This document shows positions 1 to 64,000 of a stretch of DNA of 64,000 nt, piece after piece. Source of the DNA: Plantactinospora soyae (lineage in GTDB: Bacteria; Actinomycetota; Actinomycetes; Mycobacteriales; Micromonosporaceae); NCBI RefSeq assembly GCF_014874095.1, contig NZ_JADBEB010000001.1, forward strand, positions 806,001-870,000, in the 5' to 3' direction. A program made the translations under genes and the position numbers. Every line of letters starts with the position of its first letter. Positions within the stretch are counted from its first letter, which is position 1. The notes beneath the pieces were generated by a model, which saw only the letters and a list, made by a program, of their open reading frames with translations, had not been told where the DNA came from and ran no database searches.

Positions 1-325
1 CCACGGCGACCAGGCCGACGAGGGTACCGAACTCGAGTCCGCCGGCCCGGTGCAGCAGCGGTACGGCGGCGACCGCCACCGCGCTGCCCAGGTCGGCGAC
101 GATGCTGACCCGGCGGGCACCCAGCCGGTCGATCAGCGGACCACCGAGCGCGCAGGTGAGGACGAACGGCAGCATCTCGGCGAACGCCACCACCCCGGTC
201 CGGGCCGCGCTGCCGGTGATGACGAGGGTGAACCAGGGCAGCGCGACCAGGCTCATCACGCTGCCGGTCGTCGAGATCGTGCCGGCGGTCAGCAATCCGA
301 TCAGTGGCCGGCGGTCCCTACTCAT
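1..325 (-). CDS. MFS transporter, N-terminal part (runs off left edge)
   Basis: Reading from the ATG at 325 toward the left edge gives about 108 residues beginning MSRDRRPLIGLLTAG. The first helix is followed by LVALPWFTLVITGSA, a second helix rich in Leu/Val, and then GGPLIDRLGARRVSI. That last stretch matches the conserved G-x-x-x-D-R-x-G-R-R-like loop between helices 2 and 3 of the major facilitator superfamily. The rest of the gene lies outside the window. The start overlaps the end of the ArsR-type regulator gene by 8 bases (318-325), so the two are probably translationally coupled. A regulator/MFS pair of this kind is commonly a drug-efflux module; the substrate cannot be read from the sequence. 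Confidence 0.8.
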   Translation of the reverse strand, partial: MSRDRRPLIGLLTAGTISTTGSVMSLVALPWFTLVITGSAARTGVVAFAEMLPFVLTCALGGPLIDRLGARRVSIVADLGSAVAVAAVPLLHRAGGLEFGTLVGLVAV

Positions 326-965
326 CGTCGTCACCCCCGACCGACCCGTCGCCGTCCCCGACCGGCCCGTTGCCGTCCCCGGCCGGCTGGTCGGTGCCGG
401 CGCGCTGCTGGAAGAAGGGCATGAGCTGCGCCTGTACGACGTACGTCTCGGCGCCGTCGGGTGCGGGAACGTCGGGATCGTCGCGCCGGTAGCGGCCGAG
501 CAGTTCGTGTACCGCCTCGTAGAGTTCGGTCGCCTCGGCGACGGTCAGCCGGAACCGCCAGTCGCTGAGGGTGGACTTGCCCTCCCACTCCTCGGGGATG
601 TTCCCCAGTTCGTTCACCCAGCGGTCGACCCGGTCGGCGTAGAGCGAGGCGACGGCCCGCATGTAGGTCTCGATGTCCGCCAGCGCGTCCCGGCCCACCT
701 CGCGGTCGAGAATCGTTCCCTTGTGGGCCGCCCGCCACCACCGTTCCCGGCCCGGACCGCGTTTGGGTTCCTCGACCACGAAGCCGTACTGGGCGAGTTG
801 CCGCAGGTGGTAGCTGGTGGCGCCGGTCGACTGGCTGAGCCGCTGGGCGAGCAGGGTGGCCGTGGCGGGACCGTCCTCCCGGAGCACGTCGAGCATCCGT
901 ACCCGCAGCGGGTGGGCGAGACCGCGCAGCGACGTCGGACTGAGTCGTACCTCATCCCTGGACAT
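318..965 (-). CDS. ArsR-family (HTH_20-type) transcriptional regulator
   Basis: A 215-residue protein. I start it at the ATG at 965 (MSRDEVRLSP). The frame stays open to a TTG at 1001, but those codons lie in a palindromic operator. An N-terminal winged-helix domain covers about residues 8-90: LAHPLRVRMLDVL is the usual ArsR opening and STGATSYHLRQLAQYGFV is the recognition-helix region. No metal-binding CxC pair is visible, so a metal sensor is unlikely. The middle (about 90-180) is helical and resembles HTH_20 regulators of efflux pumps. The tail is a low-complexity Asp/Gly stretch. The stop overlaps the MFS start. The gene probably represses itself and the MFS gene through the operator at 968-1001. 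Confidence 0.85.
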   Translation of the reverse strand: MSRDEVRLSPTSLRGLAHPLRVRMLDVLREDGPATATLLAQRLSQSTGATSYHLRQLAQYGFVVEEPKRGPGRERWWRAAHKGTILDREVGRDALADIETYMRAVASLYADRVDRWVNELGNIPEEWEGKSTLSDWRFRLTVAEATELYEAVHELLGRYRRDDPDVPAPDGAETYVVQAQLMPFFQQRAGTDQPAGDGNGPVGDGDGSVGGDDDE

Positions 966-967
966 GT

Positions 968-1001
968 TGGCAAAGGTATCCTTGCAAAGGTTTCTTTGCA
1001 A
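968..1001. promoter_or_regulatory. palindromic operator before the ArsR-type regulator
   Basis: TTGCAAAG (982-989) and CTTTGCAA (994-1001) form a perfect 8-bp inverted repeat with a 4-base spacer. A second, imperfect copy of the half-site, TTGGCAAAGG, lies at 968-977 and pairs partly with CCTTGC at 980-985, so two palindromes overlap. The block ends 3 bases from the regulator's start codon. That placement fits an autorepressor site; the link to this regulator is inference. Confidence 0.7.
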
Positions 1002-1046
1002 GAGGAGGACAGTACGCCCGCCGCTCGTCGGTCAGTTGGAATCGGG

Positions 1047-2969
1047 TCAGTCCCCGGCGGGTGATCCGGCTGACCGGTCGCCGTGCCAGGAGCGCCAGAG
1101 TGCCGCGTACGAGCCACCGGCCGCGACGAGTTCGGCGTGCGGCCCCAGTTCGGTGATCCGGCCGTCCTCCACCACCGCCACCCGGTCCGCGTCGTGCGCG
1201 GAGTGCAGCCGGTGCGCGATCGCGACGACGGTACGGCCCCGCAGCACCGCCGCCAGCGACCGCTCCAGGTGACGGGCGGCCCGTGGATCGAGCAGTGACG
1301 TCGCCTCGTCCAGCACCAGCGTGTGCGGATCGCTGAGCACCAGCCGGGCGAGCGCGAGTTGCTGGGCCTGGGCCGCCGAGAGCGGATGCCCGCCGGAGCC
1401 GACCGTCGTGTCCAGTCCGTCCGGCAGTTGCTCCGCCCAATCGAGCGCGTCGACGGCGGCGAGCGCGTCGCGTACCCGCTCGTCCGTGGCGTCCGGCCGG
1501 GCCATCGTGAGATTGTCGCGGAGCGTACCGAGGAAGACGTGGTGTTCCTGGGTGACCAGCGCGACCTCGGTGCGCAGCTCGGCCAGCGGCAGGTCCGCCA
1601 GCGGCACCCCGCCGACGGTGACCGACCCGGCGCCCGGACGGTGGATGCCGGCGAGCAGTCGACCGAGGGTGGACTTGCCCGCCCCGGACGGGCCGACCAC
1701 GGCCAGCCGTTCCCCCGGCGCCAGCTCCAGCGTGACGCCGTGCAACACGTCCCGCCCCTGCTGGTACGCGTACCGGACGTCGCGGGCGGCCAGCCGCCGT
1801 CCTCCCGGCAGTTCTCCGGCCCGCTGTCCTTCCGGCTGCTCTCCGGCCCGCTGTTCCTCCGTCTGTCCTCCGGGCCGCTGTCCTTCCGTCTGTTCTCCGG
1901 GCCGCTGTCCTTCCGTCTGTTCTCCGGCTGGCGTCTGCCCGTCGGCTCGGGGCGCCGCCGGACGGGGCGATCCGGCGGCCGGATCGTCGTCGGCGGGCCG
2001 GGCCACACCGAGCAGCCGGGCCATCGAGGCCCCGCCGACCTGGAGTTCGTCCAGCCAGGACAGCAACCGGTCGATCGGATCCATCAACTGCTGCACGTAG
2101 AGGGTGGCGGCGGTGACCTCACCGAGGGTCGCCCAGCCCTCGATGTAGAACCAGCCGCCGAGGACCAGGGTCGCGACGACCGGCAGGACGTAGCCGGTCT
2201 CGGCGATCGGAAAATAGACGGTACGCAGGAACAGCGTGTACCGCTCGGCCTGGTACGACCGGCCGATGTCCCCGTCGGTACGCGCCCGCCGCCGGGCCTG
2301 CTGCCGCAGCGCCTCGGTCGTACGGGAACCTTCGACCGTCTCGCTGATCCCGTCGGTGATGTCCGAGTAGGCGGCGTTCTCGGCCAGGTAACCGGGGGTG
2401 GCCCGGCGCAGGTACCAGCGGGTGGAGAAGAACAGCACCGGCGCGGCGACCAGACCGGGCAGAATCAGCAGCGGATCGGTCAGCAGCACGGCACCGACGA
2501 CGAAGAACGCCGTCACCACCGCGATCAGCGTCTCCGGAACGGCGAACCGGACCGTCCGGGACAGCGCCGCCACGTCCCGGGTCGTCCGGGTGAGCAGGTC
2601 ACCGGTGCCAGCCTTTTCCACGGTGGACAGTGGAAGGGCCAGGATCCGGTCGATGAACTCCTCACGCAACTCGGCGAGTACCCGCTCGCCGAGCCGGGCC
2701 GAGGCGAAATGGGCGAACCGCATCAGCACCGCCTGGGCCAGCACGAAGCCGGCGATCGCGAGCGCGATCCTGTCCACGGTGACCGTGCCGACCCCCCGGG
2801 AGATCCCCTCGACCAGGTCACCGATCAGCCGTGGCGCCGCCAACCCGGTGACCGCGGCCAGCGCGTGCAGGCCGAGGGCGCCGGCCAGCGCCCGGGGATG
2901 CCGACGGATCAGCACCCGCGCGTACTGCCTGACCTGGGCCGCGTCCGCGACCGGCAACGCCGTACTCAT
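1047..2969 (-). CDS. ABC exporter half, membrane domain plus ATPase with intact Walker A
   Basis: A 640-residue ABC exporter half. Six predicted membrane helices fill about residues 25-310 and an ATP-binding domain about 395-625. Walker A is GPSGAGKST (about 426-434), Walker B is LVLDEATS (about 551), and the H-loop is AIAHRLH. The signature motif is degenerate: LSAAQ (530-534) in place of LSGGQ. The linker between domains (about 335-390) holds a tandem nine-residue repeat of the EQTEGQRPG type, encoded by 27-bp DNA repeats at 1814-1921. The ATG overlaps the stop of the neighbouring half-transporter by four bases (ATGA), so the two are coupled and almost certainly form a heterodimer. Substrate unknown; the ArsR/MFS pair next door suggests efflux of a small molecule. 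Confidence 0.9.
   Translation of the reverse strand: MSTALPVADAAQVRQYARVLIRRHPRALAGALGLHALAAVTGLAAPRLIGDLVEGISRGVGTVTVDRIALAIAGFVLAQAVLMRFAHFASARLGERVLAELREEFIDRILALPLSTVEKAGTGDLLTRTTRDVAALSRTVRFAVPETLIAVVTAFFVVGAVLLTDPLLILPGLVAAPVLFFSTRWYLRRATPGYLAENAAYSDITDGISETVEGSRTTEALRQQARRRARTDGDIGRSYQAERYTLFLRTVYFPIAETGYVLPVVATLVLGGWFYIEGWATLGEVTAATLYVQQLMDPIDRLLSWLDELQVGGASMARLLGVARPADDDPAAGSPRPAAPRADGQTPAGEQTEGQRPGEQTEGQRPGGQTEEQRAGEQPEGQRAGELPGGRRLAARDVRYAYQQGRDVLHGVTLELAPGERLAVVGPSGAGKSTLGRLLAGIHRPGAGSVTVGGVPLADLPLAELRTEVALVTQEHHVFLGTLRDNLTMARPDATDERVRDALAAVDALDWAEQLPDGLDTTVGSGGHPLSAAQAQQLALARLVLSDPHTLVLDEATSLLDPRAARHLERSLAAVLRGRTVVAIAHRLHSAHDADRVAVVEDGRITELGPHAELVAAGGSYAALWRSWHGDRSAGSPAGD
1814..1921. 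repeat. four tandem 27-bp repeats in the ABC linker
   Basis: Four consecutive 27-bp units start at 1814, 1841, 1868 and 1895. Each begins CTCCGG on the plus strand, and the last two are identical. Because 27 is a multiple of three, copy-number changes would lengthen or shorten the linker of the ABC protein without shifting its frame. Confidence 0.9.
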
Positions 2970-4678
2970 GCCTCCCCCTCCTCGGTCCGGGTGACGACGG
3001 CGGCGTAGCGCGGCTCGGAGTCGAGCAGTTCGCGGTGCCGGCCCTCGGCGACCGCCTTGCCGTCGGAGACGAAGACCACGTGGTCGGCCTGGTCCAGGAC
3101 CAGCGGACTGGTGGTGCAGACCAGGGTGGTCCGGCAGCGCCGGGCCGGACCGAGCCGCCCCGCGATCCGCGCCTCGGTGTGCGCGTCCACCGCGCTGGTC
3201 GGCTCGACCAGGATCAGGATCTCCGGATCCGCCACCAGCGCCCGGACCAGCCGGAGCCGTTGCTGTTGACCACCGGAGAACTCCCGGCCGCGCTCGGCGA
3301 CCCGACCGGCCAGGCCACCGGGCAGCGCCTCGACGATGTCGGTGGCGCTGGCCGCGACCAGCGCCGCCTCGATGGACGCGTCGTCGGCCCGGTCGTGCGG
3401 GTCCAACTCGGTGCGGAGCGGACCGGAGAAGAGCCGCGCGTCGTTGTCGGCCACCATGATCCGGCGCCGGACCGCTTCCAGCGCCAGCTCCCGCAGCGGT
3501 ACGCCGTGCAGCGTCGCCTCGCTGTCGACGTACCGGCCGAGTCGGTCGGCGATGGCGACGGCGTCCTCCGGAGCGGCGGCGGCCAGCGCGGTCAGCCTGC
3601 CCGGCCGCACCGACAGTCCCGACTCCACGTCGACCAGTTCCCCGGCCCCCTCGGGTACCTGCGCGGGCTGGGTCGGTTCGCTGATCTCCGGCCGCAGATT
3701 GAGCATCCCGACCACCCGGCGGGCGGAAACGTGTCCCCGGGTCAGCCGGTCGATCACCTCGGTCAGCATCCGCAACGGGCCGATCAGGAAGACGGTGTAG
3801 CCGTAGAACGAGACGAGCTGCCCGACGGTGATCTCGCCACGCAGCGCGAAGCGGGCGCCGAGCCAGGTCACCAGGACGAGGAAGATGCCGGGCATCAGGA
3901 TCTGGGTGGACTCCAGCAGCGCCTCCACCCTGGCCACCCGTACCCCGCCGTGCCGCAGAGCCTGTGACTCCACCCGGTACCGCGCCGAGAAGACCGCCTC
4001 GCCGCCCACCCCGCGCAGCACTCGCAGCCCGGCGACGATGTCACTGGCCCGGGTGGTGAGGGTCGCCTGCTGGTCCCGGTACGTCTCCTGGCGCCGGTGC
4101 AGCGGTCGGATCAGCATCGCGACGACGGCCATCAGCACCGGTACGCCGAGCACCACCACCAGACCGAGCGGCACCGAGGTGGTCAGCAGGATCGCGGTGA
4201 TGGTGAGTACGGCGAACAGCGACCCGGTACCCCGGGAGAGAATGTCGAGCGCCCCGCCGATGTGGTTGATGTCGGCCGTGCCGATGCTGACCACCTCGCC
4301 GGTGGCAAGCCGCTTCGGCAGCGTCGCGCCGAGCCGGTTGGCCTGGTCGGCGGTGAGCTGGACGGTCCGGTACGCCCCGGCCAGCCAGTTGAAGCTGGCG
4401 AACCGGTGCCGGACGATCCCGACGATCGCCTGGGCGATGCCGAGCGCGAGCAGGAGCAGCCCCCACCGGACCAGCGCGTCGGTGTTCCGGGCGATCAGGC
4501 CGGCATCGATCGCCTTGCCGAGCACGGCCGGCATCAGCGCCTGGCCGACGAAACTGACGATGCCCAGCACCATCCCACCGGCGAGGGTCGGCCAGATCCG
4601 TGCGGCGAGCCAGAGCAGAAACCTGGTCGCCGAACGCTGGTCCGCCACGCCGGGATCGGGGACAGGTAAGGAGCGCAT
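2966..4678 (-). CDS. ABC exporter half with degenerate ATP-binding site
   Basis: A 570-residue ABC exporter half, upstream partner of the gene at 1047-2969. I start it at the ATG at 4678 (MRSLPVPDPG). The frame stays open to 4849, but the extra 57 residues look non-coding and would overlap the previous gene. Six membrane helices lie in about residues 25-300. The ATPase domain lacks a P-loop: the segment ALAAAAPEDAVAIADRLG stands where GxxGxGKST should be. The Walker B Asp is lost (ILILVEPTS) and the H-loop His is replaced (VCTTSPL). The signature FSGGQ (about 467-471) is intact. In a head-to-tail dimer this intact signature would face the partner's intact Walker A, giving one working ATP site. 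Stop and partner start overlap (ATGA). Confidence 0.88.
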   Translation of the reverse strand: MRSLPVPDPGVADQRSATRFLLWLAARIWPTLAGGMVLGIVSFVGQALMPAVLGKAIDAGLIARNTDALVRWGLLLLALGIAQAIVGIVRHRFASFNWLAGAYRTVQLTADQANRLGATLPKRLATGEVVSIGTADINHIGGALDILSRGTGSLFAVLTITAILLTTSVPLGLVVVLGVPVLMAVVAMLIRPLHRRQETYRDQQATLTTRASDIVAGLRVLRGVGGEAVFSARYRVESQALRHGGVRVARVEALLESTQILMPGIFLVLVTWLGARFALRGEITVGQLVSFYGYTVFLIGPLRMLTEVIDRLTRGHVSARRVVGMLNLRPEISEPTQPAQVPEGAGELVDVESGLSVRPGRLTALAAAAPEDAVAIADRLGRYVDSEATLHGVPLRELALEAVRRRIMVADNDARLFSGPLRTELDPHDRADDASIEAALVAASATDIVEALPGGLAGRVAERGREFSGGQQQRLRLVRALVADPEILILVEPTSAVDAHTEARIAGRLGPARRCRTTLVCTTSPLVLDQADHVVFVSDGKAVAEGRHRELLDSEPRYAAVVTRTEEGEA

Positions 4679-4845
4679 CCAGACGACGCTATGGGACCAA
4701 TCGCCACGATCGCCATTGGTTTTCACAGTGCATTTGACTCGGAGTAGCCGGAGTAGCACTTCCCGTGATAGTCCTGTCCTCGCCGTACGCCACAGCCGGC
4801 ACTCGGTCTGATAGCGGCCGGATGTGATCACCGTCGATGACCGGG

Positions 4846-5466
4846 TCACTCCTCTTTGCGCTGCTGGACGTCCGCAGCCGCACTGCGCAGCCAGGCCACC
4901 GCCTCACCTGCCCCTGGGCAGCGCGCCGTCGACACGGCCTCGGCGAGCAGAAGCAGTTGTTCCGGCGGGAGTTCCATCGCCTCGCCGCTGAGGAACCGTA
5001 GTCGCACAGCCGCGCGATCGTCAGACACCAGTAGTGCGGTTACCGGCGGAGCCTTCGCGACCACATCGCTGGCGGGTACCGGGCTGACCTCGCGACGCTG
5101 AAGTTGGCGCATCTCGATCGATCGAGCGTCGGCAAGGTCGACCGTACGGGTGCGCAGCCCCCGTACGGTGAGCCGAGTTCCCTGCAACCAGGCAGCCGCC
5201 CGGACGATGAACGTAGTCAGCAACACCGTCCCAAGCAGCGTCAGTCCGGCCGCAACTCCGGCCAGCGCCAACGGCAGCAGGCCCCACTCGCTGCCGTCGT
5301 CCGCAGGGAAGATCCACAGCGGCAGCTTTCCCAGCCCGAATCCGAGCCCCCCAGCGGCGATCGCGACCACACCACCGAGCAGGAGGGCTTTGACCACCCG
5401 GCCCGCCCTGGCTCCATGGAACCCAACCGACAAGCGACACCTGCTTGTCTCAGCCTGTATCGACAC
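4846..5466 (-). CDS. two-helix membrane protein of unknown function, paralogue A
   Basis: I do not recognise this family. A 206-residue protein from a GTG at 5466. Two hydrophobic segments lie near residues 25-50 and 62-90, followed by a soluble C-terminal domain of about 110 residues. It is a clear paralogue of the proteins at 7477-8076 and 8149-8769. Shared blocks are an N-terminal LSVGF/Y, a juxtamembrane AAWLxGTxLxVR, then RTVDLAxAR, and a C-terminal LPPEQL...ARCPGxxE...WLR. The topology and the short post-helix domain loosely resemble PH-like or YcxB-like membrane proteins, but that is a guess. It is the last gene of a minus-strand run that includes two WXG-like proteins, and the ABC exporter gene follows after 167 bases. 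Confidence 0.75.
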   Translation of the reverse strand: MSIQAETSRCRLSVGFHGARAGRVVKALLLGGVVAIAAGGLGFGLGKLPLWIFPADDGSEWGLLPLALAGVAAGLTLLGTVLLTTFIVRAAAWLQGTRLTVRGLRTRTVDLADARSIEMRQLQRREVSPVPASDVVAKAPPVTALLVSDDRAAVRLRFLSGEAMELPPEQLLLLAEAVSTARCPGAGEAVAWLRSAAADVQQRKEE

Positions 5467-5513
5467 ATGATCGCAGAGGAACGATTGGTGCGCTCTGTCT
5501 GTACGCGAGGCAG

Positions 5514-6302
5514 TCAGTCTGTGCGTACGGACCAGTTACCCGGGGTTTCCATCGTTGGCCACCCGAAGGTGCCGCCGGGCTGCTCGACCATTCCGGTGTT
5601 GTCATTCAACACCTGCGCCAGCGAGGTCATGGTGTTGTCGAACCTCTCGGTGTAGTCCACGAGCGCCACGAGCGCTGCCACGACGAGTCCACCTACAGCA
5701 ACGACGGTACCGCCTGCCATTGGCGGCGCGGCAGGAGCGCCGATCACCGTTGCAGTGGCTCCGGCCGCAGAGACCATGCCAATTACAAAGGTTGCCACCG
5801 CAGCGGCGATGGCTACCCAGAAGGCAACGAGGCCCCAGGCGAGATCGTCCAACGCACTTTGGATCTTCTCGGTGGCTGGGCCGATGGTCTTCAGAGCGTC
5901 GGCCTGCGCGAGGGCCGCATCTCGGTACGAGTCAGCGGCGGTACCACCCCAGCGGCCGTCAGCGTCCAGCTCATTCGGGGATACCTTTTGCTGCAGACCA
6001 CTCACGGGCGCGCCGATCCGGACGTTCCAGTACTCCCCGATGCGCCACAGCGCCGGAGGGAAGCCGGGCTCCTCAACGAGTCGCTGGAGTTCGTCGAATA
6101 GGCGGTCCTTCAGCTCAAGAAACCGTTGCCACTCCCTCTCGATAGCCTCCGTCCCGATGCCCAGAGGTAGCCATCGCATCGCGGCGGTTAGTCCGTCCGC
6201 CAGCTCCACAGTCAATTGCTGGACTCGTTCCAGCCCTTCGCTGACGTTTTGCTGCGATTGCTCGGCGACCTGCTCCAGCCAACTCGCTCCCGCCGCCGTC
6301 AT
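5514..6302 (-). CDS. large WXG/ESX-like protein with two C-terminal membrane helices
   Basis: A 262-residue protein starting at an ATG that overlaps the stop of the preceding gene by four bases. The N-terminal half is predicted helical coiled coil (about 1-95). It is followed by DGRWGGTAADSYRDAAL (about 115-132), which has the W-x-G turn and the Y-x-x-A/D context of WXG100 and longer WXG-type secretion substrates. Two hydrophobic segments, about 155-180 and 195-215, separated by a Pro/Ala loop, then precede a short polar tail. Long WXG proteins with hydrophobic segments are typical partners or substrates of type VII secretion. No ESX core genes (EccB-E, MycP) are in the window. The exact role is unknown. 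Confidence 0.7.
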   Translation of the reverse strand: MTAAGASWLEQVAEQSQQNVSEGLERVQQLTVELADGLTAAMRWLPLGIGTEAIEREWQRFLELKDRLFDELQRLVEEPGFPPALWRIGEYWNVRIGAPVSGLQQKVSPNELDADGRWGGTAADSYRDAALAQADALKTIGPATEKIQSALDDLAWGLVAFWVAIAAAVATFVIGMVSAAGATATVIGAPAAPPMAGGTVVAVGGLVVAALVALVDYTERFDNTMTSLAQVLNDNTGMVEQPGGTFGWPTMETPGNWSVRTD

Positions 6303-6631
6303 TGCTGATCGCCTGCCCTCTCCATACGGACCGATGCCCCCGAATCGGCTCGATCGTAGTTGTCCAGCACAGCTCGAAGCTTTGTCGCCATCACCGTCAT
6401 TGTGACCGCGCCCTCGTTCAACACCCGGACGAAGAAGTCCTGTGCCTCGGTATAACGCTGCCCGACGCCCTGCCTGTTCGGTAGGTATCCAAAATGGAAC
6501 CCCGTGAGGGTCAGCGATGCAGCCTCATGCGCGGCCTTGGTCATAACTTCGGCGGCCTCATACCATGTCGCCGCGTCACTCATGAGCGCCTCGCGCGCCA
6601 TCTTGATCGTTTCCGCATCTGGCTGGGTCAA
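6299..6631 (-). CDS. WXG100/EspC-like small helical protein
   Basis: A 110-residue protein starting at a TTG (6631) with AGGGGA about 8 bases upstream. It is largely helical, with an ATWYEAAEVM segment near residue 21 and a second helix around 55-95, matching the size and two-helix design of WXG100 and EspC-like proteins. A clean W-x-G turn is not obvious; the loop region reads LTLTGFHFGYLP. Its stop overlaps the start of the large WXG protein (6302), so the two are coupled and may form a pair as EsxA/EsxB-type proteins do. The functional assignment rests mostly on size, helix pattern and neighbours. Confidence 0.6.
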   Translation of the reverse strand: MTQPDAETIKMAREALMSDAATWYEAAEVMTKAAHEAASLTLTGFHFGYLPNRQGVGQRYTEAQDFFVRVLNEGAVTMTVMATKLRAVLDNYDRADSGASVRMERAGDQQ

Positions 6632-6686
6632 CTCAGAATCCCCTCTCGACCCTTAGCAAGCGACCGCTCTGGTCACTGCCGGATGA

Positions 6687-7430
6687 TCAACGCGCCATCC
6701 CCAAGCGACGCAGCAAGGCCGCCGGATCCGCAGTAAGCTCGCGCAATTCCACGATGGCCGGCAGACCGGCAAGGCTTGCAGCCTCGTCCTCCGTTTCCTG
6801 GTCGTACGCGTCCTGGCACGCGGCGAGCACCTCGCTGCCGACAGCCGACCCACTGGGCTGCTCCCGTAGCCACCGTTGGCTAATTTCAACCTCGGCGATT
6901 TGGCCACGCTTCACTGCAACGGTCGCCCGATTATCTCGGCCTCGGCCTACCACCTGCTGGCCGCCCCGGGCTTCCAATCGATGGCGATAGCCGTCCACCT
7001 CTGACAGCGCCGCCCTCGTGACCTCGGACGTCCGCAGCAACACCTCGGCCCGACTCTCTCTGCTAGCAGACTCCGCGGAGCGAAGATGGTTCGATCCGTC
7101 ATTGCCTCGCTGCTGGTCCATCGAACTCTGCCAATCTGTCGGCGGATCCCCGCCCTCACGCTCGGCGACGCGCTCCGACCAAATTTTAAGTCGATCGGCA
7201 GCAGCCTGATTCGCGGCATCGAGAACAGCTACCGACAACTGCTCTGGTCCGATCTCCTGCCACCACATGCGACCGATGTCGACCTGCCGCACCTGCCCAG
7301 CATCGTCCAATTCAACCCGCACGGATCCGGATCCATCCGTGCCGACACCGGTCACGCCTGACTGGTCCATCTGCCAAGCGAGTCGCTCGGCGGCCTTCTG
7401 AAGCAAGATGAGGCCGCGTTCGATGTCCAC
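6687..7430 (-). CDS. protein with two YbaB/EbfC-like repeats
   Basis: A 247-residue protein. The frame is open to 7634 but would run through the next gene, so I place the start at the GTG at 7430 (VDIERGLILLQKA), preceded by GGGGGA. The first 100 residues fit the YbaB/EbfC nucleoid-associated fold: an opening helix, then GSVRVELDDAGQVRQVDI and a second helix AVLDAANQAAADRL. After a polar linker (about 105-150) the same pattern recurs: NRATVAVKRGQIAEVEIS followed by VGSEVLAACQDAYDQ. So this looks like two fused YbaB-like units. In actinomycetes YbaB-like genes often sit beside WXG genes, as here. DNA binding is inferred from the family, not shown. Confidence 0.65.
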   Translation of the reverse strand: MDIERGLILLQKAAERLAWQMDQSGVTGVGTDGSGSVRVELDDAGQVRQVDIGRMWWQEIGPEQLSVAVLDAANQAAADRLKIWSERVAEREGGDPPTDWQSSMDQQRGNDGSNHLRSAESASRESRAEVLLRTSEVTRAALSEVDGYRHRLEARGGQQVVGRGRDNRATVAVKRGQIAEVEISQRWLREQPSGSAVGSEVLAACQDAYDQETEDEAASLAGLPAIVELRELTADPAALLRRLGMAR

Positions 7431-7476
7431 AAGTCCCCCATGAAGTCTGGTCTGCGGTACCGATAAACAGAGGATT

Positions 7477-8076
7477 TCAACGAGGCCATGCCGCCATCGC
7501 TCGAAGCCAGGCAATGGTCTCCGCCCCGCCCGGACAGCGCGCAACCGACAGCGCGTTGGCCAGTAGGGACAGCTGCTCCGGGGGCAGCAGCACCCGATCA
7601 CGACTTGCCAAGCGAAGCCGTACCTGGGGGCCATCGGAGGTCACGACGAGCAATGGAACCGCCGGAGATGGTCCCGCCGCACCCGCTGACGCCGGAACAG
7701 CCAGCTGCTCGGCGGTTGATTGGAGCAAGACCGACCGGGCAGCAGCAAGGTCCACCGTATGGACCCGCCGATCCCGGATGATCAGCCGGGTACCTTCCAG
7801 CCAGGCCGCCTGGAACAAGCTTCGGATCCGCCGTGGAATCCAGAACCCCATCAGCCCGGCAAGGACCCAAGCCAGCACAATCGACAGGAACAAAGGCGCT
7901 CCCCCCGAAGCAGAGTCCCCTCCCATCACCTGCACCGCCAACTTTCCGAGGGCTCGCCCACCCCAGACGGCGGCAACCACGACCAACCCGGCGCCCAGCA
8001 GCACGATCACCACTCTGCCGGCGAAGCCCCTCTGGTATCCGACCGATAATCGATATCGATGCCCTGCTGTCTGCAC
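7477..8076 (-). CDS. two-helix membrane protein of unknown function, paralogue B
   Basis: A 199-residue member of the same unrecognised family as the genes at 4846 and 8149. The frame is open to an ATG at 8118. I prefer the GTG at 8076 because the protein then begins VQTAGHRYRLSVGYQ, matching the start of paralogue C, and because everything upstream of 8076 is a copy of the non-coding region upstream of paralogue C. Hydrophobic segments lie near residues 18-45 and 58-80, followed by AAWLEGTRLIIRDRR, HTVDLAAARS, and LPPEQLSLLANALSVARCPG near the end. The YbaB-like gene starts 46 bases after its stop. Confidence 0.72.
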   Translation of the reverse strand: MQTAGHRYRLSVGYQRGFAGRVVIVLLGAGLVVVAAVWGGRALGKLAVQVMGGDSASGGAPLFLSIVLAWVLAGLMGFWIPRRIRSLFQAAWLEGTRLIIRDRRVHTVDLAAARSVLLQSTAEQLAVPASAGAAGPSPAVPLLVVTSDGPQVRLRLASRDRVLLPPEQLSLLANALSVARCPGGAETIAWLRAMAAWPR

Positions 8077-8136
8077 CGGGCCATGATGGCAGACCGGGGC
8101 GACACGTGGGGTGGTCATGATTACGACAGAGGGTCA
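8074..8136. repeat. 63-bp duplicated upstream region, copy 1
   Basis: These 63 bases cover the start codon and leader of paralogue B and match 8767-8829 at about 55 of 63 positions with no gap. Both copies contain GCCATGATGGC, a short inverted repeat just before the start codon. Five of the eight differences fall in one 7-base patch. Confidence 0.85.
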
Positions 8137-8148
8137 AATTTTCGAAGG

Positions 8149-8769
8149 TTAACCTGCCTGGCGGGACAGCACACCTGCCGCTGTGCCCCGAAGCCAGTGC
8201 ACCACCTCGGCCGCGCCCGGGCAGCGTGCGGCCGACAACGCGTCGGCAATCGCCAGCAATTGGTGCGCGGGTAACTGCACCCGCTCGCGGCTGGCCAGCC
8301 GGAGCCGTACGGTTCCACTCTCAGCAGTCACGACCAGCACGGCCACCGACGCCCCCGGACCCGTCAGCACTCCGACAGGTGCCGGCGCACGCAGTCTCTC
8401 GGTGGTCGGTTGCAGCCCCACCAGCCTGGCTGCCGCCAGGTCAACGGTGCGTCGTCGGAGCCTCCGCACAGTCAGCCAGGTGCCATCCAGCCAGGCAGCC
8501 TGCCGCATGGCTGCGGCGAACGCCAGCACCATGTAGAGCGTTGCTGATAGCAGTCCCAACGCCGCGCCGACGAACGGCAGGTAGGCGAACACCGCTGGAG
8601 CTGCTGGAGCGGCCGCGACGGCGTACAGCGCCAGCATCCCGAGGGCGTATCCCCCACACATGGCGCCTACCAGGAGGAAAAGGCCAATGAACAGCAGGCC
8701 GACCAGCCGAGCCGTAAGGCTGGTCTCGAATCCGACTGACAGGTGATATCGACGCATCCCACTTTGCAC
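8149..8769 (-). CDS. two-helix membrane protein of unknown function, paralogue C
   Basis: A 206-residue protein from the GTG at 8769. It is the first gene of the minus-strand accessory cluster and the closest relative of paralogue B. Two hydrophobic segments, about residues 20-50 and 58-90, are followed by AAWLDGTWLTVRRLRRRTVDLAAARL, which I split here as the AAWLDGT block and the RTVDLAAAR block. The C-terminal motif is LPAHQLLAIADALSAARCPG and then VVHWLRG. The upstream 63 bases are shared with paralogue B, so B and C probably arose by tandem duplication together with their leader. Function unknown. Confidence 0.72.
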   Translation of the reverse strand: MQSGMRRYHLSVGFETSLTARLVGLLFIGLFLLVGAMCGGYALGMLALYAVAAAPAAPAVFAYLPFVGAALGLLSATLYMVLAFAAAMRQAAWLDGTWLTVRRLRRRTVDLAAARLVGLQPTTERLRAPAPVGVLTGPGASVAVLVVTAESGTVRLRLASRERVQLPAHQLLAIADALSAARCPGAAEVVHWLRGTAAGVLSRQAG

Positions 8770-8829
8770 CCGGCCATGATGGCAGACCGGGCCGACACGT
8801 AGGGTGGTCGAGGATGCGACAGAGGGTCA
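8767..8829. repeat. 63-bp duplicated upstream region, copy 2
   Basis: Partner of 8074-8136. It spans the leader of paralogue C and ends exactly on the stop codon of the next gene upstream (8827-8829). The duplicated unit therefore began at or inside the end of that gene. Confidence 0.85.
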
Positions 8830-9090
8830 GCGGTCGACCTGGGTGAAGTCCCATACGTGCGGGGTCCGGGCGAGCATCCGGGCCGGCGGATCGGGCAAGG
8901 AGACCGGGTCGCCACGCCACTTGGAGATGACCACGAGCCGGTTGTCGGTCGAGGAGAAGACCTCGCTGGAGATGTGCAGCGGATTGTGCTCCAGATCGGG
9001 CAGTGCCGTGTCACAGACCCACGAGATGAGGTCGGCGAACCCGGCCCGCTCGGCGCGTACTTCCCACATCCGTACGATCACGTCGGTCAC
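8827..9090 (-). CDS. small ABM/Dabb-like protein
   Basis: An 87-residue protein. I start it at a GTG at 9090 (VTDVIVRMWEVRAE), just after GGGAGGAG; the adjacent GTG at 9093 is equally possible. The pattern of a first strand with VRMWEVRAERAGF, a helix, then VFSSTDNRLVVISKW fits the small alpha/beta-barrel half of antibiotic-biosynthesis-monooxygenase-like and stress-responsive dimeric proteins, where the middle strand carries the aromatic residues. No catalytic residue can be assigned. It follows tsaD after 34 bases on the same strand and may be the tail of that operon. Confidence 0.65.
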   Translation of the reverse strand: MTDVIVRMWEVRAERAGFADLISWVCDTALPDLEHNPLHISSEVFSSTDNRLVVISKWRGDPVSLPDPPARMLARTPHVWDFTQVDR

Positions 9091-9124
9091 CACTCCTCCC
9101 GCCGCCCCCGATGCCGCCGGAACA

Positions 9125-10171
9125 CTACACGCTGACGATCGTGAGCGGCATCGCGGAATCGGCGGGCAGGTCCAGCCGACTCGGTGCCACTCCGGCGGCG
9201 ACCAGGTGCGAGCCGAGTGCGGCGACCATCGCCCCGTTGTCAGTGCAGAGTTTCGGACGGGGCACCCGGACCCGGATGCCGTACTTCGCCGCCCGCTGCT
9301 CGGCCAGCACCCGTAGGCGGGAGTTCGCCGCCACGCCGCCGCCGAGTACCAGCGTATCGACGCCACGGTCCCGGCAGGCCGCGATGGCCTTGCTGGTCAG
9401 CACGTCGCAGACCGCCTCCTGGAACGACGCGGCCACGTCCGGCACCGGCACCGGTTCGCCGGCGCGTTGCTTCGCCTCCACCCACCTCGCCACCGCAGTT
9501 TTGAGACCGGAGAAGGAGAAGTCGAACCGGTGCGCGGCGAGGTCCTTCGGCGCGGTCAGGCCGCGCGGGAACGGGATGGCGTCCGCCGTACCGGCCCGCG
9601 CCTCCCGGTCGATCGGCGGCCCGCCCGGGAAGGGCAGCCCGAGCAGCCGGGCCACCTTGTCGAACGCCTCGCCGGCCGCGTCGTCGATGGTGGCACCCAG
9701 CGGGGTGACCCCGGTGGCGAGATTGTCCACCAGCAGCAGCGAGGAGTGCCCGCCGGAGACCAGCAGCGCGATCGCCGGCTCGGGCAGCGGCCCGTGCTCC
9801 AGGGTGTCCACCGCGACGTGCGCGGCGAGATGGTTCACTCCGTAGACCGGCTTGTCGGCGGCCAGCGCGTACCCCTTGGCGGCGGCCACTCCGACCAGCA
9901 GCGCGCCGGCCAGGCCGGGGCCGGCGGTCACCGCGATCGCGTCGATGTCGGCCAGGGTCACCCCCGCGTCGTCGAGCGCGCGGCGCATGGTCGGCACGAT
10001 GGCTTCCAGGTGGGCCCGGCTGGCCACCTCCGGCACCACCCCGCCGAACCGGGCGTGTTCCTCCACACTGGACGCGATGGCGTCGGCGAGCAGGGTGTGT
10101 CCCCGGACGATCCCGACACCGGTCTCGTCGCAGGACGTCTCGATCCCGAGGATCAGCGGTTCGTCAGCCAT
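9125..10171 (-). CDS. tsaD: tRNA N6-adenosine threonylcarbamoyltransferase TsaD
   Basis: A 348-residue protein of the Kae1/TsaD/Qri7 family, normal length for the bacterial enzyme. It moves the threonylcarbamoyl group onto A37 of ANN-decoding tRNAs, working with TsaB and TsaE, both encoded nearby. The sequence opens [17 protein letters not shown], the family hallmark. The metal-binding His pair is in [10 protein letters not shown] (about 112-121), the nucleotide-binding segment is [13 protein letters not shown], and [11 protein letters not shown] lies near 270. The start overlaps the end of rimI by 8 bases. No truncation or missing key residue is seen. Confidence 0.97.
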
Positions 10172-10643
10172 CTCTCGCCTGCTCGCTCTCTCTCGCCAGC
10201 TCCACGTCGGCCTGCATCACCAGCGCGTCGGTGTTGCTCGGTTGGTAGTAGCCCCGGCGTACGCCGATCGGCTCGAAGCCGTACGCGGCGTAGAGGCGCT
10301 GGGCCGGAGCGTTGTCGACCGCCACCTCCAGCAGGACGTTCCGGACCTTGCGTCGGGTAGCCTCGGCCAGCAACGCGGTCAGCAGCGTCCGGCCGATCCC
10401 GGCGCGCTGGGCGTCGCGACGTACCGCCACGTTCTGCACCCAGGCCTCGTCCGGCGGCGCGACGGCGAGTCCCGCGTACCCGATCAGCGCGTCGGTGGAG
10501 TCCAGCGCCGCCAGGTAGTAGTGCCCGTTCGCCAGCTCGCTCCAGAACATCCCGGCCGACCACCGCTCGGCGCCGAACAGGTCCTCCTCGATCGGCAGCG
10601 CCTCGGAGATGTGCCACCAGCGGAACGGACTCAGCCTGGTCAC
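10164..10643 (-). CDS. rimI: ribosomal-protein-alanine N-acetyltransferase RimI
   Basis: A 159-residue GNAT-fold protein starting at a GTG (10643), 13 bases after tsaB. The acetyl-CoA binding loop is [14 protein letters not shown] (about 74-87, motif Q/RxxGxG/A). The C-terminal [15 protein letters not shown] is typical of RimI, which acetylates the N-terminal alanine of ribosomal protein S18. RimI lies between tsaB and tsaD in most actinobacteria, as here, so the assignment rests on both sequence and place. It overlaps tsaD by 8 bases. Confidence 0.93.
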
Positions 10644-10656
10644 TTCAGACGTGTCC

Positions 10657-11358
10657 TCACTGCAGGACCGGCTTTCGACCGGCCGCCGCCACGGCGTCGG
10701 GCCGACGCAGGTAGAGCGGCGTCAGGTGGTCACCGGGGGCGCCGTCCCGGACCCGGTCGGCCGCCAGCTCCGCCAGGGCGTACGGCGGGGGGTAGTCCAG
10801 CCCGGCCCGTGGCGGCAGTCCGAGGATGTCGGCGTACCGCTGCGCCCCCTCGCCCACCGCGACCCGGACGGCCAGCTCCCGAGCCCGTTGCGCGACGGCC
10901 GCCGGGGCGTCGACCGACGGGCCGACCAACCGCTCCCCGGTCAGGTCGTAGACCGCCCAGTAGATCTCCCGACGCCGGGCGTCGGTCGCCACCAGCACCG
11001 GCCCGATCTCCGGCGCCGCGTCCGAGCGCGGATGGGTGGCGGCGTGCCCGATGGCGTCCAGCGAGCCGACGCCGTACGTCGGAATGCCCAGCACCTGTCC
11101 CATGCTCGCCGCGGTGACCAGGCCGACCCGCAGCCCGGTGAAGGGTCCGGGTCCGAGCCCGACGACGACGGCGGTCAGGTCGGCCGGTCGGGCCCCGGCC
11201 TCGGCGAGCACCTCGGCGACCTGGGGTGCGAGCAGTTCGCCGTGGGCCCGCGCGTCGACGACGCTGCGCTGGGCGCGCGGCAGGACGGCGTCGGCGGTGA
11301 TCTCCGCCAGGGCCGCGGTCACCGCCGGGGTCGACGAGTCCAGCACGAGTACGAGCAC
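10657..11358 (-). CDS. tsaB: t6A biosynthesis protein TsaB (YeaZ)
   Basis: A 233-residue protein of the TsaB/YeaZ family, which has the ASKHA fold but no catalysis and acts as partner of TsaD. It starts at a GTG and opens LVLVLDSSTPAVTAALAE. It has the family segment VVVGLGPGPFTGLRVGL (about 67-83) and VLVATDARRREIYWAVYD (about 115-132). It heads the tsaB-rimI-tsaD operon. Its upstream region (11359-11658) is divergent with an acetyltransferase gene and holds two inverted repeats. Confidence 0.95.
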   Translation of the reverse strand: MLVLVLDSSTPAVTAALAEITADAVLPRAQRSVVDARAHGELLAPQVAEVLAEAGARPADLTAVVVGLGPGPFTGLRVGLVTAASMGQVLGIPTYGVGSLDAIGHAATHPRSDAAPEIGPVLVATDARRREIYWAVYDLTGERLVGPSVDAPAAVAQRARELAVRVAVGEGAQRYADILGLPPRAGLDYPPPYALAELAADRVRDGAPGDHLTPLYLRRPDAVAAAGRKPVLQ

Positions 11359-11658
11359 ATAGGCACCCTAACCGGGCGACTGCCAACGCCCGGCACGACC
11401 CGGCTCGGCGTGACCCGGGCCCCCCGGTCCCCCGGCTGCGATGAACGTGGCCTGACCTGGCCACCGGCCCGTATTTATCTGGTCCTCACCACGATGGCGT
11501 CAGCGGCGGTGGCCCAGTGAGAAAAGATATGCTTTGCGGGGCATATATTCCACCGAGTCATCTTCATGACTCGGTGGCATCGCACCGGTCGGACCGGCCT
11601 GACCCGACATGCGGCAAATCGGATCGCGCCGCTGGCAGCACCATGCGATCGTGGCCGG
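11359..11658. other. divergent intergenic region, tsaB / acetyltransferase
   Basis: About 300 bases without a gene, noticeably more AT-rich around 11515-11560 than its surroundings. It holds ATATGC and GCATAT arms (about 11527-11546) and, next to them, the 12-bp perfect hairpin at 11550-11577. Promoters for both flanking genes must lie here, but no clear -35/-10 pair can be named with confidence. Confidence 0.6.
11550..11577. promoter_or_regulatory. perfect 12-bp hairpin with 4-base loop
   Basis: CCACCGAGTCAT and ATGACTCGGTGG pair without mismatch around a CTTC loop. There is no T-run on either side, and the element lies upstream of both divergent genes, so it is not an ordinary terminator. 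It could be an operator or a structured leader of the acetyltransferase mRNA, whose start lies 81 bases downstream. Confidence 0.6.
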
Positions 11659-12351
11659 ATGCCCCAACCGATCTTGCGCACCGACCGTCTGCTGCTGGTC
11701 CCACTTGCCGACGGACACCTCGAGCTGGAAGTTCAGCTCGACTCCGATCCGGAGGTGCTTCGTTACATCAGCGGCAGGGCGCGATCCAGGGACGAAGTGG
11801 TCAAATCCCATTCGCGGAGGATGGCCCTGGCACGCAAGGTCGACGGCCTGGGCTTTTGGATGGCGTTCGGGTCTGATGGCGGCGCACGTGGCTCGACGCC
11901 GCCGGCACGTGAGGACGACGGCGATTTCATCGGGCTTCTGATGCTCCCACCGGCGCACGGCCCCGACCAGCCTGACGACCCCACCGTCACAGACCTGGGC
12001 TACCGCCTCGTCCGTCGGTACTGGCGGAAGGGCCTGGCCAGCGAGGCATCCAGTGCCCTGCTGCGGCATGCCTTCGACACCGTCGGGCAGAACCGGGTCA
12101 TCGCGCAGACCATGGCGGTGAACACCGGGTCCCGCGGCGTGATGGAGGCCATCGGCATGCGGTACGTACGCACATATTTCCCTCCCTTCGATGATCCGCT
12201 GCCGGGAGCGGAGCTGGGCGAGGTCGAATACGAGATGACCCGCGAGATGTGGGCGTTGCCGCTCGCGCCGGCGGCGCAACCGGTCGGCAGTTGCCGGCTC
12301 GGACACCTCGACCAGCGCGAGCGGGAATCGGGGACGGACTCAGCCGGCTGA
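11659..12351 (+). CDS. GNAT-family acetyltransferase (RimJ/RimL-like)
   Basis: A 230-residue protein. I start it at the ATG at 11659 (MPQPILRTDRLLLVPL); upstream codons in the frame run through the hairpin. The opening TDRLLLVPLADGHLEL is typical of the RimJ/RimL branch of GNAT enzymes. The CoA-binding region is GYRLVRRYWRKGLASEASSA, split by the usual R-x-x-G/A turn. After it come VIAQTMAVNTGSRGVMEAIGM, where the N-S/R-x-x-V-x-E-x-x-G pattern is typical, and a short charged tail. It is the only plus-strand gene between tsaB and tsaE and its 3' end overlaps ung by 12 bases, convergently. Substrate unknown. It may be a later insertion. Confidence 0.85.
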   Translation: MPQPILRTDRLLLVPLADGHLELEVQLDSDPEVLRYISGRARSRDEVVKSHSRRMALARKVDGLGFWMAFGSDGGARGSTPPAREDDGDFIGLLMLPPAHGPDQPDDPTVTDLGYRLVRRYWRKGLASEASSALLRHAFDTVGQNRVIAQTMAVNTGSRGVMEAIGMRYVRTYFPPFDDPLPGAELGEVEYEMTREMWALPLAPAAQPVGSCRLGHLDQRERESGTDSAG

Positions 12352-13026
12352 CAGGTCCCAGTCGACGGTGGGCCGGCCGGTGTCGGCGAGCGCCTTGTTG
12401 CAGGCGCTGAAGGGGCGGCTGCCGAGGAAGCCACGCGGATTCATCGGGCTCGGGTGGCCGGCCTCCAGCACCACGTGCGCCGGATTCGTCACCAACGCGG
12501 CCTTCTTGCGGGCGTACCCGCCCCAGAGCAGGAAGACCACCCGCTCGGGTCGGGCGTCCAGTGCCTTGATCGTCGCGTCGGTGAAGGCCTCCCAGCCCTT
12601 GTTGGCGTGCGAGTTGGGGGTGGCCTGCCGGACGGTCAGCACCGCGTTCAGCAACAGCACACCCTGGTTCGCCCAGCGGGTCAGGTTGCCCTTGCGCGAC
12701 ACCGGTACGCCCAGGTCCTCGGCCAGCTCCTTGTAGACGTTACGCAGCGACGGCGGTACGGAGACGCCGTCCCGGACGCTGAAGCTGAGCCCGTGCGCCT
12801 GCCCCGCCTTGTGGTAGGGATCCTGACCGAGGATCAGCACCCGGGTGTCCTCGGGCGCGCACAGCCGGTAGGCCGAGAACAGGTCCTCCACCGGCGGGAA
12901 GACGGTCTGCGTCGCGTACTCCCCGGCGACGAACTCGCCCAGCGCCGCCGTGCCGGCCGGGTCGAGGTGCGGCTCCAGCGCCGCCTGCCAGGCCGGGGGC
13001 AGCAGGGCCGGAAGATCCAAAGTCAT
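12340..13026 (-). CDS. ung: uracil-DNA glycosylase, family 1
   Basis: A 228-residue enzyme that removes uracil from DNA as the first step of base excision repair. The start is the ATG at 13026 (MTLDLPALLPPAW); the frame is open upstream only through a tandem repeat. The catalytic water-activating loop GQDPYHKAGQAHGLSFSV (about 61-78) and the minor-groove/His loop HPSPMNPRGF (about 183-192) are both intact, as is LLLNAVLTV. Length matches family 1 enzymes. It lies between tsaE and the acetyltransferase, breaking the usual tsaE-tsaB adjacency. Confidence 0.96.
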   Translation of the reverse strand: MTLDLPALLPPAWQAALEPHLDPAGTAALGEFVAGEYATQTVFPPVEDLFSAYRLCAPEDTRVLILGQDPYHKAGQAHGLSFSVRDGVSVPPSLRNVYKELAEDLGVPVSRKGNLTRWANQGVLLLNAVLTVRQATPNSHANKGWEAFTDATIKALDARPERVVFLLWGGYARKKAALVTNPAHVVLEAGHPSPMNPRGFLGSRPFSACNKALADTGRPTVDWDLSAG

Positions 13027-13071
13027 CGGTAACCTCTCGGATTCCACGATCGTTTCCCGCACTCTAGAAGC

Positions 13072-13164
13072 CCGGTACGACACGGCAGGAGTCCGGTACG
13101 GCGACACGGCAGATGACCGCTACGACGGCACGACAGATGACCGTTACGACGGCCCGGCCGAAGT
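13072..13164. repeat. short tandem repeat, four units of 21-24 bp
   Basis: Units begin at 13072 (21 bp), 13093, 13117 and 13141 (24 bp each). All open CCG-T/C-TACG and share CACGGCAGATGA or close variants. The array fills most of the 142-base gap between the ung start and the tsaE stop, so it lies in the ung leader. Confidence 0.75.
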
Positions 13165-13168
13165 CCGG

Positions 13169-13672
13169 TCAGCGCAGTCCGGTGAGCCGGTCGGCCCAGT
13201 CGCCACCGACCGGAACCAGCTCGATCGTCCGGGTGTCGTCGTCATGCCGGTCGATGCACACCCGCAGGTGGGCGTCGACCAGGTGCTCGACCATGCCCTC
13301 GCCCCACTCGACCACGGTGACGGCGTCGTCGACCGAGGCGTCCAGATCGAGATCGTCGATCTCGGCCCGGGGATCGACGGCGTCCCCCAGCCGGTACGCG
13401 TCGGCGTGCACCAGCGCCACCCGGCCGCCCCGGGCCGGATCGGGCCGGTGCACCCGGGCGATCACGAACGTCGGCGAGGTGATGTCGCCCAGCACCCGCA
13501 GGCCGGCCGCGATCCCCTGCACCAGGGCGGTCTTGCCGGCGCCCAGCGGTCCGGTGAGCACCAGCAGGTCCCCGGGATGCAGCAGCCCGCCGAGCCGGCG
13601 GCCGAAGTCCCGGGTGTCGGCCACGGTCGGCAGCTCGCGGACCAGGTCCGTTCCGCGCACCGTGTCACTCAT
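13169..13672 (-). CDS. tsaE: tRNA t6A biosynthesis ATPase TsaE
   Basis: A 167-residue protein (170 if the ATG at 13681 is used) of the TsaE/YjeE P-loop family. It supports multiple-turnover t6A synthesis with TsaB and TsaD. The Walker A motif is LTGPLGAGKTAL (about 40-51), followed by SPTFVIARVH with the conserved S-P-T-F, and VEWGEGMVEHL (about 122-132), the W-G/E motif near the active site. I favour the ATG at 13672 (MSDTVRGTD), which overlaps the end of the hydrolase gene by 8 bases, the usual coupling in this operon. Confidence 0.94.
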   Translation of the reverse strand: MSDTVRGTDLVRELPTVADTRDFGRRLGGLLHPGDLLVLTGPLGAGKTALVQGIAAGLRVLGDITSPTFVIARVHRPDPARGGRVALVHADAYRLGDAVDPRAEIDDLDLDASVDDAVTVVEWGEGMVEHLVDAHLRVCIDRHDDDTRTIELVPVGGDWADRLTGLR

Positions 13673-14840
13673 CCGAGGCACCCCGATCCTTCTTCCATCC
13701 GGGCAGCCGGTCGAGGAAGTCCAGCAGCGCCTCGTTGACCTCGTCGGCGTGCTCCAGCATCACCACGTGCCCGCTGTCCGGGATCTTGACGTACTCGGCC
13801 TCCGGAAGCCAGCGGACGATCTCCTCGGAGTGGGTTACCGGTGTGATCATGTCGCGTTCGCCGACCATGACCAGGGTGGGCGTGTTCCGCAGTGCGGCCA
13901 GGGCCGGATAGCGGGCGTGCGTGTAGATCGTCCGCAGGTAACGTGCCACGGTCTCGGTCGAGGTACGCGAGTTCATCTTCTCCACGTAGGAGACCAGGGC
14001 CGGGCTGGGTGTGGAGGTGCCGAAGCCGTACCGCCGGGTGAGCAGCCAGGCGAGGTTCGCCGAGGCCCGTCGGGCCCGGTCGATCACCGTGCCGGTGAGC
14101 CGGGTGGCGTTGTCGACCACGGGCAGCAGCGGCGTACCGGCTTTGGCGATGATCGCCGGCAGGCCGAACTTGGTCTCCGCGACCAGACCGCCCGAGGTGG
14201 CCATCAGCACGGTTCCGACCACCCGCTTGTCGTACAGCTCCGGATACCGCTCGGCGAACGCCATGATCGTCATCCCGCCCATGGAGTGCCCGATCAGCAC
14301 CAGCGGTCCGGTCGGTGCCGTCCGGTCGATCACCGAACGGAGCGTGTCGCCGAGCGCCCGGAGCTGGTACTCGCCCGACTCCAGCCGGCCGGACCGACCG
14401 TGTCCGGGCTGGTCGTAGAAGACCATCCGGTCCTCGCCCCGCTCGGTGAGCACCCTGCGCTGGAAGTGGAACGTGCCCATGTCGAGGCAGAAGCCGTGCA
14501 CGAAGACCAGCGTCGGCCGGTCCGGCCCGGACACCGGCCCGACCAGCTCCACGTGGATGTCGGTGCCGTCCGGCGTCTCGATCTCGTACGACTCGTCGTA
14601 CGGCAGCGCGCCGAACGCCTCGGTCGCGTACCGGTCGCCGGGTGCCGACTTGGAGCGGCGTACCACGGCCCGTTCGGCGGCGACCCCGGCCGCGATCCCG
14701 GCCGCCGCGACCCCCGCCGCCGCGCCGAGGATGCCGGCGACCCGGAACAGCCCCGTCCGGGTCGCCGTGCGCCGGGTGGGCTGCCGCTGTGCCGGTATCC
14801 GGGGTGCCGGTAACTTCCGGTTTCTGGGCCGACCGGTCAT
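13665..14840 (-). CDS. alpha/beta-hydrolase with N-terminal membrane segment
   Basis: A 391-residue protein starting at an ATG that overlaps the alr stop (ATGA). A basic N-terminus (about 1-30) precedes a hydrophobic Ala/Gly-rich segment (about 32-55), probably a membrane anchor or signal. The hydrolase domain follows: FVHGFCLDMGTFHFQ holds the oxyanion-side HG motif, then YDQPGHGRSGR, and the nucleophile elbow is GHSMGGM. The acid is likely Asp in GERDMITP, and the catalytic His lies in DSGHVVMLEHAD near the C-terminus. All three catalytic elements are present. An alr-hydrolase-tsaE order is common in actinobacteria. The substrate is unknown. Confidence 0.88.
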   Translation of the reverse strand: MTGRPRNRKLPAPRIPAQRQPTRRTATRTGLFRVAGILGAAAGVAAAGIAAGVAAERAVVRRSKSAPGDRYATEAFGALPYDESYEIETPDGTDIHVELVGPVSGPDRPTLVFVHGFCLDMGTFHFQRRVLTERGEDRMVFYDQPGHGRSGRLESGEYQLRALGDTLRSVIDRTAPTGPLVLIGHSMGGMTIMAFAERYPELYDKRVVGTVLMATSGGLVAETKFGLPAIIAKAGTPLLPVVDNATRLTGTVIDRARRASANLAWLLTRRYGFGTSTPSPALVSYVEKMNSRTSTETVARYLRTIYTHARYPALAALRNTPTLVMVGERDMITPVTHSEEIVRWLPEAEYVKIPDSGHVVMLEHADEVNEALLDFLDRLPGWKKDRGASDE

Positions 14841-15958
14841 CGGGACTCCTGCCCGTCGTACACCCGGGGCACCCGGACCCCGCCGAACCTGGTGACGATC
14901 TCGTAGTTGATGGTGCCGATCGCCTCGGCCCAGTCGTCGGCGGTCGGTTCCCCGTTCGCGCCGCTGCCGAAGAGCGTCGCCACGTCTCCCGGGGCCACCG
15001 GGTCGTCGCCGCAGTCGAGCACGATCTGGTCCATGCAGACCCGGCCGGCGACCGTGCGTACCCGGCCGGCGAGCTGGACCGGGCCGACGTTGGAGGCGTG
15101 CCGGGGCACCCCGTCGGCATAACCCAGCGGTACGACGGCAAGCGTCGTCTCCCGCTCCGTGTGGTACGTGTGCCCGTAGGAGACACCCGTGCCGGCCGGC
15201 ACCCGCTTGGTCAGCGTCACCCGGGCCCGGGCCGTCATCGCGGGGCGCAGCCCGAACTGTTCGCCCGGCACCGGGGACAGCCCGTAGAGCGCGATCCCCG
15301 GCCGGACCAGGTCGAAGTGGGTGTCGGGGCGGGTCAGCGTCGCCGCCGAGTTCGCCAGGTGTCGGTACCGGGGCCGCAGTCCGGCCCGCTCGGCCAGGGC
15401 GAGCCCCTCGTGGAAGACCGCCAGCTGCCGGTCGATGGTGGCGTGGCCGGGCGCGTCCGCGTACACCAGGTGGCTCCACACCCCGACCACCTCGACCACA
15501 CCGTCGGCCTGTGCCTTCGCGGCGGCGTCGAGCAGCTCGGGCCAGTCGTCGAGGGTCGCGCCGCCCCGGGACAGGCCGGTATCGATCTTGAGGTGCGTCC
15601 GGGCCGGCCGACCGGCCCGCTCGGCGGCGGCGGTCAGCTCGGCGAGCTGGCCGAGGCTCGCCGCCGCCAGGTCCACCCCGGCCGCCACCCCGTCGTGCAG
15701 CGGCAGCCCGGGGGCGAGCAGCCAGGCCAGCACCGGCGCGGTGATGCCCTCCCGGCGCAGCGTCAACGCCTCGTCGAGGGTGCACACGCCGAGCCAGTCC
15801 GCGCCGGCATCGAGCGCGGCCCGGGCGGCGGGCAGCATGCCGTGGCCGTACCCGTCGCCCTTCACCACCGCCATCAGCTCGGCGGTCGTCCTGGCCCGGA
15901 GCCGGGACACGTTGTCGCGGATCGCGTCAAGGTCGACGCGTACCTCGGCCTGCCACAT
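14837..15958 (-). CDS. alr: alanine racemase
   Basis: A 373-residue PLP enzyme making D-alanine for peptidoglycan. The PLP lysine is K33 in MAVVKGDGYGHG. The second catalytic base, a Tyr, falls in VSYGHTYHTERETT (about 259-272) with LAVVPLGYADG following. The C-terminal substrate loop has VCMDQIVLD with the conserved MDQ, and the end is YEIVTRFGGVRVPRVY. Length is normal. It begins 58 bases after nnrD/E and overlaps the hydrolase start. Confidence 0.97.
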   Translation of the reverse strand: MWQAEVRVDLDAIRDNVSRLRARTTAELMAVVKGDGYGHGMLPAARAALDAGADWLGVCTLDEALTLRREGITAPVLAWLLAPGLPLHDGVAAGVDLAAASLGQLAELTAAAERAGRPARTHLKIDTGLSRGGATLDDWPELLDAAAKAQADGVVEVVGVWSHLVYADAPGHATIDRQLAVFHEGLALAERAGLRPRYRHLANSAATLTRPDTHFDLVRPGIALYGLSPVPGEQFGLRPAMTARARVTLTKRVPAGTGVSYGHTYHTERETTLAVVPLGYADGVPRHASNVGPVQLAGRVRTVAGRVCMDQIVLDCGDDPVAPGDVATLFGSGANGEPTADDWAEAIGTINYEIVTRFGGVRVPRVYDGQESR

Positions 15959-16016
15959 GCGCTCCAGCCTACTGTCCGGTAGATCGATTCGGTTCCGGTT
16001 GGTTCCGGGTAGCGGC

Positions 16017-17486
16017 TCACCGGGGCAGCGCGGCGACCACCGGGCGCAGCGCGGCGGCCACGTCGGCGGCGGTCACCGGGCCGTGCCGGGCCGCCTCCCG
16101 CCCGGCCAGCCCGTGCAGGTACGCGGCGGTGATCGCCGCCCGGTCGGCGCGCAGGCCACCGGCGAGCAGGGAGCCGAGCAACCCGGCCAGCACGTCTCCG
16201 GTGCCGCCGGTGGCCAGTGCAGGGGTGCCGGTCGGGTTCGCCACCGCCCGCCCGTCCGGGGTGGCGATCACGGTCCGGTCCCCCTTGAGCAGGACCACCG
16301 CGTTCATCCAGGCGGCCAGCCGCAGCGCCGCCCCGACCCGGTCGGCACCGGGTGGCTCGCCACAGAGCCGGGCGTACTCCCGGTCGTGCGGGGTCACCAC
16401 GATCGGCGCGTCCCGGTCCCGCAGCCGGTCGGCCATCGACCCGTCCACCAGCAGGGTGAGCGCGTCCGCGTCCAGCACCACCGGGACCGGCGCGGCGAGT
16501 ACGCAGCGCAGTTCAGTGGCGGCGGAGTCGCCGGTGCCCAATCCCGAACCGCAGACCCAGGCCTGCACCCGGCCCGCCTCGGTGACCCGTTCGGTGGCGA
16601 TCACCGACGGGTACCTGCGCAGCACCTCGACCTTGGCGCCGCCCGCGTACCGGACCATGCCGGTCGGGCCGGCGACCGCGCCGCCGACCGACAACACCCC
16701 CGCACCCGGGTACGTCGCCGAACCGGTGGCCAGACCCACCACGCCCCGGCTGTACTTCTCCTCCTCGGGCCCGAGCCGGGGCCACCAGCGGCGTACGTCC
16801 GACGCCTCGCTGACCCGTACCGCCGGATCGGCGCGCAGCCACGGCTCCAGCCCGATGTCGACCAGTTCGACCCGGCCGGCGCGGGCGGCGGCCGGCCCGA
16901 CCACCAGCGCCGGCTTCAGGCAGCCGAAGGTGACGGTCAGGTCGGCCGTCACCGTGCTCGGCCCGCCGACCGACCGGGGTACGTCACCGGTGTCCACCTC
17001 GACCCCGCTCGGTACGTCGACCGCGACCACCGGCGGTCGCTCCCCGGACCGGGTACGCAGCTCGGACAGCGCCGCCACCAGCCGGGCCGCCGGTTCACGC
17101 AGCCCGCCGGAGCCACCGATCCCGACGATGCCGTCCAGCACCACGTCGGCCCGGTCCGGCAGTTCCGCCACGACCCGCCCGCCGGCCGAGCGCAGCGCGG
17201 CCAGCCCCTCGGGGTGCACCTGGTCCGGTGTCAGCAGCAGGGCGGTGACGGCGGCACCCCGACCGGCCAGCCGGACACCGGCGTAGAGCGTGTCGCCGCC
17301 GTTGTTGCCGGCGCCGACGAGCAGCAGCACCCGGGCGCCGTAGACGCCGCCCCGGTCGGCGAGCAGCCGCGCGCAGTGCCCGGCCAGTCCACCGGCCGCC
17401 CGCTGCATCAGGGTGCCCGACGGGAGCGTCGCCAGCAGTCCGTCCTCGGCCGCCCGTACGTCGGCGACCCGCCACGCGGACCTCAT
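16017..17486 (-). CDS. nnrD: bifunctional NAD(P)HX epimerase/dehydratase
   Basis: A 489-residue fusion that repairs hydrated NAD(P)H. The N-terminal YjeF_N epimerase domain (about 1-215) has LLLVGAGNNGGDTLYAGVRL near residue 53 and DGIVGIGGSGGL near 112. The C-terminal ribokinase-like dehydratase domain (about 225-489) carries VVTPHDREYARL and the ATP/ADP-site motif LATGGTGDVLAGLLGSLLAG near 425-444, with GTGD intact. Both halves look complete, as in most bacterial fusions. It sits between acpS and alr, 38 and 58 bases away respectively, in one long minus-strand operon. Confidence 0.95.
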   Translation of the reverse strand: MRSAWRVADVRAAEDGLLATLPSGTLMQRAAGGLAGHCARLLADRGGVYGARVLLLVGAGNNGGDTLYAGVRLAGRGAAVTALLLTPDQVHPEGLAALRSAGGRVVAELPDRADVVLDGIVGIGGSGGLREPAARLVAALSELRTRSGERPPVVAVDVPSGVEVDTGDVPRSVGGPSTVTADLTVTFGCLKPALVVGPAAARAGRVELVDIGLEPWLRADPAVRVSEASDVRRWWPRLGPEEEKYSRGVVGLATGSATYPGAGVLSVGGAVAGPTGMVRYAGGAKVEVLRRYPSVIATERVTEAGRVQAWVCGSGLGTGDSAATELRCVLAAPVPVVLDADALTLLVDGSMADRLRDRDAPIVVTPHDREYARLCGEPPGADRVGAALRLAAWMNAVVLLKGDRTVIATPDGRAVANPTGTPALATGGTGDVLAGLLGSLLAGGLRADRAAITAAYLHGLAGREAARHGPVTAADVAAALRPVVAALPR

Positions 17487-17525
17487 CGCCGCGCCACCCC
17501 TTCGCTCATCGCCACGCCACCACTG

Positions 17526-17894
17526 TCATTGCTCGGCCACCACCATCGCCGACGCGATGCCGCCGTCGTGGGACAGCGACAGGTGCCAGCGTTGCACGCC
17601 GCGCTCGGTGGCGGCGGCGGCGACCGTACCGGAGACCGTCAACCACGGCCGGCCGTCGGGATCGGAGACGACCTCGCAGTCGTGCCAGCGCAGGCCGGCC
17701 GGCGCACCGAGGGCCTTGGCCACCGCCTCCTTCGCGGCGAACCGGGCGGCGAGCGACTCGGGCGAGCGGGGATTGCCGGATACCGTACAGCGCTCTGCCT
17801 CGGTGAACAGCCGATCGGCCAGCAACGGTGTGCGCGCGAGCGCCCGGGCGAACCGATCGACCAGTACCACGTCGATCCCGACTGCGACGATCAC
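17526..17894 (-). CDS. acpS: holo-[acyl-carrier-protein] synthase
   Basis: A 122-residue phosphopantetheinyl transferase that attaches the CoA arm to acyl carrier protein. It starts at a GTG at 17894. Motif 1 is [15 protein letters not shown] with the magnesium-binding Asp, then [10 protein letters not shown], and the second motif [18 protein letters not shown] with the catalytic W/F-x-x-KE-A. Normal length. It follows glmS by 28 bases. Confidence 0.95.
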
Positions 17895-17922
17895 CGCCTC
17901 ACCCTACCGGCGGCGCGGGAAC

Positions 17923-19839
17923 TCACTCCACCGTCACCGACTTGGCCAGGTTGCGCGGCTGGTCGACGTCGTGCCCCCGGGCGGCGGCGATCTCGCAGGC
18001 GAGCACCTGCAACGGAACCGTGGTCAGCAGCGGCGCCAACAGGGTCGGCGTACGCGGCACGTAGATCAGGTGGTCGGCGTACGGCGTCACCGCCGTGTCG
18101 CCCTCCTCGGCGATCACGATGGTCCGGGCGCCCCGGGCCCGGATCTCCTGGATGTTCGACACGATCTTGTCGTGCAGCATTCCCCGGCCGGCCGGGGAGG
18201 GCACCACGCAGACCACCGGGGTGCCCTGGTCGATCAGCGCGATCGGCCCGTGCTTCAACTCGCCCGCCGCGAACCCCTCGGCGTGCATGTAGGCCAGCTC
18301 CTTGAGCTTGAGCGCGCCCTCCAGGGCGACCGGGAAGCCCACGTGCCGGCCGATGAAGAGCACCGTCGGCGCCGTCTTGATATCCCGGGCCAGTTCCCGG
18401 ACCGGCTCGATGCCGGCGAGCAGTTCCCGCAGCTTGTCGGGCATCTCCTGGAGCTGGGCGACCACCGCGGCCACCTCGTCGGCGTACTTGATGCCGCGCA
18501 CCTGGGCCAGGTGCAGGCCGATCAGGTAGCAGGCCACCAACTGGGTGAGGAACGCCTTGGTCGAGGCGACCGCGACCTCCGGCCCGCCGTGGGTGTAGAG
18601 CACCGCGTCGGACTCGCGCGGGATGGTGGAGCCGTTGGTGTTGCAGATCGCCAGCACCCGGGCCTTCTGCTCCTTCGCGTGCCGCAGCGCCATCAGGGTG
18701 TCCATGGTCTCGCCCGACTGGGAGATCGCCACCACCAGCGTCGACCGGTCGAGGACCGGGTCGCGGTAGCGGAACTCACTGGCCAGCTCGACCTCGCAGG
18801 GGATCCGGGTCCAGTGCTCGATGGCGTACTTCGCCACCATCCCGGCGTGGTACGCGGTGCCGCAGGCGACGATGAAGATCTTGTCGACGTCGCGCAGGTC
18901 CTGGTCGGTCAGGCGGACCTCGTCGAGGGCGATCTCGCCGTTCTCGGTGAGCCGGCCGAGCAGGGTGTCGGCGATCGCCTGCGGCTGCTCGGCGATCTCC
19001 TTCAGCATGAAGTAGTCGTAGCCGCCCTTCTCTGCGGCGGAGGCGTCCCAGTCGATGTGGAAGTCCTTGCCGCTCGCCGGCGCCCCGGTGAAGTCGGTGA
19101 TCTCGATGTCGTCCGCGGTGATCAGTACGACCTGGTCCTGGCCCAGCTCGACCGCTTCCCGGGTGTGCTCGATGAACGCGGAGACGTCGCTGGCCAGGTA
19201 GTTCTCCCCGACCCCCCGGCCGACCACCAGTGGCGAGTTGCGCCGGGCACCGACCACCGCGCCGGGGATCCCGGCGTCCACGGCGAGCAGGGTGAACGCG
19301 CCCTCCAGCCGCTGGCAGACCTGCCGCATGGCGACCGCGAGCAGCCTCGGCCCGTCGGGCTCACCGGCGGTGCGGAGCCGGGCCAGCTCACCGGCGAGCA
19401 GGTGCGCGGCGCACTCGGTGTCGGTGTCGCTGGTGAACTCGACGCCCTCGGCCTCCAGCTCGGCCCGGAGCCTCGCGAAGTTCTCGATGATCCCGTTGTG
19501 GATCACCGCCACCCGCCCGTCCCGCGCCTTGTGCGGATGGGCGTTGCGGTCGGTGGGCCCGCCGTGGGTCGCCCATCGGGTGTGGCCGATCCCGGTGGTG
19601 CCGACCCCGATGCCGGGCGCGGTCGTGCCGTCGCCGCAGGCCGGGTCCGCCGCCGACCGCTCGGCCAACACCTTTTCCAGGTTGGCCAGCTTGCCGGCCT
19701 TCTTCTCGGTCAGCAGCTCGCCCTCGCAGACGACCGCCACGCCGGCCGAGTCGTAGCCGCGGTACTCCAGCCGCCGCAACCCGTCCAGCACGATGCCCAG
19801 CGCCGGCCTGGCGCCGGCGTAACCCACGATTCCGCACAT
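17923..19839 (-). CDS. glmS: glutamine-fructose-6-phosphate aminotransferase
   Basis: A 638-residue enzyme that commits fructose-6-phosphate to UDP-GlcNAc synthesis. After removal of Met the nucleophile is Cys in MCGIVGYAG. The glutaminase domain spans about 1-245, with TRWATHGGPTDRNAHP. Two SIS domains follow (about 310-450 and 480-620), with VACGTAYHAGMVAKY, ISQSGETMDTLMALR and FIGRHVGFPVALEGALKLK; the end is PRNLAKSVTVE, the usual catalytic C-tail. No glmS ribozyme is expected in actinobacteria and none is seen upstream. It heads the glmS-acpS-nnrD/E-alr-hydrolase-tsaE run. Confidence 0.98.
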   Translation of the reverse strand: MCGIVGYAGARPALGIVLDGLRRLEYRGYDSAGVAVVCEGELLTEKKAGKLANLEKVLAERSAADPACGDGTTAPGIGVGTTGIGHTRWATHGGPTDRNAHPHKARDGRVAVIHNGIIENFARLRAELEAEGVEFTSDTDTECAAHLLAGELARLRTAGEPDGPRLLAVAMRQVCQRLEGAFTLLAVDAGIPGAVVGARRNSPLVVGRGVGENYLASDVSAFIEHTREAVELGQDQVVLITADDIEITDFTGAPASGKDFHIDWDASAAEKGGYDYFMLKEIAEQPQAIADTLLGRLTENGEIALDEVRLTDQDLRDVDKIFIVACGTAYHAGMVAKYAIEHWTRIPCEVELASEFRYRDPVLDRSTLVVAISQSGETMDTLMALRHAKEQKARVLAICNTNGSTIPRESDAVLYTHGGPEVAVASTKAFLTQLVACYLIGLHLAQVRGIKYADEVAAVVAQLQEMPDKLRELLAGIEPVRELARDIKTAPTVLFIGRHVGFPVALEGALKLKELAYMHAEGFAAGELKHGPIALIDQGTPVVCVVPSPAGRGMLHDKIVSNIQEIRARGARTIVIAEEGDTAVTPYADHLIYVPRTPTLLAPLLTTVPLQVLACEIAAARGHDVDQPRNLAKSVTVE

Positions 19840-20092
19840 GGCCCGCAGCCTAACCTAAGTTCGCTCATATCGCGTGCTCGAAACATGGTCGTTCGATCAC
19901 TCTGTCTGCTCGGTACGGTGATCCGCCGGATCAACCGGACAAGCCGTCGGTTGAACGCCCTGCCTACTCTTCACCGGTACATCGCGACCAGCGGGGACGC
20001 GGTACCGTGACTGGCGCATTCGCCGCCATCGCCCCCGGCACCACCTCCGCCGCCGCGCCCCCCGCTGTCCGCCATAACTGGAGCCAGACCCG

Positions 20093-21244
20093 ATGACCGA
20101 CTCGCCGCCCCCCTCGTCGTACGACCCGAACGATCCCACTTCGGAGTACGAGCCGCCGACGACGAAGTACGGCCCGCCGCAGCCTCCGCCGGCCGCGCCG
20201 TCGGAGCCCGAGGAGGATCCGCCGACGGCGAAGTTCGCCCCGCAGCCGTCCACCTACGGACAACCAGCACAACCGGCACAACCGGCGACGTACGGCCAAC
20301 CGGCGCAGCCGGCCCAGCCGGGCAGCTACGGCCAACCGCCCCAGCCCACCCCGTACGGGCAGCAGCCGACGTCAGGCCCCGGTTGGGGGCAGCCGCAGCA
20401 ACCCGCCTACGGCCAGCCGCCACAGCAGCCCGGCTACGGCCAGCCCCCGCAGCAGCCCGGCTACGGCCAGCAGCCGCCGTACGGCCAGCCGCCACAGCAG
20501 CCCGGGTACGGCCAGCCGCCGCAGCAGCCCTACGGTGCCGGTCAGGCGTACCCGCCGCAGTCCGCTCCTCCGGCCACGCCTTACCCGACCAGCGGGGCGC
20601 CGAACCAGCAGGACGGCGGTTACGGGGTCTATCCGCCGCAGTCCGGCCCGCCCGGCCCCGACCCGTACGGCGCCACCCCCGGCTATCCGGGCTACCAGCC
20701 GGGGCAGCCGGGCGCTCCCGGTGGGCCGTTCCCGCCGGCACCGCCCAAGAAGAGCAACAAGACGATGATCATCGTAATCGTCGCGGTCGGGGTGGTCCTG
20801 GTCCTCGGCGCCTGCGTCGGGCTCTGCCTCGGCCCGTTCGCGGCGATGGACCGGCTCCAGAACAGCGTGGAGGACAGCCAGGGCTTCGACCCGCCGGAGA
20901 TCACCTCGGTGCCGGAGCCGACCCGGGCGGGCAGCGGCAGCGGCACCTCCGGTAACTCCGGCAGCGGCCAGTCGGTGGTCTACGAGGTGACCGGCAGCGG
21001 ACGCGCCGCACTGTCGTACACCGACCAGTCCGGCAAGCCCACCCACGCCACCTCGGTCGACCTGCCCTGGCGGAAGGAGGTCAGGATTCCGGCGGACCTG
21101 CCCAAGATCGTGACCGCGATCCGGACCGGCGGGGGCTCCGGCGACATCGCCTGCAAGGTCACGGTCGACGGCCAACAGGCCGCCACCAAGACCGGCAGCG
21201 GCGATTTCGCGGCCGTCACCTGCTCCGAGTTCAGCACGGGCTGA
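20093..21244 (+). CDS. Pro/Gly/Gln-rich single-pass membrane protein with MmpS-like domain
   Basis: A 383-residue protein. The first 215 residues are low complexity: Pro, Gln, Tyr and Gly, with repeats of the GYGQPPQQP type. One membrane helix follows ([20 protein letters not shown], about 224-243) and then an extracellular part. The C-terminal 90 residues resemble the MmpS-type domain: [20 protein letters not shown], then VDLPWRKEV, and ITxxVTVDGQ-like [16 protein letters not shown]. In mycobacteria that domain accompanies MmpL transporters; in other actinomycetes it occurs on stand-alone membrane proteins of unknown role. The start is the ATG at 20093 with GGAG about 10 bases before it. It diverges from glmS. 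Confidence 0.82.
20401..20535. repeat. degenerate tandem repeats coding GYGQPPQQP
   Basis: Imperfect units of about 27 bp, each reading roughly TACGGCCAGCCGCC followed by CAGCAGCCC, lie in the Pro-rich tail of the membrane protein. Two adjacent units near 20430-20470 are nearly identical. Confidence 0.75.
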
Positions 21245-21264
21245 GCCGGGGCGGAACGCCTAGG

Positions 21265-22461
21265 GTGACGGGGGTGACGACGACGATGGACCCCGATCCC
21301 CTGGTACGCCGGATGCGCCCGTTCGGTACCACCATCTTCGCGGAGATGTCGGCGCTGGCGGTGCGCACCGGTGCGGTCAACCTCGGCCAGGGCTTCCCGG
21401 ACACCGACGGTCCGGCCGAGATGCTGGCCGCGGCGGTCGACGCGCTGCGCGGCGGTCAGAACCAGTACCCGCCCGGCCCCGGTATCCCCGCCCTGCGCGC
21501 GGCGGTCGCCGCCCACCAGCGCCGGTTCTGGGACCTGGAGTACGACCCGGACGGCGAGGTGCTGGTCACGGCCGGGGCGACCGAGGCGATCGCCGCCGCG
21601 ATCCTCGGACTCTGCGAGCCGGGCGACGAGGTGGTCTGCTTCGAGCCCTACTACGACTCGTACGCGGCGTCGATCGCGCTGGCCGGCGCGGTCCGCCGGC
21701 CGGTGACGCTCCGCCCGACCGACAACGGCCGGTACGCGTTCGACCCGGCGGAGCTGCGGGCCGCGTTCGGCCCCCGTACCCGGCTGGTCCTGCTCAACTC
21801 GCCGCACAATCCGACCGGCAAGGTCTTCGACGCCGCCGAACTCGCGCTGATCGCCGAACTCTGCCAGGAGTACGACACCTACGCGGTCACCGACGAGGTG
21901 TACGAGCACCTGGTCTTCACCGACGCCGACTCCGGGCACGTCCCGCTGGCCGGCCTGCCCGGCATGTGGGAACGCACCCTGCGGGTGTCCTCGGCCGGCA
22001 AGACGTTCTCCTGCACCGGCTGGAAGATCGGCTGGGCCAGTGGGCCGGCCCGACTGGTCGCCGCGACGATGCGGGTCAAGCAGTTCCTGACCTTCGTGAA
22101 CGGGGCGCCGCTGCAACCGGCGGTCGCGGTGGCGCTGGCCCTGCCGGACAGCTACTACGACGGGTACCGGGCCGATCTCCAGACCCGGCGGGACCAGCTC
22201 GTCGGCGGGCTGACCGAGGCCGGTTTCGGGGTGCTGTCCCCCGAGGGCACCTACTTCGTCACGGCCGACATCACCGCACTGGGCGGTCGGGACGGCATGG
22301 AGTTCTGCCGCGCCCTACCGGAGCGCTGCGGCGTGGTGGCCGTACCCACGCAGGTGTTCTACGACGATGCCGAGGCGGGACGACGGCTGGTCCGGTTCGC
22401 GTTCTGCAAGCGCCCGGAGGTCCTGGCCGAGGCCGTCACCCGACTGCGGGCGCTGACCTAG
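21265..22461 (+). CDS. dapC: PLP aminotransferase, probable N-succinyldiaminopimelate aminotransferase (DapC)
   Basis: A 398-residue fold-type I class I/II aminotransferase. The start is a GTG at 21265; a GTG at 21274 or an ATG at 21286 is also possible. The N-terminus has VNLGQGFPDTDGP, then NQYPPGPGIPALR and VLVTAGATEAIAAAILGL, all typical of the branch with mycobacterial DapC and kynurenine/cysteine-S-conjugate enzymes. The PLP lysine is in SSAGKTFSCTGWKIGWA (about 246-262), and LLNSPHNPTGK and the C-terminal VRFAFCKRPE arginine are present. If DapC, it makes N-succinyl-LL-diaminopimelate for lysine and cell wall. The name rests on recalled similarity to the mycobacterial enzyme and is not certain. 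Convergent with glmM, 57 bases apart. Confidence 0.78.
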   Translation: MTGVTTTMDPDPLVRRMRPFGTTIFAEMSALAVRTGAVNLGQGFPDTDGPAEMLAAAVDALRGGQNQYPPGPGIPALRAAVAAHQRRFWDLEYDPDGEVLVTAGATEAIAAAILGLCEPGDEVVCFEPYYDSYAASIALAGAVRRPVTLRPTDNGRYAFDPAELRAAFGPRTRLVLLNSPHNPTGKVFDAAELALIAELCQEYDTYAVTDEVYEHLVFTDADSGHVPLAGLPGMWERTLRVSSAGKTFSCTGWKIGWASGPARLVAATMRVKQFLTFVNGAPLQPAVAVALALPDSYYDGYRADLQTRRDQLVGGLTEAGFGVLSPEGTYFVTADITALGGRDGMEFCRALPERCGVVAVPTQVFYDDAEAGRRLVRFAFCKRPEVLAEAVTRLRALT

Positions 22462-22518
22462 GCCCCGCCACCGGAACCGGCAGCGCCGGCTCAGGCCGGA
22501 ACGGGACTGGGCGCCGGC

Positions 22519-23877
22519 TCAGGCCGGAACGGGACTGGCGTTGCGTACCTCGACCGCGATCCGCTCCGCCACGTCCTGGGCCACCCGCACCGTCGGCGCC
22601 TCGACCATCACCCGGACCAGCGGTTCGGTGCCGGACGGCCGGAGCAGTACCCGCCCCGTCTCGCCCAGTTCCGCCTCGGCGCGCTCGACCGCACCGAGCA
22701 CCGCCGGCGCTCCGGCCCCGACGGTACGGTCGGCGACGGGGACGTTGATCAGCACCTGCGGCAGCTTGGTCACCACTGCGGCCAGCTCGGCCAGGCTGCG
22801 ACCGGTGGCGGCCACCCGGGACATCAGGTGCAGGCCGGTGAGGATCCCGTCGCCGGTCGTGGCGTACGCGGGCAGCACCACGTGCCCGCTCTGCTCGCCG
22901 CCGAGCGCGTACCCGGAGGCCCGCAGCTCCTCCAGGACGTACCGGTCGCCGACCTTGGTCTCGATGAGCCGGATGCCCTCGGCCGACATGGCGAGCCGAA
23001 GACCCAGGTTGCTCATCACGGTCGCGACCAGGGTGTCCTGGGTCAGGGTCCCGGCGTCCCGCATGGCCAGGGCCAGGATCGCCATGATCTGGTCCCCGTC
23101 CACCTCGGTGCCGTCGGCGGCGACCGCGACGCACCGGTCGGCGTCGCCGTCGTGCGCGATGCCCAGGTCCGCACCGTGCTCCAGCACCGCGGCCTGGAGC
23201 GCGTCGAGGTGGTTCGACCCGCACTCGTCGTTGATGTTGAGGCCGTCCGGCTCGGCGTGGATCGAGATGACCTCGGCGCCCGCCTCCTGGTACGCGACCG
23301 GGGCGACCTCCGCGGCCGCGCCGTTCGCGCAGTCGACGACGATCTTCAACCCGTCGAGCCGGTGCGGAACCGTGCCGACCAGGTGCTGCACGTAGTGTTC
23401 GGCGCCGTCGAGCAGGTCGTGGACCCGACCGACCCCGGCACCGGTCGGGCGCTGCCAACCGGCCGCGCCGTTCGCCTCGACGGCGGCCTCGATCCGCATC
23501 TCGACCTCGTCGGGCAGCTTGTGACCGCCGGCCGCGAAGAGTTTGATCCCGTTGTCCGGCATCGGGTTGTGCGAGGCGGAGAGCATCACCCCGAAGTCGG
23601 CCTTGGCCTCGCCGACCAGGTACGCCACTCCCGGCGTCGGAAGCACCCCGACCCGGATCACGTTGGCGCCCGCGCTGGTCAACCCGGCCACCACCGCAGC
23701 CTCCAGCATCTCGCCGCTGGCCCGGGTGTCCCGGCCCACCACGGCGAGCGGCGGATGACTCCGGTCCTGCTCGGCGAGGGTCTGCGCGGCCGCCACCGCG
23801 ACCGCGAGTGTCAACTCGGGGGTGAGGTCAGCGTTCGCGCGTCCGCGTACACCGTCAGTGCCGAACAGCCGCCCCAT
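22519..23877 (-). CDS. glmM: phosphoglucosamine mutase
   Basis: A 452-residue enzyme converting glucosamine-6-phosphate to glucosamine-1-phosphate, the step after GlmS. It starts at the ATG at 23877 ([15 protein letters not shown]); the frame is open farther upstream but loses similarity. The catalytic phosphoserine is S102 in [18 protein letters not shown]. The metal loop is [12 protein letters not shown] (about 238-249), the sugar-specificity loop [19 protein letters not shown] is intact, and the phosphate-binding loop is [12 protein letters not shown] near the end. It is the usual gene downstream of rplM-rpsI in actinobacteria, separated here by a terminator. Confidence 0.97.
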
Positions 23878-23913
23878 GCGCGAAACCTCCGGAGAGCGCA
23901 CCGATGGAAAACA

Positions 23914-23961
23914 GAATGGCCGGAGAGCGCCACCGCGTGAGGGGGCGGTTTCCGGCCATTC
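23914..23961 (-). terminator. intrinsic terminator after rpsI
   Basis: Arms GAATGGCCGGA (23914-23924) and TCCGGCCATTC (23951-23961) pair perfectly. On the minus strand the second arm is followed by TGTTTTCC, a short T-run. It lies 29 bases past the rpsI stop, and the glmM start follows at 23877. Confidence 0.75.
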
Positions 23962-23990
23962 CAATCAGACGTACAAGATGTGGTCGCTGG

Positions 23991-24443
23991 TCAGCGCTTG
24001 GAGTACTGCGGCGCCTTGCGAGCCTTCTTGAGACCGTACTTCTTGCTTTCAATCTCCCGCGCGTCCCGGGTGAGGAAGCCGGCCTTCTTCAGCGCCGGAC
24101 GGTCGTCCGGGTCGCTCACGATCAGCGCGCGGGCGATGCCCAGCCGCAGCCCGCCGGCCTGACCGGTGGTGCCGCCGCCGCGCAGGTTGGCGATGATGTC
24201 GAACGCCTCGGGCTTCTCGGCGGTCACCAGCGGTTCCTTGATCATCTGCTGGTGCACCTTGCTGGGGAAGTACGCCTCCAGCTCGCGACCGTTGCAGGTG
24301 ATCTTGCCAGTGCCGGGAACGATCCGGACCCGGACGATGGCCCGCTTGCGGCGGCCAACGGTCTGGATCGCGCGGTCGCCGCGGGGAGCCCGGACCACCG
24401 GGGCGGGCGCCGGAGCCTCGGCGGTCTCGATGGTGTCGGTCAT
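23991..24443 (-). CDS. rpsI: 30S ribosomal protein S9
   Basis: A 150-residue ribosomal protein. The start is the ATG at 24443 ([12 protein letters not shown]), giving an Ala/Pro-rich N-terminal extension of about 25 residues common in actinobacteria. The core begins [16 protein letters not shown]; it includes [22 protein letters not shown], of which GGG-x-x-GQA is diagnostic. The C-terminal [17 protein letters not shown] is the tail that reaches the P-site tRNA. It follows rplM by 20 bases. Confidence 0.98.
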
Positions 24444-24463
24444 GCTGCTTCCTTCGTCCGCGC

Positions 24464-24907
24464 TCACTGCGCGATCTGCTTGATCTCGAACGGCACCGGC
24501 TGCTGCGCGGCGTGCGGGTGCTCGGCACCGGCGTAGACCTTCAGCTTCTTGATCAGCTTACGGCCGAGCTTGTTGTGCGGGAGCATGCCCTTGACGGCCA
24601 ACTCGATGGCGCGGTCGGGGCGCGAGTTCAGCAGGTCGTCGTAACGAACCTGCTTCAGGCCACCCGGGTAGCCGGAGTGCCGGTAGGCGATCTTGGTCTG
24701 GCGCTTGTTGCCGGTCAACGCCACCTTGCCCGCGTTCACGATGACGACGAAGTCACCGGTGTCGACGTGCGGCGCGAAAGTCGGCTTGTGCTTGCCCCGC
24801 AGCAGCGTGGCGGCGTGGGTGGCCAGGCGGCCCAGCACGACGTCTGACGCGTCGATGACGTGCCACTGACGCTCGATTTCACCCGGCTTCGGGCTGTACG
24901 TACGCAC
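24464..24907 (-). CDS. rplM: 50S ribosomal protein L13
   Basis: A 147-residue protein. I start it at the GTG at 24907 ([15 protein letters not shown]), preceded by AAGGT, because this is the conserved family start; the frame is open to 24946. Core motifs are [34 protein letters not shown] and [12 protein letters not shown]. It is the first gene of the rplM-rpsI operon. Confidence 0.98.
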
Positions 24908-25106
24908 AGGTCTACCTTGTCTCGTCGTCGGTCTGGGGTCGCGCACCGGTCACCAGGCACGCACAAACGACCAAGCGTACCTGAGCGGCACGCCTTCGGC
25001 TGTCACGTGAAAAAACTTGGTTGTCACACAACAGCAGGCAACGATACCCGCTCCCCGGCTCCGGGGTCAAAACGGCACTCCCCCACGCTGCCACCAGGCG
25101 TTAGCA

Positions 25107-25152
25107 GGGGACCCTTCTTCTACAGAAAACGATAATAGGGGGCCCTTCCTTA
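25107..25152. repeat. short repeat element with paired GGGnCCCTTC blocks
   Basis: GGGGACCCTTCTT (25107-25119) is followed after 17 AT-rich bases by AGGGGGCCCTTCCTTA, whose last bases form the stop codon of the transporter gene. Each block contains its own GGGnCCC palindrome. I recall similar GGGACCCTTC/GGGCCCTTCC elements as dispersed repeats in Micromonospora; that is from memory and only one copy is in this window. Confidence 0.5.
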
Positions 25153-26604
25153 CACCCCGGCGAGGCGGTGCTTCGACGGGCGCCGGTAGACCACCCAGGT
25201 GACCGTCAGGCAGATGGCGTACCAGGCGATGAAGGCGAGATAGGCGGCGTCGGCGCTCTGGTAGGTCAGGAACGACTGCCGGAAGGCGATGTTGACCAGG
25301 ACCCCGCCGAACGCGCCGACCGCGCCGGCGATGCCGATCAGGGCTCCGGAGAGCCGCCGGGCCCGCCGCTCCGCGGCCACGGCGTCGAGCTGCCCGGCGC
25401 TCACCGCCAGCGTCGCCCTGGCCCGGAAGATCGCCGGGATCATCTTGTACGTCGATCCGTTGCCGATGCCGGAGAAGACGAAGAGCCCGATGAACCCGAT
25501 CAGGTACAGCGGCAGCGAGTGCTCCCCGGAGGCGAAGTACACCAGCCCGGCGCCGGCCGCCATCGCCGCGAAGTTCACCAGGGTCACCAGGGAGCCGCCG
25601 AACCGGTCGGCCAGCCAGCCCCCGACCGGCCGGATCAGCGAGCCGACCAGCGGCCCGAGGAAGGTCAGGTAGGCCGCGTCGATCGGCGTGGCGAACTGCT
25701 CCTTGAACTGCACCTGGAGCACCTGGCCGAAGGCGAAGCCGAAGCCGATGAACGAGCCGAAGGTGCCGATGTAGAGCAGGGACATGATCCAGGTGTGCGG
25801 CTCACGGGCCGCCTCCCGGATCGCACCCTTGGAGTTCCGGGCGCCCCGGATGTTGTCCATGTACCGGGCCGAGGCGAGCGCGGCGAGCACGATCAACGGA
25901 AGGTAGACGGCCGGAACCAGGCGCGGGTACGCCGCACCCGCCGTCGCCAGCACCGCCAGCCCGACGAGCTGCACGGCGGCGACCCCGATGTTGCCGCCAC
26001 CGGCGTTCAGCCCGAGCGCCCAGCCCTTGAGCCGCTGCGGATAGAAGAGGTTGATGTTCGCCATCGACGAGGCGAAGTTGCCGCCGCCGACCCCGGCGAG
26101 GCAGGCGAGCACCATCAACGTGCCGTACGACACCCCGGGCTCGATCAGGATCGCCATCGGGACCGCCGGCAGGAGCAGCAGGAGTGCGCTGACGATGGTC
26201 CAGTTCCGCCCGCCGAACCTCGCCACCGCGAGGGTGTACGGCAGCCGCAGCACCGACCCGAGCGCCGTCGGTACGGCGGTCAGCAGGAACTTCCCGGCCG
26301 GATCGATGCCGTACTGCGGACCGAGGAAGAGCACCATCACCGACCAGAGGCTCCATACCGAGAAGCCGATGTGTTCGGAGGCGATCGAGACGATCAGGTT
26401 GCGCCGGGCGACCGGGGCACCGGTGGTACGCCAGAAGACCGGGTCCTCCGGGCGCCAGTCGTCGAGTTGGTGCCGGCGGGGCGACCCGGCGGCCCTGGTC
26501 GGGGCACCGGGGCCGGCGCCGCTGCCGACCGTCACCGGGGCGGCGGCCGTACGGTCGGTGTCGGGGGCGGCCTTCGTGCCGGTGGGGACGGCGGTACTAG
26601 TCAT
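25150..26604 (-). CDS. narK: nitrate/nitrite transporter, NarK family
   Basis: A 484-residue MFS protein with about 12 membrane helices after a polar N-terminus of about 65 residues. The nitrate-porter signature is in LAGVGGGNFASSMANINLFYP (about 170-190), where G-x-GGNFASSM is diagnostic; a second Gly-rich stretch ALGLNAGGGNIGVAAVQL corresponds to the second signature. The charged loop between helices 2 and 3 is VARFGGRNW. It would bring nitrate in (or exchange nitrite) for the NasC/NirBD genes transcribed the other way. The ATG at 26604 is 116 bases from the methyltransferase stop, so the two may share a transcript. Confidence 0.93.
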   Translation of the reverse strand: MTSTAVPTGTKAAPDTDRTAAAPVTVGSGAGPGAPTRAAGSPRRHQLDDWRPEDPVFWRTTGAPVARRNLIVSIASEHIGFSVWSLWSVMVLFLGPQYGIDPAGKFLLTAVPTALGSVLRLPYTLAVARFGGRNWTIVSALLLLLPAVPMAILIEPGVSYGTLMVLACLAGVGGGNFASSMANINLFYPQRLKGWALGLNAGGGNIGVAAVQLVGLAVLATAGAAYPRLVPAVYLPLIVLAALASARYMDNIRGARNSKGAIREAAREPHTWIMSLLYIGTFGSFIGFGFAFGQVLQVQFKEQFATPIDAAYLTFLGPLVGSLIRPVGGWLADRFGGSLVTLVNFAAMAAGAGLVYFASGEHSLPLYLIGFIGLFVFSGIGNGSTYKMIPAIFRARATLAVSAGQLDAVAAERRARRLSGALIGIAGAVGAFGGVLVNIAFRQSFLTYQSADAAYLAFIAWYAICLTVTWVVYRRPSKHRLAGV

Positions 26605-26720
26605 GCCGCCCGAAACTAGGGCCGGCGGGTTTCCCGGCCGTTCGCGCTCGGGGTCGGGCCGGCAACGGACGGCGCACGGCGGGGTCCGGCCGGCGGTGAG
26701 ATGCCGGGGCCGGAGCTACC

Positions 26721-27422
26721 TCACTCCAGCTCGCGCCGGCCGCCGAAGACGGCGAACCGCCACGACTTGTAGAAGCAGTCGACGCCGACGAAGCCCGACT
26801 CGACCAGCCAGCGGCACTGGTCCGGCAGGGGCGCGGGGCGGTCGTGCCGCATCCGTTCCCGGGCACCGGCGATCTCCGCCTCGGTCGCGCCGAGCGCGAG
26901 AACCTGGGCGAGCCACATCTCGTCGTACCGGTGGTCCAGGTCGGGTGTGGCCCCGGCCACCTGCTCGGCGTTGACGAACACCCCACCGGGGACCAGTACC
27001 TGCCGGATCCGGCGGTAGAGGTCCCGCTTGCCGGCGTCGTCGAGGTGGTGGATGGCCAGGGCGGAGACCACCGCGTCGTACGGGCCGCCGGGCAGCGGCG
27101 CGGTCAGGTCGGCGACCACCGTCTCGTGCGGTACGCCGCGTCGGGTCAGCTGCCCCTCGGCGACCGCGAGCATCGCCGGTGCCCCGTCGACCAGGGTGGG
27201 GCGGACGCCCGGTACGGCGGCAGCGAGCAGGAGCGACAGCAGTCCCGTACCGGCACCTAGATCAAGTACGCTGGGCGTACGCCCGGACGCCAGCGCCCGG
27301 CGCAGCGGCGGAGCGGCCACCTCCACCGCGGTGCCGTAGAAGTCGTCGAAGCACGGCACCAACCTGCGGCGGGACTCGTCGTACGACCCGGCCACGGCTT
27401 CGAAGAGCGACACCACCGCCAT
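26721..27422 (-). CDS. class I SAM-dependent methyltransferase
   Basis: A 233-residue Rossmann methyltransferase. The start is the ATG at 27422, which has AGGAGG 7 bases before it; longer reading to 27458 is not needed. Motif I is VLDLGAGTGLLSLLLA (about 53-68), motif II VDGAPAML, and motif IV is PYDAVVSALAIHHLDD with the usual D-x-V-x-S-x-x-x-x-H-H. The best general match is the UbiE/methyltransf_25 group. A substrate cannot be read. It shares the 193-base divergent region, with its GlnR-type box, with nasC, so it may be nitrogen-regulated. Confidence 0.85.
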   Translation of the reverse strand: MAVVSLFEAVAGSYDESRRRLVPCFDDFYGTAVEVAAPPLRRALASGRTPSVLDLGAGTGLLSLLLAAAVPGVRPTLVDGAPAMLAVAEGQLTRRGVPHETVVADLTAPLPGGPYDAVVSALAIHHLDDAGKRDLYRRIRQVLVPGGVFVNAEQVAGATPDLDHRYDEMWLAQVLALGATEAEIAGARERMRHDRPAPLPDQCRWLVESGFVGVDCFYKSWRFAVFGGRRELE

Positions 27423-27555
27423 CGAAGTGCCTCCTGACATACGGAACGTTCTTCTCATTTAACGGCGTTCATCTTAGGCCCGCCGCCCGGGGCCCGCGCC
27501 ACTCGCCGGGGCCCGGGACGGCCGGCCCGCTGCCCGGAATCCGTGTGAGCGGCTC

Positions 27556-27593
27556 TTGACAGGCCCGAAACAACCGGGACCCGACCGTGAAAC
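27556..27593 (+). promoter_or_regulatory. GlnR-type box, four half-sites at 11-base spacing
   Basis: TTGAC (27556), GAAAC (27567), GACCC (27578) and GAAAC (27589) lie exactly 11 bases apart, each separated by six bases. That is the gTnAC-n6-GaAAC-n6 arrangement, repeated, known for the actinobacterial nitrogen regulator GlnR. It ends 22 bases before the nasC ATG at 27616, or 61 before the alternative GTG at 27655. Confidence 0.75.
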
Positions 27594-27615
27594 CGGGCGC
27601 CGGCACGCTTCGGAC

Positions 27616-29802
27616 ATGACAGACGGTGCACGAGCTGCGACGCATTCGGGGGATGTGTCCCAGGACGTGGCCACCCACTGCCCCTACTGTGCGTTGCAGT
27701 GCGGCATGACGCTGCGGCCCACGGCCGGCCGGGTGGAGGTGCTGCCCCGGCAGTTCCCGACCAACCGTGGCGGCCTCTGCCAGAAGGGCTGGACCGCCGC
27801 CGAACTGCTCGACCATCCGGACCGGCTGACCACTCCACTGGTCCGGGACCGGCCGGGCGCGGAGCTTCGACCGGCGACCTGGCCGGAGGCGCTGGACCGG
27901 GTGGTGACCGGAATCCGCCGGATCCAGGCCGGGCACGGCCGGGACGCGGTCGCCGTCTTCGGCGGCGGCGGGCTGACCAACGAGAAGGCGTACGCGCTGG
28001 GCAAGTTCGCCCGGGTCGCGCTCGGCACCCGCAACATCGACTACAACGGCCGGTTCTGCATGTCGTCGGCCGCCGCCGCCGGGATCCGGGCCTTCGGGAT
28101 CGACCGGGGACTGCCGTTCCCCCTCGCCGACCTCGGCACCGCCGACACTCTCCTGCTGGTCGGCGCGAACGTCGCCGAGACCATGCCGCCGCTGGTCCGC
28201 TACCTGATCGAACAGCGGGAGCGCGGCGGCACCCTGATCGTGATCGACCCCCGGGCCACCGCGACCGCCCGGCAGGCCACCCTGCACCTGCAACCCACCC
28301 CCGGGACCGACCTGGCCGTGGCCAACGCCCTGCTGCACGTCGCCCTGGCCGAGGGGTGGGTCGACAAGCGCTACGTGGACGCCCGTACCGCCGGCTTCGA
28401 GCCGGTGCGCCGGGTGGCCGCGAGCTACTGGCCGGCCCGGGTCGAGCAGCTGTCCGGAGTGCCGGTGGCCGACCTGGAGGCGGCGGCGCGGGCACTCGGC
28501 ACCGCCGACCGGGCGATCATCCTCACCGCGCGCGGCGCCGAGCAGCACGCCAAGGGCGTGGACACGGTGACCGCCTTCATCAACCTCGCCCTCGCGCTCG
28601 GCCTGCCCGGACGCCCCGGTTCCGGGTACGGCTGCCTCACCGGGCAGGGCAACGGCCAGGGTGGACGCGAGCACGGGCAGAAGGCCGACCAGCTCCCCGG
28701 CTACCGGCGCATCGACGATCCGGCCGCCCGCGCACACGTCGCCGGGGTCTGGGGCGTACGCCCGGAGGAGCTGCCCGGCCCGGGGATCTCGGCGTACGAG
28801 CTGCTGACCGCGCTCGGCACCCCGGACGGCCCGAAGGCGCTGCTCGTCTTCGGCTCGAACCCGGTGGTCTCGGCTCCCCGGGCGAACCAGGTCGAGAGCC
28901 GCCTGCGCGACCTCGACCTGCTGATCGTCGCCGACTTCGTCCGGTCCGAGACGGCGGCGATCGCCGACGTGGTGCTGCCGACGGCACAGTGGGCCGAAGA
29001 GGACGGCACGATGACCAATCTGGAGGGCCGGGTGCTGCGGCGTCGCGCCCTCCGTCCACCCCCGCCCGGGGTACGGACCGACCTGGCGGTGCTCGCCGAA
29101 CTGGCCGGCCGGCTGGGCGAGCAGGGCGGCAGTGCTGGCGGAGTCGGCGACGGCGGCCCGGCCGAGCGGGGCGCGGCACCCGGCACCGGTCCCGTACCCG
29201 GGCCCCGGTTTCCGACCGACCCCGGGGTCGTCTTCGAGGAGCTGCGCCGGGCCTCGGCCGGTGGGATCGCCGACTACGCGGGCATCAGCTGGGAGCGGAT
29301 CGATGCCGAGGACGGGGTCTTCTGGCCCTGCCCCACCGAGGACGGGGCGGGGACCCCGCGACTGTTCGCCGACCGGTTCTCCACCCCGGACGGACGGGCC
29401 CGGTTTCTGCCGGTGGAGCACCGCGCGGTCGCCGAGGAGGTCTGCCCGGACTATCCGGTCTACCTCACCACCGGGCGGGTGCTGGCGCAGTACCAGTCCG
29501 GAGCGCAGACCCGGCGGATCGCACCGCTGCACCGGGCCGCGCCCGGTGCCTTTCTGGAGCTGCACCCCGACCTGGCGGCCCGGCTCGGGGTCCAGGACGG
29601 CGACGAGGTTTTCGTGACCAGCCGTCGGGGCGAGATGCGGGCACCGGCCCGGATCACCCCGACGATCCGGCCGGACACGGTCTTCGCCCCCTTCCACTGG
29701 GCGGGTCCGGCCCGGATCAACTCCGTCACCAGTGACGCCCTCGACCCGGTCTCCCGGATGCCGGAGTTCAAGGTCTGCGCGGTCCGGGTGGAGAAGGCGT
29801 GA
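27616..29802 (+). CDS. nasC: assimilatory nitrate reductase catalytic subunit
   Basis: A 728-residue molybdopterin oxidoreductase reducing nitrate to nitrite. I start it at the ATG at 27616; the GTG at 27655 is an alternative nearer the conserved region. The [4Fe-4S] ligands are in HCPYCALQCGM (C-x2-C-x3-C) and GLCQKGW. The probable molybdenum-binding Cys is in NGRFCMSSAAAAG, as in NapA/NasC. Cofactor-binding segments include VIDPRATATARQA, GCLTGQGNGQGGREHGQKAD and the C-terminal molydop_binding domain (about 610-728) with YLTTGRVLAQYQSGAQTR and PDTVFAPFHW. A Gly-rich insertion lies near 505-535. No signal peptide, so cytoplasmic. First gene of a five-gene operon. Confidence 0.94.
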   Translation: MTDGARAATHSGDVSQDVATHCPYCALQCGMTLRPTAGRVEVLPRQFPTNRGGLCQKGWTAAELLDHPDRLTTPLVRDRPGAELRPATWPEALDRVVTGIRRIQAGHGRDAVAVFGGGGLTNEKAYALGKFARVALGTRNIDYNGRFCMSSAAAAGIRAFGIDRGLPFPLADLGTADTLLLVGANVAETMPPLVRYLIEQRERGGTLIVIDPRATATARQATLHLQPTPGTDLAVANALLHVALAEGWVDKRYVDARTAGFEPVRRVAASYWPARVEQLSGVPVADLEAAARALGTADRAIILTARGAEQHAKGVDTVTAFINLALALGLPGRPGSGYGCLTGQGNGQGGREHGQKADQLPGYRRIDDPAARAHVAGVWGVRPEELPGPGISAYELLTALGTPDGPKALLVFGSNPVVSAPRANQVESRLRDLDLLIVADFVRSETAAIADVVLPTAQWAEEDGTMTNLEGRVLRRRALRPPPPGVRTDLAVLAELAGRLGEQGGSAGGVGDGGPAERGAAPGTGPVPGPRFPTDPGVVFEELRRASAGGIADYAGISWERIDAEDGVFWPCPTEDGAGTPRLFADRFSTPDGRARFLPVEHRAVAEEVCPDYPVYLTTGRVLAQYQSGAQTRRIAPLHRAAPGAFLELHPDLAARLGVQDGDEVFVTSRRGEMRAPARITPTIRPDTVFAPFHWAGPARINSVTSDALDPVSRMPEFKVCAVRVEKA

Positions 29803-29824
29803 GCGAATCGAATGGGGCCGCGGC

Positions 29825-31291
29825 GTGAGCGAGTCAGACAACCGGATCGTCATCGTCGGCCACGGGATGGCCGGCGCCCGGTTGGCAGCCGAGCTGCCGG
29901 CCCGGACCGGCGATGCGAAGATCACCGTGCTCGGCGCCGAGCGGCACCGCGCGTACAACCGGATCATGCTGTCGAACCTGCTCGCCGGCAAGGTCGACGA
30001 GGCCGGGGTGGAGCTGACCGAGGCGGCCGGGCACGGCATCGACGTACAGCCCGGGGTGCAGGTCACCGCCATCGACCCGGCGGCGCGCACGGTGACGACG
30101 AGCCGCGGTGACCTTCTCGGGTACGGCCACCTCGTGCTCGCCACCGGCGGACGGGCCCTGGTGCCGCCGCTGCCCGGACTCGACCCGGACCGGTTGCCGG
30201 ACCGGGTCGCGGTCTTCCGGACCCTCGACGACTGCCGGCGGATCCTCTCCGTCGCCACCGGAGCGCGCCAGGCCCTGGTGCTCGGCGGCGGGCTGCTCGG
30301 GCTGGAGGCGGCCCGCGGTCTGGCCGCCCGTGGCCTCGACGTGCACGTCGTGCATCCGGTCGGGCACCTGATGGAACGACAGCTCGATCCGGCGGCCGGC
30401 GCGGTGCTGGCCCGTACCCTGGCGGGGCTCGGCGTCACCGCCCACCTGGAGGTGGCGGCCGTCGCGGTGGACGCCCGCGCCGACGGCGTCGCCCTGACCC
30501 TCTCCGACGGGCGGGAACTCGCCGCCGACCTGCTGGTCCTCTCCTGCGGGGTACGCCCGGACGTGGGCCTGGCCACATCCGCCGGGCTGACCGTCGACCG
30601 GGGGGTGGTGGTCGACGACCGGCTGCGGACCAGCGACCCGCACATCTCGGCCATCGGCGACTGCGCCCAGCACGCCGGCGTGGTGACCGGGCTGGTCGCG
30701 CCGGCCTGGGAACAGGCCCGGGTCCTGGCGGCGGTGCTGGCCGGCCGGGACACCCGGGCCCGCTACCGCCCCCGGCCCTCGGTGACCCGGCTCAAGGCGG
30801 CCGGCATCGACCTCGCCGCGATGGGGGATCCCGGCTCCGGCCCCGGCCCCGACGTCGAGGAACTCAGCTTCTCCGACCCGGTCCGGGGGACGTACGCCCG
30901 GCTGCGGATCGTCGGTGAACGGCTGACCGGGGCGATCATGCTGGGCGACAATCCGGCGGTCGGCACGGTGATCCAGCTCTTCGACCGGGGCGCACCGGTG
31001 CCGATCGACCGACGGTCGCTGCTGCTGGGCCGCAGTCGCGACGGAACGATCGCGCCGCCGGTCGAGTCGCCCGCGCTGATCCCCGACTCGGCGACGGTCT
31101 GCCAGTGCAACACGGTCCGCAAGGGCGCGCTGGTGCGCTGCTGGCGGGCCGGAGCGAGGTCCATGGACGAACTGGTCGCCGGCACCCGGGCCACCACCGG
31201 CTGCGGCAGTTGCCGGGACGCCGTCGAGGGAATCCTCGGCTGGCTGTCCGCGATAGACACCCCCGAGACGGCGGAAGAGGTGGCGGCGTGA
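29825..31291 (+). CDS. nasB: NAD(P)/FAD oxidoreductase with C-terminal BFD [2Fe-2S] domain, NasB-like
   Basis: A 488-residue protein from the GTG at 29825; the longer frame upstream reads into nasC. The FAD-binding motif is IVIVGHGMAGARLAAEL (about 8-24), then NRIMLSNLLAGK, and the NAD(P) motif is LVLGGGLLGLEAARGLAARG. SAIGDCAQH marks the second FAD site. At the C-terminus VCQCNTVRKGALVRC and TTGCGSCRDAV carry four cysteines of a BFD-like [2Fe-2S] domain (about 425-475). This is the architecture of the electron-transfer subunit of assimilatory nitrate reductase (Bacillus NasB). It would pass electrons from NAD(P)H to NasC. Its stop overlaps the nirB start (GTGA). Confidence 0.85.
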   Translation: MSESDNRIVIVGHGMAGARLAAELPARTGDAKITVLGAERHRAYNRIMLSNLLAGKVDEAGVELTEAAGHGIDVQPGVQVTAIDPAARTVTTSRGDLLGYGHLVLATGGRALVPPLPGLDPDRLPDRVAVFRTLDDCRRILSVATGARQALVLGGGLLGLEAARGLAARGLDVHVVHPVGHLMERQLDPAAGAVLARTLAGLGVTAHLEVAAVAVDARADGVALTLSDGRELAADLLVLSCGVRPDVGLATSAGLTVDRGVVVDDRLRTSDPHISAIGDCAQHAGVVTGLVAPAWEQARVLAAVLAGRDTRARYRPRPSVTRLKAAGIDLAAMGDPGSGPGPDVEELSFSDPVRGTYARLRIVGERLTGAIMLGDNPAVGTVIQLFDRGAPVPIDRRSLLLGRSRDGTIAPPVESPALIPDSATVCQCNTVRKGALVRCWRAGARSMDELVAGTRATTGCGSCRDAVEGILGWLSAIDTPETAEEVAA

Positions 31292-33855
31292 GCGAGCGCA
31301 GCGAGCTTGTCGTGGTGGGCAACGGCATGGTGGGGCAGCGCTTCGTCGAGGCACTGCGCTCCCGGGACGGCGGCGGGCGCTGGCGGGTCACCGTGCTGGC
31401 CGAGGAGAGCTGGCCGGCGTACGACCGGGTCCGGTTGTCGGCGTTCTTCGACGGTGCCAGCGCCGAGGAACTCAGCCTGCACCAGCCCGACGACGGAGTC
31501 GACCTGCGGCTCGGCGAACCGGTGGTGGCCATCGACCGGGAACGTCGCCGGGTACGGACCGGTGCCGGCGAGTACCGGTACGACGCGCTGGTGCTGGCGA
31601 CCGGGTCGTACCCGTTCGTGCCGCCGATCGACGGCGCGTACGTCGCGGCGGGCCCGGACGCGATCGGCCCGACGCCGTCGCTGCGGCCCGGCGTCTTCGT
31701 CTACCGCACGCTCGACGACCTGACCGCGATCCGCGACTTCGCGAAGGGCCGGCGCACCGGTGCGGTGATCGGTGGGGGGCTGCTCGGGCTGGAGGCGGCG
31801 AACGCGCTGCGCCTGCTGGGGCTGGGCACCCACGTGGTGGAGTTCGCCCCGAGGCTGATGCCGGTGCAGGTCGACGAGGCCGGTGGCGCGATGCTGCGCC
31901 GGTACGTCGAGGAGCTGGGCGTCGTCCCGCACCTCGGGGTGGCCACCACCGCGATCCGGTCCCGCCCGGACGGCGAACTGGCCGGGCTGACCCTCTCCGA
32001 CGGCGCCTGGCTCCCCACCGACCTGGTCGTGGTGGCCGCCGGGATCCGCCCCCGGGACGAACTGGCCCGGGACGCCGGGCTGACCCTGGGCGAGCGCGGC
32101 GGGGTACGCGTCGACGCCGGCTGCCGGACCAGCGACGAGCGGATCTGGGCGATCGGCGAGTGTGCCGCCGTCGAGGGAACCTGCTACGGGCTCGTCGCAC
32201 CGGGCTACGCGATGGCCGAGGTGGTGGCGGACCGGCTCGTCGGCGGCACGGCGAGCTTCCCCGGCGCCGACACCTCGGCCAAGTTGAAGCTGCTCGGGGT
32301 GGACGTGGCCGCCTTCGGCGACGCGCACGGCACCACCCCGGGCTGCCTGGACGTGACCTTCACCGACCCGGCCACCCGGGTGTACGCCAAACTCGTCCTC
32401 TCCGACGACGCCCGTACCCTGCTCGGCGGGGTGCTGGTCGGTGACGTGGCGGCCTATCCGGCGCTTCGGGCCAGTGTCGGCGGCCCACTGCCCGGCCCTC
32501 CGCTGGCCCTGCTCGCCCCGGCCGGCGACGGCACCGGTACGGGGTCCGGCATCGCCGCCCTGCCCGGCGCGGCCCAGGTCTGCTCCTGCAACGGGGTGAC
32601 CAAGGACCAACTCGTCGGCGCGATCGCCGAGGGCTGTGTCGACGTACCGGGGCTGAAGGCGTGCACCCGGGCCGGCACGAGCTGTGGGTCGTGCGTACCG
32701 ATGCTCAAGCAGTTGCTGTCGGTCTCCGGGGTGAGTCTGAGCAAGGCGCTCTGCGAGCACTTCGCGCACAGCCGGCAGGAACTCTTCGAGATCATCCGGG
32801 TCCGGGAGATCCGTACCTTCTCCCGGCTCGTCGCCGAGCACGGCACCGGCCGGGGCTGCGACATCTGCAAGCCGGTGGTCGCCTCGATCCTGGCCTCGCT
32901 GGGCAACGGCTACGTGCTCGACGGCGAGCAGGCCTCGTTGCAGGACACCAACGACCACTTCCTGGCGAACATCCAGCGGGACGGGACGTACTCGGTGGTG
33001 CCCCGGATACCGGGCGGCGAGATCACTCCGGAGAAGCTGATCGTCATCGGCGAGGTGGCCCGGGACTTCCAGCTCTACACGAAGATCACCGGTGGACAGC
33101 GGATCGACCTCTTCGGGGCCCGGGTGGAGCAGTTGCCGAAGATCTGGCGGCGACTGGTCGACGCCGGGTTCGAGTCCGGGCACGCGTACGGGAAGGCACT
33201 GCGGACCATCAAGTCCTGCGTCGGCTCCACCTGGTGCCGGTACGGGGTGCAGGACTCGGTCGGGTTGGCGATCGCCCTCGAACTGCGGTACCGGGGACTG
33301 CGCGCCCCCCACAAGATCAAGTCTGCCGTCTCCGGCTGTGCCCGGGAGTGCGCCGAGGCCCGCAGCAAGGACTTCGGGATCATCGCCACCGACAACGGCT
33401 GGAACCTCTACCTCGGCGGCAACGGCGGGTTCCGGCCCCGGCACGCGGAGCTCTTCGCCACCGACCTGTCCACCGAGGAACTCGTCCGGTACGTCGACCG
33501 GTTCCTGATGTTCTACATCCGTACCGCCGACCGGTTGCAGCGCACCGCCGCCTGGATCGAGGCGATGGATGGCGGCCTGGAGCACCTGCGGGCGGTTCTC
33601 GTCGACGACTCGCTCGGGCTCTGCGCCGAACTGGACGCCGCGCTGGCCCGGCACGTCGGGGCCTACTCCGACGAGTGGCGCGACACCCTGGAGGACCCGG
33701 ACCGGCTACGGCGGTTCACCTCCTTCGTCAACGCACCCGATGTACCGGATCCGTCGATCACGTTCGAGGTGGAGCGGGGCCAGCCCGTTCCGGCCATGGG
33801 AGAACGCCGACCGGTGACGCTCGGCCTCCCGACGACCATGGGGGTACCGAGTTGA
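31288..33855 (+). CDS. nirB: nitrite reductase [NAD(P)H] large subunit
   Basis: An 855-residue enzyme reducing nitrite to ammonium. Start at the GTG at 31288 (VSERSELVVVGNG). An N-terminal FAD/NAD domain (about 1-390) has VVVGNGMVGQRFVEAL and VIGGGLLGLEAANALRLLG. A BFD-type [2Fe-2S] domain follows (VCSCNGVTKDQL...GTSCGSCVPML), then a linker and the siroheme/[4Fe-4S] sulfite-nitrite reductase half-domains. The cluster ligands are SCVGSTWCRYG (C-x5-C) and SGCARECAEA (C-x3-C). All are intact and length is typical for NirB. It overlaps genes on both sides by four bases. Confidence 0.97.
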   Translation: MSERSELVVVGNGMVGQRFVEALRSRDGGGRWRVTVLAEESWPAYDRVRLSAFFDGASAEELSLHQPDDGVDLRLGEPVVAIDRERRRVRTGAGEYRYDALVLATGSYPFVPPIDGAYVAAGPDAIGPTPSLRPGVFVYRTLDDLTAIRDFAKGRRTGAVIGGGLLGLEAANALRLLGLGTHVVEFAPRLMPVQVDEAGGAMLRRYVEELGVVPHLGVATTAIRSRPDGELAGLTLSDGAWLPTDLVVVAAGIRPRDELARDAGLTLGERGGVRVDAGCRTSDERIWAIGECAAVEGTCYGLVAPGYAMAEVVADRLVGGTASFPGADTSAKLKLLGVDVAAFGDAHGTTPGCLDVTFTDPATRVYAKLVLSDDARTLLGGVLVGDVAAYPALRASVGGPLPGPPLALLAPAGDGTGTGSGIAALPGAAQVCSCNGVTKDQLVGAIAEGCVDVPGLKACTRAGTSCGSCVPMLKQLLSVSGVSLSKALCEHFAHSRQELFEIIRVREIRTFSRLVAEHGTGRGCDICKPVVASILASLGNGYVLDGEQASLQDTNDHFLANIQRDGTYSVVPRIPGGEITPEKLIVIGEVARDFQLYTKITGGQRIDLFGARVEQLPKIWRRLVDAGFESGHAYGKALRTIKSCVGSTWCRYGVQDSVGLAIALELRYRGLRAPHKIKSAVSGCARECAEARSKDFGIIATDNGWNLYLGGNGGFRPRHAELFATDLSTEELVRYVDRFLMFYIRTADRLQRTAAWIEAMDGGLEHLRAVLVDDSLGLCAELDAALARHVGAYSDEWRDTLEDPDRLRRFTSFVNAPDVPDPSITFEVERGQPVPAMGERRPVTLGLPTTMGVPS

Positions 33856-34229
33856 CTCTGGACACCACGATCAACGACGACGTGCGGTGGACGACGGTCT
33901 GTGCGTACCCGCGACTGGAGCCGGAGCGCGGGGTGGCCGCGCTGGTCGACGGCGAGCAGGTGGCGGTCTTCCGCACCTACGACGGCCGACTCTTCGCCAT
34001 CGGCCAGCAGGATCCGATCTCCAGGGCGTTCGTGATGGCCCGGGGCATCGTGGGCAGCCGGGGCGAGGCCCCGACGGTCGCCTCTCCGCTGCACAAGCAG
34101 GTCTACGACCTGCGGACCGGGCACTGCCTCGACGTACCCGGGGTGGCGGTGCCGGTCTACCGGGTGCGCTGCCGCGACGGCCTGGTCGAGGTGGCTCCCC
34201 GGCCGCAACCCGCTGCCGGAGACAGCTGA
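33852..34229 (+). CDS. nirD: nitrite reductase small subunit
   Basis: A 125-residue protein with the Rieske-like fold but without the Cys/His cluster ligands, as is normal for NirD. The start is a TTG at 33852 that overlaps the nirB stop (TTGA). Typical segments are WTTVCAYPRLEPERGVAALV, then VAVFRTYDGRLFAIGQQDP with the family's NxDP/QQDP turn, and ASPLHKQVYDLRTGHCLD near residue 78. It stabilises or modulates NirB. The last base of its stop is the first base of the next start codon. Confidence 0.94.
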   Translation: MTLDTTINDDVRWTTVCAYPRLEPERGVAALVDGEQVAVFRTYDGRLFAIGQQDPISRAFVMARGIVGSRGEAPTVASPLHKQVYDLRTGHCLDVPGVAVPVYRVRCRDGLVEVAPRPQPAAGDS

Positions 34230-35317
34230 TGTCCGGGGAACTGTCCGGCTTCACGGTCGGGGTGACCGCGGACCGCCGACGCGACGAACTCACCGCGATG
34301 CTGGAACGGCGGGGCGCCCGGGTGGTGCTGGCCCCGGCGCTGCGGATCGTGCCGCTGGCCGACGACACCGACCTGCGCGCGGCCACCCGGGCCTGCCTGG
34401 AGAACCCGCCGGACGTCCTGATGGCGAACACCGGGATCGGGATGCGCGGCTGGCTGGAGGCGGCCGAGGGCTGGGGGCTGGCCGAACCGCTGCGCTCGGT
34501 GCTGTCCCGGGCCTACATCGTCAGCCGGGGACCCAAGGCCCGGGGAGCGATCCGGGCGGCGGGGCTGCACGACGAATGGTCCCCGGCCTCGGAGAGCTGT
34601 GACGAGGTGATCGAGCACCTCCGCCAGCGGGGCGTACGCGGGCAGCTCGTCGCGATGCAGTTGCACGGCGAGCGACAGCCGGAGTGCACCGCGGCACTGG
34701 AGGCGGCGGGCGCCACCGTGGTCGAGGTACCGGTCTACCGCTGGGCGGCGCCGACCGACCCGGCGCCGCTGCACCGGCTGGTCGACCTGATCGCCGGGCG
34801 GCTGGTGGACGCGGTCACCTTCACCTCCGCGCCGGCCGTGGGGGCGCTGCTGCGGGCCGCCGGGCCCAGTAGCGACGCGGTGCTGGACGCGATGCGCTCC
34901 GACGTACTGGCCGCCTGCGTCGGCCCGGTCACCGCCGCTCCGCTGCGCCGGCACGGGGTACCGGTGGTCGCGCCGAACCGGGCCCGGCTCGGCGCACTGG
35001 TCCGGACCATCGTGGACGAGCTGCCGCCCCGGGCGATCAGCGTCAAGGTCGCCGGTCACCTGCTGACCCTGCGCGGGCACGCGGCCATCCTGGACGGCGA
35101 GCTGCGGCCGCTGGCGCCCGCGCCGATGGCGGTACTGCGGGCACTGGCCGGCACCCCCGGTCGGGTGATGTCCCGGGCCGCGCTGCTGCGCACCCTGCCC
35201 CGGGGTGCCGACGAACACGCCGTCGAGATGGCGGTGGCCCGACTGCGCGCCGGACTGCGTACGCCCGGAGTGGTGCAGACCGTGGTCAAGCGCGGCTATC
35301 GACTGCCCATCGACTGA
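34229..35317 (+). CDS. nnaR: HemD-like/winged-helix regulator, probable NnaR
   Basis: A 362-residue fusion. Residues about 1-255 match uroporphyrinogen-III synthase (HemD): FTVGVTADRRRDELTAMLERRG, DVLMANTGIGMRGWLEAA and AVTFTSAPAVGALLRAAG. Residues about 270-360 are an OmpR/PhoB-type winged helix: LRPLAPAPMAVLRALAGTPGRVMSRAALL and a final VVQTVVKRGYRLPID. This architecture is that of NnaR, described in Streptomyces and mycobacteria as a nitrate/nitrite assimilation regulator that acts with GlnR. Its place at the end of the nas-nir operon supports that. Whether the HemD half is still an enzyme cannot be told; siroheme for NirB needs uroporphyrinogen III. Confidence 0.85.
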   Translation: MSGELSGFTVGVTADRRRDELTAMLERRGARVVLAPALRIVPLADDTDLRAATRACLENPPDVLMANTGIGMRGWLEAAEGWGLAEPLRSVLSRAYIVSRGPKARGAIRAAGLHDEWSPASESCDEVIEHLRQRGVRGQLVAMQLHGERQPECTAALEAAGATVVEVPVYRWAAPTDPAPLHRLVDLIAGRLVDAVTFTSAPAVGALLRAAGPSSDAVLDAMRSDVLAACVGPVTAAPLRRHGVPVVAPNRARLGALVRTIVDELPPRAISVKVAGHLLTLRGHAAILDGELRPLAPAPMAVLRALAGTPGRVMSRAALLRTLPRGADEHAVEMAVARLRAGLRTPGVVQTVVKRGYRLPID

Positions 35318-35334
35318 ATCTTCGGCCCTTCGTA

Positions 35335-35371
35335 GATCAACAACTCGTACGACTGCCGGAGTTTGTTGATC
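35335..35371 (+). terminator. hairpin after the nitrate operon
   Basis: GATCAACAACTC (35335-35346) pairs with GAGTTTGTTGATC (35359-35371), twelve pairs with one bulged base and a 12-base loop, 17 bases past the nnaR stop. There is no strong T-run after it, so it is a terminator by position more than by form. Confidence 0.5.
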
Positions 35372-35750
35372 AATCCGTCCTTGGTGGATCTCCAACTGCG
35401 CCGGTAACGGTCGGATTGCGTTCCTTGACGGGCGAGTATCCGGTTGGCAGGGTAGGGCGCGGCGTACCGGCGGATGCCCGCTCACAGCCACGCGAATCTA
35501 TGTGCACAGGACCTGAATAGGCACGTCGTTCCCGTGGCGGGCAAAGAGATTCCGGGTTGCGCCGAGCCCTGCTCGCGAAGCGTCAGGAGGACTGCCGAAA
35601 GATCCGTTGAGGCACTACGACCACAGATGTCGGTCATTGTGCCCGGCAACGGCCCCCGCACCGCGGTGGACGCTGCCGGAACGCGGACATCGCAGCCCTT
35701 CGCGACGGGCTTGCATCCTGAATGGATTTCTCCTCTAAGGATAGGTGCGA
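35372..35750. other. intergenic region before the substrate-binding lipoprotein gene
   Basis: About 380 bases with no convincing gene and a lower GC content than its neighbours. Open frames here are short and lack similarity. TTGACG near 35425 could be a -35 box, but no matching -10 is clear. AAGGATAGG just before 35745 serves as ribosome site for the next gene. Confidence 0.5.
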
Positions 35751-36767
35751 ATGACGAGGCGTATGCGCGTGCTGGCCGCCGCGGCCCTGGCCACGACCCT
35801 GATGATCTCGTCGGGCTGCGGGTCCGACGAGGACTCCGGCCCGGGGAAGAACGGCAAGGCACCGGACAAGGTGACGTACCTCACCGGGTTCGGCACCGGT
35901 GGCCACGACGCCTTCGCGTGGGTGGCGAAGGAGAAGGGCTTCTTCACCGAGGCCGGGCTCGACGTGGCGGTGTCGCTGGGCGCCCCCGCCACGAACAACC
36001 AGGGTCTGCTCTCCGGCAAGGCACAGTTCACCTACAGCGACGTGACCCAGCTGATGATCCAGACCGGCAACAACCAGGTCACCGAGATGCGGGTCATCGC
36101 GGCGGTGCACCAGAGCACGCTGGTGGCGATCTTCGCCCCCGAGGGTTCCGGCATCACCAGGCCCAAGGACCTCGAGGGTAAGCGGGTCGGCGTCGCGCAG
36201 GGTTCGATCACCAAGACGCTGCTGCCGGCGTACGGCAAGCTCGCCGGCTTCGACGCCAGCCGGCTCCAGTTCGTGGAGAGCCAGCCGCAGGGCCTGGTGA
36301 GCCTGCTCGCGAGCAAGAAGGTCGACGTGCTGAGCACGTTCGTCATCACCCGCAACACGGTGCAGACGGTCACCAAGCAGACGATGGTCGTCCTGCCGCT
36401 CACCGACTACCTGCGGGACCTGCTCGGCACCGGCATCACCACCACTGCCGGGTACGCCAAGGACAACCCGGACATCGTCAAGCGGTTCCGGGACGCGGCG
36501 CTGAAGGGGTTGCAGTACACGGTCGAGCACCCCGAGGAAGCAGCCAAGATCATGAAGGCCAACAACCCGGCCGTCAACGAGCAGGGCGCCGCTGCCGAGA
36601 TCAAGCTGATGACGCCGTACGTGACCTCCGCACCCGGCAACGTGGTCGGTGCCCTCGACGAGCAGCGGGCGGCCCGCGCCATCGCCGTCCTGCAGGGCGC
36701 CGGGCTCATCCCGGGCGGCCTGACGCCGGAGAAGGTCATCGACTTCACCATCGCGCCCAAGGCCTGA
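35751..36767 (+). CDS. ABC substrate-binding lipoprotein, NMT1/SsuA/NrtA type
   Basis: A 338-residue lipoprotein. Start at the ATG at 35751; a GTG at 35745 is closer to the ribosome site than usual. A signal sequence ends in the lipobox ISSGC (Cys about residue 23). The rest is a two-lobed type II binding fold: VTYLTGFGTGGHDAFAWVAKEKGFFTEAGLDV is the NMT1-type opening (split here only for description), and GLLSGKAQFTYSDVTQLM, DLEGKRVGVAQGS and VDVLSTFVITRN follow. Family members bind nitrate, sulfonates or pyrimidine precursors of thiamine; the sequence alone does not choose. Position after the nitrate genes favours a nitrogen compound. A matching permease follows but the ATPase does not. Confidence 0.85.
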   Translation: MTRRMRVLAAAALATTLMISSGCGSDEDSGPGKNGKAPDKVTYLTGFGTGGHDAFAWVAKEKGFFTEAGLDVAVSLGAPATNNQGLLSGKAQFTYSDVTQLMIQTGNNQVTEMRVIAAVHQSTLVAIFAPEGSGITRPKDLEGKRVGVAQGSITKTLLPAYGKLAGFDASRLQFVESQPQGLVSLLASKKVDVLSTFVITRNTVQTVTKQTMVVLPLTDYLRDLLGTGITTTAGYAKDNPDIVKRFRDAALKGLQYTVEHPEEAAKIMKANNPAVNEQGAAAEIKLMTPYVTSAPGNVVGALDEQRAARAIAVLQGAGLIPGGLTPEKVIDFTIAPKA

Positions 36768-36846
36768 CCAGCGGCGTACACGCTTTTGGGGACGGCGAGT
36801 GGACACCCACTCGCCGTCCCTGTTTCCCACCAGAGGAGAACGTTCC

Positions 36847-37623
36847 ATGACGAGTAGGTCGGAGCTGTCGCGCGGCTCCAGAATCGGCCTGCCCATCGCC
36901 GGCACGGTGGTCGGGATCGGTCTGTGGTGGCTGCTGACCGTCGTCTTCGACATCCGGACGCTCTTCCTGCCATCCCCACCGGACGTCGTCGACGCGTTCT
37001 TCCGGGAGCCCAGTTACCTATTCACGGAAACCTGGGCGACGCTCTGGGCGACGATCACCGGATTCGCCATCGCGGCGGTCGCCGGACTGCTCGGCGGGAT
37101 GCTCCTGACCAGCTCACGGATAGTCGAGCAGGCGACCCTACCGATGATCGTGGCGTTCAATGCCGTACCGAAGGTTTCGCTGGTTCCGCTACTGATCGTC
37201 TGGGTGGACTACGGACCCAGAATGAGAATCTCGCTGGTGGTGCTGATCGCGTTCTTTCCGATCCTGGTCTCGACCATGGCGGGTCTGACCTCGACCCCGG
37301 CCGAACTCACCGAACTGACCCGGTCGCTGTCCGCGTCCCGGCTGAAGACCTACCTCAAGGTACGGCTGCCGTGGGCCCTGCCGCAGCTCTTCGTCGGCAT
37401 GAAGGTGGGCATCACGCTCGCCCTGATCGGCGCGGTGGTGGCCGAGATCCAGAGCCCGAACGCCGGCCTCGGATCGATCATCACAGCCAGCGGCCAGTCG
37501 GCGGACACCTCGCTGGCGTTCGCCGCGATCACGCTGCTGGCGGTGCTCGGCGTCGGCCTGTTCTATCTGGTGGTCGCCGCGGAGCGGCTGGCGGTGCCCT
37601 GGGCCCGGCAGATCTCGGCATGA
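36847..37623 (+). CDS. ABC permease, SsuC/NrtB type
   Basis: A 258-residue membrane protein from the ATG at 36847, with AGAGGAGAA just upstream; codons farther up are not needed. Six predicted helices. The cytoplasmic EAA loop that docks the ATPase is AELTELTRSLSASRLKTYLKVRLPWALPQL (about 157-186), with the family's G/S-A-S and L-P-x-A-L-P elements. It pairs with the lipoprotein 79 bases upstream. No ATPase follows; the nearest of the right type is at 44926-45750. Confidence 0.92.
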   Translation: MTSRSELSRGSRIGLPIAGTVVGIGLWWLLTVVFDIRTLFLPSPPDVVDAFFREPSYLFTETWATLWATITGFAIAAVAGLLGGMLLTSSRIVEQATLPMIVAFNAVPKVSLVPLLIVWVDYGPRMRISLVVLIAFFPILVSTMAGLTSTPAELTELTRSLSASRLKTYLKVRLPWALPQLFVGMKVGITLALIGAVVAEIQSPNAGLGSIITASGQSADTSLAFAAITLLAVLGVGLFYLVVAAERLAVPWARQISA

Positions 37624-37726
37624 CACGGAGCCGGCGGACTCCCGCTCGGGCGGGGCCACCGGCTCCTGGTCACATCTGTTCGTACTGGCTGGTCCAGTCC
37701 CCCGACCCAGCGGCCGGCGGGCTGCC

Positions 37727-38446
37727 CTACACCACCCCGGCGCCGCCGTTGAGGTCGAGGTTCACCGCGTTGACGGCCGGGTTCTCCAGCAGGAACACCA
37801 CGGCGTCGGTGACGTCCGCCATGGTGGTCAGCCGACCCGTCGGGGTACGCGCCGTGTAGGTCTCGTGGATCTCGGCCGGCTGCTTGGCCCAGAACGGGCT
37901 GTCGCCGACGATGCCCGGGTGGAGCGCGTTCACCCGGATCGGCCGCAGTTCGGCGGCGAGGACGTTCACCAGGCCCACCACCCCGGCGTTCACCGTCGAG
38001 ACCGTCGCCGACCCCGGGAACGGACGGTCCTTCGAGCCACCGCCGAAGAGCAGGACCGAGCCGTCCGGCACGATCCTGGACTGCAGGGTGTGTGCCACCT
38101 CGGTGTAGCCGACCAGCTTCACCGTGACCAGGCTGACCGCGCGGTCGATCTGGTAGTCCGAGACCTTGTTCACGTCCCGGACGAACGCGGAGAGGACGAG
38201 GTGCTTGATCTCGCCGATCCCGGCGAGTGCGGCGGCGATGCCCTCGGGCTTGGCGAGATCGACGGCCACCCCGGTGGTGCGGCCGCCGATCTCGGCCGCC
38301 ACCGCCTCGGTCCGGGCGGTCTCCCGCCCGGTGATCACGACCTCACGGCCCCGCTTGGCGTAGTGCTCGGCCACGTCCCGGCCGAGGCCGGAGGTACCCC
38401 CGACGACGACTATGCAGCCGCCGTCAGGACCATCGCGCTGTGGCAT
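37727..38446 (-). CDS. SDR-family protein lacking the YxxxK motif
   Basis: A 239-residue Rossmann protein from the ATG at 38446, with GAGAGGGA upstream. The cofactor motif GGTSGLG (about 14-20) and GRET at the end of strand 2 are intact. The catalytic Tyr-x-x-x-Lys is missing: the aligned stretch after LLFGGGSKDRP reads PGSATVSTVNAGVVGL, with no Tyr or Lys in the expected place. The C-terminal NLDLNGGAGVV ending is SDR-like. It may bind a nucleotide without classical SDR catalysis. It follows cvnD by 78 bases on the same strand and is convergent with the permease. Confidence 0.8.
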   Translation of the reverse strand: MPQRDGPDGGCIVVVGGTSGLGRDVAEHYAKRGREVVITGRETARTEAVAAEIGGRTTGVAVDLAKPEGIAAALAGIGEIKHLVLSAFVRDVNKVSDYQIDRAVSLVTVKLVGYTEVAHTLQSRIVPDGSVLLFGGGSKDRPFPGSATVSTVNAGVVGLVNVLAAELRPIRVNALHPGIVGDSPFWAKQPAEIHETYTARTPTGRLTTMADVTDAVVFLLENPAVNAVNLDLNGGAGVV

Positions 38447-38524
38447 GTGACTGTCCCTCTCGTTGTGCAGGATTGAACCGCGCAAGCCTCCCCGGGCCCG
38501 GTCAGCCTGCCGCACGGCGAGGGC

Positions 38525-39163
38525 TCAGCCGACCGGCGTGGGCTGCCCCCGTCCATGCTCCGCACGCAGCGTCGCCATCGCATGCTGGACCACGTTCACC
38601 AGCACGTGCTTGACCGACTCACGGTGCCGCGCGTCGCACATCACCAGCGGTACGTGCGGCGCGATGGCCAACGCCTCACGTACCTCCTCCGCCTCGTACT
38701 GGGGGGCGCCGTCGAAACAGTTCAACGCCACCACGTACGGGAGGTGCCGGTTCTCGAAGTAGTCCAACGGAGCGAACGCGTCGGCGATTCGCCGCGTGTC
38801 GACCAGCACCGCCGCACCGACCGCACCCCGGATGATCTCGTCCCACATGAACCAGAACCGCGTCTGGCCCGGGGTACCGAAGAGGTAGAGGATCAGGTCC
38901 TGGGCCATGGTGATCCGGCCGAAGTCCATGGCGACGGTGGTGGTCTCCTTGCCCGGAACTTTGGAGGGATCGTCGATCCCCACGCCGGCGGCGGTCATCA
39001 CCGCCTCCGTGGTCAGCGGGGTGATCTCCGAGACCGCACCCACGAGCGTCGTCTTACCGACCCCGAATCCGCCGGCAATGACGATCTTGGCGGAGGTGAT
39101 CCCTCCACCGCCACCTCCACCGCCGCGCCGCGACCTCTCCGGGTCATAGCCTGCGAAGTCCAC
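38525..39163 (-). CDS. cvnD: conservon GTPase, CvnD type
   Basis: A 212-residue small GTPase-like protein starting at a GTG. The P-loop is IAGGFGVGKTTLVGAV (about 29-44). The switch region includes TTTVAMDFGRI, and LFGTPGQTRFWFMW carries the DxxG-equivalent (G-T-P-G-Q). LNCFDGAP replaces the canonical NKxD. A poly-Gly stretch lies near residues 15-21. CvnD proteins act with CvnA-C at the membrane in Streptomyces as a system likened to eukaryotic G-protein switches. It overlaps cvnC by 20 bases. Confidence 0.93.
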   Translation of the reverse strand: MDFAGYDPERSRRGGGGGGGGITSAKIVIAGGFGVGKTTLVGAVSEITPLTTEAVMTAAGVGIDDPSKVPGKETTTVAMDFGRITMAQDLILYLFGTPGQTRFWFMWDEIIRGAVGAAVLVDTRRIADAFAPLDYFENRHLPYVVALNCFDGAPQYEAEEVREALAIAPHVPLVMCDARHRESVKHVLVNVVQHAMATLRAEHGRGQPTPVG

Positions 39164-39512
39164 TTAGCACCCTCTCAAGCAGTTCCATCCGCTCCTCGAA
39201 CGCCTCTGCCGGTGGAGCGGCACTGTGCAGTGTCAGCAGGCTGTCCGCCACCATGTCGGCGACCAGCACCCGGGCGACACCCAACGGCAGCCGGGTGTAT
39301 GCGGCGATCTCCGCCAGCGACTGCGCCCGGCCCTCGCAGATTGTGGCGATGCGGTGCTTGTCGTGACCGGCGAACCGGGACTCGACGACCGCGGCCGGGC
39401 TCGCCACGAGCACCGCCTCGAGCGCGATGTCCTGGCGAGGTTCGGTGCGACCGCGGGTGACCGCGTACGGCCGGACGAGTGCTCCCCGTGGGTCGTCTCG
39501 TCGTCCGTCCAT
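39144..39512 (-). CDS. cvnC: DUF742 protein, CvnC type
   Basis: A 122-residue DUF742 protein. The start is the ATG at 39512, with GGGAGGTGA upstream; the longer frame to 39569 lacks a ribosome site. ALVRPYAVTRGRT is the typical opening, followed by a winged-helix-like core with LAEIAAYTRLPLGVARVLVADM and a closing LLERVLSGLRRL. Third gene of the conservon. Confidence 0.93.
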   Translation of the reverse strand: MDGRRDDPRGALVRPYAVTRGRTEPRQDIALEAVLVASPAAVVESRFAGHDKHRIATICEGRAQSLAEIAAYTRLPLGVARVLVADMVADSLLTLHSAAPPAEAFEERMELLERVLSGLRRL

Positions 39513-39575
39513 GGCGTGGTCACCTCCCTGTGGTCGAGTTGCGGCTTCACCGAATCCATCCCTGATCAACCGGTG

Positions 39576-39986
39576 TTACGGACGAGAAACTGCCTCGCGC
39601 GGCAGCGGAACGAGCGCCGCGCCAACCCGCTCCACGAGGAGCGCCATCTCGTAACCGACCTGGCCGACGTCGCAGCTCCGGGCGGCGAGCACCGCCATCG
39701 AGGAGCCATCGCTGATGGACATCAGGAACAGGTAGCCACTGTCCATCTCGATCACCGTCTGCAGCACGCCGCCGGCACTGAACATCCGGGACGCGCCGTC
39801 GGTCAGGCTGACCACGCCGGAGGTGATCGCCGCGAGCTGGTCGGCCCGGTCCGGCGGCAGGTCCCGGGAGGAGGCGAGGAGCAGTCCGTCCGCCGAGACC
39901 GCCACCACGTGCGCGATGCCCGCGACGCTGTCGGCGAAGTTACTGAGCAGCCAACCCATATCCTGCATCGCTGCTGGCCTGTTCAT
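39576..39986 (-). CDS. cvnB: roadblock/LC7 protein, CvnB type
   Basis: A 136-residue roadblock/LC7 protein, the class that partners small GTPases. DMGWLLSNFADSVAGIAHVV and VSADGLLLASSRDLP are characteristic, with LFLMSISDGSSMAVLA near residue 85. Its ATG overlaps the cvnA stop (ATGA), and cvnC follows after 63 bases. Confidence 0.95.
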   Translation of the reverse strand: MNRPAAMQDMGWLLSNFADSVAGIAHVVAVSADGLLLASSRDLPPDRADQLAAITSGVVSLTDGASRMFSAGGVLQTVIEMDSGYLFLMSISDGSSMAVLAARSCDVGQVGYEMALLVERVGAALVPLPREAVSRP

Positions 39987-42900
39987 CCGCTCGTCTCCTT
40001 GAGTGAGGTCGTGCCGTTCTGCTCGGAACCGGCCGTCCGACCGCGCTGTACGCCGCGGTGGTAGGCCGACAACAGACCCCGTACTTCGTCCGGAGTCCGC
40101 CGGGTCGGCTCCCGCCCTGCCTTTTTGTCCACGCCACCGGGTACCAGCTGTGCCTGCGGTACCCGCTTGGGCAGGCCGGACCGGGTCGTACCGGCGGTGG
40201 CCGGTTCGGCGGCCTTGCTGGCCCGGGCCCAGCCCTCGTCGGCTGCGGTCCGCCAGGCGCCTTCGGGCGGCGCGGCGGGAGCGGCCGGGGCCGGGGGCGG
40301 GGTGGACGCGACCGGCTGCGGCACCGCCGGGGGCGGCGTCGCGGCGGCGGGTGGGGGCGTCGGTGGCGCGTACGGGGCCGGCGGCGGCGCCGAGCGACCC
40401 GGGGTACGGGACGCCAGCGGGCTTCGGCCCGGGGTTACCGGCGCCATGGTCGACGCAGCGGCGGCGGGGGCGGGCGGCTGTTGGTAACCACCCGGCGGGA
40501 CGGTGAAGATCGCGGTCGAGTCAGACCCGTGGGAGCGGAACCAGACGGCCTCCATCTCCCGGAAGATCGGCGCCTCGCCGGTGTCCTCCACCCGGGGCGC
40601 GACCGCGGCCGCGCCACCGACCGGGGTACCCGCCACCGGCCCGGACGGCAGGCCGGACTGGCCGCCTGCCGCCGGGTTCATCGTCTGCGCGGTGCCCGCA
40701 CCGGCACCACGCTGCGGCAACGACCCGACCGTCGGGTACGCCACCGTCGGTGAGCCGACTCCGGTCGCACCCGCGAACCCCTGGTGCGGCTGCACAGCGG
40801 CCGGTGCCGCCTGCTGGTACGTCGGAGCGGCCTGCTGGTACGACGGAGCCGCCTGCTGGTACGACGGCGTGGCCGGCGCCATCGTCTGGTACGACGGCGA
40901 GGGAGCGGCCGGCAACTGGGTCGCCGTCAGGTGTGTCACCGGTTGGCTGGTGGAACCGCCGAGGCTCGCCGGCATCGCACCGGTCGAGTCTCCGGCCGTC
41001 TGCCACTGGTTCGGCGCCGCGTTGCGCCACTGCTCCGTCAACGTGCCGGCGGAACGGGGCGCGCCGGCCGCGGCCAGCGTCTCCTGCCAACCGCCACTGG
41101 ACGACGGCGTGGCCGCGGACGGTCCCGGCTCGACGGCCAGCGGCTGCCGCGGGCGGCCGAGGATCTGGTCACGCCCACGCGGCTTGGGCAGCACGACCGT
41201 GCTGCCGGGCAGGGTGACCTGGGCCACGGTGCCGCCCTCGACGTTGCGCCGCAGGTCCACCCGGATCCCGTGCCGGTAGGCGAGTCGGCCCACGACCGCG
41301 AGACCCATGAGCCGGAACGCCGCCACGTCGACGGCCGGCGGCTCCGCCAGCCGCCGGTTCAGGGCGTCCATCTGCTCCTCGCTGAGCCCGAGGCCGCGGT
41401 CCTCCACCTGGATCAGCACGTAGTCGCGGATCCGCCGGGCGTCGGCGACCACCGTGGTGTGCGGCGGCGAGAAGCGGGTCGCGTTGTCGAGCAGTTCGGC
41501 GACGAGTCGGACCACGTCGTTGACCGCGTGGGCCGCGACCGAGATGTCCGGGTCGACGGTGCCGAACTCGATCCGGTTGTAGAGCTCGACCTCGGACTGC
41601 GCGGCCCGCAACGCGTCGATGAGCAGGGCGTCGTCCCGACGTGGCGCGGTCGAGTCGGCGCCCGCGAGGACGAGCAGGTTCTCGTCGTTGCGGCGCATTC
41701 GGGTGGCCAGGTGGTCGAGTTCGAAGAGCTGGGCCAGCCGCTTCGGGTCCTCCTCGCCACGCTCGATCGCGTCCAGCTCGCCGATCATCCGGTCCACCAG
41801 CGTCTGGCTTCGACGGGCCAGGCTGAGGAACATCGTCGAGACGCTGGTCCGCAGGGCGGCCTGTTCGGCCGCGACCCGGACGGCTTCCTTGTGGACCACG
41901 TTGAAGGCCAGCGCGACCTGGCCCACCTCGTCCTTGTTGTCCAGCCGGATCGGGTCCCGGACCTGGCGGACGATCTCGTCGACACCGCCGTCGCCGATGT
42001 TGCCGATGTCCCGCAGCCGCTTGACCGCCTCGGGCAGGTCGTGGTTGGCCACCGAGAGCGCACCCTCGCGGAGTCGGCGCAGCGACTGGTTGAGCGAGCG
42101 GGCCAGCACCACGGCGAGCGCGAGCGCGACGATCAGCGTGATGAGCACGACCACCGACTCGATGATCGCCTGCTGGACGACCTCGGACCGGGCCTGCTCG
42201 GCCTGGTCGAGCAGATCGGCTTCGAGCTGCGTCTCGGCCCAGCGCATCAGGTCGTTGATCGCGCCGATCGCGATCGCCGCCGAGTTGGCGAGGATCGGGC
42301 TCGTGTCACCGACGGACCGGGTCAGATCGCGGGTGACCTGGTCGGCAAGCACCGCCGCGTCACCGGTGACCGCGCCGTTGACCACCGCCCGCTGGCGGGT
42401 GTTGGCGGAGGCCGCGAAGGTCAGCAGCGCCTCCTGCTGGGCGGTCAGCGTGGCGACGAAGGCCGAGAACTGCTCCTCGTCGAGCTTTCTGCCGATCAGG
42501 GCGCTGTAGACGACCGCTTCCTCCTCGGCCACGGCCTCCTTGGCCTGGGCGAGCGAGGAGAGGGTACGCAGGCTGTCACCGACGGCGCTCTCACCGGAGA
42601 TCTGGCCGAGCGCCTCGCCGTACGAGACGAGGTCGGTGATGATCACGCCGTATCGCAGTGCGGCCTCGGAGGGGGCCATCTGCTTGCGGTCCAGCACCTC
42701 CTGCCGGGTGCCGTTGAGGGTGGCCAGGTGGTCGTCGATGGCGGCGAGCCGGCCCTCCACCGAGGCGGGTACGTCACTCACCTGCGCACGCCGGTCGTTG
42801 TATCCGGCGATCCGAGCGTCGGTGCGCTTCACATGCGCGTTGTAGACCTCGGCGCCCAGTTTCGAGTCCGCGAGAAGGCGTGACGCCGCCATCCGCTCCT

Positions 42901-43156
42901 TGTGCACGTCCTGGGTGAGCGCCGAGACGTCGGCGGAGAGCTCGGTCAGCGACCGCAGCACTCCGGCGTCGTAGGCGCCCTGGCCGATGTCGACCAGCCG
43001 GATCGTGGCCAGCGCGAGCACGGCGGCGACGGGTACGACGAGGATCAACGCGAGCTTGGACCGGATCCGGGTGTCCCGTAGCCGGGGGAGCCAACGGCGC
43101 GGTGCAGCGCCCTCCCGCAAACCTTTAGCGGGCAGGGTCGTAGGTCCGGTGCTCAC
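39983..43156 (-). CDS. cvnA: NIT-domain sensor histidine kinase, CvnA type
   Basis: A 1057-residue kinase from a GTG at 43156, with GGAGG 7 bases upstream. Layout: cytoplasmic lead, helix 1 (about 33-53), an extracellular nitrate/nitrite-sensing (NIT)-type helical domain (about 60-300), helix 2 (about 332-353), HAMP (about 354-430), a dimerisation helix with FELDHLATRMRR (His 482), and an ATPase domain with the N-box ELLDNATRFSPP (about 554-565) and EDRGLGLS. Residues 660-1057 are Pro/Ala/Gln-rich, with SYQQAAP/TYQQAAP repeats. NIT domains are usual in CvnA proteins, so the name does not prove nitrate sensing here. First gene of the conservon, divergent from a binding-protein gene. Confidence 0.93.
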   Translation of the reverse strand: MSTGPTTLPAKGLREGAAPRRWLPRLRDTRIRSKLALILVVPVAAVLALATIRLVDIGQGAYDAGVLRSLTELSADVSALTQDVHKERMAASRLLADSKLGAEVYNAHVKRTDARIAGYNDRRAQVSDVPASVEGRLAAIDDHLATLNGTRQEVLDRKQMAPSEAALRYGVIITDLVSYGEALGQISGESAVGDSLRTLSSLAQAKEAVAEEEAVVYSALIGRKLDEEQFSAFVATLTAQQEALLTFAASANTRQRAVVNGAVTGDAAVLADQVTRDLTRSVGDTSPILANSAAIAIGAINDLMRWAETQLEADLLDQAEQARSEVVQQAIIESVVVLITLIVALALAVVLARSLNQSLRRLREGALSVANHDLPEAVKRLRDIGNIGDGGVDEIVRQVRDPIRLDNKDEVGQVALAFNVVHKEAVRVAAEQAALRTSVSTMFLSLARRSQTLVDRMIGELDAIERGEEDPKRLAQLFELDHLATRMRRNDENLLVLAGADSTAPRRDDALLIDALRAAQSEVELYNRIEFGTVDPDISVAAHAVNDVVRLVAELLDNATRFSPPHTTVVADARRIRDYVLIQVEDRGLGLSEEQMDALNRRLAEPPAVDVAAFRLMGLAVVGRLAYRHGIRVDLRRNVEGGTVAQVTLPGSTVVLPKPRGRDQILGRPRQPLAVEPGPSAATPSSSGGWQETLAAAGAPRSAGTLTEQWRNAAPNQWQTAGDSTGAMPASLGGSTSQPVTHLTATQLPAAPSPSYQTMAPATPSYQQAAPSYQQAAPTYQQAAPAAVQPHQGFAGATGVGSPTVAYPTVGSLPQRGAGAGTAQTMNPAAGGQSGLPSGPVAGTPVGGAAAVAPRVEDTGEAPIFREMEAVWFRSHGSDSTAIFTVPPGGYQQPPAPAAAASTMAPVTPGRSPLASRTPGRSAPPPAPYAPPTPPPAAATPPPAVPQPVASTPPPAPAAPAAPPEGAWRTAADEGWARASKAAEPATAGTTRSGLPKRVPQAQLVPGGVDKKAGREPTRRTPDEVRGLLSAYHRGVQRGRTAGSEQNGTTSLKETSG

Positions 43157-43613
43157 GACATCGCCTCCGTCGTTTCTTTACGTGACCCGTCGACCGATGC
43201 CTGCTGCAGCGGATCGAGCCGCACGCGGCACGGCCGCGATTTCATCAGAAGAAGGCCGCTTTGGGAAGCGACGGCAGGGCAGCAAAGGGCCATCATGGGG
43301 TGTCTACTACCCTCGTAGCCGAGAGATCGACGAACCGCCAAGTCTCTGATCAGCACATATATCTCTAGAGTGGTCGTTTGTATCTGGAAAGTAATGCCGC
43401 ACCCCTACTCCCTCTTATCACTATGTGGGACCGGTCATCCCGAAACCAGCCGAGGTATCCCACGCTTGACCCGGACGGCCGGCATTGGCAAGGTTTTGCG
43501 GGTTTGAAGGTTTCGTGCGCACCATACGGCAGATCACTTGCCATCCATTGTGGACGACCCGACCGGCGGTTGGGCAAGCCCCCCCGCCCGTGCCGGATAA
43601 CTGGAGGACTGAG
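43157..43613. other. divergent region between the conservon and a binding-protein gene
   Basis: About 457 bases with no gene. It is more AT-rich than average, especially 43340-43400. Ribosome sites for both flanking genes are clear (GGAGG near 43164 on the minus strand and GGAGGAC at 43603). Promoters for both must lie here, but I cannot place them firmly. Confidence 0.55.
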
Positions 43614-44792
43614 TTGAGGCCCATCCGCTCCGCGATACCCGCGCTGCTCGCGTCGGCCATCCTGGCGACCTCGCTGACCGGCTGCCAGTTCGGCGCACCC
43701 GAACAGGAGGGCGGGGAAATCCTGATCGGCGCCGACCTGGAACTCTCCGGTGCGGCCGCCCAGGTCGGCAAGGCATACCAGCGTGCTCTGGAGCTCAAGG
43801 TCGAGCAGCTCAACGAGTCCGGCGCGCTCGGCAACCGTACGGTCAAACTGGACGTCCGGGACAATCGGTTCGACCCCAGCGTCTCGGCGGGCAACATCGG
43901 GGACTTCACGTCCAACCCGGCGATCAGCGGCATCATCATGGGCAGTTGCAACGAGTGCGCCATCAGCGCCGCGAAAACCGTCAACGACAAGCGGGTTCCG
44001 GCGATCGCTCTGGCACCGGCCGGTGACGTGTCCAGCCCCGCAGTCGACCGCCGTTATATGTTCAAACTCGGGCCAAATGCCCGAGACAACGTCGCCGCCA
44101 TCGTCGCCGAACTCGCCAGCCGGAAGGTCGAATCGGTTGGCTTGCTGCACACCGACGACAGCTACGGAAGGGAGGGGCTCGCACTGCTCAAGTTCGAACT
44201 CGGGCAGGCCCGCATCGACCTCCTTCCCGAGCGGAGCGTAAAGGCCACCGACACCGACGTCAGCCAGTCGGTACGGACACTTGTCGACGAGGAGCCGGAG
44301 GCGCTGATCGTCTGGGCCCCCGCCGAGCAGGCGACGCTCGCCTCCGCCAGCCTCGCCGAGGAGCGGTACAAGGGCCACGTCTTCTTCGACGCCGTGGCCG
44401 CTGGTGAGCTCTTCGTCGGCGGCGGCAACCGCGCCGAGAACACCACTATGGTGTTCACCCAGACGATGGTGATCGACGACGTCATCGCGACCACTCCGGC
44501 CAAGGCGGCCCGCAAGCAGTGGTTCCGGGACTACACCGCCCGGTTCGGCGGCTACTACGGATACTCCTCGTTCGCGGCCGACGCGATCCAGTTGATCGTG
44601 GATGCCGCCGCCCGGGCCGAGGGCAACAGCGAGACGCCGAACCGGGACAGCATCCGTAGCCTGCTGGAGACCGCGGAGACCGACGGACTCTCCGGCCCGA
44701 TCCGGATGACCCCGGAGAACCACTCCGGTCTGATGCCCCAGGCGCTGACGCTGCTGGTGGCCCGGGGCGGACGGTGGCGCCTGGCGAACTGA
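43614..44792 (+). CDS. substrate-binding lipoprotein, type I periplasmic fold (Leu/Ile/Val or urea-like)
   Basis: A 392-residue lipoprotein starting at a TTG with GGAGGACTGAG directly upstream; longer reading has no ribosome site. A signal peptide ends in the lipobox SLTGC (Cys about residue 23). Then come ILIGADLELSGAAAQVGKAYQRA, VKLDVRDNRFDPSVSAGN and SGIIMGSCNECAISAAK, the pattern of periplasmic binding proteins of the Leu/Ile/Val-urea group. No LivH/M permeases or LivG/F ATPases are near. As an orphan receptor divergent from cvnA it could present a ligand to that sensor. Confidence 0.82.
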   Translation: MRPIRSAIPALLASAILATSLTGCQFGAPEQEGGEILIGADLELSGAAAQVGKAYQRALELKVEQLNESGALGNRTVKLDVRDNRFDPSVSAGNIGDFTSNPAISGIIMGSCNECAISAAKTVNDKRVPAIALAPAGDVSSPAVDRRYMFKLGPNARDNVAAIVAELASRKVESVGLLHTDDSYGREGLALLKFELGQARIDLLPERSVKATDTDVSQSVRTLVDEEPEALIVWAPAEQATLASASLAEERYKGHVFFDAVAAGELFVGGGNRAENTTMVFTQTMVIDDVIATTPAKAARKQWFRDYTARFGGYYGYSSFAADAIQLIVDAAARAEGNSETPNRDSIRSLLETAETDGLSGPIRMTPENHSGLMPQALTLLVARGGRWRLAN

Positions 44793-44925
44793 GCCGGGCG
44801 GGACGGACCCGGGCGAAACCGGGCGATCGCGCCGAAAGAGCGGGCGGGAACCACTCCTCGCCTCCGTAAACAGATCCGGGTTAGCCTGTCGGCACTGTCG
44901 ACCCTTCGAGTGAGGTGGCCTAGCG

Positions 44926-45750
44926 ATGATCCGACTCACCGGGGTGTCCCGGACCTTCGGCGGTCGGTCCGGGAGCGCGGTGGAGGCGCTCCGCGGGATC
45001 GACCTCGACGTCGCGGACGGGGAGTTCCTCGCCGTGGTCGGCCGGTCCGGCTGCGGTAAGTCCACTCTGCTCCGGCTGATCGCGGGGCTGCTTCCCGTCA
45101 GCGACGGCGAGGTACGGGTCGGCGGGACCGTCGTCAGCAAACCGCGTCGGGACATCGCCATGGTCTTCCAGCGCCCGGCGCTGCTGCCCTGGCGCTCGGT
45201 CCTTGACAACGTGCTGCTGCCTACCGAGATCTTCGGTTGGAGCCGGGCCGAGCACCGCGCCCGGGCCCGGGACCTGCTGAACCTGGTCGGACTGAGCGAC
45301 TTCGAGAAGCGCCTGCCACACGAGCTGTCCGGCGGCATGCAGCAGCGGGTGTCGCTGGCCCGGGCGCTGATCCAGCAGCCCCGGGTCCTGCTGATGGACG
45401 AGCCCTTCTCCGCGCTCGACGCGCTGACCCGGGAGGAGCTGTCGGTCGAGCTCCAGCGGATCCACATGGAGCACTCAGCGACGATCGTCTTCGTCACGCA
45501 CTCGATCGACGAGGCGGTGCTGCTCGCCGACCGGGTCGTCGTACTCAGTCCGCGGCCGGGGCGGATTCGCAAGGTGCTCGACATCGACATCCCCCGCCCC
45601 CGGTCCCTGGGCCGGAACGCGCACTTCGCGGACGTTGCCCGGTGCAGCGCGGAGCTGCACGAACTCCTCATCGATCACGACAAGGGCGACACCAACGGCG
45701 GGCCCGGCCTGGCGTTGAGCGGAAGCGGTCAGACCGACCGACCGGTCTGA
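44926..45750 (+). CDS. ABC ATPase, SsuB/NrtD/TauB type
   Basis: A 274-residue ATPase. Walker A is VGRSGCGKSTLL (about 38-49), the Q-loop is VFQRPALLPWRS, the signature LSGGMQQRVSLARAL (about 134-148), Walker B VLLMDEPFSALD and the H-loop FVTHS. This is the branch that serves nitrate, sulfonate and HMP importers, not the Liv branch, so it does not match the type I lipoprotein 133 bases upstream. It would suit the lipoprotein/permease pair at 35751-37623, which lacks an ATPase. Confidence 0.9.
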   Translation: MIRLTGVSRTFGGRSGSAVEALRGIDLDVADGEFLAVVGRSGCGKSTLLRLIAGLLPVSDGEVRVGGTVVSKPRRDIAMVFQRPALLPWRSVLDNVLLPTEIFGWSRAEHRARARDLLNLVGLSDFEKRLPHELSGGMQQRVSLARALIQQPRVLLMDEPFSALDALTREELSVELQRIHMEHSATIVFVTHSIDEAVLLADRVVVLSPRPGRIRKVLDIDIPRPRSLGRNAHFADVARCSAELHELLIDHDKGDTNGGPGLALSGSGQTDRPV

Positions 45751-45794
45751 CCGAACGACCATTTCGACCACCAGGTCGATAACCATGAGTGACC

Positions 45795-45831
45795 GGGCCG
45801 TTCCGTACCGCTCGATGACACGGAACGGCCC
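45795..45831 (+). terminator. perfect 12-bp hairpin after the ABC ATPase gene
   Basis: GGGCCGTTCCGT (45795-45806) pairs with ACGGAACGGCCC (45820-45831) around a 13-base loop, 44 bases past the ATPase stop. No T-run follows; such G/C-rich hairpins are common transcription ends in actinomycetes. Confidence 0.65.
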
Positions 45832-45858
45832 GCCCAGGGTGGCGGTGCCGGAGGGCGG

Positions 45859-48750
45859 GTGCGTAACGTGCCCCGCATGGCCTTCCGGACCTGGGGCAAG
45901 GTGCTGCTCGCCGCACTCGGCGTCGGGGTCGTCTCCGGCGCCGGCCAGTTGGGGATCGCGTACGGGCTCGGCCTCGTACGCTTCAACCGCACCTTCGACG
46001 CGGTCACCGCGAACCAGTGGCCCGCCCAGCGGGTCTGGGTCGGCTGGTTCGCGATGGTGGCGGTGGTCGCCGGTGCGTTGATCGCCGACCGGCTGGCCCG
46101 CAGGTACGATCTACCCAGCACACCCGGTGTCCGGGCGGCCACCGCTGCCGCCGCCGCCCTCGGCGCACTCGTCGTCGCACCGCTCTCCATGCAGCCGGCT
46201 CGGTCGGCCCAGGTCGCCTCGGCCGACCCGGTGGCGTCGGTCGGCGCGATCGCGGCACTCGGAGCGGGGATCGGGTTCGTCGCCGCCCTGGCCGCGCTCG
46301 TCCAGCGCCCGGTCAGGTGGAACGTCGGCGCGGTCACCGCCAGCGTCTGGTTCCTCGCGGTGCTGTCGGTGATGTCCTCCCTCGGACCCGACGATCCGCT
46401 GCCCGCCGTACGCCTCGGGGTGCTGGATCCGACCTGGCTCGGCGACGGCACCGCGCAACGTCTCGCGGTCGTCACCATGCCGGCGCTGGCCCTGGTCTTC
46501 GGCGCCCTCGCCGGAGCGCTCGCCCGGTGGCGTGAGCTGCCGATGCCGGCGGTGGCGAGCTGCGGCGTCGCCGGCCCGGCGATGCTAGCCCTGGCCTACC
46601 TCGTGGCCGGGCCCGGCAGTTCGACCGACGGTTACCAGGCCGCGCCGTACTGGGGAGCGCTGATCGCGGTCGCGGCCGGCGGTGTCGGGTCCGTCCTGGC
46701 CGCTGTGGCCCGCTGGCCGTTGACCACCGCCGCCACGCCGGAGGCCGGCGAGCCGGCGTCGACCGGCGACACCACTGATCCGGCCACGACGACTGGCCCG
46801 ACGACGGTGTTCGGGGAGACGGCCGACGCGCCGGATCCGGCCACCACCTGGCAGTTCCGCCCGATCGGTGCGGACGCGTCGAAGCCGGGCGACGATCCGG
46901 AGCCGGCCGGCGGGCACTCCCGGGAGCCGGACACCGAGTCGTTCGGCACCGTGGCCGACATCCCGACGCCCCGCCAGTCGAGCGAGCAGCTCACGCCCGC
47001 CGGGCAGGCCAGCCCGATGGAGTACCCGGAGTTCGGCAACCGGCCGCGCGGCGTGAACCCGCCCGTCGTTCCCGACCCGCCCGTCGTTCCCAGCCAGCCC
47101 GTCGGGTCCGACCAGTCTGTCGCGTTCGACCAGCCCGTCGTTCGCAGCCAGTCCGTCGGGTCCGACCAGCCCGTCGCGGCAGAACGGTCTGCCGCCGCCG
47201 ATCGGCTCAGTGACATCAGCTGGCCGCTGGCCGACCGGTACGGCCCGGTCGAGGGGTTCGGCCCCGCCGCCGGTCGGACCGATGTCGGCGGGCCCCGGGA
47301 CGAGCCCGGCAAGCTCCGGGAAGGGTCGGTTACGCCACCGCGGGAGTCGGTTACGGCAGCCGAGCAGGACGCCACGGCGCGACACTTCGCCCAGCCCGAC
47401 AACCCGGTGACCGAGGCGTCCGGGCGTACCGGAAGTCCAGCCGGCGCATCCGCGTCGACGGGGTTCCCCGCCGGCTGGTCCGGGGTACGCCGGCTGCGTA
47501 CCGAGGACTTCTGGCCGACCGAGTCGCCGACGGGAAGCCCGGCGCCCGAAGAAGCCACCACCCGGGCCGGCACCACACCACCGGCGGAGACCACGCCGCG
47601 GGCGGAGACCACATCGCGGGCGGAGACCACATCGCGGGCGGAAGCGACGACCCGAGCGGCGGCAGCGCCGGCAGCAGCCATCCCGCCTGCGGCGTCGCCG
47701 CCGGTGGTGCCGGGACGGCCGGTCTCGCCGCCGGTGATACCGGGATCGGCCACCCCGCCACCGGTGATTCCGGGGCCGGCGGCGCCGCCACCGGTGGCAC
47801 GGCCCGCCGCGAGGCCCTCGCCGATCACCACGCCACCCACCGCCCCGGCTCCGGTAACCGCGCGGGTCACCGCCCCGCCCCCGGTCACCGGGCGAGCCAG
47901 CGCGCCGCCCCCGGTCGGCGGGGAGGACGCCACACGCTCGCCATCGCCGGACGCCGCACGCTCGCCATCGCCGGATGGACGGATCAGCGACGAGCCGTCC
48001 GAGCAGGCCACGGCCGTTGGCCCGGCTGCCACCACCCGGCCGCGTGTCGAGGAGCAATCCTCCCCGAGCGCGCCCGCCCGGACCGACGACAGATGGGACG
48101 CGTTCGCGCCGGCCAGCCGGCCCCACTCCGACCGCGACACGACGCAGACCTGGTCGTTCCAGCAGTCGATCGAGTTGGGCGACGACCGGGCGACGATCAG
48201 TCCGTACCGGACTCCCGCCGCGCGGGCGGACGCGGGACCGCCCGGCGGTACCCCGACGAGCCCGAGCCACCCGACCGTGGCGGGACAGGGCCGGACAGAG
48301 CCGGGCAGTGTCGACCCGGGCCAGGCCGACCCGAGCCAGGTGCGGTCGGGCGGAGTCGACGGGTTCCACGCCGACGCGGCCCGGACCGAGCCGGAAGCGG
48401 CAGAGGGCAGCCGGCCGGAGGCCACTGCCGAGCAGACCGCGACGTCGACCGGCACTCCGGATCCCGTCACCTCGACCGGGCGGATCCGGCGCGCCCTGTT
48501 CCGTCGCAACCGGTCCGCCGCACCGGCCGAACCGGAGCCGGGCCAGGACACCGACACCGCCCAGACGGAATCGAAGCAGCGCGAGTCGAAGGGCCGCAAC
48601 CGTACGGACGAACCGGTACCGGCCCGCGACGAGGAGTACGTCGAATGGGTCAGCGGATTGAGCGAGCCGGACCCGGCGGCGGACGATCTGAGCGGAGAAT
48701 CCGGCGGACGGCGGTCACTGCGCTCGACCGGTCGCCACCACGCCGACTGA
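45859..48750 (+). CDS. multi-pass membrane protein with a long disordered Pro/Thr/Ala/Glu-rich tail
   Basis: A 963-residue protein of unknown function. I use the GTG at 45859 after GGAGG; the ATG at 45877 (MAFRTWGKVLLAALG) is as likely. About seven hydrophobic segments fill residues 10-290. The rest, about 670 residues, is low complexity. It includes VVPDPPVVPSQPV-type and AETTxRAETTSRA-type repeats and a final charged part that ends near LRSTGRHHAD. The tail keeps one reading frame with normal codon bias, so it is probably translated. No domain is recognised. It follows the ABC ATPase gene and is convergent with thiC. Confidence 0.7.
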   Translation: MRNVPRMAFRTWGKVLLAALGVGVVSGAGQLGIAYGLGLVRFNRTFDAVTANQWPAQRVWVGWFAMVAVVAGALIADRLARRYDLPSTPGVRAATAAAAALGALVVAPLSMQPARSAQVASADPVASVGAIAALGAGIGFVAALAALVQRPVRWNVGAVTASVWFLAVLSVMSSLGPDDPLPAVRLGVLDPTWLGDGTAQRLAVVTMPALALVFGALAGALARWRELPMPAVASCGVAGPAMLALAYLVAGPGSSTDGYQAAPYWGALIAVAAGGVGSVLAAVARWPLTTAATPEAGEPASTGDTTDPATTTGPTTVFGETADAPDPATTWQFRPIGADASKPGDDPEPAGGHSREPDTESFGTVADIPTPRQSSEQLTPAGQASPMEYPEFGNRPRGVNPPVVPDPPVVPSQPVGSDQSVAFDQPVVRSQSVGSDQPVAAERSAAADRLSDISWPLADRYGPVEGFGPAAGRTDVGGPRDEPGKLREGSVTPPRESVTAAEQDATARHFAQPDNPVTEASGRTGSPAGASASTGFPAGWSGVRRLRTEDFWPTESPTGSPAPEEATTRAGTTPPAETTPRAETTSRAETTSRAEATTRAAAAPAAAIPPAASPPVVPGRPVSPPVIPGSATPPPVIPGPAAPPPVARPAARPSPITTPPTAPAPVTARVTAPPPVTGRASAPPPVGGEDATRSPSPDAARSPSPDGRISDEPSEQATAVGPAATTRPRVEEQSSPSAPARTDDRWDAFAPASRPHSDRDTTQTWSFQQSIELGDDRATISPYRTPAARADAGPPGGTPTSPSHPTVAGQGRTEPGSVDPGQADPSQVRSGGVDGFHADAARTEPEAAEGSRPEATAEQTATSTGTPDPVTSTGRIRRALFRRNRSAAPAEPEPGQDTDTAQTESKQRESKGRNRTDEPVPARDEEYVEWVSGLSEPDPAADDLSGESGGRRSLRSTGRHHAD

Positions 48751-48875
48751 CATCGGGTCGGTCCGCTCGCCGGGTCCGGGGTACGGCTGACCCGTTCGCC
48801 GGGTACGGCTGACCGCTCCCGGCCGGCCCGTCCAGCGCGATACCGCGCCGAGCAGACCAGCCGGGACTGCGCGGA

Positions 48876-54316
<5,441 letters not shown>

Positions 54317-54323
<7 letters not shown>

Positions 54324-55042
54324 CCCGCCGCTCCGGCACCGCGCCGGTAGACCGGGGAACCTTCCCGGGGCGTCGGCCCCGGAAATGGTCCCCGGTCCCG
54401 GGGTGCCGGAGGTGGTGGTGCGGTGAGCGCGGCCAGCAGGTCGGCGGTGGCCCGGGCCGGATCGGCGGCCGAGGAGACCGCCCCGACCACCGCCACCCCG
54501 TACGCCCCGGCGGCCAGCAGGGCCGGAATCCGGTCCGGGGTGACGCCGCCGATCGCGATCACCGGTACCGGGACGGCCGAGGCGACCCGGCGGACCCCTT
54601 CCGGGCCGATCGGCGTAGGCAGGCCGTTCTTCGTGCTGGTGGCGTGGCACGGGCCGACGCCGAGGTAGCTGGCTCCGGCCGCGACCGCCGCCGCCCCCGT
54701 CTCCGGGTCGCGGGCCGTCGCGCCGAGCACCGCCGTGGGGCCGAGCACCCGGCGGGCGGCGTGCACCGGCAGGTCCCGGGCGCCGACGTGCCCGCCGGCC
54801 GCCCCGATCGCCAGGGCGAGGTGTAACCGGTCGTTGACCAGGCAGGACGCCCCGACGGCGGCGCACCGGGCGGCGACCGCGACGGCCAGCTCGTACGCCG
54901 TCCGGTCGTCGACGTCGTCCTCGACGCGTACCTGCACGACCAGTTCGGGACCGGCGACCGACAGCGCCGCCTCGACCACGGCGAGTGGCTCGCGCCCCGG
55001 CCGGCTGTCGGTGATGAGGTGAAGTCGTCCGATGGAGAACAC
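54317..55042 (-). CDS. thiE: thiamine-phosphate synthase
   Basis: A 241-residue barrel enzyme joining HMP-PP and thiazole phosphate. It starts at a GTG at 55042, nine bases after GGAGG that lies at the end of the riboswitch. RLHLITDSRPG, CLVNDRLHLALAIGAAGGHVG and LGVGPCHATSTKNGLPTPIG (GPxxxTxTK) followed by PVIAIGGVTPDRIP are the true ThiE motifs. The Pro-rich last 30 residues are not conserved. It is the first gene of the thiE-thiO-thiS-thiG-tenI-thiD-thiC operon. Confidence 0.93.
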
Positions 55043-55052
55043 GGCAACACTC

Positions 55053-55137
55053 CTCCCTGCGCCGGCATTACCCGGATCAGGTTCGACGGTCGGGGGCTGG
55101 TAGCCCCCCTCTCAGCCCGGTTCACCGGGCTCCCGTG
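55053..55137 (-). promoter_or_regulatory. TPP riboswitch (THI element)
   Basis: On the minus strand the leader of thiE contains GGGCTGAGAGG, then after a G/C-rich stem CCGTCGAACCTGATCC and GGGTAATGCCGGCGCAGGGAGG. CTGAGAG and ACCTGATC-GGGTAAT-C are the two conserved TPP-binding cores. The GGAGG ribosome site is part of the closing strand, so control is probably at translation start: ligand binding would hide it. Confidence 0.95.
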
Positions 55138-55142
55138 GGTTA

Positions 55143-55486
55143 CTTGTCGGCGAGCGTACGTCGCCGGTAACGGTGCCGTAAAGGGCAGTGACCCATCGCA
55201 CAGGGTGAACCCCTGACCACGGATCGCCGTGCCAACCCGGCCAGACCCCACCCAGGGGGATTTGTCTGTCCTATCCGGATGATTCGTTCTCGTTGCTCAA
55301 CCGTTACCGGAATAACCTCGTCGCCGTATTCCGGCGGGCCAGTCGCCGGCCCTAGTTTTGCTCAACGACAAGGCAAATTCCGCGGTCGGGGCCTCGGCGG
55401 GCACCGACCGTTTCCCGCACCCGTGGCGGCCTTCGGCGAACCGACCCGGGATCCCCGCTGTCCTCATCGGACGAAGGAGATCCTTC
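55143..55486. other. divergent region between the thi operon and the large secreted protein gene
   Basis: About 344 bases holding the promoters of both flanking genes. CGGCGA and TCGCCG (about 55147-55165) form a small stem near the riboswitch side. A less GC-rich stretch runs about 55260-55390. Near 55476 is AAGGAGA, the ribosome site of the next gene. No gene is seen. Confidence 0.5.
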
Positions 55487-58400
55487 GTGTCCAGCCCGCA
55501 CCGCTATCGCGGTACCCTCCCCTCTTCCCGTCTCCGACACAGACCCATGCGTGGCCTGCTCGGCGCCTTCGCGGCGGTGGCCCTCAGCACGACCGTGCTG
55601 GTCGCCACCCCGCACGCCGCCTCGGCCGCGCCGGTCGCCCTGCCCGCGCCGGCACAGGTACAGGCACAGGCCGACCCCTTCTCCGTGCTGGTCTTCTCCA
55701 AGACCGCCGGCTTCCGGCACGACGCCATCCCGGCCGGCATCGCCGCCATTCAGCAACTCGGCGCCGACAACGGGTTCACCGTGGACGCGACCGAGGACGG
55801 GGCGGCGTTCACCGACGCCAACCTGGACAAGTACCAGGCGGTGATCTGGCTCTCCACCACCGGTGACGTGCTCGACCCGGACCAGCAGGCCGCGTTCGAG
55901 CGCTACGTCCAGGCCGGTGGCGGATACGCCGGGGTGCACGCCGCCTCGGACACCGAGTACAACTGGCCCTGGTACGGCGAACTGGTCGGGGCGTACTTCG
56001 CCTCGCATCCGGCCAACCAGCAGGCCACGATCAAGGTCGAGGACCACGCGCACGAGTCCACGAAGACGTTGCCGGACGAGTGGTCCCGGTACGACGAGTG
56101 GTACAACTTCCGCGACAACCCGCGCGCCGACGTACACGTGCTGGCCTCGCTGGACGAGACCAGCTACGCCCCCGGCGCGGGTGCGATGGGCGCCGACCAC
56201 CCGTTCGCCTGGTGCCAGGACTACGACGGCGGCCGGGCCTGGTACACGGCGGGTGGGCACACCCAGCAGTCGTACGCCGAGCCGGAGTTCCTGGCCCACC
56301 TCCTCGGTGGCATCCAGACCGCGGCCGGTGCCGTGGAGGCCGACTGCTCCGCCTCGCTGACCAGCAGCTTCGAGAAGATCAGCCTGGACAGCAACACCAA
56401 CAACCCGATGGAGCTGGACGTCGCGCCGGACGGGCGGGTCTTCTACATCGAGCGGGACGGCCGGGTCCAGATCATCAAGCCGGACACCGGCACCACGGTC
56501 ACCGCCGCCGACCTCGACGTCTTCACCGGCAACGAGGACGGGCTGATCGGCATCCGGCTGGACCCCGGCTTCGCCACCAACAACTGGGTGTACCTCTACT
56601 ACGCCCCGAACGGCGGCGGGCCGCGCAACCACCTGTCCCGGTTCACCGTCACCGGTGACACCGTCGACCTGGCCAGCGAGAAGGTGGTGCTCCAGGTCGA
56701 CACCCAGCGCAACACCTGCTGCCACGCGGGCGGCAGCATGGCGTTCGACGGCGAGGGCAACCTCTACCTGGCCACCGGCGACAACACCAACCCGTTCGAG
56801 TCGAACTCGTTCGCCCCGATCGACGAGCGGCCGGGCCGGCAGGACTTCGACGCCCAGCGCAGCTCCGGCAACACCAACGACCTGCGCGGCAAGGTGATCC
56901 GGATCCATCCCGAGGTGGACGGTTCCTACACGGTTCCGGCGGGCAACCTCTTCGCACCGGGGACCGAGAAGACCCGGCCGGAGATCTACGCGATGGGCTT
57001 CCGGAACCCGTTCCGGATCGGTGTCGACCCGCAGTCGGACACCCTCTACGTCGCCGACTACGGCCCGGACGCCGGAGCGGCGAACCCGGACCGTGGCCCG
57101 GAGGGCACCGTCGAGTGGAACATCGTCGGACAGCCCGGCAACTACGGCTGGCCGTACTGCCACGGGGCGAACTACGCGTACAACGACTACCAGTTCCCGT
57201 CCGGGCCGAGCGGGGCGAAGTTCGACTGCGCCGCCCCGGTGAACAACTCGCCGAACAACACCGGCCTGACCAACCTGCCGCCGGCGATCCCGGCGACCGT
57301 CGACTACGACTACAGCGGCAACCCGCTGTTCCCGGAGATCGGCGGCGGCGGTGCCCCGATGGGCGGGCCGGTCTACCGGTACGACCCGGCGAACACCTCC
57401 GAGCGCAAGTGGCCGGCGTACTACGACGGCAAGGCGATGTTCGGCGAGTGGAACCAGAACAAGATGTACGCCTTCCAGGTCACCGACGACGGCAAGTCCC
57501 TGGTGGACATCAACCAGCTCTTCGCCGGGATGACCTTCATCCGGCCGATGGACTTCGAGTTCGGGCCGGACGGCGCGCTGTACCTGATCGAGTGGGGCAG
57601 CGGCTTCGGCGGCAACAACGACAACTCCGGGATCTACCGGATCGAGTACATCGCCGGTGACCGGGCTCCGATCGCCGTCGCCACCGCCGACCCGACCTCC
57701 GGCCCGTCCCCGCTGACCGTGGCGTTCTCCAGCGAGGGCTCCCGGGATCCGGACGGCGGACCGATCACGTACGCCTGGACGTTCGGCGACGGCGGCACCT
57801 CCACCGACGCGAACCCGACCCACACCTACAGCGGGCCGGGCAACTACACCGCCCAGCTCACCGTCACCAACGACACCGGCCGGACCGCGGTCGCGAACGT
57901 ACCGGTGACGGTCGGCAACACCGCGCCGACGGTCTCCATCGAGTTCCCGCCGGAGGGCGGCTTCTTCGACTGGGGCGACCAGGTCAAGTACACGGTCAAG
58001 GTGACCGACCCGGAGGACGGCACGATCGACTGCGACCGGGTGAAGTTGCAGTACTTCCTCGGCCACGACGAGCACGCGCATCCGATGGGTGAGCAGGTCG
58101 GCTGCGAGGGCGTGGTGCAGACCTCGCTGGCGGCCAGCCACGGCGCCGACGCCAACGTGTTCGCGGTCCTCGAGGCCACCTACACCGACGGCGGTGGAGC
58201 CGGCGGGTCCGCCGCGCTGACCGGCCGGGCCATCGAGCAGTTGCAGCCGAAGCGGAAGCAGGCGGAGTACTTCGCCGCCACCGGCCGGGCGCCGGACGCC
58301 GTCGGCACCGGCGACCCGGGCGTACAGACCCAGGCCACCACCGACGTCGAGGGCGGCTTCGAGAACATCGCCTGGATCGAGGACGGCGACTACTGGACCT

Positions 58401-61342
58401 TCGACCCGACCAACCTGACCGGGATCACCGGGTTCCGGTTCCGGGCCTCCTCGGCCGGCGGCGGCGCCCGGATCGAGGTACGGGCCGGTGCGGTCGACGG
58501 CCCGGTACTGGCCACCGCCACCGTGCCGGACACCGGCGGCTGGCAGACCTTCACCAACGCCTCGACCGAACTGGCCGCCCCGAGCACGGCGAGCGGACCG
58601 CTGTTCTTCGTGGCCCGCAACCCGGTCGGAGCCAGCGGCACCGGCGCGATCCTCAACGTCAACTGGGTCGACTTCCTCGGCCGGGGCGTCACCGAGAACG
58701 CCCCGCCGACGGTGGCGGTCAGCGCCACCCCGACCACCGGCACCGCGCCGGTCGCGGTGAGCTTCGACGGCACCGCCACGGACGCCGAGGGCGACAACCC
58801 GCTGACGTACGCCTGGGACTTCGGTGACGGCGGTACGTCGAGCAGCCCCGACGCCAACCACACGTACACCGCCCCGGGGAACTTCACCGCGACCCTGACC
58901 GTGACCGACGCACGTGGCGCCCAGTCGTCGGCGTACGTGACGGTGAAGGTGGAGGCGCCGAACACCTCGTGCTTCGGGGCCCGCTCGGACGAGTTCACCG
59001 GTACCGCGCTGGAGAAGGCGCGGTGGTCGACGGTGGTCCGGGAGAACCAGCTGTACGCGGTCCGGGACGGCGCCCTGGTGCTGCCGACCTCGGTCGGCGA
59101 CCTGTACGGCACCCGCAACGACGCCACCAACCTCGTGCTGCAACCCGCCCCGAGCGGAAGCTGGCAGGCCACCACGAAGCTGAACCTGGCGGCGGCGGCG
59201 GACTACCAGCAGGCCGGTCTGATCGTCTACGGCGACGACGACAACTACGCCAAGCTGGACCTGCTCTACGGGGGCAGCAGCCGGGTCGAGTTCATCCGGG
59301 AAACCGCCGGTACGCCGCGCAACGATGCGGCCGACTCGGTGGCGGCACCGGCCGGCGGCACGATCCACCTGCGGCTGACCAGCGACGGGACGAACCTGAC
59401 GGCGGCCTACTCGGCCGACGGGCAGACCTTCACCCCGATCGGGCGGCCGGCGGCACTGGCCGGCATCGAGGCACCGAAGGTGGGGCTGTTCGCGCTGAAC
59501 GGCGGCACCGTCGCCCCGGTGATCGACGCCAGCTTCGACTGGTTCCAGATCACCCCCGACGAGCCCGCCGGACCGGTGACCCCGTCCGACGAGTTCACCG
59601 GGACCGCGCTGGACAAGTGCCGGTGGGACGGAATCGTCCGGGAGGACCCGGCGGCGTACCGGGTCGCCGACGGTGCGCTCCGGATCGACGTGCCGAACGG
59701 TGACATCTACACCGGCAACAACACCGGGCCGACGAACTTCATCCTCCAGTCCGCGCCCGAGGGCGACTGGACGATCCAGACGAGGGTCGACGGCAGCCTG
59801 CTGGACGAGCAGTACCAGCAGGGCGGGCTGATCGTGTACGGCGACGACGACAACTACCTGAAGTTCGACTTCATCGCCGACAACACGGTGGGCCAGCCGG
59901 TCAACCGGCGGATCGAGTTCCGTAGCGAGATCGCGGCGGTGGTGCAGGAGCCGCAGCCCCAGGCGACGAACCTCACCACGGCGGTGTGGCACCTGCGGCT
60001 GGCCAAGGTGGGCGACACCTACACGGCGGCGTACTCGGCCGACGGGACGACCTGGACTGAGCTGGCGCCGCTGACCAACGCCGCTCTGGGTGCCGACCCC
60101 CGGGTCGGTCTGTTCAGCCTCGGCGCCGCGCAGACCGCCTCGAAGACCGTCGCGTTCGACTACTTCCGGCTCAGTACGGAGACGGTCGACGAGGCGGCCC
60201 CGGTGACCACCGCCACCGTCTCCGGTACGCCGGTCGAGGGCTGGCACACCGGACCGGTGACGGTGACCCTCGCCGCCACCGACAACGCCGGGGGCAGCGG
60301 GGTGGCCCGGACCGAGTACCAGCTCGACGGTGCCACCACCTGGACCGCGTACGCCGAACCGGTGCAGGTCACCGGGGACGGGCCGCACACGCTGCGGTTC
60401 CGGTCGGCGGACGGTGCCGGCAACGTCGAGGAGACGAGGTCGGTCGAGGTGAAGATCGACGCCACCGCCCCGGTCAGCAGCGCGGCGTTCGCGCCGCCGA
60501 CCGACGACGGCTGGCACAGCGGCACCATCCCGGTGACGTTGACCTCGACCGACACCGGATCGGGCGTCGCCACGCTGGAGTGGTCGCTCGACGGCGGCGC
60601 CTGGACGCCGTACACCGAGCCGGTGAACGTGACCGGGGACGGGCAGCACGAGCTGCTCTACCGGGCCACCGACACCGCCGGCAACGCCGAGACGCTCAAG
60701 TCGGCGATCGTGAAGATCGACGGCGTGAAGCCGACCGTGCTGGTCTCCGGCCTGGCCGACGGCCAGCTCTACGGTGACAGCCAGGACGTCCGGGTGAACT
60801 GGTCCGCCGTCGACCCCACCTCGGGGATCAAGGCGACGGTGGGCACGCTGGACGGCCGCCCGTACCAGCCGAACACCCTGCAGGCCATGTACGAGCTGCC
60901 GCTCGGCCTGCACGAGCTGACCGTGACCGCGACGGACAAGGCCGGCAACTCGACGACCTCGACCGTACGGTTCTTCGTCACCACCTCGTTCCGGGACATG
61001 CAGATGCTGCTGGACCGGTTCAAGGCGACCGGTCGGCTGTCGGCGAAGGGGCACAAGCAGTTGTCGAACAAGCTCGCCACGGTCCGCGACGCGGAGGCGG
61101 ACGGCAACGACAACAGGGCGATCAAGCAGCTCGGTCAGTTCAAGGCACTCGCCGCGGACGCCGGGCTGGTCGCCGAGGCGGAGGTCCGGGACGTACTGGT
61201 CCGGGACGCCGACGCGATGATCGTGCGGCTCGGCGGCAGCGCCACCGCCACCGGGGTCAAGGCCAACGACGGCAGATCGGTGCAGGGCACCGGCCGGCTG
61301 ACCGAGGACCCGACCCGGGTGAAGCGGGGCGGGAAGCTGTAG
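55487..61342 (+). CDS. very large secreted ThuA / PQQ-type sugar dehydrogenase multidomain protein
   Basis: A 1951-residue exported protein from the GTG at 55487, after AAGGAG. Layout: signal peptide (cut near ASAAP, about 48); ThuA-like domain (about 64-275, LVFSKTAGFRHDAI to GGHTQQSYAEPEFLAHLLGG); PQQ-dependent glucose/sorbosone dehydrogenase-type beta-propeller (about 295-722, AMGFRNPFRIGVDP, QPGNYGWPYC); PKD (about 727-810, TYAWTFGDGGTS); a linker domain; CBM6-like domain (about 922-1060, IEDGDYWTF); second PKD; two related DUF1349/lectin-like domains (YQQAGLIVYGDDDNYAKLD and YQQGGLIVYGDDDNYLKFD); two OmpL47-type domains; and a C-terminal FIMAH-like helical domain with LLDRFKATGRLS. Substrate likely a polysaccharide or its sugars. 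Cofactor use is from the family. Confidence 0.9.
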   Translation: MSSPHRYRGTLPSSRLRHRPMRGLLGAFAAVALSTTVLVATPHAASAAPVALPAPAQVQAQADPFSVLVFSKTAGFRHDAIPAGIAAIQQLGADNGFTVDATEDGAAFTDANLDKYQAVIWLSTTGDVLDPDQQAAFERYVQAGGGYAGVHAASDTEYNWPWYGELVGAYFASHPANQQATIKVEDHAHESTKTLPDEWSRYDEWYNFRDNPRADVHVLASLDETSYAPGAGAMGADHPFAWCQDYDGGRAWYTAGGHTQQSYAEPEFLAHLLGGIQTAAGAVEADCSASLTSSFEKISLDSNTNNPMELDVAPDGRVFYIERDGRVQIIKPDTGTTVTAADLDVFTGNEDGLIGIRLDPGFATNNWVYLYYAPNGGGPRNHLSRFTVTGDTVDLASEKVVLQVDTQRNTCCHAGGSMAFDGEGNLYLATGDNTNPFESNSFAPIDERPGRQDFDAQRSSGNTNDLRGKVIRIHPEVDGSYTVPAGNLFAPGTEKTRPEIYAMGFRNPFRIGVDPQSDTLYVADYGPDAGAANPDRGPEGTVEWNIVGQPGNYGWPYCHGANYAYNDYQFPSGPSGAKFDCAAPVNNSPNNTGLTNLPPAIPATVDYDYSGNPLFPEIGGGGAPMGGPVYRYDPANTSERKWPAYYDGKAMFGEWNQNKMYAFQVTDDGKSLVDINQLFAGMTFIRPMDFEFGPDGALYLIEWGSGFGGNNDNSGIYRIEYIAGDRAPIAVATADPTSGPSPLTVAFSSEGSRDPDGGPITYAWTFGDGGTSTDANPTHTYSGPGNYTAQLTVTNDTGRTAVANVPVTVGNTAPTVSIEFPPEGGFFDWGDQVKYTVKVTDPEDGTIDCDRVKLQYFLGHDEHAHPMGEQVGCEGVVQTSLAASHGADANVFAVLEATYTDGGGAGGSAALTGRAIEQLQPKRKQAEYFAATGRAPDAVGTGDPGVQTQATTDVEGGFENIAWIEDGDYWTFDPTNLTGITGFRFRASSAGGGARIEVRAGAVDGPVLATATVPDTGGWQTFTNASTELAAPSTASGPLFFVARNPVGASGTGAILNVNWVDFLGRGVTENAPPTVAVSATPTTGTAPVAVSFDGTATDAEGDNPLTYAWDFGDGGTSSSPDANHTYTAPGNFTATLTVTDARGAQSSAYVTVKVEAPNTSCFGARSDEFTGTALEKARWSTVVRENQLYAVRDGALVLPTSVGDLYGTRNDATNLVLQPAPSGSWQATTKLNLAAAADYQQAGLIVYGDDDNYAKLDLLYGGSSRVEFIRETAGTPRNDAADSVAAPAGGTIHLRLTSDGTNLTAAYSADGQTFTPIGRPAALAGIEAPKVGLFALNGGTVAPVIDASFDWFQITPDEPAGPVTPSDEFTGTALDKCRWDGIVREDPAAYRVADGALRIDVPNGDIYTGNNTGPTNFILQSAPEGDWTIQTRVDGSLLDEQYQQGGLIVYGDDDNYLKFDFIADNTVGQPVNRRIEFRSEIAAVVQEPQPQATNLTTAVWHLRLAKVGDTYTAAYSADGTTWTELAPLTNAALGADPRVGLFSLGAAQTASKTVAFDYFRLSTETVDEAAPVTTATVSGTPVEGWHTGPVTVTLAATDNAGGSGVARTEYQLDGATTWTAYAEPVQVTGDGPHTLRFRSADGAGNVEETRSVEVKIDATAPVSSAAFAPPTDDGWHSGTIPVTLTSTDTGSGVATLEWSLDGGAWTPYTEPVNVTGDGQHELLYRATDTAGNAETLKSAIVKIDGVKPTVLVSGLADGQLYGDSQDVRVNWSAVDPTSGIKATVGTLDGRPYQPNTLQAMYELPLGLHELTVTATDKAGNSTTSTVRFFVTTSFRDMQMLLDRFKATGRLSAKGHKQLSNKLATVRDAEADGNDNRAIKQLGQFKALAADAGLVAEAEVRDVLVRDADAMIVRLGGSATATGVKANDGRSVQGTGRLTEDPTRVKRGGKL

Positions 61343-61370
61343 TCCAGGTGGTTCGGACAGTCAGGTAGAG

Positions 61371-61404
61371 GCGGGGGCGGTCACCGGGTGGTGGCCGCCC
61401 CCGC
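61371..61404 (+). terminator. hairpin after the large secreted protein gene
   Basis: GCGGGGGCGG (61371-61380) pairs with CCGCCCCCGC (61395-61404), ten perfect G/C pairs with a 14-base loop, 28 bases past the stop. No T-run follows. Confidence 0.65.
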
Positions 61405-61445
61405 ACCGGCTCCGGCGGTACGACCGCTGGGAAGGAGCTCCTCCG

Positions 61446-62057
61446 ATGCGACCTCGCACCCGACGTCGGGTACCACCAGGGCCGGCCTCCCGGCGAGATC
61501 CGGTCCGTCCACCGGGGCGCAGGCGGGGCGCCCGGGCATTCGTACCGCTGCTCTGTGCGCTCTTCCTGGCCGCCGGGCTGGCACCGGCCGCACCGGCCGC
61601 CGCGCACGGCAACAAGATCAAGCTCGCGGTCGCCGGTGACGGCGCCACCGGGATCACCGTGCGGGCCAGCTACGACGACGGCCATCCGCTGGACACCGGC
61701 GTCCGGCTGGTGGTGACCGCCGTCGCCGACGGCGGCCGGCGGGTCGGCCCGCTCCAGCTCGACCCGGCCGGTGAGGGCCAGGGCTTCTACAGCAGCGGGC
61801 CCGTCCTCATCCCCGGCCGCTGGCAGGTCACGGTCACCGCGCCCAAGCCCACCCCCGCCGAGGTACGCGTCGTCGTGCAGGCCCGCGCCGCGCAGTCCGC
61901 GCCGCCCCCGGCCTCCCCGCCGAAGCCGGTCGCGGCGGAACCTGCCGGCGGCTCCACCCGCTGGCTGTGGTGGGTGGCCGGCGCCGCCCTGACCCTCGCG
62001 GCCGCGACCACCCTCGGTGCCCTGCTGGTACGCCTCCGGCGCCGCCCGACCACCTGA
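61446..62057 (+). CDS. secreted, C-terminally anchored small protein of unknown function
   Basis: A 203-residue protein. A basic N-terminus (about 1-30) leads into a signal sequence cut near AAAHG (about residue 53). The mature part (about 54-145) is beta-rich (KIKLAVAGDGATGITVRASY and RWQVTVTAPKP), resembling CopC/FixH-like immunoglobulin folds, though no metal motif beyond the leading His is seen. A Pro/Ala-rich stretch precedes one membrane helix (about 172-193) and a basic tail. The start is the ATG at 61446, with GGAG upstream. It follows the large secreted protein on the same strand, and a functional link is plausible. Confidence 0.75.
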   Translation: MRPRTRRRVPPGPASRRDPVRPPGRRRGARAFVPLLCALFLAAGLAPAAPAAAHGNKIKLAVAGDGATGITVRASYDDGHPLDTGVRLVVTAVADGGRRVGPLQLDPAGEGQGFYSSGPVLIPGRWQVTVTAPKPTPAEVRVVVQARAAQSAPPPASPPKPVAAEPAGGSTRWLWWVAGAALTLAAATTLGALLVRLRRRPTT

Positions 62058-62135
62058 TCCCCCGCCCTGCCACCAGAAACGCCGCACCAACGCCGATCAA
62101 CCGCCCGCCAGCCCGGCCGGGTCCCGCAGCACCTC

Positions 62136-62188
62136 ACCTGGACACCAGAGGCGTAACCAACCCCCTTTGACGCCTCTGCTGTCCAGGT
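62136..62188. repeat. palindromic element, copy 1 (upstream of the nuclease-like gene)
   Basis: The arm ACCTGGACACCAGAGGCGT (62136-62154) and the arm ACGCCTCTGCTGTCCAGGT (62170-62188) pair at 18 of 19 positions around a 15-base loop. The same palindrome recurs at 63224-63276. The two copies are 1088 bases apart in the same orientation and also share CTC before and CGA after the arms. Confidence 0.9.
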
Positions 62189-62325
62189 CGACGGCCGACC
62201 GCCGTCGCTTCGGCCCGACGGGCCTGTCCCCCCGGGTACGGGCGGTCCGGGCCGAACTCGGCGGGTCGGTGGCGCGGGCGGTGGACGGGGCAGCGGAGGG
62301 GCGGACGAGCCGGCAGGCTGGCCGG

Positions 62326-63258
62326 ATGGCTCGTCCGCCCCGGATCCCGCCACGACTGGCGTTCCTGCCGCTCCGCGCCCGTACCGCCGTGGCGGAAGGG
62401 CTGATCACCCGGAGCATGTTGCGGGGACGGACCTGGCGCCGGCTACTGCCCGACGTCTACGTCCACCGTGACGGCTACCGGGAGGACGACCACCGGATGT
62501 GGTGCGACGCCGTCGCCCTCACGTTGCCGACGGGGGCGGCCATCGGCGGCGCGAGTGCCGCGTACCTGTGGGGCGTACCCCTGCTGGCCCGGGGTGCGCC
62601 GGTCACGGCACTGGTACCGGGCACCGTCCGGCCCCGCACCCGGCCACGGGTCCGGTACGCGCTCGCCAGCCTGTCCGCCGACGACGTGACCCGGTTCGGC
62701 GGGCTGCCGGTCACCACGCCGCTGCGTACCGCGTTCGACCTGGGCCGGCAGCCACCGCGTACCGAGGCGGTGGTGGCGGTGGACGCCCTGCTGAACCGCC
62801 GGCTCGTGAAGTCCGCCGCGCTCGGCGACTACCTCACCGCACATCCCGGCTGGCCCGGGGCGGCCCTGTTACGTGGGGTTCTGGGGCTGGCGGAACCGCT
62901 GAGCGAGTCACCGATGGAGACCCGTCTCCGCCTGCTGCTGCTCGACGCCGGTCTGCCGCCGCCGACGGCACAGTACGAGGTGTTCGACGCGCGGGGACGC
63001 TTCGTCGGCCGGGTCGACCTGGCCTATCCACGTTGGCATATCGCGTTGGAGTACGAGGGCGATCACCACCGCGAGCGTGCGCACTTCCGCCAGGACGTCG
63101 CCCGGCTGAACGCGCTGCGGGCCGCCGGCTGGATCGTGCTCCGTTTCATCGCCGACGACGTCCTCCGACACCCCCACCAGACCATTGCCCAGGTAACCCA
63201 TGCCATCCGGGAACGCCGGGCTCACCTGGACACCAGAGGCGTGAACGACCTCGCTTAG
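62326..63258 (+). CDS. AbiEi-like/DUF559 protein with PD-(D/E)xK nuclease-type C-terminus
   Basis: A 310-residue protein from the ATG at 62326 (MARPPRIPPRLAFLPL). The N-terminal part (about 1-100) looks like the AbiEi-type antitoxin/DNA-binding region: RTAVAEGLITRSMLRGRTWRRLL and DVYVHRDGY. The C-terminal 100 residues match DUF559/Vsr-like nucleases: FVGRVDLAYPRWHIALEYEGDHH holds the D...E-x-G core of a PD-(D/E)xK site, and LNALRAAGWIVLRFIADDVLRHP is the closing helix-strand. Known homologues are common in actinobacteria and mostly unstudied. The last seven residues and the stop lie inside palindrome copy 2, and copy 1 lies 138 bases upstream of the start. Confidence 0.8.
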   Translation: MARPPRIPPRLAFLPLRARTAVAEGLITRSMLRGRTWRRLLPDVYVHRDGYREDDHRMWCDAVALTLPTGAAIGGASAAYLWGVPLLARGAPVTALVPGTVRPRTRPRVRYALASLSADDVTRFGGLPVTTPLRTAFDLGRQPPRTEAVVAVDALLNRRLVKSAALGDYLTAHPGWPGAALLRGVLGLAEPLSESPMETRLRLLLLDAGLPPPTAQYEVFDARGRFVGRVDLAYPRWHIALEYEGDHHRERAHFRQDVARLNALRAAGWIVLRFIADDVLRHPHQTIAQVTHAIRERRAHLDTRGVNDLA

Positions 63259-63276
63259 CGCCTCTGGTGTCCAGGT
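63224..63276. repeat. palindromic element, copy 2 (over the end of the nuclease-like gene)
   Basis: ACCTGGACACCAGAGGCG (63224-63241) and CGCCTCTGGTGTCCAGGT (63259-63276) are an exact 18-bp inverted repeat around a 17-base loop that contains the stop codon of the nuclease-like gene. It could also act as that gene's terminator. Confidence 0.9.
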
Positions 63277-63295
63277 CGATGGGGCACGGGCGGGG

Positions 63296-64000
63296 TCAGA
63301 GGAGGGCGCGCAGGGCGGTGAGGTCCTCCGGGGTGGGCTGCCAGCGTGCCGCGCCGGCGTTGGCGCGTACCTGCTCGGGGGTGGTTGCCCCGGCGATCAC
63401 CGAGGTCACCGCCGGCTGGGCGGCCAGTCCGCCGATCGCCACCTCCACGGTGGACAGACCGCGCTCGCCGGCGTACTTCTCGATCGCCTCGATGGTGCCC
63501 CAGGGAGCCGAGGCGAGCCGGGCCGCGTAGCGCGGCGATGCGCCGGCCAGTCGGCTGTCCGCCGGTGGGGTGGTCCCGCGCCGGTACTTACCGGTGAGCA
63601 GCCCGTCGGCGAGCGGGAAGAACGGCAGCAGTCCGAGCCCGAACCGTTGCGCGGCCGGCACCACCTCGGCCTCGACGTCGCGCCGCAGCAGGCTGTACTC
63701 GTTCTGCGCGCTGACGAACGGCGTGAGACCCCGGGTACGCGCGGTCCAGTCCGCGTCGGCGATCTGCCAGCCGGCAAAGTTGGAGTTGCCCAGGTAGCGG
63801 ACCTTGCCGGCCCGGACGAGGTCGTCGAGCGCGCTCAGCGTCTCCTCGATCGGGGTACCCGGATCGGGCTCGTGGAACTGGTACAGGTCGATGTGGTCGG
63901 TGCCGAGCCGACGCAGCGACGCCTCCACCGCCCGTACGACGTACCGCCGGGCGCCCCGGGCACCGTGGTCCGGTCCGTTCATCCCGGACATGTCCATGCC
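63296..64000 (-). CDS. aldo/keto reductase, C-terminal part (runs off right edge)
   Basis: About 235 residues of an aldo/keto reductase; the start lies beyond the right edge. LGTDHIDLYQFHEPDPGTP is the typical strand-4 segment, GKVRYLGNSNFAGWQI and VSAQNEYSLLRRDVE follow, and FPLADGLLTGKY and SVIAGATTPEQVRANA form the NADP-binding end. The catalytic Tyr/Lys/Asp would be in the missing N-terminal part. The group is the YajO/Tas-like branch; substrate unknown. Confidence 0.88.
   Translation of the reverse strand, partial: GMDMSGMNGPDHGARGARRYVVRAVEASLRRLGTDHIDLYQFHEPDPGTPIEETLSALDDLVRAGKVRYLGNSNFAGWQIADADWTARTRGLTPFVSAQNEYSLLRRDVEAEVVPAAQRFGLGLLPFFPLADGLLTGKYRRGTTPPADSRLAGASPRYAARLASAPWGTIEAIEKYAGERGLSTVEVAIGGLAAQPAVTSVIAGATTPEQVRANAGAARWQPTPEDLTALRALL

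What the first reader, a model, noticed from the sequence alone, without database searches (positions are those of the whole stretch)
4846..8769. Uncharacterised cluster: three paralogous two-helix membrane proteins with WXG and YbaB-like partners
Six minus-strand genes with short gaps or overlaps form one unit. Three encode members of a family I cannot name, with shared blocks LSVGF/Y, AAWLxGT, RTVDLAxAR and ARCPGxxE...WLR. Between them lie two WXG-type proteins and a double YbaB-like protein. No ESX core genes are present. The set looks like a self-contained membrane system that uses WXG proteins without its own secretion machine. It also appears less GC-rich than its surroundings.
Basis: partly seen in the sequence, partly recalled or inferred. 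Interest (0 to 1): 0.75.

Follow-up and report, generated by a model that had tools for sequence, protein, structure and literature searches.

The report
Swappable orphan type VII substrate cassette
A small, apparently exchanged gene cassette in soil actinobacteria seems to encode a paired protein cargo for a type VII secretion machine located elsewhere in the genome, a helper that escorts it, and membrane proteins matched to it; what the cargo does is still untested.

Summary
The six genes are real (window 4846-8769, minus strand, Micromonosporaceae genome G000). The core is not the three membrane paralogues but a three-gene unit: a double YbaB-like protein (Y), a 110-aa EspC-like protein (s) and a 262-aa WxG protein with two hydrophobic helices (L). 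Y-s-L lie in this order in 43 of 51 L loci examined. s carries YxxxD/E in 31 of 33 rows and L carries WxG in 31 of 33; the same two loci lack both. This resembles mycobacterial EspD/H-EspC/F-EspA/E modules, whose YbaB-like members are proposed chaperones. EccB and EccCa genes lie elsewhere in G000. The paralogues (A) form a family seen here only in Micromonosporaceae; 35 of 41 fetched A loci lack Y-s-L, but all 8 genomes with a close L have A beside it. Many other L loci have unrelated small membrane proteins instead. The cassette looks exchanged as a block: flanking dS 0.15-0.18 to a sister species, cassette dS 1.3 to saturated; one congener has an empty site. Best reading: exchangeable orphan ESX substrate cassette with a cognate membrane partner. 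Secretion and activity are untested.

The parts
8149..8769 (-). Paralogue A: 206-aa membrane protein, N-terminal helical hairpin plus a C-terminal domain predicted cytosolic; GTG start directly behind a conserved upstream element
   Evidence: no family over cut-off
7477..8076 (-). Paralogue B: 199 aa, same family; groups with the first A copy of P. alkalitolerans (SH-aLRT 98)
6687..7430 (-). Y: double YbaB-like protein, proposed chaperone of the s-L pair
   Evidence: PF02575, two stretches, above cut-off; next to s-L in 43 of 51 L loci
6299..6631 (-). s: 110-aa EspC-like small partner with YxxxD (Y92, D96); TTG start assumed, ATG at 6601 possible
5514..6302 (-). L: 262-aa WxG partner (W118, G120), WXG100-like stretch about residues 91-165, two hydrophobic helices about 159-177 and 197-215, conserved WP in the tail (W248, P249)
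4846..5466 (-). Paralogue C: 206 aa, same family, downstream of L; groups with the A genes that lie directly upstream of Y in congeners (set of four rows, SH-aLRT 97)
8770..8825 (-). Conserved upstream element of A (TCTGTCG N7 GACCACCCNACGTGTCG ... CATCAT) ending at the GTG start
8077..8135 (-). Second copy of the upstream element, ahead of B; the 31-base core occurs only twice in the 9.7-Mb genome
4735..8826 (.). Approximate extent of the inserted cassette, by comparison with the empty site of G032

Best explanation
The cluster is an orphan, exchangeable substrate cassette for an ESX (actinobacterial type VII) secretion machine encoded elsewhere in the genome. s and L form a heterodimer whose bipartite export signal is split between them (YxxxD/E on s, WxG on L). 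Y is a YbaB-type cytosolic chaperone that keeps the pair stable and export-competent. L ends in a hydrophobic helical hairpin that would insert into a membrane after export. A, B and C are inner-membrane partners matched to this L clade. Their most likely job is to protect the producer from, or hold and place, L at the membrane; other L clades have different small membrane proteins that may do this. Shown here: gene order, motifs, family similarity, co-inheritance, cassette divergence far above its flanks, an empty site, and ESX components elsewhere. Inferred: heterodimer, chaperoning, secretion, membrane insertion, exchange by recombination, and the role of A.
For: Y-s-L on one strand in this order in 43 of 51 L loci, s-L in 48 of 51 (L037 and L041 are the same locus, and in L040 a transposase-like gene lies between Y and s). 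YxxxD/E in 31 of 33 s rows, WxG in 31 of 33 L rows; loci L117 and L118 lack both. Members match EspC in 18 of 33 (best 1.4e-5), and WXG100 in 29 of 33 (1.7e-6) and EspA_EspE in 19 of 33 (4.3e-5), all counted at E up to 0.1. Y is over the YbaB cut-off. A subtilase follows Y-s-L in L170. EccB in 7 of 7 cassette genomes; two EccCa over cut-off in G000. Membrane-partner type follows the L tree: 9 changes against a minimum of 8, shuffled mean 24.5, 0 of 200 as low. YbaB-like EspH binds EspE and is needed for EspE/EspF secretion (PMC6107294, passages); EspL stabilises EspE, EspF and EspH (PMC6319747, passages). Exchange and empty site.
Against: The window's own s matches no Pfam or NCBIfam family, and the window's L is below the EspA_EspE and WXG100 cut-offs (15.8 against 27 bits; 11.4 against 27.3). 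ESX presence does not discriminate: EccB is in 352 of 354 family genomes, and one of the 110 genomes with an L match, G038 (L at 1.5e-11, 780 contigs), has none. Vertical inheritance of the operon alone could make partner types follow the L tree, and 20 of its 46 rows had no assigned partner. The best PDB matches of the s and L profiles are coiled coils, not ESX proteins. The L structure model is poor (pLDDT 44.9). There is no expression or secretion evidence.
Confidence: 0.68

Rival explanations
1. Antagonism module: L is a membrane-active toxin delivered by ESX to neighbouring bacteria, and A, B, C (or other small membrane proteins in other clades) are immunity proteins, as TsaI is for TspA and ExiCD for EsxX in staphylococci.
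For: Hydrophobic helices in L (2 or more predicted in 31 of 33 rows); one to three tandem, diverged membrane paralogues beside the substrate; partner types follow the L clade; copies of A without any L nearby; cassette far more diverged than its flanks. PMC7456083 (passages) and PMC12744356 (abstract) show the scheme in Staphylococcus.
Against: No glycine-zipper enrichment: GxxxG 15 observed against 21 in shuffles. The C-terminal tail of L is conserved (W248, P249 invariant in 33 rows), unlike a polymorphic toxin tip. Many standalone A genes have repeated neighbourhoods across genomes, which looks like a housekeeping role. A carries a predicted cytosolic domain that a simple membrane immunity protein would not need.
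Confidence: 0.3
2. Envelope-building module: s-L is exported and stays in the producer's own envelope as a structural or secretion-accessory part, with A and its counterparts as dedicated membrane receptors.
For: Conserved tail of L; A has a cytosolic C-terminal domain by charge bias in 38 of 38 two-helix rows, the side where Y-s-L would be; the reference list of PMC6107294 names a paper on EspC filaments in the mycobacterial envelope (title only).
Against: Presence or absence within one genus and the large divergence do not suit a core envelope part; Micromonosporaceae have no mycomembrane (recalled).
Confidence: 0.25
3. Not a secretion cassette: Y acts as a nucleoid or regulatory DNA-binding protein and L is an ordinary membrane protein.
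For: The Pfam family of Y is named for DNA binding; L has predicted hydrophobic helices; the best PDB matches of s and L profiles are coiled coils.
Against: Paired YxxxD/E and WxG signals, absent together in the same two loci; EspC, EspA/E and WXG100 similarity; close linkage of the three genes.
Confidence: 0.07

Closest known systems
EspACD / EspEFH modules of mycobacterial ESX-1 (YbaB-like EspD, EspH, EspL)
   Same: Small YxxxD/E partner, large WxG partner, YbaB-like chaperone. espACD is also encoded away from the ESX-1 cluster, more than 260 kb (PMC6107294, passages).
   Different: Here Y is a double YbaB protein, L has a C-terminal hydrophobic hairpin, and a clade-specific membrane protein is attached. 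Host family is Micromonosporaceae. Sequence similarity to the Esp Pfam families is weak.
TspA-TsaI and EsxX-ExiCD (T7SSb membrane-depolarising toxins and membrane immunity proteins, Staphylococcus)
   Same: T7SS-type substrate with a hydrophobic part beside membrane proteins, in tandem for TspA; copies of the membrane proteins without the substrate.
   Different: No LXG match seen, no glycine zipper, conserved rather than polymorphic C terminus; different phylum and machine.
PE/PPE-EspG substrates of mycobacteria
   Same: Heterodimeric ESX substrates with a dedicated cytosolic chaperone.
   Different: Chaperone is YbaB-like, not EspG; only single weak matches to PE-type families (PE 1 of 33 at 0.055, EspB_PE 1 of 33 at 0.096; EspB_PPE 1 of 33 L rows at 0.049).

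Membership tests
Esp-type ESX substrate module (EspACD/EspEFH-like) | Small EspC/F-like protein with YxxxD/E | tested here: met
   Motif in 31 of 33 rows including the window; EspC Pfam 18 of 33 at E up to 0.1, best 1.4e-5, but not the window member; NCBIfam WXG100_ESAT6 7 of 33
Esp-type ESX substrate module (EspACD/EspEFH-like) | Large partner with WxG in an EspA/EspE or WXG100 domain | tested here: inconclusive
   WxG in 31 of 33; EspA_EspE 19 of 33 and WXG100 29 of 33 at E up to 0.1; window member below both cut-offs
Esp-type ESX substrate module (EspACD/EspEFH-like) | YbaB-like partner | tested here: met
   PF02575 33.6 bits against 25.5, two stretches
Esp-type ESX substrate module (EspACD/EspEFH-like) | ESX machine present in the genome | tested here: met
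   Two EccB and two EccCa over cut-off in G000; other core genes not searched by profile; not discriminating, EccB 352 of 354 in the family
Esp-type ESX substrate module (EspACD/EspEFH-like) | ESX-dependent, co-dependent secretion of the pair | not testable with these tools
   Needs an experiment
T7SSb LXG membrane-depolarising toxin (TspA/EsxX) | LXG domain | tested here: not met
   No LXG family among the Pfam matches shown for 33 L rows (first 25 of 29 families shown) nor for the window L
T7SSb LXG membrane-depolarising toxin (TspA/EsxX) | Glycine zipper in the hydrophobic part (EsxX) | tested here: not met
   GxxxG 15 observed, shuffled mean 21.0; GxxxGxxxG 0 observed, shuffled mean 1.7
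T7SSb LXG membrane-depolarising toxin (TspA/EsxX) | Membrane-depolarising activity relieved by the membrane partner | not testable with these tools
   Needs an experiment
Bacterial PH-domain membrane proteins (bPH_6), considered for A/B/C | Profile similarity to bPH_6 | tested here: not met
   hhalign of A5 against three of the four bPH_6 proteins of the own genome: probability 0.7%; no bPH Pfam match among 40 members at E up to 1

The most novel reading that the evidence does not exclude
A family of ESX-delivered, membrane-inserting effectors of non-mycobacterial actinobacteria. Each L clade has its own unrelated inner-membrane immunity or docking protein, a YbaB chaperone and a split secretion signal. 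The modules are exchanged as blocks at chromosomal hot spots, making the little-studied ESX systems of Micromonosporaceae weapons or signalling devices between cells.
Probability: 0.3. Interest if true: 0.75.

Novelty: new variant of a known kind. Interest (0 to 1): 0.5.

Why it matters
The ESX component EccB is nearly universal in Micromonosporaceae (352 of 354 genomes). I found little in print on their cargo: two papers in the held library contain both 'type VII secretion' and 'Micromonosporaceae', one of which lists fifteen T7SS genes of Micromonospora lupini (PMC4182475, passages). This cassette family gives concrete, testable candidate substrates, a predicted chaperone and a candidate membrane partner. 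It also suggests that the YbaB-chaperone plus split-signal design of mycobacterial Esp modules exists in soil bacteria. Block exchange at one locus hints at a role under diversifying pressure.

Tried and rejected
PH-domain idea for A/B/C: suggested by eye from the strand pattern, tested against bPH_6 proteins of the same genome and not supported. The AlphaFold model of A (6 sequences, pLDDT 59) shows a helical hairpin and a poorly predicted alpha/beta part; Foldseek gave no match at E 0.001 or better. The L model is too poor to use (2 sequences, pLDDT 44.9).

Mobile-element origin: no L match in plasmids or phages (window L as query), and no L or A relative in viral contigs.

Recent foreign origin from low GC3 alone: GC3 is also low in the congeners' cassettes (L037, L039, L040), only slightly low in L049 and L050, and not in L116 (L058 had too few neighbours). 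So low GC3 is kept in this genus rather than fresh.

Top PDB matches of the L profile fall in its N-terminal half (spike HR1 chimeras and designed bundles, best 4e-8), and those of the s profile are designed coiled coils (best 4.5e-4). I take these as heptad similarity. ESX-type chains come lower: 0.014-0.061 for L (that 3gvm and 3o9o are WXG100 proteins is recalled), 0.03-0.45 for s.

A regulon of the upstream element: the core pattern has only its two cassette copies in G000. One search used a wrong spacer (8 instead of 7) and is void.

EccB as a test of ESX dependence: uninformative because it is near universal.
Full report
What is there. The window is G000:C1:806001-870000 of a single-contig 9.7-Mb genome. 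A close named relative is Plantactinospora alkalitolerans (L037); its contig has the same length and content as G104:C73, and G104 is listed as the same genus as G000. Six minus-strand genes lie at 4846-8769: A, B, Y, s, L and C. A, B and C are one family. Only Y passes a curated cut-off (YbaB). GC is 0.63-0.67 per kb in the cluster against about 0.69-0.75 around it, and GC3 of the six genes is 0.70-0.76 against 0.911 (sd 0.033) for 40 other genes of the window chosen by my gene caller, which favours high GC3.

Which genes belong together. A profile of A/B/C matches 92 of 300 Micromonosporaceae genomes at E 0.001. In a phylum-wide sample of 296 genomes the wider A profile matches only G000 and G003, both Micromonosporaceae. 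I fetched 40 of the places found (strong and weak ones) besides the two loci. Of these 42 loci (41 distinct; L037 and L041 are the same), 35 of 41 show no Y, s or L in the 12-18 kb fetched. Standalone A genes recur in several repeated neighbourhoods. The reverse search tells another story. L matches 110 of 354 Micromonosporaceae genomes and, outside the family, 4 genomes in a phylum sample of 396, three of them weak. I examined 51 L loci: 43 have Y-s-L in this order on one strand and 48 have s-L. The eight without a labelled Y ahead of s are L134, L138 (a YbaB protein lies after L instead), L144, L160, L161, L162, L168 (contig end) and L169. All 8 genomes with an L match better than E 1e-70 have A next to the cassette.

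Membrane partner. Where A is missing, a short gene for a protein of 3-5 predicted helices often follows L directly. The 18 found fall into 7 groups that do not match each other by phmmer at E 0.001. In a few other loci (L135, L145, L165, L166, L167) a 3-4-helix protein lies ahead of Y instead; these were not given a partner label. Partner type follows the L tree of 46 rows (partial, duplicate and weak L rows left out): 9 groups, 'none' included, need 9 changes (minimum 8), shuffled mean 24.5, 0 of 200 as low; the 7 A-type L rows are one side of a branch with SH-aLRT 85, but the X2 group has only 27. 20 rows had no assigned partner, and joint vertical descent would also give this pattern. In the A tree the 11 cassette rows sit in a set of 14 with three standalone rows. 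C of the window groups with the copies that lie directly upstream of Y in congeners, so position has shifted while linkage stayed.

Secretion signals. In 33 s rows (34 listed; the ESX-locus protein of L137 was left out) the YxxxD/E motif stands in 31. In 33 L rows WxG stands in 31. The exceptions are the same two loci, L117 and L118, which are close relatives. EspC is matched by 18 of 33 s members (best 1.4e-5), NCBIfam WXG100_ESAT6 by 7 of 33, and WXG100 by 29 and EspA_EspE by 19 of 33 L members, at E up to 0.1; the window members are weak or absent. The s profile aligns its C-terminal part with EspB and PE25 chains in the PDB at E 0.03-0.45, and the L profile aligns positions 89-167 with three WXG100-type chains at E 0.014-0.061; in both searches coiled coils score better. 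L170 has a subtilase (PF00082, 1.8e-23) directly after L, which I read as mycosin-like.

ESX machines. G000 has two EccB and two EccCa over cut-off, all outside the window; EccD, EccE and mycosin were not searched by profile. EccB is in 7 of 7 cassette genomes but also in 352 of 354 family genomes, and one of the 110 L-positive genomes (G038) has none, so this fits the model without testing it.

Known parallel. In mycobacteria YbaB-like EspH binds EspE and is needed for EspE/EspF secretion, EspD stabilises EspA/EspC, and espACD lies more than 260 kb from the ESX-1 cluster (PMC6107294, passages read). EspL stabilises EspE, EspF and EspH (PMC6319747, passages read). A cassette without its own machine is therefore not strange.

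Topology and mechanism. The hydropathy scan finds two helices in 38 of 40 A rows (the window's A gives four segments). In all 38 the basic-residue share is higher after the second helix than in the loop, so the C-terminal domain is predicted cytosolic. L has a WXG100-like stretch, two hydrophobic helices and an invariant WP in its tail. I infer a chaperoned s-L heterodimer exported by an ESX machine, with L engaging a membrane and A as its cognate partner. Whether A protects or docks is open: immunity is favoured by tandem diverged copies and exchange, docking by the cytosolic domain and conserved L tail. The staphylococcal TspA and EsxX systems (PMC7456083 passages; PMC12744356 abstract) show how such a toxin module works, but LXG and glycine-zipper features are not met.

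An exchanged island. Between the window and L037, tsaD, the 88-aa gene and the first ABC gene have dS 0.15-0.18 and 93-99% protein identity, whereas Y, s, L, B and C have dS 1.3 to saturated and 49-59% identity. Between the window and L039 flanks have dS 0.30-0.38, cassette genes 1.25-1.73. L039 against L040 shows 0.40-0.53 (Y, s, A) against 0.21-0.24. The simplest reading is that the cassette has been replaced by divergent alleles; much faster evolution in place is not strictly excluded. In G032 the site is empty; in G058 about 3 kb of unrelated coding sequence lies there; in G078 the ABC genes are not within the stretch fetched, so its site cannot be judged. The empty-site comparison puts the insert at about 4735-8826. 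In L040 a transposase-like gene lies between Y and s and L is in two frames, so the cassette decays in some strains.

Upstream element. A and B, and their congener copies, share about 70 bases upstream that are 71-94% identical in 15 pairs while the first 180 coding bases are 47-59% identical (except L039-L040, 83 against 89%). The 31-base core occurs only twice in G000. A CATCAT hexamer 7-12 bases before GTG suggests leaderless transcripts (my reading, untested).

Names such as tsaD, ABC transporter, monooxygenase, transposase, HtpX, SmpB and FtsX are recalled from the sequences and come from no call. Literature: (listings, 'polymorphic toxin' with 'YbaB', found none), plus the passages and abstract named. 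No paper on this cassette appeared in those searches, which does not prove that none exists.

Noticed in passing
L188 (G058:C44), about 3837-6488: At the same tsaD-ABC site a congener carries an unrelated 884-residue frame that looks Hsp70-like with WD40-like repeats (by eye), so the site may be a hot spot for accessory genes.
   Followed up: partly
L040, 5772-8687: Decaying cassette: transposase-like gene between Y and s, L split over two frames.
   Followed up: partly
L138 (G000:C1:3742000-3760000), 7838-9592: A second, distant L-like gene in the same genome followed by a single YbaB protein (PF02575, 3.5e-11) and a 188-aa two-helix protein with no Pfam match at E 0.1: a possible third partner type.
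   Followed up: partly
L143, 7465-11128: Tandem duplication of L together with its 4-helix partner gene.
   Followed up: no
L121, 7482-7961: The 4-helix partner of one L clade has a weak match to Pfam Rv2743c (E 0.0041, below the cut-off).
   Followed up: no
L061, L064-L068, L070, L071, L074, L076: Standalone A-family gene in a repeated neighbourhood next to genes that look like ftsX and smpB (by eye); no WXG or YbaB gene near. Function unknown.
   Followed up: no
L170, 405-3566: Y-s-L directly followed by a subtilase on a 7.5-kb contig: a possible direct link of the family to an ESX locus.
   Followed up: partly
L049, 5977-7583: Four small genes of unknown kind upstream of the cassette in one Micromonosporaceae genome (G107).
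   Followed up: no
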